Under the pieces are notes generated by a model that did no database searches, was not told the origin of the DNA, and worked only from the letters and a program-made list of their open reading frames with translations. 32,059 nucleotides of DNA from positions 1-32,059 of the forward strand of contig JAJYLV010000016.1 of the NCBI GenBank assembly GCA_021787445.1. Direction: 5' to 3'. Each line of letters begins with the position of its first letter. Position 1 is the first letter of the stretch. A program made the translations under genes and the position numbers. Shown here one piece after another: positions 1 to 32,059 of this stretch. Source of the stretch: Chloroflexota bacterium (lineage in GTDB: Bacteria; Chloroflexota; Limnocylindria; P2-11E).

Positions 1-1200
1 GCGCACCTGGCCCTCGGTCAGCAGGCGGTCGCTCGCCTTGGCCGCGGCCATCACGCGGTCGATCCGCTCGCGCGTCGGCTCGTAGCCCCGCTGCTCGAGC
101 CAGAAGACCACGTTCGACTCCCCGCTCATCGGACCGATCTCGATGCGCTGCTCGCGCCCGATGACGCTCGCGGGCACGCCCGAGTAGACGCGGTCGGCGA
201 GGGCGCGGTCGTTCTTGCGGAACGCCTTCACCACGGCGGCGGCATGCACCCCCGTCGCCGTCCGGAACGCGTCGCTCCCGAGCATCGGGTAGCTCGGCGG
301 GATCTCGACGCCGCACTCCTCCGACACGAGCTGCACGTACTCGACGAGCGGCGACAGGTCGTTGTCGATGAAGCCCCACAGGTACAGGTTCACCAGGAGC
401 TGGTCCATGGGGCTGTTCCCGACCCGCTCGCCGATGCCGAGGGCGCAGCCGTGGACGCGGTCGGCGAGCTCGGTCGCCGCGAGCGCGTTGATGAGGCCGA
501 GGCCTCGGTCGTTGTGGCCGTGAAAGTCGATCTTCACGTCGCGGCCGCGCACGATGTCGTCGCGCGCGAACTGGAGCAGGTTGCGCACGCCGTCGGGCGT
601 CGCGTGCCCGACGGTGTCGGAGAAGCAGATCCGCTTCGCGCCGCACGCGATCGCCGTCTCGTAGAGGGCGACCAGGGTGGCGGGATCGGCGCGCGTCGTG
701 TCCTCCGTCACGAACATGACCGGCAGCCCCTCCTGCGCGAGCGCCGTCACCGACTCCTCGACGCTCTGGAGCATCGCGTCGAGCGACCAGTCCTCCGCGT
801 ATCGCCGGATGGGGGACGAGCCGATGAACGCGCACGTCTCGATCGGGACGCCCGAGGCGACGGCGGCGCGGATCGCGGCCCGCACGTCGGCGCGGTGGGT
901 GCGGATGGCCTGGTTCGGCTTCAGCTTCACCAGCGTCGTCGTCTCGCGCGCGAGCTCGACGATCTCGTCGCGCGCCCGGTCGGACGCTCCGGGGAGGCCG
1001 ATGTCGGCGGTATCGATGCCGAGCGCGTCCATGAGGTGGAGGAGGCGCTTCTTGACCGCCAGCGAGGGGTTCCGCACCGACGGCCCCTGCAGCCCGTCGC
1101 GGAGGGTCTCGTCGTCGAGCTCGACCATGCGGTAGCCGGCCTTCTGCGCTCGGCCGTCGCGGTTCCAGTCGTAGACGAGGCGGTCGAGCTCGCTGCTCAT
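1..1200 (-). CDS. LeuA/homocitrate-synthase-like DRE-TIM acyltransferase, C-terminus cut by window edge
   Basis: Reading down from an ATG at 1200, the frame stays open for 400 codons to base 1, so the C-terminus lies outside the window. The protein has the signatures of the LeuA/homocitrate/citramalate synthase group: TLRDGLQ near residue 31, the metal-binding HGHND in the middle, GIGERVGN after it, and a late MSGESNV segment. Enzymes of this group condense acetyl-CoA with a 2-oxo acid; HMG-CoA-lyase-like members cleave instead. The exact substrate cannot be read from the sequence. The start ATG overlaps the TGA of the upstream lipoprotein gene (ATGA, 1197-1200), so the two are translationally coupled. 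The operon also holds a 2-oxoacid dehydrogenase E1 alpha and a branched-chain-amino-acid-type binding protein, which is compatible with branched-chain 2-oxoacid metabolism (inference). Confidence 0.85.
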   Translation of the reverse strand, partial: MSSELDRLVYDWNRDGRAQKAGYRMVELDDETLRDGLQGPSVRNPSLAVKKRLLHLMDALGIDTADIGLPGASDRARDEIVELARETTTLVKLKPNQAIRTHRADVRAAIRAAVASGVPIETCAFIGSSPIRRYAEDWSLDAMLQSVEESVTALAQEGLPVMFVTEDTTRADPATLVALYETAIACGAKRICFSDTVGHATPDGVRNLLQFARDDIVRGRDVKIDFHGHNDRGLGLINALAATELADRVHGCALGIGERVGNSPMDQLLVNLYLWGFIDNDLSPLVEYVQLVSEECGVEIPPSYPMLGSDAFRTATGVHAAAVVKAFRKNDRALADRVYSGVPASVIGREQRIEIGPMSGESNVVFWLEQRGYEPTRERIDRVMAAAKASDRLLTEGQVR

Positions 1201-2420
1201 GGCGAACGTGCCGGCGTCGCGGACGGACGCGGCGACGGCGTCGCGATCCCCGTACCGAGGTACGCGGCGAGCGCCGGTGCGACGGCCGATCCGGTCCACC
1301 GAACGTACGTCACGTCCTCCAGGTCGGCCCCGGCGTGCCGGTCCGCTGCGAAGGTGTACGTCGTCGCGATGAGCGGCATCGTGATCCTCTCCAGCGCGTC
1401 GCGCAGCCGGGCGCGGTCATCCGGGCCGGACGCCCGCGCGGCGGCCAGCAGGAGCGAGAGCGCGTCGTACGCCGTCGCCGCGTGAACGCTCGGCGTCCCG
1501 AAGCGCGCCGCGTAGGCGCGGAGGAACGCGTCCCGCGCCTGGTTCTCGGGCGTGGTCGGCCGTCCGTCGAAGGGCAGGACGCGGCGGCTCGAGGGCCAGA
1601 TGGCGCGTGCCGCGAGCTCCCGGTGGCCCTGGAGGTCGCGCGGCGTCGTCAGGTACGAGAGATAGAAGAGGGTCGGCGCCCCCGTCGCCTGCGCGGCCCG
1701 GGCGAGGGGCGCGCAGGCCGCGGCCGGTGCGGTGCAGTGAACGCTCTTCAGGACCGGCAGGCTCGAGCGTACGACCGGCGGGACGCTCCCGTCGGAGGGG
1801 AGCGGGATCCGCGTCAGCTGCTCGAGCTTGCGGCCGGCGAGCTCCGCCTCGAGAGCGTCCGCCTGCGGGTCGATCTGCTCCACGGGATCCGTGAGTACGA
1901 GCGACGGGCTGAGCGTGCGACGGATGACGACGTCGTTCACCTCGTCGGATGCGATGTCCGGCCACGTCGGCGCGAGGCCGAACGTCCAGCGCCCGCCGGC
2001 ATCGCGGACGGGGTCCGCGGGGAGGGGGAGCGTGAAGAGGACGGGAAGTGCGGCCGCGTCGACGGCGGCGCCGACGGTCTCGTCGTAGAGGATCGGCGTC
2101 CCGACGACGATCGCGTCCGTCGCGGCATCGACGGCGGCGGCGTGGAGATCGACGAGGAGCGTGGCATCGCTGCTCGCGGCGTCGACGACGTTCACCTTCA
2201 CGGGGAACGGCGTCTTGCCCTGCTGCTGGTCCAGCCACAGCTGCAGCGCGTCGCGCTGAGCGGCGCCGATCGCCTCGCGCGGGCCCGACAGGTCGAGGAG
2301 GGCGGTCACGTCGAGGACGCCCTTCCGCGGCGTGGGCGTCGGCGTCTCGATCGCGGGCGGGGGGGCGGCGCACGACGCGACGAGGACGCCGAAGAGGGCG
2401 AGAGCGCGGAGCGCCCTCAC
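1197..2420 (-). CDS. Substrate-binding lipoprotein, branched-chain amino acid ABC type (periplasmic-binding fold I)
   Basis: 407 residues from a GTG at 2420. The N-terminus is a short hydrophobic stretch ending in the lipobox VASC around residues 14-17, followed by a Pro/Thr-rich linker, as in lipid-anchored binding proteins. The body resembles the Peripla_BP_6/LivJ-type fold: VTALLDLSGP near the start, DAIVVGTPI, and a late ATAYDALSLLLAAA helix typical of the second lobe. It should bind a small ligand outside the membrane. No permease or ATPase gene is adjacent, so it is an orphan that either serves a transporter elsewhere or acts as a sensor. It starts 8 bases after the E1 alpha stop and overlaps the following LeuA-like gene by ATGA. 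No strong Shine-Dalgarno precedes the GTG, but the signal peptide makes the start convincing. Confidence 0.78.
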   Translation of the reverse strand: MRALRALALFGVLVASCAAPPPAIETPTPTPRKGVLDVTALLDLSGPREAIGAAQRDALQLWLDQQQGKTPFPVKVNVVDAASSDATLLVDLHAAAVDAATDAIVVGTPILYDETVGAAVDAAALPVLFTLPLPADPVRDAGGRWTFGLAPTWPDIASDEVNDVVIRRTLSPSLVLTDPVEQIDPQADALEAELAGRKLEQLTRIPLPSDGSVPPVVRSSLPVLKSVHCTAPAAACAPLARAAQATGAPTLFYLSYLTTPRDLQGHRELAARAIWPSSRRVLPFDGRPTTPENQARDAFLRAYAARFGTPSVHAATAYDALSLLLAAARASGPDDRARLRDALERITMPLIATTYTFAADRHAGADLEDVTYVRWTGSAVAPALAAYLGTGIATPSPRPSATPARSP

Positions 2421-2428
2421 GGGACGGC

Positions 2429-3475
2429 CTACGCGCGTGTGCCGTCGGGAGGCGGGTGTCCCTCCGCGTAGACGTGGCGCAAGAGGTCCTCGGGTCGAGG
2501 GTCGGGCGCGGCCTCGGCGGCGTCGATGGCGCTCTCGATCTCGGACGTGATCTCCGCGCGCATCGCGTCGAGCTCGGGCTCTCCGACGCCCTGGTCGAGC
2601 AGATACGCCCGCCCGCGCGCGACGGGGTCGCGCGCGCGCCACTCGGCGACCTCGTCCTTCGAGCGGTAGCGGCTGTCGTCGTCGTCGCTGGAGTGCGGCC
2701 GGTAGCGGTAGCAGGTCGTCTCGACGATCGACGGCCCCTCGCCGCGCCGAGCGCGGTCCGCGGCCCGTGTGGTCTTCTCGTACACGTCGAGGACGTCCAT
2801 CCCGTCCGCGAGCAGGCCGGGGATGCCGTACCCCTTCGCTCGCTCGTGCGGCGCCGCCGACATCTGGAGCGCGTTGGGCGTCGAGATCGCGTAAAGGTTG
2901 TTCTCGATGATGAAGACGACGGGGAGGTCGTGGACGGCGGCGAAGTTCACCGCCTCGTGGAAGTCGCCTGGGCTCGTCGAGCCGTCGCCGCCATAGGTGA
3001 AGACGATCCCCTCCTCCTTGCGCATCTTGAGCGCGAGGGCGATGCCGGCGGCCTGCGGGAACTGGGTCGCGATGCAGACGGAGCCCGTCACGATCTTCGC
3101 CTCGGGGTCGCTGAACTGGTTCACGATCTGTCGTCCGGCGGAGTTCGGGTCGGTCGCCTTGGCGAAGACGCCGAGGAACTGATCCGTCGCGTCCTGGCCG
3201 AGGACGAGCGCGACCCCGACGTCGCGGTAGTACGGGTGGACCCAGTCCGTGCCCCTGCGGATGCACCACGCCGATCCGACCTCGGCGGCTTCCTGCCCGT
3301 CGGCGACGCCGACGAACGCGGCGCGGCCCATGCGGTTGAGCTGCATCATCCGCTCGCCGATCATCCGGCACTCGAGCATCTTCCGGTACATCCCCTTGAC
3401 GTCGTCGAGCGCCAGCCCGAGCGCTTCGTGACGCGGCCGCGCGGCTGGGGAGGACGCCTTCGTCCGGACCGCCAT
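2429..3475 (-). CDS. Thiamine-diphosphate-dependent 2-oxoacid dehydrogenase E1, alpha subunit
   Basis: 348 residues, a normal length for an E1 alpha chain. The thiamine diphosphate/Mg site is clear: GDG at 163-165 followed about 26 residues later by ENN at 191-193. Upstream are the family blocks for the active-site region (RMIGERM, DWVHPYYRD). The segment HSSDDDDSRYR corresponds to the phosphorylation-loop region and looks more like branched-chain 2-oxoacid dehydrogenase than pyruvate dehydrogenase; that assignment is inference. E1 alpha decarboxylates a 2-oxo acid together with E1 beta and passes the acyl group to lipoyl-E2. No E1 beta, E2 or E3 gene lies in the window, which is unusual because alpha and beta are normally adjacent. 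The start ATG lies two bases beyond the TGA of the upstream membrane protein gene. Confidence 0.9.
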   Translation of the reverse strand: MAVRTKASSPAARPRHEALGLALDDVKGMYRKMLECRMIGERMMQLNRMGRAAFVGVADGQEAAEVGSAWCIRRGTDWVHPYYRDVGVALVLGQDATDQFLGVFAKATDPNSAGRQIVNQFSDPEAKIVTGSVCIATQFPQAAGIALALKMRKEEGIVFTYGGDGSTSPGDFHEAVNFAAVHDLPVVFIIENNLYAISTPNALQMSAAPHERAKGYGIPGLLADGMDVLDVYEKTTRAADRARRGEGPSIVETTCYRYRPHSSDDDDSRYRSKDEVAEWRARDPVARGRAYLLDQGVGEPELDAMRAEITSEIESAIDAAEAAPDPRPEDLLRHVYAEGHPPPDGTRA

Positions 3476-3477
3476 CG

Positions 3478-4029
3478 TCACGCGAATGGTACGTCGGGGC
3501 GGACCCACAGCGGGACCGCGACGGCGACGAGCCACAGCGCGATCGCGACGTGTCCCGCCTGCGCCGCCTCGTCCCCGGCGCGTGCGCCGAAGACGATCGG
3601 CAGCGCGGCAGCGGCGAAGGCCGCCACGCCGAGCGCCGCCGTCACGACGCCGAGAGCCCGAGGGAGCACGGCCGTCTCGGCCCACATCTTCCCGATCGTC
3701 CACCACCACATGCCGAGGAGCACGAGCGCCGCGGGCCGGGCTGCGGGGTCGATTGCGCCAACGATCCCGATCGCTCCGTGAGCGACGCCGGTGATGGTGC
3801 CGAGGATCGCGCCGCTGCGGCGCACGGAGGCGTGGCGCGGATGGACCGACGCGATGAGCGGCAGCAGCAGCGGATAGCCGACCGCGATGAGCGTGTCGTA
3901 GACGTCGCTCCCCGCGGGGACGACGGCGAGACCAAGGTGGGCGAGGGCCGCGAGAACGCTCCAGCCCGCTGCCTTGCGGGCGTCGAGGAGCTCGCCGACT
4001 ACCTCCCCTTGATGCCCTTCTCGTCCCAC
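3478..4029 (-). CDS. Small polytopic membrane protein of unknown function
   Basis: 183 residues, strongly hydrophobic, with about six predicted membrane helices: around residues 17-36, 44-62, 71-92, 101-117, 124-148 and 158-176. There are no cysteines and no recognisable catalytic motif. The fourth helix carries a striking MWWWTIGKMW sequence. I do not recognise the family. The only in-frame standard start near the N-terminus is the ATG at 4029, which would overlap the end of the 3-hydroxyacyl-CoA dehydrogenase gene by 31 bases. A Shine-Dalgarno-like AAGGGGAGG sits at the end of that gene, but no ATG, GTG or TTG follows it at normal spacing. Its place inside the operon argues for a real gene with a role linked to acyl-CoA or 2-oxoacid metabolism, perhaps transport. 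Confidence 0.65.
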   Translation of the reverse strand: MGREGHQGEVVGELLDARKAAGWSVLAALAHLGLAVVPAGSDVYDTLIAVGYPLLLPLIASVHPRHASVRRSGAILGTITGVAHGAIGIVGAIDPAARPAALVLLGMWWWTIGKMWAETAVLPRALGVVTAALGVAAFAAAALPIVFGARAGDEAAQAGHVAIALWLVAVAVPLWVRPDVPFA

Positions 4030-4871
4030 TCGTAGAAGCCCCGACCCGTCTTCTTCCCGAGGCGCCCCGCGGCGACCATCCGCTTGAGCAGAGGCGGCGG
4101 CGCCATCCGCGGCTCCTTGAACTCCTCGAAGAACACGTTGCCGACGTGGTAGGCGATGTCGAGACCGGTGTAGTCGAGCAGCTCGAACGGCCCCATCGGG
4201 TGGCGCAGCCCGTTCTTCACCGCGGTGTCGATGTCCTCGACGCTCGCGATCCCCTGCTCGAGGACGCGGATGGCGTCGAGCATGTACGGCACCAGGAGAC
4301 GGTTGACGATGAACCCGGCCACGTCCTTCGAGACGACCGGGACCTTCCCGATCCTCTCGACGAAGGCCCGGAGCGTAGCGACCGTCTCGTCGCTCGTCGT
4401 GACGGCCCGCACGACCTCGACCAGGGGCATCACCGGCGCGGGGTTGAAGAAGTGCAGGCCGGCGAAGCGCTGCGGGCGCTTCGTGGTCACGGCCATGTCG
4501 ACGATCGGGAGGCTCGACGTGTTCGACGCGAAGATGGCCGACGGCGGGCAGAGGGCGTCGAGCTCCTCGAAGACCTTCCGCTTGACGTCGGCGATCTCGA
4601 GAACGGCCTCGATGACGAGGTCGCGGTCGCGGAACGCCTCGAAGGAGGTCGACGCGCCGATCCGCCCGCGCGCCGCCTTCGCGTCCGCCTCGCTCATGCG
4701 GCCGGCCTTCACGACACGCGCGAGCGAGCTATCGATGCCTTTCCACCCTCTGTCGATGGCCGCCTGATCGACCTCGCGCACGGTCACGGGAAAGCCCGCC
4801 GCGGCGATCACCTGCGCGATCCCCGATCCCATCGCCCCGAAGCCCACGACGCCCACGCGCTCGATGGCCAT
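3999..4871 (-). CDS. 3-hydroxyacyl-CoA (3-hydroxybutyryl-CoA) dehydrogenase, NAD-dependent
   Basis: 290 residues, the normal length of the short single-function enzymes (Hbd/PaaH type). The N-terminal Rossmann motif GFGAMGSG occupies residues 10-17. The SNTSSLPI block (116-123) and the GLHFFNPAP block (138-146, with catalytic His140) are standard for the family. The C-terminal dimerisation domain contains NRLLVPYMLDA and ends with GRGFYEW. The enzyme oxidises (3S)-hydroxyacyl-CoA to 3-oxoacyl-CoA in beta-oxidation or butyrate-type pathways; chain-length preference cannot be told. The ATG at 4871 is preceded by GGGAGG at good spacing. It is the first gene of the minus-strand operon and is transcribed divergently from molybdenum hydroxylase cluster 1 across only 58 bases. 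Confidence 0.93.
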   Translation of the reverse strand: MAIERVGVVGFGAMGSGIAQVIAAAGFPVTVREVDQAAIDRGWKGIDSSLARVVKAGRMSEADAKAARGRIGASTSFEAFRDRDLVIEAVLEIADVKRKVFEELDALCPPSAIFASNTSSLPIVDMAVTTKRPQRFAGLHFFNPAPVMPLVEVVRAVTTSDETVATLRAFVERIGKVPVVSKDVAGFIVNRLLVPYMLDAIRVLEQGIASVEDIDTAVKNGLRHPMGPFELLDYTGLDIAYHVGNVFFEEFKEPRMAPPPLLKRMVAAGRLGKKTGRGFYEWDEKGIKGR

Positions 4872-4902
4872 CACACGCCTCCCGACGAACGGCTGTAGCG
4901 CG

Positions 4903-4927
4903 CCGAAGGCTAGTTGATAGGCTTCGG
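4903..4927 (+). promoter_or_regulatory. Divergent promoter region with leaderless -10 box and inverted repeat before cluster 1
   Basis: Between the two divergent starts (4871 minus, 4930 plus), CCGAAG at 4903-4908 is mirrored by CTTCGG at 4922-4927, with 13 bases between. A -10-like TAGGCT at 4918-4923 lies exactly six bases before the GTG at 4930, which puts the predicted transcription start on the start codon itself. The inverted repeat straddles this -10 box, so a repressor bound there would block initiation. This is read from sequence and position only. Confidence 0.45.
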
Positions 4928-4929
4928 TC

Positions 4930-5433
4930 GTGCCCACCGTGAGACCGAGCGGCCCCGGCGCGGTCGACGTCGAGCTCGACGTCAACGGGATCCGGACCCC
5001 TCTCCACGTCGCGCCGCATACGACCCTCCTCGACGCGCTCCGCGAGGACGTCGGCCTTCTGGGTGCGAAGAAGGTCTGCGACGAGGGGACCTGCGGCGCG
5101 TGCACCCTCCTCGTCGACGGGCGGGCGGTCTACGCCTGCATGACGCTCGCGGTCGCGTGCGCCGGGAGATCGGTCGAGACGGTCGAGGGCCTCGCGCGCG
5201 ACGGCGAGCTCCATCCGGTGCAGGAGGCCTTCATCGCGCACGACGCTTTCCAGTGCGGCTTCTGCACCCCCGGGCAGATCATGTCGGTCGTCGCGCTGCT
5301 GCGCGCGACGCCCTCGCCGAGCGCCGACGAGGTCATGCGCGCCGTCTCCGGGAACCTCTGCCGCTGCGGCGCGTACCCGAACATCGTCGAGGCCGCGCTC
5401 GCCGCGGCCCGCAAGGGCAAGGAAAGACCATGA
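4930..5433 (+). CDS. Molybdenum hydroxylase cluster 1, 2Fe-2S subunit (CoxS/XdhC-terminal type)
   Basis: 167 residues from a GTG at 4930. It has both iron-sulfur sites of the family. The plant-ferredoxin-type site uses Cys50, Cys55, Cys58 and Cys70 (motif CDEGTCGAC). The second site, in the four-helix domain, uses Cys109, Cys112, Cys144 and Cys146 (CGFC and CRC). It relays electrons from the molybdopterin centre to the FAD subunit. No signal peptide is present, so this enzyme should be cytoplasmic, in contrast to cluster 2. An alternative in-frame GTG lies at 4939, but the -10 box placement favours 4930. The stop overlaps the start of the Mo subunit gene (ATGA). It is the first gene of a four-gene plus-strand operon. 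Confidence 0.93.
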   Translation: MPTVRPSGPGAVDVELDVNGIRTPLHVAPHTTLLDALREDVGLLGAKKVCDEGTCGACTLLVDGRAVYACMTLAVACAGRSVETVEGLARDGELHPVQEAFIAHDAFQCGFCTPGQIMSVVALLRATPSPSADEVMRAVSGNLCRCGAYPNIVEAALAAARKGKERP

Positions 5434-7790
5434 AGGGGGAGCGAGGATCGGGCTCCGCCGGTCCGAGCGACCCGCCGCGAAGCGAGGCCGCGGGCCGAGC
5501 CGACGGCGATCGAGCACGGGTCGTCCGTACCCGCAACGAGTTCGAGGGCGAGGTGATGGAGCAGCTCGCGCTCGTTCAGGGCGACGACGCCGAGGCGTGG
5601 GCGGCGGATGCGGTCCTCACGATCGTCGGGCGCCCGCAGCGTCGCGTCGAGGGCGCCGCGAAGGTCACCGGACGCGCCCGCTACACGCACGACATCCGGC
5701 TGCCCGGGACGCTCCACGCGCGCATCCTCCGCAGTCCACATCCGCGCGCGCGCGTCCGGCACGTCGACGCGAGCCGGGCCCTCGCCCTGGCGGGCGTCCG
5801 GGGCGTCCTCCATCGCTTCAACACGCCGAAGACGGCGTTCCGCGGCGAGGAGACGATCTTCCGCGAGGAGGTGCGCTTCGTCGGCGACGAGGTCGCCGCC
5901 GTGGCGGCCGACACCGAGGCGATCGCGGAGGCCGCGCTTTCGCTCATCGTCGTCGACTACGAGGTGCTCCCGCACGTCGTCGACCTCGAGGAGGCCATCG
6001 ACGCGGCATCGCCCCGCATCGACGAGAAGGGGAACGTCCTCGACGCGGACCGGTATGAGCGTGGCGACGTGCGGAAGGAGTTCGCCGCGGCGGACGTCGT
6101 CGTCGAGGGGACCTACCGCACCTCGACGCAGCTGCACAACTCGCTCGAGACGCACGGAGCGGTCGCCGTCTGGGACGGCGATCAGCTCACCGTGTACGAG
6201 TCGACGCAACACGTCTTCGGCGTGCGCGAAGGGCTGCGGAACGCCTTGCACCTTCCGCTGGCGAACATCCGCGTGCTCTGCGACCACATGGGCGGCGGCT
6301 TCGGCTCGAAGGGCGGTATCGGCAAGTACACGATCGTCGCCGCGCTCTTCGCGCGCGAGATCGGCGCTCCCGTCCGCTGTGTGCTCGACCGCCACGAGGA
6401 GAACGTCGCCGCCGGCAACCGCTCCGCGACGCTCCAGCGCGTGAGGGCCGCCGGGAAGGACGGGCGCATCACCGCGATCGCGCACGAGTCGTGGTCGAAC
6501 GTCGGTCAGGCGCGGTGGGTCGCCGATCCGACGGGCCCGACGAAGGGCCTCTACGACGTCCCGAACGTCCTCGCCCACGCGCACCGCGTCTTGACGAACA
6601 CCGGCTCGCTCGCGGCGTTCCGCGCGCCGGGGTACGTGGAGGGGACGTTCGCCCTCGAGTCGGCGATCGACGAGCTCGCCGACGGCATGGGCGTCGATCC
6701 CCTCGCGCTGAGGCGCCGCCACGCCGGATCCCAGGTCGACCCCGTCAGCAAGATGCGCTACTCGCTGAAGCGCCTCGTCGACTGCTACGACATCGGCGCG
6801 GAGGAGATCGGGTGGTCGCGCCGCGCGCGCGGCGGCCTACGCGGCTCGGCCCCGGGCCTGAGGCGAGGCCTCGGAATGGCCTCGCAGCTGTGGAGCGGGG
6901 GCGGGACGCCGCCGGCGTACGCGACGGTGCATCTCAACCCCGACGGCACCGCGGTGGTGCGGATCGGCACGCAAGACATCGGCACGGGCACACGCACCGT
7001 CATCGCGCAGGTGTGCGCCGAGGAGCTCGGTATCGACGTGCGTGGCGTGCGCGTCGAGATCGGCGACACCGACGCCCCGTACGCCCCCATCTCCGCCGGA
7101 TCGCTCACCGTCGCGTCGATCACGCCCGCCGTCCGCCTCGCCGCGAAGGACGCCCGCGAGCAGCTCCTCGACGTCGCGTCGGGCGTGCTAGAGGTCGGCC
7201 GCGCCGAGCTGCGCGTCGAGGGCGGCGCGGTCGTCAGCCGGGGCGCGCGCACGCCCATCGCGAAGGTCTTCGAGGACCTGGAGAACTACACCGTCATCGG
7301 CAAAGGCTCGCGGATGCCGAACCCCGACGACATCGTCCTCAAGACGTTCGGCGCGCACTTCGCCGAGGTCGAGGTCGATCCGGCGACGGGGATGGTCGTC
7401 GTCGAGCGGGTCGTCGCGGTGCACGACGTCGGGCGGATCGTGGATCCGCTCACCGCGCGCTCGCAGGTGGAGGGCGGGGTGATCCAGGCGCTGGGCTTCG
7501 CGCTCTCGGAAGAGCGCGTCGTCGACAAGCCGACCGGGCGGGTCCTCACGAGCGGCCTCGAGACGTACAAGGTCCCGACCGTGCGCGACGTCCCGCGGAT
7601 CGTCGTGCGCTTCGTCGACGTCCCCGATACCGTGGCGAACAACGTGGGCGCCAAGGGGCTGGGCGAGCCGCCCATCATCCCCGCGGCGGCCGCCGTCGCG
7701 AACGCCGTCGCGAACGGGCTCGGCGTGCGCATCCGGCACCTGCCCCTCACGCCGCGGCGGGTGCTCGACGCGCTGGCGGCGGCGTCGTGA
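5430..7790 (+). CDS. Molybdenum hydroxylase cluster 1, molybdopterin-binding catalytic subunit (xanthine dehydrogenase-like loop)
   Basis: 786 residues. The Mo-cofactor signatures are in order: GRPQRRVEGAAKVTG (67-81) opening the aldehyde oxidase/xanthine dehydrogenase a/b hammerhead domain, MGGGFGSK (287-294), the substrate-pocket arginine loop AAFRAPG (395-401), QDIGTGTRT near the middle of the second half, and GAKGLGE with the presumed catalytic Glu746. The loop resembles xanthine dehydrogenases and lacks the AYxCSFR of true carbon monoxide dehydrogenase, so this is not CoxL. The reaction is hydroxylation of a heterocycle or aldehyde; the substrate is unknown. The first roughly 60 residues are an unusual polar extension. 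An internal ATG at 5556 behind GAGG could be the true start, although the ATGA overlap with the 2Fe-2S gene favours 5430. Confidence 0.92.
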   Translation: MKGERGSGSAGPSDPPRSEAAGRADGDRARVVRTRNEFEGEVMEQLALVQGDDAEAWAADAVLTIVGRPQRRVEGAAKVTGRARYTHDIRLPGTLHARILRSPHPRARVRHVDASRALALAGVRGVLHRFNTPKTAFRGEETIFREEVRFVGDEVAAVAADTEAIAEAALSLIVVDYEVLPHVVDLEEAIDAASPRIDEKGNVLDADRYERGDVRKEFAAADVVVEGTYRTSTQLHNSLETHGAVAVWDGDQLTVYESTQHVFGVREGLRNALHLPLANIRVLCDHMGGGFGSKGGIGKYTIVAALFAREIGAPVRCVLDRHEENVAAGNRSATLQRVRAAGKDGRITAIAHESWSNVGQARWVADPTGPTKGLYDVPNVLAHAHRVLTNTGSLAAFRAPGYVEGTFALESAIDELADGMGVDPLALRRRHAGSQVDPVSKMRYSLKRLVDCYDIGAEEIGWSRRARGGLRGSAPGLRRGLGMASQLWSGGGTPPAYATVHLNPDGTAVVRIGTQDIGTGTRTVIAQVCAEELGIDVRGVRVEIGDTDAPYAPISAGSLTVASITPAVRLAAKDAREQLLDVASGVLEVGRAELRVEGGAVVSRGARTPIAKVFEDLENYTVIGKGSRMPNPDDIVLKTFGAHFAEVEVDPATGMVVVERVVAVHDVGRIVDPLTARSQVEGGVIQALGFALSEERVVDKPTGRVLTSGLETYKVPTVRDVPRIVVRFVDVPDTVANNVGAKGLGEPPIIPAAAAVANAVANGLGVRIRHLPLTPRRVLDALAAAS

Positions 7791-8764
7791 AGCCGTTCAC
7801 GTACGTCCGCGCGACCTCGGTCGCGGAGGCATCGCGCATGGTCGTCGCCGGATCCGCGCCGCTCGCCGGAGGCACGGACCTGCTCGGGCTCATGAAGGGC
7901 GGGATCGCGTCGCCGGCGCGGCTCGTCGACCTCGGCGGGATCGACGGACTGAACGGCTGGTCGCGCGAGCGCGGCGCCGGCCTGCGGATCGGCGCGCTCA
8001 CGCCGCTCGTCGACCTCGAGACGAGCGACCAGCTCGCGCGGCACCTCCCGATCGTGCGCGAGGCGCTCCGCGACACGGCGACGCTCCAGCTCCGGAACGC
8101 CGGCACGGTCGGAGGGAACCTGCTGCAGCGCAACCGCTGCTGGTACTTCCGCGACGCGGCGATCCAGTGCTGGCTGAAGGGCGGAACGCAGTGCTTCGCC
8201 AAGGAGGGCGAGAACGAGCACCACGCGATCATCGGCACCGCGCGCGGCTGCAACCGCGTCGCGCCCTCGGACCTCGCGCCCGCGCTCATCGCGCACGATG
8301 CGCGCGTGACGCTCACGAGCACGCGCGGGACGCGCTCCGTTCTCCTCGCCGACCTCTTCACCGACCCCGCGCTGCACAGCCGCGAGGAGCACACGCTCCG
8401 TCGCGGCGAGATCCTCACCGAGGTGCAGGTCCCCGAGTCCGGTCTCCAGCGCCGAGGTACCTACCTCAAGGCCATGGAGCGCAAGACGTGGAGCTTCGCG
8501 CTCGTCTCCGTCGCGGTCGCGGCGCGCATCCGCGGCGGCAAGCTCCGCGACCCGCGCATCGTGCTCGGCGGTGTCGCGCCGGTGCCCTGGCGCGTCGAGG
8601 CCGCGGAGGCCGAGATCGACGGCCACCCGTTCAGCGACGACCTCGCCCGGCGCGCCGCGGACCTCCTCCTCGCCGACGCGGCGCCTCTGGCGAAGAACGG
8701 GTACAAGGTGCCGCTCGCGAAGGAGCTCGTCCGCCGGGCCCTCGCCCGCATCGCCGCGGCGTGA
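7787..8764 (+). CDS. Molybdenum hydroxylase cluster 1, FAD-binding subunit with four-cysteine insert
   Basis: 325 residues from a GTG overlapping the Mo subunit stop (GTGA). FAD-binding blocks of the CO-dehydrogenase flavoprotein family are visible: LAGGTDLLGLMK (26-37) and RNAGTVGGNLLQ (103-114). Directly after the second block comes an insert with RCWYFRD and cysteines 118, 128, 136 and 155. In E. coli PaoB and in 4-hydroxybenzoyl-CoA reductase, inserts at this place bind a 4Fe-4S cluster, so an extra cluster is expected here (inference by analogy). The subunit passes electrons to the final acceptor through FAD. The stop overlaps the GTG of the nucleotidyltransferase gene. Confidence 0.9.
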   Translation: MKPFTYVRATSVAEASRMVVAGSAPLAGGTDLLGLMKGGIASPARLVDLGGIDGLNGWSRERGAGLRIGALTPLVDLETSDQLARHLPIVREALRDTATLQLRNAGTVGGNLLQRNRCWYFRDAAIQCWLKGGTQCFAKEGENEHHAIIGTARGCNRVAPSDLAPALIAHDARVTLTSTRGTRSVLLADLFTDPALHSREEHTLRRGEILTEVQVPESGLQRRGTYLKAMERKTWSFALVSVAVAARIRGGKLRDPRIVLGGVAPVPWRVEAAEAEIDGHPFSDDLARRAADLLLADAAPLAKNGYKVPLAKELVRRALARIAAA

Positions 8765-9354
8765 GCCGCGTCGCGGCCATCATCCTCGCGGCCGGGACGT
8801 CGAGCCGGTTCGGTGGGGAGAAGCTCCTCGCGCCGCTGGACGGCCGGCCGATCCTGCAGCACGTGCTGGACGCGGCGAACGCCTCGACGCTCGACGAGAT
8901 CGTCGTCGTCGTCGGCCATTCCGCGCCGAGGGTCCTCGCCGGCGTTCGGCTCGGCCGCGCGCGTGCCGTCGCGAACCCCGAGTTCGCGCGCGGGCAGTCG
9001 ACCTCGCTCCGCGCCGGTCTCGCCGCCGTCGCGGACGCGGATGCCGCCGTCGTCCTCCTGGGCGACCAGCCGCGCATCCGTGCCGCGCTTCTCGAGGCGC
9101 TCGTCGCCCGTCAGCGGGCCACCGGAGCGGCGGCCGTCGTCTCGTCGTGGCACGGACGCCGCTCGCCCCCGGCGCTCCTCGGCCGCGCGCTGTGGCCGCA
9201 CCTCGCGACGGTCACCGGCGACGTCGGCGCGCGCGAGCTGCTCGCCGGGCGCGACGACGTCGCCGTCGTCGAGGTCACCGCGGCGCTCGGCAGCCTCGAG
9301 GACGTGGACAGCAGCGACGACATCGCGCGGCTGAAGGGTGCGGGTCCTCTCTAG
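8761..9354 (+). CDS. MobA-like/MocA-type NTP transferase, molybdenum cofactor maturation (YgfJ family)
   Basis: 197 residues from a GTG overlapping the FAD subunit stop (GTGA). The N-terminal nucleotide-binding signature LAAGTSSRFGGEK is typical of MobA-like nucleotidyltransferases, and LLGDQPRI around residues 99-106 supplies the metal-binding aspartate. MocA enzymes convert molybdopterin cofactor to the cytosine dinucleotide form used by xanthine-oxidase-family hydroxylases. YgfJ homologues of unknown specificity accompany selenium-dependent hydroxylases. Its place as the last gene of cluster 1 supports a role in cofactor supply for that enzyme. The stop TAG (9352-9354) overlaps the stop of the convergent cytochrome b gene in a shared CTAG. 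Confidence 0.88.
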   Translation: MSRVAAIILAAGTSSRFGGEKLLAPLDGRPILQHVLDAANASTLDEIVVVVGHSAPRVLAGVRLGRARAVANPEFARGQSTSLRAGLAAVADADAAVVLLGDQPRIRAALLEALVARQRATGAAAVVSSWHGRRSPPALLGRALWPHLATVTGDVGARELLAGRDDVAVVEVTAALGSLEDVDSSDDIARLKGAGPL

Positions 9355-10343
9355 TCGCCTCCCGCCGTGCCGTGCGCCGGGACCTCTCGTCCGGGGACGA
9401 CGACCTCGCGCTGGCCCAGCTCGTCGGCCCAGGCGGGGAACTCCTCGTGGACGGTGTCCAGGCGCATGCGCCCGGTGACCATCGAGCGGATGCCGGGCCA
9501 GTTGCGCGGCACGAGGAAGATCGCCGCGAGGTGCAGCCCGACGACGATGAGCGTCAGCCACACCGAGACGTCGTGCAGCCACGTCGACCACCTGAGCACG
9601 TCGAGGGGCACGGCGAAGAAGTAGTGGGCGGCCTTGACCAGGCCGGTGGCGACGACGATGACCGACAGGATCGCGAGGGGCGTGAAGGAGAGGACCTTCT
9701 CGACCGAGAGGAACTTGCCCTCGCGCGTGGCGGGGCGGATGCCGACGGCCGCGAGGGCGTCCTGCAGCCAGACCATGCGCAGGCGCAGCCCGAGGACCCC
9801 CGGCTGGCCGTAGGTGCCGAGGTACCCGAAGAGGCGCGCGATCGCGGGGCCGACGTCGCCCCAGCGCGGGAAGAGCGCGTCCTGCCCGCGAACGCGGCTG
9901 TACAGCACGAAGGCCCCGCCGGCGAGGACGATGAGGCCCGCGCCGACGAAGTGGACGACGTAGAGGGTCGGACGGCCATCGACCGTGGTGTCGAGGCCGA
10001 AGAGGCGCAGCAGCCACGCGCCGGTGATGAAGGCGAGGACGAAGCCGAGGGCGACGGCCCAGTGGACCAGGCGCTCGCCCCAGGCGTAGCGGATGACGTC
10101 GCCGTCGGTGACGCGGTCGCGCCCGCGGCGCACCACCGCGGCGAGGACGAGCCCGAGGACGACGCCGACCGCGGTCGCGAGGATGAGGAGGCGCGAGCCG
10201 TCGACGACGATGGGCAGGAGCGAGCGGTCGGTCTGCCAGGTGACCGTGGGCATCCCGAGCGCGAAGAGCCACACGGCGCCGCCGATGGCCAGGAGGAGCA
10301 GCACGATGTCGCTCGCGATGGGGAACGCTTTCGTCTTCTTCAC
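9351..10343 (-). CDS. Membrane cytochrome b subunit, formate dehydrogenase/Ni-hydrogenase type
   Basis: 330 residues from a GTG that overlaps the ferredoxin stop (GTGA). Six membrane helices are visible: roughly 10-30, 51-71, 92-112, 127-148, 218-240 and 257-278. Histidines inside or next to helices (94 in ERLVHW, 131 in VVHF, 240, 257 and 271 in GLHLAAIF) are candidates for two heme b groups, as in FdnI/HyaC-type cytochromes. The two N-terminal helices are additional to the usual four-helix core. It should accept electrons from the exported ferredoxin and reduce quinone. It is the last gene of the cluster 2 operon, next to a molybdenum hydroxylase rather than a formate dehydrogenase, and that is its most unusual aspect. 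Confidence 0.85.
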   Translation of the reverse strand: MKKTKAFPIASDIVLLLLAIGGAVWLFALGMPTVTWQTDRSLLPIVVDGSRLLILATAVGVVLGLVLAAVVRRGRDRVTDGDVIRYAWGERLVHWAVALGFVLAFITGAWLLRLFGLDTTVDGRPTLYVVHFVGAGLIVLAGGAFVLYSRVRGQDALFPRWGDVGPAIARLFGYLGTYGQPGVLGLRLRMVWLQDALAAVGIRPATREGKFLSVEKVLSFTPLAILSVIVVATGLVKAAHYFFAVPLDVLRWSTWLHDVSVWLTLIVVGLHLAAIFLVPRNWPGIRSMVTGRMRLDTVHEEFPAWADELGQREVVVPGREVPAHGTAGGD

Positions 10344-11074
10344 ACCAGCTTCTCCCACTGCTCTTGCGTGCTGGGCTTGAGATCGAGCGCGAGGTGGTCG
10401 CTCTTGATGTACCCGGCGCGGATGGCGACGTTGACGGGGCAGCGCTCGACGCAGATGGGCCCCCCCGTGCGGCCGATGCACAGGTCGCACTTGACGTACG
10501 CATTGGTCGCCGGGTCGCGCACGACGCGCTTGCTGTCGATGGGTAGCGACGTCCGTGCGAGGGTGCCCTTCCACTCGACGGGGCAGTCGACCTCGCACTT
10601 GCCGCAGTCGATGCACTCGCCCTCGCTGATGTAGCGGTCGCCGGTGGCGGGGTCGATGCGGAGCGCGTCGGTCGGACAGTTGGGGACGCAGTACGGCGTC
10701 GGGCACTGCCGGCACGTCGAGGGCGAGAAACCCGAGCGCGCGGGGACGTAGCTCGCGAGCTGTGTCTGCAGCTTCACGTCGCTCGTCGCGAGGATGCGGA
10801 TGCGCGGGACCGCCGAGCGCCCGACGGAGGCGTGCCAGGTCGAGCAGTTCACCTCGCAGGCGAGGCACCCGACGCACAGGGTCGGGTCGGTGACGACGAC
10901 CTTGTCCGAGAGCGGCCGCTGCGCCGCAACGGCGGTCGCGGCGCGTCCGAAAGCCCCCGCGCTCGCGGCGACGACGCCGACGGCCGCGAGCCCGCCGAGG
11001 ACGAGGCGGCGGCGGGAGAGCGCCTCCTCGGAGGTCGCCTCGCCGGAGGTGTCGCGCGTGTCCTGATCGCTCAT
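10340..11074 (-). CDS. Tat-exported ferredoxin with four 4Fe-4S clusters (DmsB/FdhB type)
   Basis: 244 residues. The start chosen is the ATG at 11074, directly behind GGGAGGGAG; a GTG five codons earlier is less well placed. Residues 20-45 form a twin-arginine signal (SRRRLVLGG, then a hydrophobic stretch), so the protein is probably exported folded. Sixteen cysteines make four 4Fe-4S motifs: 67/70/73/77, 121/124/129/133, 154/157/160/164 and 196/199/208/212. This is the electron-transfer subunit architecture of DMSO reductase, polysulfide reductase and formate dehydrogenase complexes. Between a molybdenum hydroxylase and a cytochrome b it would form the wire from enzyme to membrane (inference). 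The gene starts about 11 bases past the FAD subunit stop. Confidence 0.9.
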   Translation of the reverse strand: MSDQDTRDTSGEATSEEALSRRRLVLGGLAAVGVVAASAGAFGRAATAVAAQRPLSDKVVVTDPTLCVGCLACEVNCSTWHASVGRSAVPRIRILATSDVKLQTQLASYVPARSGFSPSTCRQCPTPYCVPNCPTDALRIDPATGDRYISEGECIDCGKCEVDCPVEWKGTLARTSLPIDSKRVVRDPATNAYVKCDLCIGRTGGPICVERCPVNVAIRAGYIKSDHLALDLKPSTQEQWEKLV

Positions 11075-11085
11075 CTCTCCCTCCC

Positions 11086-12060
11086 TCACCGGGCCGCCAG
11101 CGCCGTCAGGGCCTGGCGCACCAGCCCCTTGATCAGCGGGACCTTGTACGCGTTGGAGGCCAGTGGCTTGGCGCCGTCGGCCGCGAGCTCGGCGGCCTGG
11201 GCGATCGTGTCCGCAGCGAGGCTCTTGCCCTCGAGGAAGGCCTCGGCCTTCGTCGCGCGGTGCGGCGTCGGCGCGACCGCGCCGAGGGCGATGCGCGCGG
11301 TCTGGATGACGTTCGTGCCGACGACCTGCGCGCCGACCGAGGTCCGCGCGAAGTCGATCGAGCGCCGGGGGGCGGCCTTGAGGAAGACGCTCGGCGCGCC
11401 GAGCGCGCCCGGCGGGACGCGCACCTCGGTGATGATCTCGTCGGGCGCGAGGACCGTCTCGCGCAGGTAGTCGGTGTCGGGGCCGACGAAGAACGAGGCG
11501 ATGGGTACCGTGCGCTGGCCCTTCGGTCCCGCCACGACGACGCTCGCGTCGAGCGCGCTGAGCGCGGTCGCGGTGTCGGATGGGTGGACGGCGAAACAGG
11601 CCGCCCCGCCGAAGACGGCGTGGAGGTCGCTCGCCCCCAGGACCGCATAGCAGTAGCTGCCGTTGCGCTTGTAGCAGTCGGTGCGGTCGGCGTCGCGGAA
11701 GTACCAGCAGCGCACCTTCTGCGCGAGGTTGCCGCCGAGCGTGCCCATGTTGCGGATCTGCGGAGAGGCCACCAGACCCGCGGCCTGCGCGAGCGCCGGA
11801 GCCTTCTGGCTGACGAGGCTCGAGCTCGCGATGTCGCCGAGACGCGCGAGCGCGCCGATGGCGAGCGTCCCGGCGTCGTCCTTGATGTGGTCGAGGCCCT
11901 GGATGCCCTTGAGGTCGACGACACGGTCGGTCGGGAGCAGCGCATCCTTCATGATCCCGAGGAGGTCGGTGCCGCCGCCGAGCGCGCGCGCGTTCTGGGC
12001 CGAGAGGAGCTGCACCGCTTCTTGGACCGAGGTCGGTCGCGTGTATTCGAAGCTCTTCAT
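11086..12060 (-). CDS. Molybdenum hydroxylase cluster 2, FAD-binding subunit with four-cysteine insert
   Basis: 324 residues; the ATG at 12060 follows GAGGAGG located at the end of the Mo subunit gene. FAD-binding blocks are LGGGTDLLGIMK (27-38) and RNMGTLGGNLAQ (103-114). A cysteine-rich insert follows, with RCWYFRD and cysteines 118, 129, 137 and 155, nearly superimposable on the cluster 1 subunit and expected to hold a 4Fe-4S cluster as in PaoB. It has no signal peptide of its own. If the enzyme is exported it must travel in a folded complex with the Tat-tagged 2Fe-2S subunit, as reported for E. coli PaoABC. The subunit would hand electrons to the operon's ferredoxin instead of a soluble acceptor (inference). 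Confidence 0.9.
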   Translation of the reverse strand: MKSFEYTRPTSVQEAVQLLSAQNARALGGGTDLLGIMKDALLPTDRVVDLKGIQGLDHIKDDAGTLAIGALARLGDIASSSLVSQKAPALAQAAGLVASPQIRNMGTLGGNLAQKVRCWYFRDADRTDCYKRNGSYCYAVLGASDLHAVFGGAACFAVHPSDTATALSALDASVVVAGPKGQRTVPIASFFVGPDTDYLRETVLAPDEIITEVRVPPGALGAPSVFLKAAPRRSIDFARTSVGAQVVGTNVIQTARIALGAVAPTPHRATKAEAFLEGKSLAADTIAQAAELAADGAKPLASNAYKVPLIKGLVRQALTALAAR

Positions 12061-12073
12061 CGTCAGCCTCCTC

Positions 12074-14560
12074 TCACTTCTTCATCTGCGCGATCGCCGC
12101 GAGCACCTTGTCGCGTGTGATCGGGAGATCGCGGATGCGGACCCCGATCGCGTTGTAGACGGCGTTCGCGATGGCGGGCGCCGGGGGTGAGGTCGGCGGC
12201 TCGCCGACGCCCTTCGCGCCGTACGGCCCGACGGCGTCGCCCGGCTCGACGATGATCGTCCGGAAGTCGGCGATCTTCGGGTGGTCGAGCGTCGTCGGCA
12301 TCGCGTAGTTCTCCCAGTTCCACATCACCGGGAACTTCTGCTGCGGGTCGAACTTCATCTCTTCGCCCAGCGCCATCCCGAAGCTCATCGAGATCGCGCC
12401 GTCCATCTGCTGCTCGACGCCGAGGGGATTGACCGCCTTCCCGACGTCGTTCGCGCCGACGTAGCTCAGGAGCGTCACCTCTCCGGTGTCGAGGTCCACC
12501 TCGACCTCGGCGAAGCCGGCGGCGAAGGTCGACATCCCGTAGTTGCGCGGAATGGTGTGCGCGCCGCGGCCCATCATCGGGCCGCCCGTGCTGGCGACGA
12601 CATCGGCGATCCGCACCTTCTTGGACGGGTCGGCCTTTACGAAGACGAAGCCGCCCCCGGTATCGAGGTCCTCGGGCTTCCCGGGGAGCATCGGCGCGTT
12701 CTTCGGAGGGAGCGGCCTCGCCGCCTGCTGGAGGATCTGCCACTTGAGGTCGAGGCCGGCCTCGAGCACCGCGCTCCCAGCGGAGATCGTCTGGCGGCTG
12801 CCGTTCGTCCCCGAGGAGTCCGGCGTGAAGGCGGAGTCACCCCACGAGGGATGCGCCTCCTCGAGATCCACCCCGACCGTCTCGGCGCCGATCATCATCA
12901 TCGTCGTCGACTGGCCGCCGCCGATGTCCGTCGTCGGCTGGATGACGTCGAGGCTGCCGTCCTGGTCGATCTTCATCATCGCCGTCATCGGCATCGTCAT
13001 GGAGCCGTGCGCGCACGCGTGTGCCGATAGGCCGATGCCGTGAGCCTTGTTGCCCTTGATCGCGGCCGCGGGCTTGTGCCACTTCTGCGTCCAGCCGATC
13101 GACTGGGCGCCCTTCTGCAGGCACTCGACGATCCCGCAGCTCGCCCACGGCAGCTTGCGCTGGACCGCGCCGCCGGCTTCACCCGCGCCGCCGAAGGCGT
13201 TCTCGAGGTCCGCCGGCATGGCGGCGTCCTGGTTGACCTTCGTCTCGACGTTCATGAGGCGGAACGCGAGCGGATCGACGCCCGCCTTCTCGGCGAGCTC
13301 GTCCATGAAGACCTCCTGGGCGAAGGTCCCCTGGGGGTTGCCGACGCAGCGCTGGAAGCCGCTCGGTCCGCGGTTCGTGAGCGTGCCCAGCTGCTGGAAG
13401 TACGCGTTGTCGACGTGGTACAGGCGCGCGATCGACACCATGACGTCCGTGAGGGAGAAGGCGCTGTACGCGCCCGAGTCGCTGATCGCCTCCGCTCGGT
13501 AGGCGGAGATCTTGCCGCTGCGGTCCGCCCCCGCCTTGAAGTCGACGACGGTCGCATAGCGGTGCGTGGCCGCCTTGAAGTTGGCGGGTCGCGTGTACTC
13601 GACCTTCACCGGCCGCTGGGTCATCTGCGCGAGGACCGCCGCGAAGCGTCCGTGGCGGGCACTGCTCGACTTGTCGCCGAATCCGCCTCCGACGTGCGGC
13701 GCGATCACCCGAACGTGGCTGCGCGGCAGCTTGAAGGTCGTGGCGAGCTCGGCGCGGACGCCCATGATGTATTGGGTCCCGGCGTAGACGGTGAGCTGGT
13801 CCGGTCCCTCCCAGTGGGCGACGGCATTGCGCGGCTCTAGCGTCGCGTGCTGCAACGTCTGCGTCGTGTAGCGTCCCTCGACGGTGACCGGCGCGGCGGC
13901 GTATGCGGAGTCGTAGCTGCCGCGCTTGGTGAGCGGATACGACGCGGCCAGCTTGTTGCCCTTGCCACCGCCTTGGAGGTCCGGCGCGCCGGACGCGAGC
14001 GCGGCCTCGGGGTCGGTGACGGACGGAAGGACCTTGTACTGCACCGTGATGAGGGCGATGGCGTCGCGCGCGGTGTGGATGTCGTCCGCCGCGACGACGG
14101 CGACCTCCTCGCCGGCGAAATGCACCTCTTGGCCGAGGATGTACTGGGGGGGCGGGCCGCCGAGCGACACCTTGGGCACGTTCTTGTACGTGATCACGGC
14201 CCGCACGCCGGGCAGCGCCTCCGCCGCCGACGTGTCGATCGACTCGATCGTCGCGTGCGCGTGCGGGGACCCCAGGACCGCGGCGTACAGCATTCCCGGG
14301 AGCTGGACGTCCGAGGAGAAGATGGCCTGGCCCGTCAGGCGCGCGGGGTCGCCGAGGCGGGGCACGCTGCGACCGACGATGCTCGTCGGCTTCGCCGCCG
14401 CGCGAAGATGAGCGGGGGTCTTCGGCGTGATCGCGATGAGGTACGCGTTGACCGCGTCGAGCTCGTCCTGGAACGCCCAGGGGCTCTCCGACGCGATGAG
14501 CTGGAACTCGGGATCGGCCAGCAGCTCGAGGACGCGCTTGGTCGAGATCTTCTTCGGCAT
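12074..14560 (-). CDS. Molybdenum hydroxylase cluster 2, molybdopterin-binding catalytic subunit with divergent active-site loop
   Basis: 828 residues; ATG at 14560 behind AGGAG. It has a roughly 55-residue N-terminal extension before the hammerhead domain (SIVGRSVPRLGDPARLTG, 60-77). Then come HVGGGFGDK (289-297), the substrate loop GFQRCVGNPQ (401-410), the segment TTDIGGGQSTTMMM, and GAKGVGE with presumed catalytic Glu787. The loop keeps the family arginine but has neither FRAPG, RGHG nor AYxCSFR, so the substrate is not predictable. A methionine-rich stretch (SMTMPMTAMM) precedes the GGGQ block. It carries no signal peptide and should be exported together with the Tat-tagged 2Fe-2S partner. 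Gene order here is 2Fe-2S, Mo, FAD, which differs from PaoABC. Confidence 0.92.
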   Translation of the reverse strand: MPKKISTKRVLELLADPEFQLIASESPWAFQDELDAVNAYLIAITPKTPAHLRAAAKPTSIVGRSVPRLGDPARLTGQAIFSSDVQLPGMLYAAVLGSPHAHATIESIDTSAAEALPGVRAVITYKNVPKVSLGGPPPQYILGQEVHFAGEEVAVVAADDIHTARDAIALITVQYKVLPSVTDPEAALASGAPDLQGGGKGNKLAASYPLTKRGSYDSAYAAAPVTVEGRYTTQTLQHATLEPRNAVAHWEGPDQLTVYAGTQYIMGVRAELATTFKLPRSHVRVIAPHVGGGFGDKSSSARHGRFAAVLAQMTQRPVKVEYTRPANFKAATHRYATVVDFKAGADRSGKISAYRAEAISDSGAYSAFSLTDVMVSIARLYHVDNAYFQQLGTLTNRGPSGFQRCVGNPQGTFAQEVFMDELAEKAGVDPLAFRLMNVETKVNQDAAMPADLENAFGGAGEAGGAVQRKLPWASCGIVECLQKGAQSIGWTQKWHKPAAAIKGNKAHGIGLSAHACAHGSMTMPMTAMMKIDQDGSLDVIQPTTDIGGGQSTTMMMIGAETVGVDLEEAHPSWGDSAFTPDSSGTNGSRQTISAGSAVLEAGLDLKWQILQQAARPLPPKNAPMLPGKPEDLDTGGGFVFVKADPSKKVRIADVVASTGGPMMGRGAHTIPRNYGMSTFAAGFAEVEVDLDTGEVTLLSYVGANDVGKAVNPLGVEQQMDGAISMSFGMALGEEMKFDPQQKFPVMWNWENYAMPTTLDHPKIADFRTIIVEPGDAVGPYGAKGVGEPPTSPPAPAIANAVYNAIGVRIRDLPITRDKVLAAIAQMKK

Positions 14561-14569
14561 CTCAGTCTC

Positions 14570-15214
14570 CTACGCGGCGGGCGTCTGGCCCGACGCCACG
14601 AGCACCGCTTCGACGATCTTCTTGTAGCCGGTGCACCGGCAGAGGTTCCCGGAGAGCGCGTGGCGAACGTCGTCCTCGGTGGGCTTCGCGTTCGCGGTGA
14701 GGAGCGCCGTCGCGCTCATGAGCATCCCGGACGTGCAGAACCCGCACTGCGCCGCACCGCGGTCCCAGAACGCCTGCTGGAGGTCGTTCAGCCGCCCGTG
14801 TGTGGCCAGGCCCTCGACCGTCGCGATCTTCCGGCCCGCCATCTCCTGCGCGAGCGTCATGCACGAGAGCGTCGGCTTGCCGTCGACGAGGACGGTGCAG
14901 GAGCCGCACTCCCCCCTGTCGCATCCGACCTTGGTCCCCGTCAGCCGGAGCTGGTCGCGCAGCATCTCCGCGAGCGTCCAGCGCGTGTCCACGGCCGCCT
15001 CGAACAGCGTGCCGTTGACCGTGAGCTGCATGAGGACCGTCTTCCCGGCCCCCGCCGGAGGGCCGACGCGGACGGCTTTGGGCGTTGCCGGCGGCGGCGT
15101 AGGGCCGACCGCGGTCGTGCAGCTCACGGCGGCGGCGGTGCCGGCCGAGGTGACGCCCGCGACCTTCAAGAATGCGCGGCGTGAGAAGCGCTTCGTGGAC
15201 TGAGGGTCCGACAC
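14570..15214 (-). CDS. Molybdenum hydroxylase cluster 2, Tat-exported 2Fe-2S subunit
   Basis: 214 residues from a GTG at 15214 behind GGGAGGG. The N-terminus is a textbook twin-arginine signal, FSRRAFLKVAG (10-20), followed by a hydrophobic stretch and AVSC with Cys32, which may also be a lipidation site. A Pro-rich linker leads to the 2Fe-2S domains: Cys98, 103, 106 and 118 (CDRGECGSC), then Cys157, 160, 192 and 194. E. coli PaoA, the small subunit of a periplasmic aldehyde oxidoreductase, has the same arrangement. The whole enzyme is therefore expected outside the cytoplasmic membrane. It is the first gene of the operon that continues through the Mo subunit, FAD subunit, ferredoxin and cytochrome b. 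Confidence 0.92.
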   Translation of the reverse strand: MSDPQSTKRFSRRAFLKVAGVTSAGTAAAVSCTTAVGPTPPPATPKAVRVGPPAGAGKTVLMQLTVNGTLFEAAVDTRWTLAEMLRDQLRLTGTKVGCDRGECGSCTVLVDGKPTLSCMTLAQEMAGRKIATVEGLATHGRLNDLQQAFWDRGAAQCGFCTSGMLMSATALLTANAKPTEDDVRHALSGNLCRCTGYKKIVEAVLVASGQTPAA

Positions 15215-15312
15215 GCTTTCCCTCCCGATCGGCCGATCGATGCGACGCTGTACGTCGGGCTCGAAGGCTCGTCGCGCAGAGGATCGCGCGCGCATTCGGG
15301 GCGCGCATGACA

Positions 15313-15340
15313 CGCGGGTACCACCTTCGTGGTACGCGCG
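15313..15340. promoter_or_regulatory. Inverted repeat upstream of the cluster 2 operon, possible regulator-binding site
   Basis: GTACCAC (15318-15324) and GTGGTAC (15329-15335) form a perfect inverted repeat with a 4-base spacer. It extends outward as CGCG/CGCG with one mismatch. It lies about 100 bases upstream of the cluster 2 start codon at 15214 and 60 bases after the LuxR-type regulator gene. There is no T-run after the stem on the minus strand, so a terminator is less likely than an operator. The 18-base dyad is of the size bound by LuxR/NarL-type dimers, which makes the neighbouring regulator the obvious candidate. Confidence 0.5.
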
Positions 15341-15400
15341 GCCCGACTTTCCGCTCACCTCTGCCCGTCGCGGCGAGAGCGCGTCGCGCGCCCGTCGGAC

Positions 15401-16087
15401 CTACGCGAGGTGGTGCTCGAACGCGTACGCGACGGCTCCGGCGCGGCTGTGGACACCGAGCTTGTTCAGGATCACCGCGATGTGGTTATGGACGGTGTGG
15501 GTGCTGACGCCCAGGCGGTCGGCGATCACCTGCGTACCCGCGCCGTGCGCGAGCAGGCCGAGCACTTCGGCCTCACGGAGCGTGAGGCGCGCCGGGGCCC
15601 GCTCCGTCACGCCATTCGTCGCGCGCGCCGCGAGCACGTCCTCCGCATCGGTCGCGAGCTCCTGCAGGAACCTCTCGAGGCGCTTGGCCCTGTTGACGTT
15701 GCGCAGGAGGTGCGCGAGCGCGAGCGGACGCCCCCCGGCGTCGCAGATCGGCAGGATGGAGACGTTCGCCCAGACGCCGTGGTCGCCGAGCGCCTGAATG
15801 TCGAAGTTGTGGATCGGCGCTCCCCGCCGAGCGAGAGCCCATTTCTCGCAGTGGAGGCGGCAGACCTGCCGGCCGGAATCGTCCGCACCGGCGATCACCT
15901 CGTAGCACGGGTGCCCCTGGACATCGTCGGCGCGCCGATGAAAGGCGCTCTCGGCGGCCTTGTTCCACGACACGATGGACCAGTGGTCGTCGACGACGAA
16001 AACGGGGTCGCCACACGCCTCGAGCGTGCGAAGGATGCCGTCGGCGACCGCGCTCGGCTCTTCGATGAACTCCCCCTTGGCGTCCAC
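15401..16087 (-). CDS. PAS-domain LuxR-family transcriptional regulator with three-cysteine motif
   Basis: 228 residues from a GTG at 16087. Residues about 18-130 form a PAS sensor domain (DPVFVVDDHWSIVSWNKAAE), with cysteines 61, 76 and 80 in the pattern CYEVI...C...C; these could bind a metal or respond to redox. Residues about 166-226 form a LuxR/NarL-type helix-turn-helix (LTLREAEVLGLLA, then IADRLGVSTHTVHNHI). There is no receiver domain, so it is a one-component sensor rather than a response regulator. It sits directly upstream of the cluster 2 operon and divergent from yqeC, which suggests that it controls one or both (inference). An inverted repeat lies between it and cluster 2. Confidence 0.88.
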   Translation of the reverse strand: MDAKGEFIEEPSAVADGILRTLEACGDPVFVVDDHWSIVSWNKAAESAFHRRADDVQGHPCYEVIAGADDSGRQVCRLHCEKWALARRGAPIHNFDIQALGDHGVWANVSILPICDAGGRPLALAHLLRNVNRAKRLERFLQELATDAEDVLAARATNGVTERAPARLTLREAEVLGLLAHGAGTQVIADRLGVSTHTVHNHIAVILNKLGVHSRAGAVAYAFEHHLA

Positions 16088-16106
16088 GCTATGAGCCGTC
16101 CTCCCT

Positions 16107-16152
16107 ACGGTCGACCGTCGAAAGGCCTGACTGCGAGACCATCCGTCGGATG
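16107..16152. promoter_or_regulatory. Divergent intergenic region with two perfect palindromes (regulator/yqeC)
   Basis: The short region between the LuxR-type regulator (start 16087, minus) and yqeC (start near 16165, plus) holds ACGGTCGACCGT at 16107-16118 and CATCCGTCGGATG at 16140-16152, both perfect dyads. A -10-like TACGGT (16106-16111) overlaps the first. In such GC-rich DNA one palindrome could be chance; two in a regulator's divergent promoter are worth noting as possible operators. Confidence 0.3.
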
Positions 16153-16164
16153 AGGCAGGGGCGA

Positions 16165-17019
16165 ATGGCGCGCGCCGGCGTTGAGACCTGGTGGCATCGT
16201 CGCACCGTGGTCCGCGGCCTGTCCCAGCGTGGGAACGCGCTGGCGGACGCCCTCGCGCTTCGCGAGCACGACGTCGTCGCGTTCGTCGGCGCGGGCGGAA
16301 AGACGACGGCCATGCTGCGTCTCGCGCGGGAGCTTCGCGCCCGCGGCAAGGCGGTCGCCGTCACCACGACGACGCGCATCTTCGCCCCGGAGGAGCGCGG
16401 TGCCTTGCTGGACGTGGTCGGTCGCACGACGCGCGAGCTGCGGCGCGGCGTCCTCTCCGCGCTCGCGCGCGGGGATGTTCCGGTCGTCGGACGCGCGCTC
16501 GACCCGGATGGAAAGCTCATCGGCGTCGTGCCCGCCAGCGTCGCGTGGCTGGCGAAGCTGCCCGCGATCGACCACGTCCTGGTGGAGGCGGACGGCGCCC
16601 GCGGGAAGCCCTTCAAGGCGCCGCGCCGGGGAGAGCCCGTCATCCCGGCGGTGGCGACCCTCGTCGTCATCGTCGTCGGGATCGACGCCGTCGGCCGTCG
16701 CCTGCGCGCGGCGGCCCATCACGCCGCGCCGGTACGGAGGATCGTCGACGTCGGAGAGGACGATCACCTCGTCGCGAGCACGATCGCGCGCGTCCTCCTG
16801 CATCCGTCCGGAGGGGCCAGGGGCGTTCCGCGCGGCGCGCGCGTCGTGTACCTGATCAACAAGGCCGATACCGCGCTGCGCATCGCGCGCGCGCGAGCGC
16901 TGTCGCGGGAGCTGCGCCTCGGAGGCGCCCGCCATGTCGTGACCGTGGCGCTGCGCCGGCGCGACGCCGTCGTCCGCGTCGATCGGGAACGCCGCGTCAG
17001 GCGATCGCGATCGGAGTGA
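16165..17019 (+). CDS. yqeC: YqeC-family accessory protein of selenium-dependent molybdenum hydroxylases
   Basis: 284 residues from the ATG at 16165. The P-loop-like FVGAGGKTTAMLRLA (40-54) is followed by VTTTTRIFAP and later DHVLVEADGARGKPFKAP, the hallmark blocks of the YqeC family. The family is known from comparative genomics to accompany labile-selenium molybdenum hydroxylases along with YqeB; its biochemical role is not established. Starts at 16150 and at the GTG 16207 are also possible; 16165 has AGGCAGGGG just upstream. The last 23 bases overlap the end of the convergent yqeB gene. The C-terminal region is Arg-rich and less conserved. Confidence 0.85.
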   Translation: MARAGVETWWHRRTVVRGLSQRGNALADALALREHDVVAFVGAGGKTTAMLRLARELRARGKAVAVTTTTRIFAPEERGALLDVVGRTTRELRRGVLSALARGDVPVVGRALDPDGKLIGVVPASVAWLAKLPAIDHVLVEADGARGKPFKAPRRGEPVIPAVATLVVIVVGIDAVGRRLRAAAHHAAPVRRIVDVGEDDHLVASTIARVLLHPSGGARGVPRGARVVYLINKADTALRIARARALSRELRLGGARHVVTVALRRRDAVVRVDRERRVRRSRSE

Positions 17020-17818
17020 CGGGCGCGCGGTCGAGGAGGTAGAGCGCGGCCTCGAGGACGCCCCCGCCGATCGCCAGTGCCTTGTCGGAGATGGTGAAGC
17101 AGTGTTCCCTCGCCGCCCGCGGGTCGACGTCGCCGACCTTCATTCCCGCGCGGACGACGATGCCGTCGTGGACGAGTCCGCGCAGACGGCCGTCGAAGGG
17201 GCATCGCAGCGCGACGCCCTCGACGTCGCCGAGCGTCTCGCCGGCGCGCACCGCGTCGCCGATGTCGCGCGCCGCGCGGAACACGCCATCCGCCGGAGCG
17301 CGCAGGACGCGGTCGGCGCCGTGCCCGTCCACGACGCCGGGTACTCCGGTATCGGGTTCGGCCTCACCCGACAGGATCACGCGGCCGAGGCGATGGCCGC
17401 GGTTGGTCTCGATGACGGCGTGCGCGTCGATCGGCGCGCGGAACCCCGGGCCGATGGCGATGACCACGGGCGCGTCGTCGAGCCTCGTTCCCGTGTTGCG
17501 CTTCGCCATGATCGCGTCGACGACGACCGGCGGATGGAGCTCGCCGATCGTTCGAGCCTGCGGGTCGATCACGACCGCGACGCCGCCGGAGCGCGCCGTC
17601 GCCGCCGCCTTGGCCGGCGAGCACACGCGACGGCCGACGATGCCCTCGATGCTGACGGCTCCGTCGAAGATCGCCTCAGCGAACGAGACCGTCCGTCGCA
17701 CGACGAGCGGCTGCGCCAGCTCGGTCATCACCACGGGCCAACCCGAGCGCACGAGCCGATAGGCGATGCCGCTCGCGAGGTCGCCCGCGCCCTTGACGAC
17801 GACGAGGTCATCGCGCAC
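16997..17818 (-). CDS. yqeB: YqeB/EF2563-family accessory protein of selenium-dependent molybdenum hydroxylases
   Basis: 273 residues from a GTG at 17818. The N-terminal VVVKGAGDLASGIAYRL is a Rossmann-like block typical of this family, and MAKRNTGTRLDDAPVVIAIGPGF and ETNRGHRLGRVI-type segments follow. The C-terminal half contains a lipoyl/biotinyl-like region (VRAPADGVFRAARDIGDAVRAGETLG pattern), also seen in the family. YqeB and YqeC mark the selenium-dependent molybdenum hydroxylase system and are thought to help in cofactor maturation. The gene overlaps the 3' end of yqeC tail to tail, so the pair is physically linked although convergent. No selD, selA or selB is present in the window. 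Confidence 0.87.
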   Translation of the reverse strand: MRDDLVVVKGAGDLASGIAYRLVRSGWPVVMTELAQPLVVRRTVSFAEAIFDGAVSIEGIVGRRVCSPAKAAATARSGGVAVVIDPQARTIGELHPPVVVDAIMAKRNTGTRLDDAPVVIAIGPGFRAPIDAHAVIETNRGHRLGRVILSGEAEPDTGVPGVVDGHGADRVLRAPADGVFRAARDIGDAVRAGETLGDVEGVALRCPFDGRLRGLVHDGIVVRAGMKVGDVDPRAAREHCFTISDKALAIGGGVLEAALYLLDRAPVTPIAIA

Positions 17819-17940
17819 AAGCCTCTAGTACGCCGGGCTTATGCCCGCGCGGTAGGGCCGATGGTCCGGTCCGGTACCTCCGACCGACCGAACGGGTCTC
17901 TTGTTGCTTATCTGCCATACGGCCTAGCGTGCCGGGCGGA

Positions 17941-18546
17941 TCAGCTCCGCCTCTTCGGCCAGCCTCCCGCGGGCACCTCGCCGCGCTCGAGCGCGAGCAG
18001 CCGCCGTTTCGCGTCGAGCCCACCGCCGTACCCACCGAGCGTGCCGTCGCTCGCGACGACGCGGTGGCAGGGCACGACGATGGGGATGGGGTTCGACCCG
18101 ACCGCCGCGCCGGCCGCACGGGACGCCCTCTCATTGCCGGCGCTCCGCGCGATCGTCTTGTACGTCACGAGGTCGCCGTAGGCGATCCGGCTCGTGCGAC
18201 GGAGCACGCGCTCCTGGAAGGGCGTGAGCCCACGCAGGTCCGCGGGCACGTCGAACGTGCGCCGCCGCCCCGCGAAGTACTGATCGAGCTCCCGCGCGAG
18301 CGGTGAGGTGCGACGTGCGTCGGGGACGATCGCCGGACCGAACAGCCGCACGAGCCGCCTCAGCTCCCACGCGCTCGGCTCGCGCCCGAAGTGGATCGTC
18401 GAAACGCCGCGGGGCCCCATCGCGACCCACAGCGGTCCGACGGGGGAGTCGACGACCCCGTACCCCACCGTCGCGAGGCCCTCGCGTCGCGCCCGATGCG
18501 CGAGATGCTCGCGCGCCTCGGCGACCGCGTCGTCCGTCCTCGTCAT
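17941..18546 (-). CDS. Methylated-DNA-[protein]-cysteine S-methyltransferase (O6-alkylguanine repair)
   Basis: 201 residues from an ATG that overlaps the sigma factor stop (ATGA, 18543-18546). The active-site motif VVPCHRVV, with acceptor Cys160, lies after LTPFQERVL (108-116) and YGDLVTYKTIA (123-133), the helix-turn-helix and arginine-finger region of the Ogt/MGMT fold. It removes alkyl groups from O6 of guanine by irreversible transfer to the cysteine. The N-terminal about 25 residues precede the usual domain. Translational coupling to an ECF sigma factor suggests a stress-linked operon. The 122 bases between its stop and the yqeB start hold no gene, only a weak hairpin around 17834-17847. 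Confidence 0.93.
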   Translation of the reverse strand: MTRTDDAVAEAREHLAHRARREGLATVGYGVVDSPVGPLWVAMGPRGVSTIHFGREPSAWELRRLVRLFGPAIVPDARRTSPLARELDQYFAGRRRTFDVPADLRGLTPFQERVLRRTSRIAYGDLVTYKTIARSAGNERASRAAGAAVGSNPIPIVVPCHRVVASDGTLGGYGGGLDAKRRLLALERGEVPAGGWPKRRS

Positions 18547-19007
18547 CGCACGTGCGCCCTCACCTTCTTCATCGCCTCGGCGACGCGCGTTCGCGCCGCC
18601 TCCTGGCTGCACTCGAGCGCCGCCGCGACCTCGCGGTACGGCCGTCCCTCCACCGCCCGCAGGACGAACGCGGCGCGTTGCCCCGGCGGGAGGACGCGGA
18701 TCGCGCGCGAAAGGTCGAGGAGGGTCACGCCGTCCCGCTCCGGTGCCGCCAGCCGCAGATCGTCCGCGGAGACCGTCGGCCGGCGTCCGCGCGCGCGATC
18801 GATCGCCTTGTTCGTGGCGATCCGATAGAGCCAGGCGCGCTCGTTGCCGCGATGCGGCGGGGGCCAGGCGCGGAACGCGGCGAGGAAGGTCTCCTGGTAC
18901 AGGTCGTCCGCGTCATGCCGTGACCCCGTCAGCCGCAGCGCGTAGGCGAAGATCTCGCGCTCGTGGCGCGCGAGGAGCTCGCCGAACGTCCGCGCGCGCT
19001 CGCTCAG
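18543..19007 (-). CDS. ECF-type RNA polymerase sigma factor lacking a standard start codon
   Basis: The frame from 19073 down to the TGA at 18543-18545 is open and encodes a clear ECF sigma factor. Region 2 includes DADDLYQETFLAAFRAW (about residues 32-48) and RAWLYRIATNKAIDRAR (57-73). Region 4 includes LPPGQRAAFVLRAVEG (106-121) and YREVAAALECSQEAARTRV (124-142). Upstream of region 2 there is no in-frame ATG, GTG or TTG before the TAG at 19074-19076. The best placed non-standard codon is the CTG at 19007, giving 154 residues, with AGGA about ten bases before it. An internal GTG at 18728 would leave only region 4. No anti-sigma gene is adjacent; the next gene encodes a DNA alkyltransferase. 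The start is a judgement; the identity is firm. Confidence 0.8.
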   Translation of the reverse strand: MSERARTFGELLARHEREIFAYALRLTGSRHDADDLYQETFLAAFRAWPPPHRGNERAWLYRIATNKAIDRARGRRPTVSADDLRLAAPERDGVTLLDLSRAIRVLPPGQRAAFVLRAVEGRPYREVAAALECSQEAARTRVAEAMKKVRAHVR

Positions 19008-19073
19008 GGCCGGCTGTCCTGCCGCGATGGCCTCACGTCCGATAGAACGGCCGTGGGCGGCCGTATGTGAGCC

Positions 19074-19337
19074 CTAGTCGACGGAGATGCGCTCGCGCTC
19101 GCGCGGCGCCTCGCGCTCCTCGGTCTTCTCGATCATGCGGTCGAGCATCGCGCGCACCGCGAGGAGCTGCTCCTTGCGCGCCGCCCGCATGTGCTCGCGC
19201 ACCTCGGGCGGGAAGACCTCGTTCAGGAGCGAGCGCACCGGCCCGGCTTCGCGCTCGCGGCGCTCCATCTCCCGCACGCGGGATTCGAGCTCGCCGATGC
19301 GCGCATCCAGCTCGCCGTTCGCCGTCATGTCAGCCAT
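19074..19337 (-). CDS. Small charged coiled-coil protein downstream of the ArsA-like ATPase
   Basis: 87 residues from an ATG at 19337 behind a strong AGGAGGT; a second ATG lies three codons later. Residues 8-30 (GELDARIGELESRVREMERR) are a heptad-patterned coiled coil. A middle segment, SLLNEVFPPEVREHM, is followed by another charged helix ending in ISVD. No cysteine or signal peptide is present. I do not recognise the family; the size and fold resemble small oligomerising partner proteins. It begins one base after the ATPase stop, so the two are coupled. Its TAG stop lies in the same reading frame as the sigma factor that follows, so one stop codon separates two consecutive open frames. Confidence 0.7.
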   Translation of the reverse strand: MADMTANGELDARIGELESRVREMERREREAGPVRSLLNEVFPPEVREHMRAARKEQLLAVRAMLDRMIEKTEEREAPRERERISVD

Positions 19338-19338
19338 G

Positions 19339-20541
19339 TCACACACCTCCTGCGCCTCTCGGCGCGGACCCCGTTCGCGTGGATGCGAAGCGGATGCGGA
19401 GCTTGTCGCCCTCGAGCTTGGCGCCCCTCGTCGGGGCATCGGCGAGGAGCCTCGGCAGGATGAGATTACGCCGGAAGGTGCCGACCTCCAGCACGAGCTC
19501 GTCGGCGTGGCGCGACATCTTCACCTGCTCCTTCGTCGTGAACGGCAGCTCGAGCGAGATGACGTGGTCGCCGTCCTCGCGGATGACCTCGTAGGGGCGG
19601 CCGCGGTAGAAGAACGACGTCGGGTCCTCGCCGTGGAAGAGCTCCTCGCCGACGCGGCGGAGCATCTCGAGGCCGACGACCTCCTGCTCGAAGAACGGCA
19701 CCTCGCGGACGGGCACCGGCGCGAACATCTCGTTGACCTCCGGGCGGTAGCGCTCCTGCGCCTCGCGCCACGCCTGGAAGTACCCGCCGGTATCGCGCGG
19801 GAGAACGCGGTTCGCGACGACGAGGTCGCAGAGGTAGCCGTACAGGTGGAAGTAGGTGAAGGCGCGCTGCGATTCCTTGATGACCATCTTCTCGAGGTTG
19901 AGGACGACCCGGATCGACGAGCGTGAGGAGTCCGCGAGGAGCGCGCGCATGTGCTCGAGCTTGCGGAAGAGGTCTTCGCCCGCGGTGAAGACCTCGTCGC
20001 GCGGGGTCGGCATCCCGATGGTCCTGTTGAGCACCGGCCCCGCGATGCGCGCGATGTTCCTCTCGAGGGGGAGCATCTTGTCGAGCCACCACTTGCCGGC
20101 CTCGGGCAGCGAGAGGAGGCGGAGCGTCTCGCCGGTGGGAGCGGCGTCGACGACGATGACGTCGTACGCGCCGGTGTCGTGGTGCTCGGCGATCCACAGG
20201 AGGCTCGCGAGCTCGTCCATCCCCGGGATGACGGTCATCTCCTCGGCGAGGACCTCGTCGAGGCCGCGCCAGCGGAAGACGCTCGCGACGTACGACTGGA
20301 TCGTCCCCCAGTACTTGCGGATGTTGTAGTAGACGTCCGACTGCTGGCCCCACAGCAGCGGCGCGACCTCGACGGGCTCAGGGCCGAGGGGCCGGTCGAA
20401 GGAGTCGGCGAGGCTGTGAGCCATGTCCGTCGAGATGACGATGGTGCGCATACCCCTCTCGGCGCAGAGGAGCGCCGTCGCGGCCGCGACGCTCGTCTTC
20501 CCGACGCCGCCCTTGCCGGAGTACACGACGATCCGCGACAT
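19339..20541 (-). CDS. ArsA/Get3-family ATPase with C-terminal HSP20-like domain
   Basis: 400 residues from the ATG at 20541, chosen because a -10 box lies seven bases before it; an ATG at 20553 is the alternative. The deviant P-loop SGKGGVGKTS spans residues 8-17, the switch region with STDMAHSLADSF lies at 37-48, and the family signature DAAPTGETLRLLSLP at 132-146. After the ATPase core, residues about 310-385 (YEVIREDGDHVISLELPF and following beta-strands) match the HSP20-like domain found at the end of bacterial ArsA homologues. The family includes arsenite-pump ATPases and tail-anchored protein targeting factors. No ArsB-type pump or ArsR is nearby, so arsenic resistance is not supported and a targeting or chaperone role is equally possible. 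Confidence 0.88.
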   Translation of the reverse strand: MSRIVVYSGKGGVGKTSVAAATALLCAERGMRTIVISTDMAHSLADSFDRPLGPEPVEVAPLLWGQQSDVYYNIRKYWGTIQSYVASVFRWRGLDEVLAEEMTVIPGMDELASLLWIAEHHDTGAYDVIVVDAAPTGETLRLLSLPEAGKWWLDKMLPLERNIARIAGPVLNRTIGMPTPRDEVFTAGEDLFRKLEHMRALLADSSRSSIRVVLNLEKMVIKESQRAFTYFHLYGYLCDLVVANRVLPRDTGGYFQAWREAQERYRPEVNEMFAPVPVREVPFFEQEVVGLEMLRRVGEELFHGEDPTSFFYRGRPYEVIREDGDHVISLELPFTTKEQVKMSRHADELVLEVGTFRRNLILPRLLADAPTRGAKLEGDKLRIRFASTRTGSAPRGAGGV

Positions 20542-20548
20542 CGGATAC

Positions 20549-20554
20549 ACCATA
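20549..20554 (-). promoter_or_regulatory. -10 box of a leaderless promoter for the ArsA-like gene
   Basis: On the minus strand TATGGT is followed by seven bases and then the ATG at 20541, the TANNNT-N7-start arrangement expected for a leaderless transcript. No Shine-Dalgarno sequence precedes this ATG, in keeping with that reading. Confidence 0.45.
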
Positions 20555-20575
20555 CCGCGCCACCACGCCCTCCCC

Positions 20576-20587
20576 AGGGAGCTCCCT
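20576..20587. promoter_or_regulatory. Palindrome in the divergent ArsA/amidohydrolase promoter region
   Basis: AGGGAGCTCCCT is a perfect 12-base palindrome sitting between the two divergent -10 boxes (20549-20554 minus, 20609-20614 plus). It could be an operator for both genes, but nothing else in the sequence identifies its binding protein. Confidence 0.25.
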
Positions 20588-20608
20588 CTGGCCGGCCGCG
20601 GCGGGCGA

Positions 20609-20614
20609 TATCGT
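20609..20614 (+). promoter_or_regulatory. -10 box of a leaderless promoter for the amidohydrolase gene
   Basis: TATCGT lies six bases before the ATG at 20621, so the predicted transcript would start at or beside the initiation codon. No Shine-Dalgarno is present. Confidence 0.45.
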
Positions 20615-20620
20615 CGACCC

Positions 20621-21631
20621 ATGCGGATCGACGTTCACACCCATCACTACCCGGTCGAGTTCTTCCGCCTGATCGAGCGGAGCCGCTCGGACTTCTCGTT
20701 CGGCACCGACCCGGCGGGCCGGCGGATCATCCGCTACAAGGGCTCGCGCTTCTTCGGCATCCAGCCGGCCATGACGGACATCGCGAAGCGCATCGAGGAC
20801 ATGGACCGCGTCGGGATCGACGTCGCCGTCCTCTCGCTCTCGACGCCGAACGTGTACTTCGCGGAGCCCGCTCAGCAGCCCGAGGTCGCGCGCCTCGTCA
20901 ACGACTCGTACGCCGAAGAGATCGCGAAGCGGCCCGATCGTCTCGCGGGATTCGCGTCGATCCCCATGGACGATCCGGACGCGGCGCTGCGCGAGCTCCA
21001 CCGCGCGATCGAGGATCTGCGGCTGAACGGCGTCATCCTCCTCAGCAACGTCAACGGCCGCCCGCTCACCGATCCGCGCTACCGGCCGTTCCTCGAGGAG
21101 GCACACCGCATGGAGGCGTGCGTCCTCCTCCACCCCATGCTGCCGGCGGCGGCCGAGCCGTTCTCCGAGTACGTGCTCGGTCCGATCGTCGGCTTCCCGT
21201 TCGACACCACGCTCGCGGTCGCGCGCCTGGCCTACAGCGGGCTCCTTCGCGACCTCCCGGGGATCCGCTGGATCGTCGCGCACCTCGGCGGCGCCGTCCC
21301 GTACCTCATGGAGCGCATGGACAACGGCTGGCGCGACTTCGCGGAGACGAAGGCGCACATCGACGAGCTGCCGAGCGTCTACCTCAAGCGCCTCTACTAC
21401 GACACGGTGTCGTTCAGCCAGCCGTCGCTCCGCTACGTCCGCGGCCTCGTCGGCGCGGACCGCATGCTCATGGGGAGCGACTACCCGCACCTCCTCGGGT
21501 CGATCGACCGCGCCGTCAGCAGCATCGAGGAGCTCGACGTGCCACGCGCCGACCGGGAGCGCATCTTCAGCGGGAACGCCCTGCGCATCCTCAACAACGC
21601 GGGGAGGCTCGCCGCGGCGGCGACGTCGTAG
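20621..21631 (+). CDS. Amidohydrolase-2 family enzyme (ACMSD/aromatic-acid decarboxylase-like)
   Basis: 336 residues. The N-terminus begins directly with the metal-binding HTH (His6, His8). Later metal or catalytic residues are His171 (LLHPML), His221 (VAHLGG) and Asp287 (GSDYPH). This pattern marks the ACMSD-like branch that includes 2-amino-3-carboxymuconate-6-semialdehyde decarboxylase, 5-carboxyvanillate decarboxylase and resorcylate decarboxylases; some members are hydrolases. A non-oxidative decarboxylation of an aromatic or unsaturated acid is the most likely reaction, with unknown substrate. It is a single plus-strand gene between two minus-strand operons and ends nine bases before the convergent methyltransferase stop. 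Proximity to the 4-hydroxybenzoyl-CoA-reductase-like cluster is compatible with aromatic degradation. Confidence 0.88.
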   Translation: MRIDVHTHHYPVEFFRLIERSRSDFSFGTDPAGRRIIRYKGSRFFGIQPAMTDIAKRIEDMDRVGIDVAVLSLSTPNVYFAEPAQQPEVARLVNDSYAEEIAKRPDRLAGFASIPMDDPDAALRELHRAIEDLRLNGVILLSNVNGRPLTDPRYRPFLEEAHRMEACVLLHPMLPAAAEPFSEYVLGPIVGFPFDTTLAVARLAYSGLLRDLPGIRWIVAHLGGAVPYLMERMDNGWRDFAETKAHIDELPSVYLKRLYYDTVSFSQPSLRYVRGLVGADRMLMGSDYPHLLGSIDRAVSSIEELDVPRADRERIFSGNALRILNNAGRLAAAATS

Positions 21632-21640
21632 CGCCGGCGA

Positions 21641-22303
21641 TCAGACCGTGAGGTCGGCGCGGTAGAGGAGGGGGACCGGTCCGAGGCGAGCGTCGATCCG
21701 TCGGCCCCAGCCGTCGACGAACAGCTCGTTCCCGAGCACCGTGTTGCCGCCGGGCTCGACCCGTGTCAGCCAGTCGGCGACGTCGTAGATCCGCGCGACC
21801 CCGCGCGGCCGCAGCACGCGGCGCACCTCGCGCAGACCGCGAGCCGCGTCGGGCCAGTGGTGGAGCGAGAAGGTCGTCACGACGGCGTCGAAGCTCGCGT
21901 CCGCGAACGGGAGAAGGCTCGCGTCGGCGAGCACGAAGCGCACGCGATCCGCGACGCCGGAGCGCTCGGCCCACGCGGACGCGCGCGCGAGCATCTCGGG
22001 CGACACGTCGCTGCCGACGACGCGCGCGTCGCGGTCGAGCTCCGCGATCCGCGAGGCGAGGCGCCCCGGACCCGATCCGACCTCGAGGACGCGCGCCCCG
22101 GGTCGGCCGTCGACGAGGTCGAGGGCGACGCGGGTGAAGAAGCCGTCGAGCGCGGGCGAGGCGAGCGCGTCGTAGACCGCCGCGCTCGGCGCGGAGAAGG
22201 TGCGGAGGTCGCGCAGCGCGCGCTCGAGGCGACCCCGGGAGAGGACCGCGGCGCCGGCGCCTGCCGCCAGGAGGGCCGCGGCGATCGGCCAGCGGCGTCT
22301 CAC
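21641..22303 (-). CDS. Class I SAM-dependent methyltransferase with N-terminal membrane anchor
   Basis: 220 residues from a GTG that overlaps the acetyltransferase stop (GTGA). Residues 6-22 form a hydrophobic segment (IAAALLAAGAGAAVL) preceded by arginines, so the enzyme is probably held at the inner face of the membrane or carries an uncleaved signal. The SAM-binding motif VLEVGSGPGRL, the acidic residue in VVGSDVSPEML, the ADASLLPFADASFD block and the FSLHHWPD block are those of methyltransferase type 11 (UbiE-like). The substrate is unknown. It ends the minus-strand operon that starts with the IclR regulator, downstream of XdhC. Confidence 0.85.
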   Translation of the reverse strand: MRRRWPIAAALLAAGAGAAVLSRGRLERALRDLRTFSAPSAAVYDALASPALDGFFTRVALDLVDGRPGARVLEVGSGPGRLASRIAELDRDARVVGSDVSPEMLARASAWAERSGVADRVRFVLADASLLPFADASFDAVVTTFSLHHWPDAARGLREVRRVLRPRGVARIYDVADWLTRVEPGGNTVLGNELFVDGWGRRIDARLGPVPLLYRADLTV

Positions 22304-22881
22304 CTCGCCGTGAGGCGCGTCTCGAAGATGATCTCGCCGTCGATGACCTCGCCGGTCGCGGCGAAGCCGAGCTTCGCGTGGACGCGCAGCGAGGCGGAGT
22401 TGTCCGCGGTCGTGGAGGAGATGAAGTGCGTGATCCCGTACGCCCGCCCGGCCCACTCCATGAGGGCGCGCGCGGCCTCCGTCGCGTAGCCGCGCTCGCG
22501 CTCCTCCGGGAAGACGGACCAGCCGAGCTCGAGCGCGTCCGCGGCGCCGACGTCGTTGACGCCGGGCGCGCCGTGGAAGTTGACGAAGCCGACCATCTTC
22601 CGATCGCCGGTGCGCACGATCGCACGCACCGACCAGGGGTAGCGCGCCGGATCGCGCGCGAGCTGCTCCCGCCGGAAGCGCAGGAACGGGAGGTCCTCCG
22701 GCGCGGGGAACGCGTCGGGGACGGTGTAGCCGGCGATGCGGCCGATCGAGGCGCGATCGCGCGCGAGGAGCGCGTCGAGAAGGAGGGCGGGCATGAGCCG
22801 CATCTCGAGGCGCGCGGAGGCGACGACGACGCCGGCGCGGTCGGCGACGCCGGTCGCTAGCGCCCCGGACTCACTCTTCAT
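22300..22881 (-). CDS. GNAT-family N-acetyltransferase (RimJ/RimL-like)
   Basis: 193 residues from the ATG at 22881, which overlaps the end of xdhC by 11 bases; an upstream in-frame start at 22905 would overlap more. The acetyl-CoA-binding segment ERERGYATEAARALMEWA and the following SLRVHAKLGF are typical of the RimJ/RimL-type GNAT fold. It would transfer an acetyl group to a small molecule or protein N-terminus; the target is unknown. Its coupling to xdhC on one side and a methyltransferase on the other may only reflect operon packing. Confidence 0.85.
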   Translation of the reverse strand: MKSESGALATGVADRAGVVVASARLEMRLMPALLLDALLARDRASIGRIAGYTVPDAFPAPEDLPFLRFRREQLARDPARYPWSVRAIVRTGDRKMVGFVNFHGAPGVNDVGAADALELGWSVFPEERERGYATEAARALMEWAGRAYGITHFISSTTADNSASLRVHAKLGFAATGEVIDGEIIFETRLTAR

Positions 22882-24016
22882 GGCGGTCGCCTTCGCCGCC
22901 CCCACCCGCCTTCGCCACGGCGCGCTCGTACAGCGCCTCCGAGAGGCGCAGCGGCCGGCCGGTCCCGCCGAACCGCTCCATCGAGATCTCGGCCATGACC
23001 GCGAGCGAGATCTCCGCGGGGGTGCGGCCGCCGAGGTCGAGCCCGATCGGGGCGTGGACCTGGCGCAGCCGCTCCTCCGAGACGCCTTCGTCGCGCAGCA
23101 TCCTCTCGACGAGGATCGTCTTGCGGCGGCTCCCGAGGAGCCCGACGTAGCGCGCCTGCGTCTTGACGGCCGCGCGCAGGCAGTGGCTGTCCAGCTTGTG
23201 CCCGCGCGTCGCGATGACGACGAACGTGTTCCATCCGATCGGCATCGTCTCGAGCGCCGTGACCATGTCGGCCTTCATGACCTCGACGCCGTCCGGGAAC
23301 CTCTCGCGAGCCGCGAAATCCGGACGGTCGTCGATGACCGTCACCTGGTACTCGAGGAGCGTCGCCATGCGCGCGAGGGCGAGCCCCACGTGGCCGCCGC
23401 CGGCCACGACGAGACGCGGCTTCGCGACGACGGGCTCGATGAGGAGCTCGTTCCCCTCGTCGAGCGGGACGACCCGCGCGGTGCCCTGCCGCAGCGCCTC
23501 CGTCGCGGCGTCGCGCGCGCGCGCGTCGAGCGCGGGGTCGTCGAGGGCGCCGCCCGTGCGGCCGTCGGTCTCCACGACGAGCCGGCCCGCGGGCTCGATC
23601 TCGCGTCCGTTCTTCCGCAGGAGCGTCGCGAGGGCGACGGGGCGGCCGCCGTTGGACGCGACGAGGAGGTCGCCGAGCACCTCGCGGCCGCCGACGGTGA
23701 GCGCGCGCTCGCCCGGCTCGATCCAGATCCACATCGTCCCGCCGCACACCAGGCCGGTGTCCCACGCGAGATCCTCGGTGAGCTCGTACTCGCGAAGGGA
23801 CGTCGTACCGTTCGCGAGGACGCCGCGCGCCTCCTCGAAGGCGTCGCCCTCGACGCAGCCGCCGCCGAGCGTCCCGCTGAGGCGCCCGAGGTCGTCGACG
23901 ATCATCTTCGCGCCGACCACCTGCGGCGTGGATCCGACCGTGCGCACGACGGTGCACACCGCGTAGCGCCGGCCTTCGCGCTCGAGCTCGGCCATGCGCT
24001 GGTAGATCTCTCTCAC
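22871..24016 (-). CDS. xdhC: XdhC-family molybdenum hydroxylase maturation factor
   Basis: 381 residues from a GTG overlapping the preceding nucleotidyltransferase stop (GTGA). The N-terminal XdhC/CoxI domain carries CTVVRTVGSTPQ (21-32) and SGTLGGGCVEGDAFEEA (47-63). The C-terminal Rossmann domain begins with LVVAGGGHVGLALA (about 202-215) and includes VIATRGHKLDSHCLRAA and YVGLLGSRRK. XdhC proteins bind molybdenum cofactor, promote its sulfuration and insert it into xanthine-oxidase-family enzymes. It follows cluster 3 in the same orientation but may serve all three hydroxylases of the island, because no other XdhC is present in the window. Confidence 0.93.
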   Translation of the reverse strand: MREIYQRMAELEREGRRYAVCTVVRTVGSTPQVVGAKMIVDDLGRLSGTLGGGCVEGDAFEEARGVLANGTTSLREYELTEDLAWDTGLVCGGTMWIWIEPGERALTVGGREVLGDLLVASNGGRPVALATLLRKNGREIEPAGRLVVETDGRTGGALDDPALDARARDAATEALRQGTARVVPLDEGNELLIEPVVAKPRLVVAGGGHVGLALARMATLLEYQVTVIDDRPDFAARERFPDGVEVMKADMVTALETMPIGWNTFVVIATRGHKLDSHCLRAAVKTQARYVGLLGSRRKTILVERMLRDEGVSEERLRQVHAPIGLDLGGRTPAEISLAVMAEISMERFGGTGRPLRLSEALYERAVAKAGGGGEGDRHEE

Positions 24017-24594
24017 GCCTCCGGCCCCTTCAGGTCGGACGGCACGTCGACGTCACGCACGACCCCTCGATCGTAGACGTCCATGTCCACCCGCTCGCTC
24101 AGGTGCGCCTTGATGACCTCGTGGAGCGTCGCGGAACGCCCGGCCGCCAGGATCTCCTCCCGGTACCTCCCCGGGATGACGACGGGATGGCCGCGCTTGC
24201 CCTGGAACTTCGGCGAGATGATGGTCGCGCGCTCGCCGTACGAGCGGAGGAGCGAGGCGACCGTCGCCATGTCGACGTAGGGCATGTCGCCGGGCAGGAC
24301 GAGGATGGGGTCGCCCGTCGCGGCCGCGACGCCGGCCTGGATCGAGGAGAGCATCCCGTGCTCCGGATGCGCGTTGACCGCGACGGAGACGCGCGGGTCG
24401 CCGAGCGCGGGGATGCTCTCGCGGATCGGTGCACCCTCGGGGCCGAGCACGACGACGACGCCGTCGACGCCGCCGTCGAGGAGCGCGCGGATCGTCCGCT
24501 CGAGGAGCGGCGCGCCGCCGACGTCGGCGAGGAGCTTCGCGCTCCCGAACCGCTCCGCCGCGCCGGCGGCAGGGACGACGCCGAGCGAGCCCAT
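24013..24594 (-). CDS. MobA-like/MocA-type NTP transferase, second copy (YgfJ family)
   Basis: 193 residues from an ATG at 24594; earlier in-frame starts exist but lie before the conserved domain. The nucleotide-binding block VVPAAGAAERFGSAKLLADV and LVLPGDMPYVDMATV (metal-binding Asp) are diagnostic of MobA-like nucleotidyltransferases. Like the homologue at the end of cluster 1 it probably adjusts the molybdenum cofactor (CMP addition or a related step). The two copies share little sequence beyond the motifs, which suggests separate specificities or dedicated service to different hydroxylases. The gene lies 72 bases after the cluster 3 FAD subunit and overlaps xdhC. Confidence 0.85.
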   Translation of the reverse strand: MGSLGVVPAAGAAERFGSAKLLADVGGAPLLERTIRALLDGGVDGVVVVLGPEGAPIRESIPALGDPRVSVAVNAHPEHGMLSSIQAGVAAATGDPILVLPGDMPYVDMATVASLLRSYGERATIISPKFQGKRGHPVVIPGRYREEILAAGRSATLHEVIKAHLSERVDMDVYDRGVVRDVDVPSDLKGPEA

Positions 24595-24666
24595 CAGGCC
24601 GCCGCCGTGAGCGCCCACGCCGCAGGCGTCAGGCGCGAATACCAACAGCTCAACGGCGGGGACGCC

Positions 24667-25692
24667 CTAGTTATCCCTCAGCTCGCGCAGCGCGCGCGTC
24701 GCGAAGACGGACACCGTTCGCTTCCGCTGCGCGATCGTCCCCGACGTGTTGTCCATCGGACGCGCCGCCTTGAACGCGGCCTCGGCGGCGGCCTCGATCG
24801 CCGCGTCGTCGAGGCGCGAGCCCCGCAGCGCCTTCGCCGCGGCGTCGACGAGGATGGGTCGGGACGCGACGGCGGTCAGCGCCACTCTCGCGTCCGCGAC
24901 GCGGGCGCCGTCCATCCGGACGGCGGCCGCGAGGCCGACGATGGGAAAGTCGAACGATCCGCGGTCGCGAAGCTTGAGGTAGGTGCTGCGCCAACCCTCC
25001 GCGGGCGGGAGCGCGACCTCGGTGACGATCTCGTCGCGCCTTATCGTGAGGTAGCGGATGCCGTCCTCGCGGTACAGCTCGCCGAGGTCGACGGTGCGCT
25101 CGCCCTGCGCGCTGCGGACCGTCACCGTCGCCCCCAGGGCGAGGAGCGCGGGGACCGTGTCCGCGCTCGCGACGGCGAGGCAGCGTGGGCTCGAGGTCGC
25201 GACGCGGCAGACGACGCTGGGGTGCGTCTTCATGCAGAAGCCCTCCGCCGTGCGCCAGAACCCCGACTCGTCGTACCAGTTGCAGCGCGTGTCGAGGCAG
25301 ACGTTCCCCCCGATCGTCCCCATGTTGCGCAGCTGGGGCGTGCTCACGAGGCCGGCCGCCATCGCGAGCGCCGCGTAGCGCGAGCGGACGACCGGGTGCG
25401 CGCTGACGCTCGAGAGCGTCGCGCCCGCCCCGATCGTGGCGCCGCTCGCCGGGCCGTCGGCCCGGACGTCGCGCGAGAGCGCGCGGCGGAGCGACACGAG
25501 GACCTCGGGAGCGAGCTGGCGGCGCTTCATGTTCGGGTACACGTCGGTGCCGCCCGCGACCATGAGCACCTTCATTCCGGGCATCCCGCTGACGCCCGGG
25601 TCCTGCGTCCCGGCGCCGAGCTCGCGCAGTACGCGCGCGGCCTCGTCGGCGCTGCGGGGGATCTCCATCCGGAAGCGCGGCAGACGGAGCAT
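24667..25692 (-). CDS. Molybdenum hydroxylase cluster 3, FAD-binding subunit with 4Fe-4S loop (4-hydroxybenzoyl-CoA reductase beta-like)
   Basis: 341 residues; its ATG overlaps the Mo subunit stop by one base (TGATG). FAD blocks are VAGGTDVYPNMK (45-56) and RNMGTIGGNVCL (122-133). The insert that follows has cysteines 132, 137, 153, 162 and 171. The spacing of the last four and the surrounding CLDTRCNWY, FWR and GFC residues match the loop that binds a 4Fe-4S cluster in the beta subunit of 4-hydroxybenzoyl-CoA reductase (HcrB). In that enzyme the extra cluster is linked to its reductive direction of electron flow; whether this one also runs as a reductase is not known. It differs from the cluster 1 and 2 inserts in cysteine spacing. 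Confidence 0.9.
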   Translation of the reverse strand: MLRLPRFRMEIPRSADEAARVLRELGAGTQDPGVSGMPGMKVLMVAGGTDVYPNMKRRQLAPEVLVSLRRALSRDVRADGPASGATIGAGATLSSVSAHPVVRSRYAALAMAAGLVSTPQLRNMGTIGGNVCLDTRCNWYDESGFWRTAEGFCMKTHPSVVCRVATSSPRCLAVASADTVPALLALGATVTVRSAQGERTVDLGELYREDGIRYLTIRRDEIVTEVALPPAEGWRSTYLKLRDRGSFDFPIVGLAAAVRMDGARVADARVALTAVASRPILVDAAAKALRGSRLDDAAIEAAAEAAFKAARPMDNTSGTIAQRKRTVSVFATRALRELRDN

Positions 25693-28079
25693 CAGGACAT
25701 CACCTTCTTCTTCTCACGCGCGTCCGTCGTCGCGTGGAGGCGGCGCATCGCGGCCTTCGGGTCGCGCTGCGACGAGAGGCCCTCCGGACCGACGCGGCTC
25801 CTGTTCTTCTGGAGGGCGTCGAGGACCTTCGCCGGGGTGATGGGCGTCTCGTCGAAGCGGACGCCGATCGCGTCGTACACGGCGTTGGCGATCGCGGGGA
25901 TGACGGGGTTGAGCGGGCCTTCGCCCGCCTCCTTCGCGCCGAACGGGCCTTCCGGGTCGATCGTCTCGACGATGATCGCCTTCATCTCGGGCGTGTCCAT
26001 CGAGGTCGGCAGCTTGTACTCGAGCAGCGACGGCTTCTTGTGCAGTCCCCCGCGGAACACCTGCTCCTCGGCGATGGCCTCGCCGTAGCCCATGTACGCG
26101 GCGCCCTCGATCTGTCCCTCGACCGCGGGCGGGTTGAGCGCGCGCCCGCAGTCATGCGCCTCGGTGATGCGCTCGACGGTGACGATGCCCGTCTCGAGGT
26201 CGACGCTCACCTCGGCGACGGCCGCCTGGTACGAGTACGCCGCGGTCGGGCCGACGCCCGACCCCTTGTAGTCGCCCGAGATGTCCTTCGGCGGCTTGTA
26301 CGAGCCGACGGAGACGAGCGTGCCGTTCTTCGACTCCGCGAGGACCGCGGCCTCGGCGAAGGTCATCCCCTTCGCCGGGTCGGCGAGGTCGTACACGCGC
26401 CGCTGGGCGAGCGCGATGCGGTCGGCGGGAACGCCGAGCTTCGCCGCGGCCGCCTCGACGACGAGGGTCCGCAGCCTGCCCGCCGCCTGGCGCACGGCGT
26501 TGCCGGCCATGAAGGTGACGCGGCTCGAGTACGAGCCGAGGTCGACGGGCGCGAGCGACGTGTCGCCCGAGACGACGTGCACGTCCTCGGTGAGGACGCC
26601 GAGCTGCTCCGCCGCGACGACCGCGAGGACGTTGTCGGAGCCCTGGCCGATCTCGGAGGTGCCGCAGTAGACCGTGACGCCGCCGCCGCGGTCGACCTTC
26701 ACCGACGCTCCGGAGTGCGGCATCTCGTTCCAGTAGATGGGCAGCCCGGCGCCGGAGATGTACGCGCTCCCGGCGACGCCGATCCCCTTGCCCCGGGGGA
26801 GCTGGCCGTGCTTCTCCGGGAAGCGCGTCGAGCGCTTCACCTCCTCGAGGCACTGGCCGAGCCCCATCGAGGTGATGCGGAGCCCGTTCACCGTCCGGCT
26901 GTTGGCCGGCTGGAGGATCCTCTCGCGGTACGCGATGGGATCGAGGCCGAGGTCCTCGGCGATCTGGTCGAGCTGGCATTCGAACGCGAAGCGGGGCTGC
27001 GTCGTGCCGTGCCCGCGCTTGGGGCCGCACGCCGGCTTGTTCGTGTAGACGCGGACGCCGTCGAACTTGTACGCCGGCAGCTTGTAGGTGACGGTCATGA
27101 GCGCGCCGGTGTAGTAGGTCGTCGCGATCCCGTACGACGCGTAGGCTCCGCCGTCGAGGTAGCTCTGGAAGTGGACGGCGGTGATGTCGCCGTCCGCGCT
27201 GACGCCGGTCCGGAGGTGCATGAGGACCGGGTGCCGGCCGCGGTGAGCGTAGAAGACCTCCTCGCGGTCGAGCGTGAACTTCACCGGACGCTTGGTGCGC
27301 ATCGATAGGAGGCACGCGGCGAATTCGTGCGAGAAGGGGTCGCTCTTGCCGCCGAATCCCCCGCCGTTGGGTGTCGCGATGACGCGGATCCGCGAGCGCG
27401 GGATCCCGAGGACCTTCTCGAGCTCGCGGTGCAGGTAGTGCGGGACCTGGGTGCTGGTCCAGAGGGTGAGCTTCCCGTCGCCGTCGTACGACGCGACCGC
27501 GGAGTGGGTCTCCATCGGCGCGTGCGTCGTGCCCTCGAAGAAGTACCAGTTGTCGTAGACCTTGTGCGCTGTCTGGAACCCGCCCTCGACGTCGCCGAAC
27601 TCGAGATGCACGTCCTTGAAGACGTTGGCCGGGCGCCCTGAGTCCTCGTGGATGCGGACGTCCTCGCGCGTCAGCGCCTCCTCGATGGTGAGGATCGGCT
27701 CGAGCGGCTCGTACTCGACGTCGATGAGCGACAGCGCGTCATAGGCGGTGTCCTCGTCGACCGCGGCGACCGCGGCGACGGGGTCGCCGATGTAGCGGAC
27801 CTTGTCCACCGCGAGCGCGTACTCGTCCTGCGTCGAGGGCATGATCCCCATGCGCTCCGGCATGTCGGCGCCGGTGCACACGGCGACGACGCCGTCGTGC
27901 GCGAGCGCGCGCGACGCGTCGATCCGCTTGATCCGCGCGTGCGCGTGCGGCGAGCGCAGGAGGCGGCCGTAGAGCATCCGCGGCAGCTGGATGTCGTCGG
28001 CGTACCGCGCGGTGCCGGTCAGGTGGCCCCAGACGTTGACCTTGGGGAGCCGCTTCCCGACGACGCTGAACTCGCTCAT
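25692..28079 (-). CDS. Molybdenum hydroxylase cluster 3, molybdopterin-binding catalytic subunit (4-hydroxybenzoyl-CoA reductase alpha-like)
   Basis: 795 residues; the ATG overlaps the 2Fe-2S subunit stop (ATGA). Signatures in order: FSVVGKRLPKVNVWGHLTG (4-22), NGGGFGGK (238-245), the loop CGPKRGHGTTQPR (351-363), SEIGQGSDN in the second half and GAKEAGE with presumed catalytic Glu720. The KRGHG loop is the form seen in 4-hydroxybenzoyl-CoA reductases and related dehydrogenases rather than xanthine dehydrogenase. A charged tail of about 35 residues (from around 760) extends past the normal end. No CoA ligase or other aromatic-CoA gene is adjacent, so the substrate remains open. There is no signal peptide, so it is cytoplasmic. 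Confidence 0.92.
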   Translation of the reverse strand: MSEFSVVGKRLPKVNVWGHLTGTARYADDIQLPRMLYGRLLRSPHAHARIKRIDASRALAHDGVVAVCTGADMPERMGIMPSTQDEYALAVDKVRYIGDPVAAVAAVDEDTAYDALSLIDVEYEPLEPILTIEEALTREDVRIHEDSGRPANVFKDVHLEFGDVEGGFQTAHKVYDNWYFFEGTTHAPMETHSAVASYDGDGKLTLWTSTQVPHYLHRELEKVLGIPRSRIRVIATPNGGGFGGKSDPFSHEFAACLLSMRTKRPVKFTLDREEVFYAHRGRHPVLMHLRTGVSADGDITAVHFQSYLDGGAYASYGIATTYYTGALMTVTYKLPAYKFDGVRVYTNKPACGPKRGHGTTQPRFAFECQLDQIAEDLGLDPIAYRERILQPANSRTVNGLRITSMGLGQCLEEVKRSTRFPEKHGQLPRGKGIGVAGSAYISGAGLPIYWNEMPHSGASVKVDRGGGVTVYCGTSEIGQGSDNVLAVVAAEQLGVLTEDVHVVSGDTSLAPVDLGSYSSRVTFMAGNAVRQAAGRLRTLVVEAAAAKLGVPADRIALAQRRVYDLADPAKGMTFAEAAVLAESKNGTLVSVGSYKPPKDISGDYKGSGVGPTAAYSYQAAVAEVSVDLETGIVTVERITEAHDCGRALNPPAVEGQIEGAAYMGYGEAIAEEQVFRGGLHKKPSLLEYKLPTSMDTPEMKAIIVETIDPEGPFGAKEAGEGPLNPVIPAIANAVYDAIGVRFDETPITPAKVLDALQKNRSRVGPEGLSSQRDPKAAMRRLHATTDAREKKKVMS

Positions 28080-28591
28080 GACCGCACCGCCGCCGGCTGC
28101 GTCCCGCCCATCCGCTCCGTCTCACGCATCCGTTCCGCCGCTTTGTCGATGGCCTCGTATATCGCCGTGTAGCCGGTGCAGCGGCAGAGGTTGCCCGCGA
28201 TCGCCTCCGCCATCTCCTCACGCGTGGGGGCCGTGGTGCGGTCGAGGAGGGACTTCGCGCTCAGGAGCATCCCCGGCGTGCAGTAGCCGCACTGCGCCGC
28301 GGCTTCCTCGGCGAACGCCGTCTGCAGCGGATGCAGCTCCGGTCCTTTCGCCAGCCCCTCGACCGTCGTCACCTCCGCGTCGCCGATCTCGCTCGGGAGC
28401 GTGAGGCAGGAGAGGACGGGCACGCCGTCGACGAGGACGGTGCACGCGCCGCACTCCCCGAGCTCGCAGCCGTGCTTCGTCCCGGTGAGGCCGAGATCCT
28501 CGCGCAGGACCTCGAGGAGCGTGTGATGCGGCTCGGCGGCGACGGTCTGCCGCTCGCCGTTCACGCGCAGTGTCAGGAGTGTCTTGGCCAT
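28076..28591 (-). CDS. Molybdenum hydroxylase cluster 3, 2Fe-2S subunit (HcrC-like)
   Basis: 171 residues from an ATG at 28591 preceded by GGAGGGGAG. Iron-sulfur ligands are Cys42, 47, 50 and 62 (CELGECGAC) and Cys101, 104, 136 and 138 (CGYC, CRC). It carries electrons between the molybdopterin centre and the FAD/4Fe-4S subunit. No export signal is present. The start lies inside the 3' end of the IclR regulator gene (19-base overlap), so regulator and enzyme are co-transcribed. Its C-terminal tail after residue 150 is polar and variable. Confidence 0.93.
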   Translation of the reverse strand: MAKTLLTLRVNGERQTVAAEPHHTLLEVLREDLGLTGTKHGCELGECGACTVLVDGVPVLSCLTLPSEIGDAEVTTVEGLAKGPELHPLQTAFAEEAAAQCGYCTPGMLLSAKSLLDRTTAPTREEMAEAIAGNLCRCTGYTAIYEAIDKAAERMRETERMGGTQPAAVRS

Positions 28592-29229
28592 GCGGTCTCC
28601 CCTCCGTGTCCTTGAATGCTCCGTGACAGCTCCGCTGCCACTTGCGCGCAGCGCTCGCCGATGCGGCGGAGCGTGCGCAGATCGAGGCTGTCCTTCAGGC
28701 CGACGATGAGGAGCGCGGCGATGCGGTGACCGTGGGCATCGACGATCGGCGCCGCCGTGGCGCGCACGCCGGGGAGGTACTCCTCGTCGTCGTAGCCGAT
28801 CGGGTCCGCGCCCGAGAGCACCTTGGCGTGCGCGCCGGCGTCGAGCGGCAAGCGCCGCCCCAACGGCGCGGTGACGTGCAGGTCCGAAGGCTCCGAGCGC
28901 GCGGAGATCTCGAGGCGGCCGTCGCGCACGACGCCGAGGATCGCGGTCTGCCCCGTCTCGTTCATGAGCGCGGCCAGCCGTGGCGCCGCGAGCGACACGA
29001 GGTCGCGCGACGGGATGCGGAAGCGAGCGTCCTCGTCGCGCTCGATGAGGCCGTGCATGGTGAGGGTCATGAGGATGTCGCGCACGGTCCCCTTGGACGC
29101 ACCGATCCGGCGTGCGAGCTCCGACACGCCGAGCGGCTCGGGCGCCGACAGCTCCGCGAGGAGCCGGGCGGCCTTGTCGACCGCGGGCACGACGCGGAAC
29201 TGACTGCTCCGGAACGTACTGCTGGCCAT
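28573..29229 (-). CDS. IclR-family transcriptional regulator
   Basis: 218 residues from an ATG at 29229. The N-terminal winged helix-turn-helix includes VDKAARLLAELS (17-28) and LGVSELARRIGASKGTVRDIL (33-53). The C-terminal effector domain has the IclR pattern, with LPLDAGAHAKVL around 130-141 and a central APIVDAHGHRIAALLIVG. IclR proteins respond to small aromatic or carboxylic effectors. It is the first gene of the cluster 3 operon, so it is likely to control that cluster and itself. TATCAT on the minus strand 14 bases before the ATG is a candidate -10 box. Confidence 0.9.
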   Translation of the reverse strand: MASSTFRSSQFRVVPAVDKAARLLAELSAPEPLGVSELARRIGASKGTVRDILMTLTMHGLIERDEDARFRIPSRDLVSLAAPRLAALMNETGQTAILGVVRDGRLEISARSEPSDLHVTAPLGRRLPLDAGAHAKVLSGADPIGYDDEEYLPGVRATAAPIVDAHGHRIAALLIVGLKDSLDLRTLRRIGERCAQVAAELSRSIQGHGGETAWPRHS

Positions 29230-29301
29230 ACGCTGTACGAGGGATGATACGCCTGGCGCGAGGCGCCCGCACCTCCGCACGGTCGCGCGGCGGGCCGTGC
29301 G

Positions 29302-29307
29302 TAGACT
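29302..29307 (+). promoter_or_regulatory. -10 box of a leaderless promoter for the small unknown gene
   Basis: TAGACT lies seven bases before the GTG at 29315 and no ribosome-binding site precedes that GTG. The spacing matches the other candidate leaderless starts in this window and helps choose 29315 over the GTG at 29297. Confidence 0.4.
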
Positions 29308-29314
29308 CCGGAAG

Positions 29315-29749
29315 GTGGACCGTGCCGACGTCGCGGCGCTCGCGAACGCGCTGCGTGAGGCCTTCCTCGCGGACGGCGGCGAGATGCGCGAACGCAAGAC
29401 GGTGACCGGGGAGGCGTTCCTGCTCGGAGAGCACGCCGTCGGGCAGATCGACGTGCGCGCCAACGTCGTCCGCGCCCGGCTGTGGCTCTCCGACGAGGAT
29501 CGTCGCCGGTTCGAGGCGCGTCCGACGTTCGATCCCGAGAGCGGATGGCTCCACGTGGTATCGGACGAGGACGTCGAGCTCGTGCGCTCGCTCATTCCAG
29601 CCGCGTCACGGACCGCGGCGAGCGGCGCCGACGCGGCGCCGCCGGCGCCGCGGAGCGTCGACGCCGCGCCACCGCGCGCAGCGCCCACGAAAAGGAGGAG
29701 GGCCGCTCCCGCGGCCCTCCCGTCACATTCGAGGCGAGCGCGTGACTAG
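29315..29749 (+). CDS. Small protein of unknown function with disordered Ala/Arg-rich tail
   Basis: 144 residues from a GTG at 29315 (29297 is an alternative). The first about 95 residues look like a compact alpha/beta domain with repeated hydrophobic and charged alternation (AVGQIDVRANVVRARLWL, WLHVVSDEDVELVRSLI). From about residue 98 the chain becomes an Ala/Pro/Arg-rich low-complexity tail. I do not recognise the family. The 3' part of the gene contains the terminator hairpin of the convergent Fe-S carrier gene, and the two stops overlap in CTAG at 29746-29749. The functional protein may therefore be constrained only in its N-terminal part. Confidence 0.6.
   Translation: MDRADVAALANALREAFLADGGEMRERKTVTGEAFLLGEHAVGQIDVRANVVRARLWLSDEDRRRFEARPTFDPESGWLHVVSDEDVELVRSLIPAASRTAASGADAAPPAPRSVDAAPPRAAPTKRRRAAPAALPSHSRRARD
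29690..29720 (-). terminator. Rho-independent-type terminator of the A-type Fe-S carrier gene
   Basis: On the minus strand a 10-base-pair stem, GGAGGGCCGC paired with GCGGCCCTCC around a 4-base loop, begins 26 bases after the stop at 29746. It is followed by a T-containing stretch (TCCTTTT). It is the clearest intrinsic terminator in the window and lies within the coding end of the convergent gene. Confidence 0.7.
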
Positions 29750-30147
29750 TGGTGGCAGGCCTTCGCGGTGCCCTGCTGGTCGGCGGTCTTGAAGGACTGA
29801 CCGCAGCCGCAGCTCGAGACGGCGTTGGGATTGCGCAGCGCGAACCCGCCGCCCATGAGCGCGTCGACGAAGTCGATCTCGGACCCCTTGAGATACATCG
29901 CGCTCATCGGGTCGACGACGATGCGCACGCCGTCCTGCTCGACGACCGCGTCGCCCTCCTCCGTGCCTTCGGCGAACGTCATCCCGTACGAGAAGCCGGA
30001 GCAGCCGCCGGGCGTGACGTAGACGCGGAGGGCGAGGTCGCTGCGGCCGTGCTTCTCGATGATCTCCTTGAGCTTGTCGCTGGCCCGCGACGTCATGGCA
30101 ACGAGCGGCTGGTCGCTCGTCGTGGGCTCGTTCTGCTCGATCGCCAA
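29746..30147 (-). CDS. A-type iron-sulfur carrier protein (IscA/ErpA family)
   Basis: 133 residues from a TTG at 30147, supported by GGAGGTG six bases upstream. The three conserved cysteines are present: Cys49 in GGCSGFSYG and Cys113 and Cys115 in SSCGCGQSF. The protein accepts and delivers Fe-S clusters to target enzymes, a service in demand given the many Fe-S subunits encoded nearby. Whether it is ErpA, IscA or SufA cannot be decided from the sequence. A non-conserved tail ends in Cys-His-His, which could be an extra metal ligand set. The gene stands alone, with its own terminator downstream. Confidence 0.92.
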   Translation of the reverse strand: MAIEQNEPTTSDQPLVAMTSRASDKLKEIIEKHGRSDLALRVYVTPGGCSGFSYGMTFAEGTEEGDAVVEQDGVRIVVDPMSAMYLKGSEIDFVDALMGGGFALRNPNAVSSCGCGQSFKTADQQGTAKACHH

Positions 30148-30236
30148 GATGTCACCTCCAAGACGCTACGAAAGACCATCGTACAGCCCGGTCTCCCTGA
30201 TACCAGACACGGATCCGTCACTGCGAGACTTGGACC

Positions 30237-32021
30237 ATGTCGTCCTTTCATTTCTCTCCTCGGCCGAACCGGGCGAGCGACGTGCACTGGCGCGAGTGGT
30301 CGCCCGAGGCCTTCCGCGAAGCGAAAGAGGCTGACAAGCCGATCCTCCTCGGCATCAGCGCGGTGTGGTGCCACTGGTGCCACGTGATGGACGAGACCTC
30401 GTACAGCGACGACGAGGTCATCCGCCTCGTCAACGAGCGCTTCGTGCCGATCCGCGTCGACAACGACCGGCGGCCCGACGTGAACAGCCGCTACAACATG
30501 GGCGGCTGGCCGACGACCGCGTTCCTCACGCCCGACGGCGAGATCCTGCACGGCGGGACGTACATCCCTCCCGAGCAGATGCGCCGGTACCTCGCGCAGG
30601 TCGCCGAGCTGTGGCGCGACCGCCGCGCCGAGCTCACGGAGCGCATCGCCGCGGCGCGCGCGAAGGAGGCGGCGGCGCGCGTGGGGGAGAGCGGCGCGCT
30701 GTCGTGGGACATCGTCGACCGCGTCGCCGCGGCGGTGCGCGGCCAGTACGACCCGGAGTACGGCGGCTTCGGGAGAGAGCCCAAGTTCCCGCAGGCGAGC
30801 GTGCTGCGCTTCCTCCTCGACGAGCACAGGCGCCACGGGTACGCCGACGTCGCGGCGATGGTCCACAAGACCCTCGGGGCGATGGCCGGCGGCGGCATGT
30901 ACGACCCCGTCGAGGGCGGCTTCTTCCGGTATTCGACGACGCGGCAGTGGCAGGTGCCGCACTACGAGAAGATGCTCGAGGACAACGCGGCGCTGCTGCG
31001 CGTCTACGCCGACGCGCACCTCCTGTTCCCCGCCGCCGGCTACGACCGCGTCGCGCGCGACGTCATCCGCTGGATGGACGCGACGCTGTGGATGCCCGAG
31101 GGGCCGGAGCGGCAGGCCTTCGCCGGGTCGCAGGACGCCGACGAGCGCTACTACTCGTTGACGCTCGCGGAGCGCGCCCGGCACGGCGCGCCGTACGTCG
31201 ACCGCGCCGTGTACGCGAGCTGGAACTGCCTCGCGGCGTCGGCGTACGTCGCCGCGGGTCGCGCCCTCGGCGACGCATCGCTCGAGGACCGTGCGCACGA
31301 CGTCGTCGTCACCGTCGCGAACAGGCTCGTCGCGAACGACGAGCTCCATCACTTCGACGCCGGCGACGGACCGCGGCTCCCCGGGCTGCTCGCCGACGAG
31401 GCGGCGCTCGTCACGTCGATGCTCGACCTCTACGAGACCGGGCGCTGGCCGAACGCTCTCGAGGGAGCGATCCTCGGTGCGCAGCGGATGAGGGCGGCGC
31501 TCGAGGATCCGGAGCAGGGCGGATTCCACGACGCGCCGGAGCGCGAGGAGAGCGGCCGCGTGACGACGCGCGAGAAGCCGATCGAGGACAACGCGCTCGC
31601 CGCCGACGCGCTCCTTCGCCTGTCGGCGATCACCGACGATGCGTCGTGGCGCGCGAGCGCCGGGCGCGCCCTCGAGGTCTTCGTCCCGCAGTACCCGCGG
31701 TGGGGACAGCTCGCGAGCGCCTACGCCGGGGCGGTCGCGCGTGCGCTGACCGAGCCGGCGGTCGTGTCCGTCGTCGGCACGCACGACGGCGCCGACGCGC
31801 TGTGGGCCGCGGCGCGGCGGGCGGACGACCCGGCGCTCTCGCTGCGCCGCTTCGACCCCGAGCGCGACCGCGGCCGCCTCGGCGAGCTCGGGTACGCGCC
31901 GGAGCGCACCGCGGCGTACCTGTGCGTCGGCACGGTCTGCTCCGCGCCGATCGCCGATCCGAACGGGCTCGCGCGGGAGCTCGATCGAGCAAAGGGGCGC
32001 CTGCCGTCGGACCACGCCTGA
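30237..32021 (+). CDS. Thioredoxin-domain protein of the YyaL/SSP411 (DUF255) family
   Basis: 594 residues, somewhat shorter than the roughly 680 typical of the family. The N-terminal thioredoxin-like domain has WCHWCH (Cys45, Cys48) in the context ISAVWCHWCHVMDETSY, then GGWPTTAFLTPDGE. The rest is an alpha/alpha-barrel like N-acylglucosamine epimerase/glycosidase folds, with FPQASVLRFLL, GGGMYDPVEGGFFRYS and PHYEKMLEDNA as family blocks. Function is poorly established; a redox or sugar-related role has been suggested. The ATG at 30237 follows a GAGACT six bases upstream, a weak leaderless-type -10 box. It has its own promoter region of 89 bases shared with the divergent Fe-S carrier gene. 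Confidence 0.9.
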   Translation: MSSFHFSPRPNRASDVHWREWSPEAFREAKEADKPILLGISAVWCHWCHVMDETSYSDDEVIRLVNERFVPIRVDNDRRPDVNSRYNMGGWPTTAFLTPDGEILHGGTYIPPEQMRRYLAQVAELWRDRRAELTERIAAARAKEAAARVGESGALSWDIVDRVAAAVRGQYDPEYGGFGREPKFPQASVLRFLLDEHRRHGYADVAAMVHKTLGAMAGGGMYDPVEGGFFRYSTTRQWQVPHYEKMLEDNAALLRVYADAHLLFPAAGYDRVARDVIRWMDATLWMPEGPERQAFAGSQDADERYYSLTLAERARHGAPYVDRAVYASWNCLAASAYVAAGRALGDASLEDRAHDVVVTVANRLVANDELHHFDAGDGPRLPGLLADEAALVTSMLDLYETGRWPNALEGAILGAQRMRAALEDPEQGGFHDAPEREESGRVTTREKPIEDNALAADALLRLSAITDDASWRASAGRALEVFVPQYPRWGQLASAYAGAVARALTEPAVVSVVGTHDGADALWAAARRADDPALSLRRFDPERDRGRLGELGYAPERTAAYLCVGTVCSAPIADPNGLARELDRAKGRLPSDHA

Positions 32022-32059
32022 TCGCGCGCGCGGGCACGTATCCTGCGCGAGCCGGCCGG

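Follow-up and report, generated by a model that had tools for sequence, protein, structure and literature searches.

What Does the Cluster Encode?

The stretch of Chloroflexota DNA analyzed here (32,059 nucleotides; herein the window) raises the question of where a putatively exported molybdenum hydroxylase would send its electrons. The sequence-only reading had noted five co-oriented, tightly spaced genes, for a Tat-signal 2Fe-2S subunit, a Mo subunit, a FAD subunit, a Tat-signal ferredoxin, and a cytochrome b, and had proposed that the first three products are wired to the last two. The arrangement holds: the genes run on the minus strand from 15214 to 9351, separated by 9, 13, and 11 bp, with the ferredoxin and cytochrome b genes overlapping by 4 bp, and Pfam domains and Tat motifs agree with each proposed identity. 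The cluster and the genes upstream of it are as follows:

14570..15214, minus strand: 2Fe-2S small subunit; Tat signal KRFSRRAFLKVAG and two [2Fe-2S] domains (Pfam Fer2/Fer2_2)
12074..14560, minus strand: Mo (Moco) subunit, 828 residues; Pfam Ald_Xan_dh_C, MoCoBD_1, and MoCoBD_2
11086..12060, minus strand: FAD subunit; Pfam FAD_binding_5 and CO_deh_flav_C, with a four-Cys insertion predicted to bind [4Fe-4S]
10340..11074, minus strand: ferredoxin of the FdhB/NrfC/HycB kind; Tat signal, Fer4 families, 16 Cys for a predicted four [4Fe-4S] clusters
9351..10343, minus strand: membrane cytochrome b; Pfam Ni_hydr_CYTB, six helices, two predicted hemes b
15401..16087, minus strand: LuxR-type regulator with a PAS domain (GerE and PAS_4), upstream of the cluster in the same orientation
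16150..17019, plus strand: YqeC (TIGR03172, above cutoff); cluster associated, membership of the system uncertain
16997..17818, minus strand: YqeB (TIGR03309, 347.7 vs. 220 bits); cluster associated, membership of the system uncertain

All five cluster genes are under purifying selection (dN/dS of 0.10 to 0.20 against the nearest relative; 0.10 for the small subunit). The regulator gene and yqeC/yqeB, directly upstream, had been overlooked in the earlier reading; the LuxR/PAS gene is kept beside the cluster at loci L012 and L013/L078, and its product is probably the regulator of the cluster. A scan for promoters and terminators found none, and is of little information value at ~72% GC. Also missed had been two more xanthine-oxidase-family operons in the window and a diverged second copy of the entire system elsewhere in the same genome (contigs C16 and C180).

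The Hydroxylase Trio and Its Closest Relatives

The first three products have the features by which the xanthine oxidase family is recognized: Moco domains, a subunit with two [2Fe-2S] domains and a FAD subunit, all with Pfam matches above gathering score, and a catalytic Glu near the Mo site. This residue, Glu787 of the Mo subunit, aligns with Glu692 of PaoC, and the Glu is kept in 14 of 14 linked rows. Judged by these sequence features the trio is a member of the family, a molybdenum hydroxylase, and hydroxylation at the Mo site is assumed from that membership. The small-subunit gene begins with GTG, preceded by GGGAGG; the Tat motifs of the small subunit (SRRAFLK) and of the ferredoxin (SRRRLV) are conserved among orthologs with a readable N terminus.

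The nearest solved structures to the Mo subunit are PaoC (PDB: 5g5h) of PaoABC, the periplasmic aldehyde oxidoreductase of E. coli and the best structural relative, and the alpha subunit of Thauera 4-hydroxybenzoyl-CoA reductase (4-HBCR; PDB: 1rm6). PaoABC, likewise organized as a heterotrimer, also carries its Tat signal on the small subunit and a [4Fe-4S] Cys insertion in PaoB, and shares the catalytic Glu. However, its gene order is 2Fe-2S, FAD, Mo; PaoC lacks the N-terminal extension of ~58 residues found in the Mo subunit here; and no ferredoxin or cytochrome b is encoded in or near paoABCD. Scores fall below the NCBIfam equivalog cutoffs for PaoC (400.4 vs. 1180 bits), for 4-HBCR alpha, beta, and gamma (450/995, 178/405, and 194/258 bits), and for xanthine dehydrogenase XdhABC (455/780, 174/310, and 181/217 bits). 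4-HBCR is a cytoplasmic enzyme, and we know of no partner cytochrome for it. That PaoABC is the nearest solved enzyme would suit an ordinary aldehyde detoxification of its type, with a soluble or diffuse acceptor and the adjacent ferredoxin-cytochrome pair as a neutral neighbor, but the PaoC score, the N-terminal extension, and the exclusive coinheritance of the pair across several Chloroflexota families (see below) make this very improbable.

A further comparison is with the membrane aldehyde dehydrogenase (mALDH) of acetic acid bacteria (MCD type), a [2Fe-2S]-containing molybdoprotein of the membrane that reduces ubiquinone (PMC9171043). It is described with a three-heme-c subunit in the place taken here by a FAD subunit, a [4Fe-4S] ferredoxin, and a cytochrome b. 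The 8gy3 large subunit, named “aldehyde dehydrogenase,” is among the structure matches of the Mo subunit; Pfam identifies no heme-c subunit among the five cluster genes.

A [4Fe-4S] Insertion in the FAD Subunit

A key link had escaped the sequence-only reading. The FAD subunit carries a four-Cys insertion (C118, C129, C137, and C155) that aligns with PaoB and 5y6q_B, and the four residues are kept in 18 of 18 orthologs. The [4Fe-4S] cluster predicted at this site is likely the docking point for the ferredoxin, and would thereby supply the missing contact between hydroxylase and ferredoxin. There is precedent in 4-HBCR, which combines the same Mo/FAD/2Fe-2S architecture with an extra [4Fe-4S] cluster and accepts electrons from reduced ferredoxin (PMC12771579); Unciuleac 2004, as cited in PMC3958847, gives it an additional [4Fe-4S] and inverted electron flow.

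4-HBCR differs in working as a reductase, and the complex proposed here could in principle run the same way: quinol would reduce the cytochrome b, and electrons would pass through the ferredoxin and the FAD-subunit [4Fe-4S] to Mo, making the enzyme a terminal reductase that reduces or dehydroxylates an external acceptor. Of the two solved relatives closest to it, one, 4-HBCR, is driven by ferredoxin; the insertion is, by the title of Unciuleac 2004, a 4-HBCR feature too; and the family also includes a dehydroxylase, Ucdh (PMC12771579). Reversed flow nevertheless seems unlikely: quinol is, by textbook knowledge, not a strong enough donor for chemistry of the 4-HBCR kind, two heme-copper oxidases in the genome indicate that an oxidizing chain exists, and PaoABC, with the same Cys insertion in PaoB, is an aldehyde oxidase (PMC3958847).

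As first counted, the ferredoxin contains exactly 16 Cys, all of them conserved in every complete ortholog, in keeping with four [4Fe-4S] clusters. Its nearest solved chains include HycB3, an NrfC-type protein, and FdnH; its own predicted structure (pLDDT 37) was discarded. A related FdhB-like polyferredoxin is combined with an aldehyde oxidoreductase in PDB 8c0z, whose catalytic subunit we take to belong to the tungsten AOR superfamily, not to xanthine oxidase, and which to our knowledge has no membrane cytochrome.

A Cytochrome b of the Formate Dehydrogenase Type

The expected six helices of the cytochrome b appear in its AlphaFold model (mean pLDDT 81), for which the sole significant PDB fold match is 1kqf_C, the gamma subunit of formate dehydrogenase-N (FDH-N) from E. 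coli (probability 1.00, TM 0.74 on the target). The sequence matches the same chain (E = 4.5e-10). His94, His131, His257, and His271, invariant in 18 sequences, are the predicted ligands of two hemes b; FdnI His18, His155, and His169 are aligned with the cytochrome, the fourth His being placed by position only. The di-heme helical core with its four His ligands is that of an FDH gamma-like fold, at a score below the FDH gamma equivalog TIGR01583 (39.4 vs. 115.85 bits). The proposed joining of a hydroxylase to a formate-dehydrogenase-type module thus gains structural backing.

The pair resembles FDH-N beta/gamma (FdnH/FdnI) in its four-[4Fe-4S] ferredoxin and four-His di-heme cytochrome b, which in FDH-N pass electrons gained outside the membrane on to quinone. 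In contrast to the beta subunit, the ferredoxin here has a Tat signal of its own and no membrane helix at its C terminus, and the cytochrome has two N-terminal helices more than the gamma subunit. FDH-N has a catalytic subunit of the DMSO reductase family, whereas neither the cluster nor the recurrent neighbors of its relatives include one.

Coinheritance of Hydroxylase and Electron-Transfer Genes

Using cutoffs of at least 450 bits for the FAD subunit, E ≤ 1e-30 for the ferredoxin, and more than 300 bits for the cytochrome b, the three proteins were found in an identical 10 of 400 Chloroflexota genomes and in none of the other 390. Genera g2, g3, and g106 each include members with both modules and members with neither, presence and absence varying together. 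The chance of so exact a co-occurrence would be 4e-20 if genomes were independent, which they are not. A collection-wide scan returned 22 strong ferredoxin loci, all in Chloroflexota, with partner genes nearby in nearly all that lie on a long enough contig. The modules are coinherited across several families of the phylum; in the Chloroflexota examined, ferredoxin and cytochrome b are inherited exclusively with the hydroxylase FAD subunit. A chance adjacency is ruled out by the 400 genomes and 22 loci. In these searches the pair is neither absent beside most orthologs nor found with an unrelated oxidoreductase, either of which was to have spoken against the original proposal. In Acidobacteriota, the phylum of L046, the ferredoxin occurs in 0 of 149 genomes, a search that had no positive control and shows little.

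The five-gene cluster is conserved within one set of uncultured Chloroflexota bacteria. Subtype A, that of the window, consists of the five genes with regulator and maturation genes only. Subtype B often places the ferredoxin-cytochrome pair 2 to 8 kb from the Mo operon and in convergent orientation, so cotranscription is not universal, and it has further conserved genes, for a PD40 propeller with an invariant CTFxCH and an Inositol_P-like protein. Directly after the cytochrome gene in L015, L019, and L021 lie genes for MocA and XdhC, maturation factors of the xanthine oxidase family.

The additional subtype B genes, and the existence of Tat-exported trios that lack the pair (PaoABC; G376), could mean that hydroxylase and pair are coinherited with separate functions, the pair serving another exported partner, such as the PD40 propeller, or another oxidoreductase. 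Against this, subtype A has no such genes, co-occurrence is exact in the 400 genomes, and no other catalytic oxidoreductase recurs between the FAD and ferredoxin genes of the longer clusters, which hold the PD40 propeller, Inositol_P-family, and small proteins instead; we regard separate functions as very unlikely. Distant cytochrome b relatives (77 to 105 bits) in G066 and G376 were rejected as members, standing beside multiheme c proteins and a CcmF-like protein and not beside Mo hydroxylases, as were two in G352 with no other cluster genes nearby.

A Proposed Route to Quinone

In our reading, the cluster probably specifies an extracytoplasmic molybdenum hydroxylase, attached to the membrane and working as a substrate:quinone oxidoreductase; an exported Mo enzyme with its own iron-sulfur relay and an FDH-type cytochrome would probably bring electrons from outside substrates into the respiratory chain. 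The Mo, FAD, and 2Fe-2S subunits would fold and acquire their cofactors in the cytoplasm and be exported together by the Tat signal of the small subunit, the ferredoxin following its own. Once outside, the enzyme would use water to hydroxylate its substrate, probably an aldehyde or N-heterocycle, at the Mo site, and electrons would pass from Mo through two [2Fe-2S] clusters, FAD, the [4Fe-4S] of the FAD subunit, the four-cluster ferredoxin, and two hemes b to quinone. We infer the single physical complex, the direction of flow, the quinone acceptor, and the substrate class alike. In favor of this proposal, the genome encodes TatC and NuoH besides the two heme-copper oxidases. Weighing against it are the lack of a futalosine-pathway match (PF02621) in the genome, the missing C-terminal helix of the ferredoxin, and the subtype B arrangement. 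All the parts were known already; for the combination, no description was found in the open-licence PMC text searched, in line with the initial statement that no characterized xanthine-oxidase-family enzyme is known to have such partners.

YqeC is a marker of selenium-dependent molybdenum hydroxylases, and YqeB acts in selenium-dependent Moco maturation. Each of the three species found to carry subtype A has both genes next to the cluster, and the genomes also encode SelD. In the genome of the window, YqeB, YqeC, and SelD make up the set expected with such an enzyme. Because the SelD gene itself has a TGA in frame, selenocysteine is probably also in use in this genome; SelD is not decisive and was set aside as an orphan marker. 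The selenium maturation genes could instead serve a different Mo hydroxylase of this genome. That the subtype A enzyme is an exported, respiratory-chain-coupled, selenium-dependent hydroxylase is possible but doubtful; if true, a Se-Mo enzyme outside the membrane would feed quinone.

PaoABC does not use NAD+, and what finally accepts its electrons had yet to be established (PMC3958847). In this Chloroflexota lineage, the genes themselves point to an answer for molybdenum hydroxylases of the exported flavin/[4Fe-4S] kind: quinone, reached through a dedicated ferredoxin and heme-b module. The acceptor question thereby becomes testable. The lineage also indicates that a formate dehydrogenase beta/gamma module can be paired with a xanthine-oxidase-family catalyst, which widens the view of molybdoenzyme respiration as modular. 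It further suggests that aldehydes or heterocycles outside the cell may be a source of respiratory electrons for uncultured Chloroflexota.

Operon layout and maintenance

The five co-oriented genes lie on the minus strand of contig C62, whose source genome (2.51 Mb, ~72% GC) is 95% complete, and the tight spacing claimed in an earlier sequence-only reading agrees with the coordinates, Pfam domains and intergenic distances (gaps of 9, 13 and 11 bp, then a 4-bp overlap). Two further operons are included below.

15214-14570, minus strand: small subunit gene, Fer2-type, two [2Fe-2S] domains and Tat signal
14560-12074, minus strand: Mo subunit gene, Pfam domains as expected
12060-11086, minus strand: FAD subunit gene, Pfam domains as expected
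11074-10340, minus strand: ferredoxin gene, Pfam domains as expected
10343-9351, minus strand: cytochrome b gene, Pfam domains as expected
4930-9354, plus strand: further xanthine-oxidase-family operon (2Fe-2S, Mo, FAD, MocA), converging on the cytochrome b gene, the two stop codons overlapping
28573-22871, minus strand: further xanthine-oxidase-family operon (2Fe-2S, Mo, FAD, MocA, XdhC, IclR regulator), flanking the cluster

The nearest named relatives are Chloroflexota MAGs; against the closest (locus L012) all five genes show 85-95% identity with dN/dS of 0.10-0.20, which marks them as five maintained genes. None of the five proteins reached an NCBIfam equivalog cut-off, and Tat signals were not evident in the two flanking operons. 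The genes yqeC and yqeB (16150-17818), which mark selenium-dependent molybdenum hydroxylases, adjoin the cluster in each of the three species in which subtype A (defined below) was found; SelD of the source genome has an in-frame TGA.

Cofactor sites

The small subunit combines a Tat signal (SRRAFLK) with two [2Fe-2S] domains. Its subtype A signals end in lipobox-like motifs (VAAC in L013, 5835-6575; AVSC in the window, 15214-14570), so that the protein may be a Tat lipoprotein. The catalytic Glu is present in the Mo subunit as E787, which aligns with E692 of PaoC. A Cys insertion in the FAD subunit (RCWYFR..C..C..C), absent from the sequence-only reading, aligns with PaoB and 5y6q_B, is kept in 18/18 orthologues and would be a natural docking point for the ferredoxin. 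The latter has its own Tat signal and, as that reading described, exactly 16 Cys in four 4Fe-4S motifs, kept in every complete copy. The cytochrome b, also as described, has six helices in the predicted model, with four invariant His; its profile aligns with FDH-N gamma, placing three of its His on FdnI His18, His155 and His169. FDH-N gamma was also the single significant match of the model among 350,542 PDB chains (prob 1.00, target TM 0.74), bearing out the proposed formate-dehydrogenase type.

Co-occurrence of the partner set

The collection was scanned with an alignment of three ferredoxin sequences, based on two short peptide patterns, which members outside Chloroflexota could escape. All 22 strong loci carry Chloroflexi/Chloroflexota, Anaerolineales or Dehalococcoidia labels; none of the 25 weak loci does, and none has a cytochrome b or any Mo/FAD/2Fe-2S gene nearby. 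One other phylum sampled for this ferredoxin yielded none, a weak negative. Cytochrome b lies shortly downstream of the ferredoxin in 20 of the 22 strong loci. The L031 sequence stops at the ferredoxin; tblastn found no cytochrome b at L016; and at L014 one PD40 gene separates the two. The Mo/FAD/2Fe-2S trio, whole or in part, occurs within ~9 kb in strong loci with enough sequence, L022, L023, L026, L031 and L032 being short on the relevant side or having no trio gene seen.

Profiles of three subunits were run against a single set of 400 Chloroflexota genomes. For the FAD subunit, scores lie at 460-596 bits in 10 of them and at ≤364 bits in the others; the ferredoxin (E ≤ 1e-30) is found in exactly those 10, as is the cytochrome b (333-443 bits, against ≤105 bits elsewhere). 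The combinatorial chance of this overlap is 4e-20, a guide only, as relatedness is ignored. Absence of ferredoxin and cytochrome b beside most orthologues had been named as evidence against the linkage; the same 10/400 genomes hold all three. Genera g2, g3 and g106 each include both genomes that carry the full set of three and genomes that carry none of it, a pattern suggesting that the three were gained or lost together.

Subtypes and Mo-subunit evolution

Mo subunits linked to ferredoxin and cytochrome b form one group on a tree that needs a single change (support 82/93, the fork left open by the program). Subtype A comprises the window, L012 and L013, with a LuxR/PAS regulator, yqeC and yqeB as neighbours; subtype B, most other loci, has genes for a PD40 propeller and an Inositol_P-family protein and at times MocA/XdhC; L014 stands apart from both. 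Both subtypes occur in the window genome: B is on contig C16 (L071), and short contig C180 has a second ferredoxin.

The PD40/TolB-like propeller (L071:7941-9068, minus strand, C16; 15 related loci, e.g. L015:8491-9630 and L018:11843-13036) has hydrophobic segments at both termini and an invariant CTF[AG]CH (15/15), whose CX3CH could be a c-type haem site or redox disulfide; the protein may serve subtype B as an additional partner for electron transfer or anchoring. The GGGFG Mo-site loop of subtype A, PaoC and paralogues is replaced in Mo subunits of subtype B, for example L011:3421-5985 (LGMSFGS in L011), and AKG ahead of the catalytic Glu becomes AHG, hinting at another substrate or Mo environment.

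Linked Mo subunits carry an N-terminal extension of 50-97 residues, lacking in PaoC (14 residues) and in a Tat-exported trio without partners from G376, a 1.4 Mb Chloroflexota genome with five related FAD subunits. This trio (L077:3757-8600, G376:C7), to which the examined one of those five belongs, has the Cys insertion and YqeB and no ferredoxin or cytochrome b. A tie between extension and linkage is only suggestive, because x1, a neighbouring enzyme, itself has 41 residues at that end.

Proposed electron route

Electrons in the xanthine oxidase family pass from Mo through 2[2Fe-2S] to FAD. The trio and the polyferredoxin each bear Tat signals, and the polyferredoxin gene is accompanied by one for an FDH-type di-haem cytochrome b. 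Given these features and a 4-HBCR-type site, the simplest model is that substrate would be oxidised outside the membrane at Mo, electrons passing via 2[2Fe-2S], FAD and the FAD-subunit [4Fe-4S] to the four [4Fe-4S] of the polyferredoxin, then to haems b and quinone. We infer the direction toward quinone because hydroxylation of aldehydes or heterocycles runs at low potential and because the genome encodes a respiratory chain (NuoH and two haem-copper oxidases); TatC is also encoded. No PF02621 match was found in the genome. We write extracytoplasmic rather than periplasmic because envelope type varies within Chloroflexota.

FDH beta/gamma modules work with DMSO-reductase-family enzymes. The closest solved enzymes to the catalytic subunit are PaoABC and 4-HBCR. 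PaoABC, which favours aromatic aldehydes (PMC3958847), is an exported xanthine-oxidase-family enzyme like the one proposed here. In 4-HBCR ferredoxin is the electron donor (PMC12771579) and an extra [4Fe-4S] is present (Unciuleac 2004, as cited in PMC3958847); the membrane-type mALDH of acetic acid bacteria passes electrons to ubiquinone via a haem-c subunit (PMC9171043). The sequence-only reading knew of no characterised family member with this partner set, and the open-access literature searched likewise contained no exported flavin-[4Fe-4S] molybdenum hydroxylase with polyferredoxin and cytochrome b. Each part is already known; the novelty would lie in joining such a hydroxylase to a dedicated polyferredoxin and cytochrome b.
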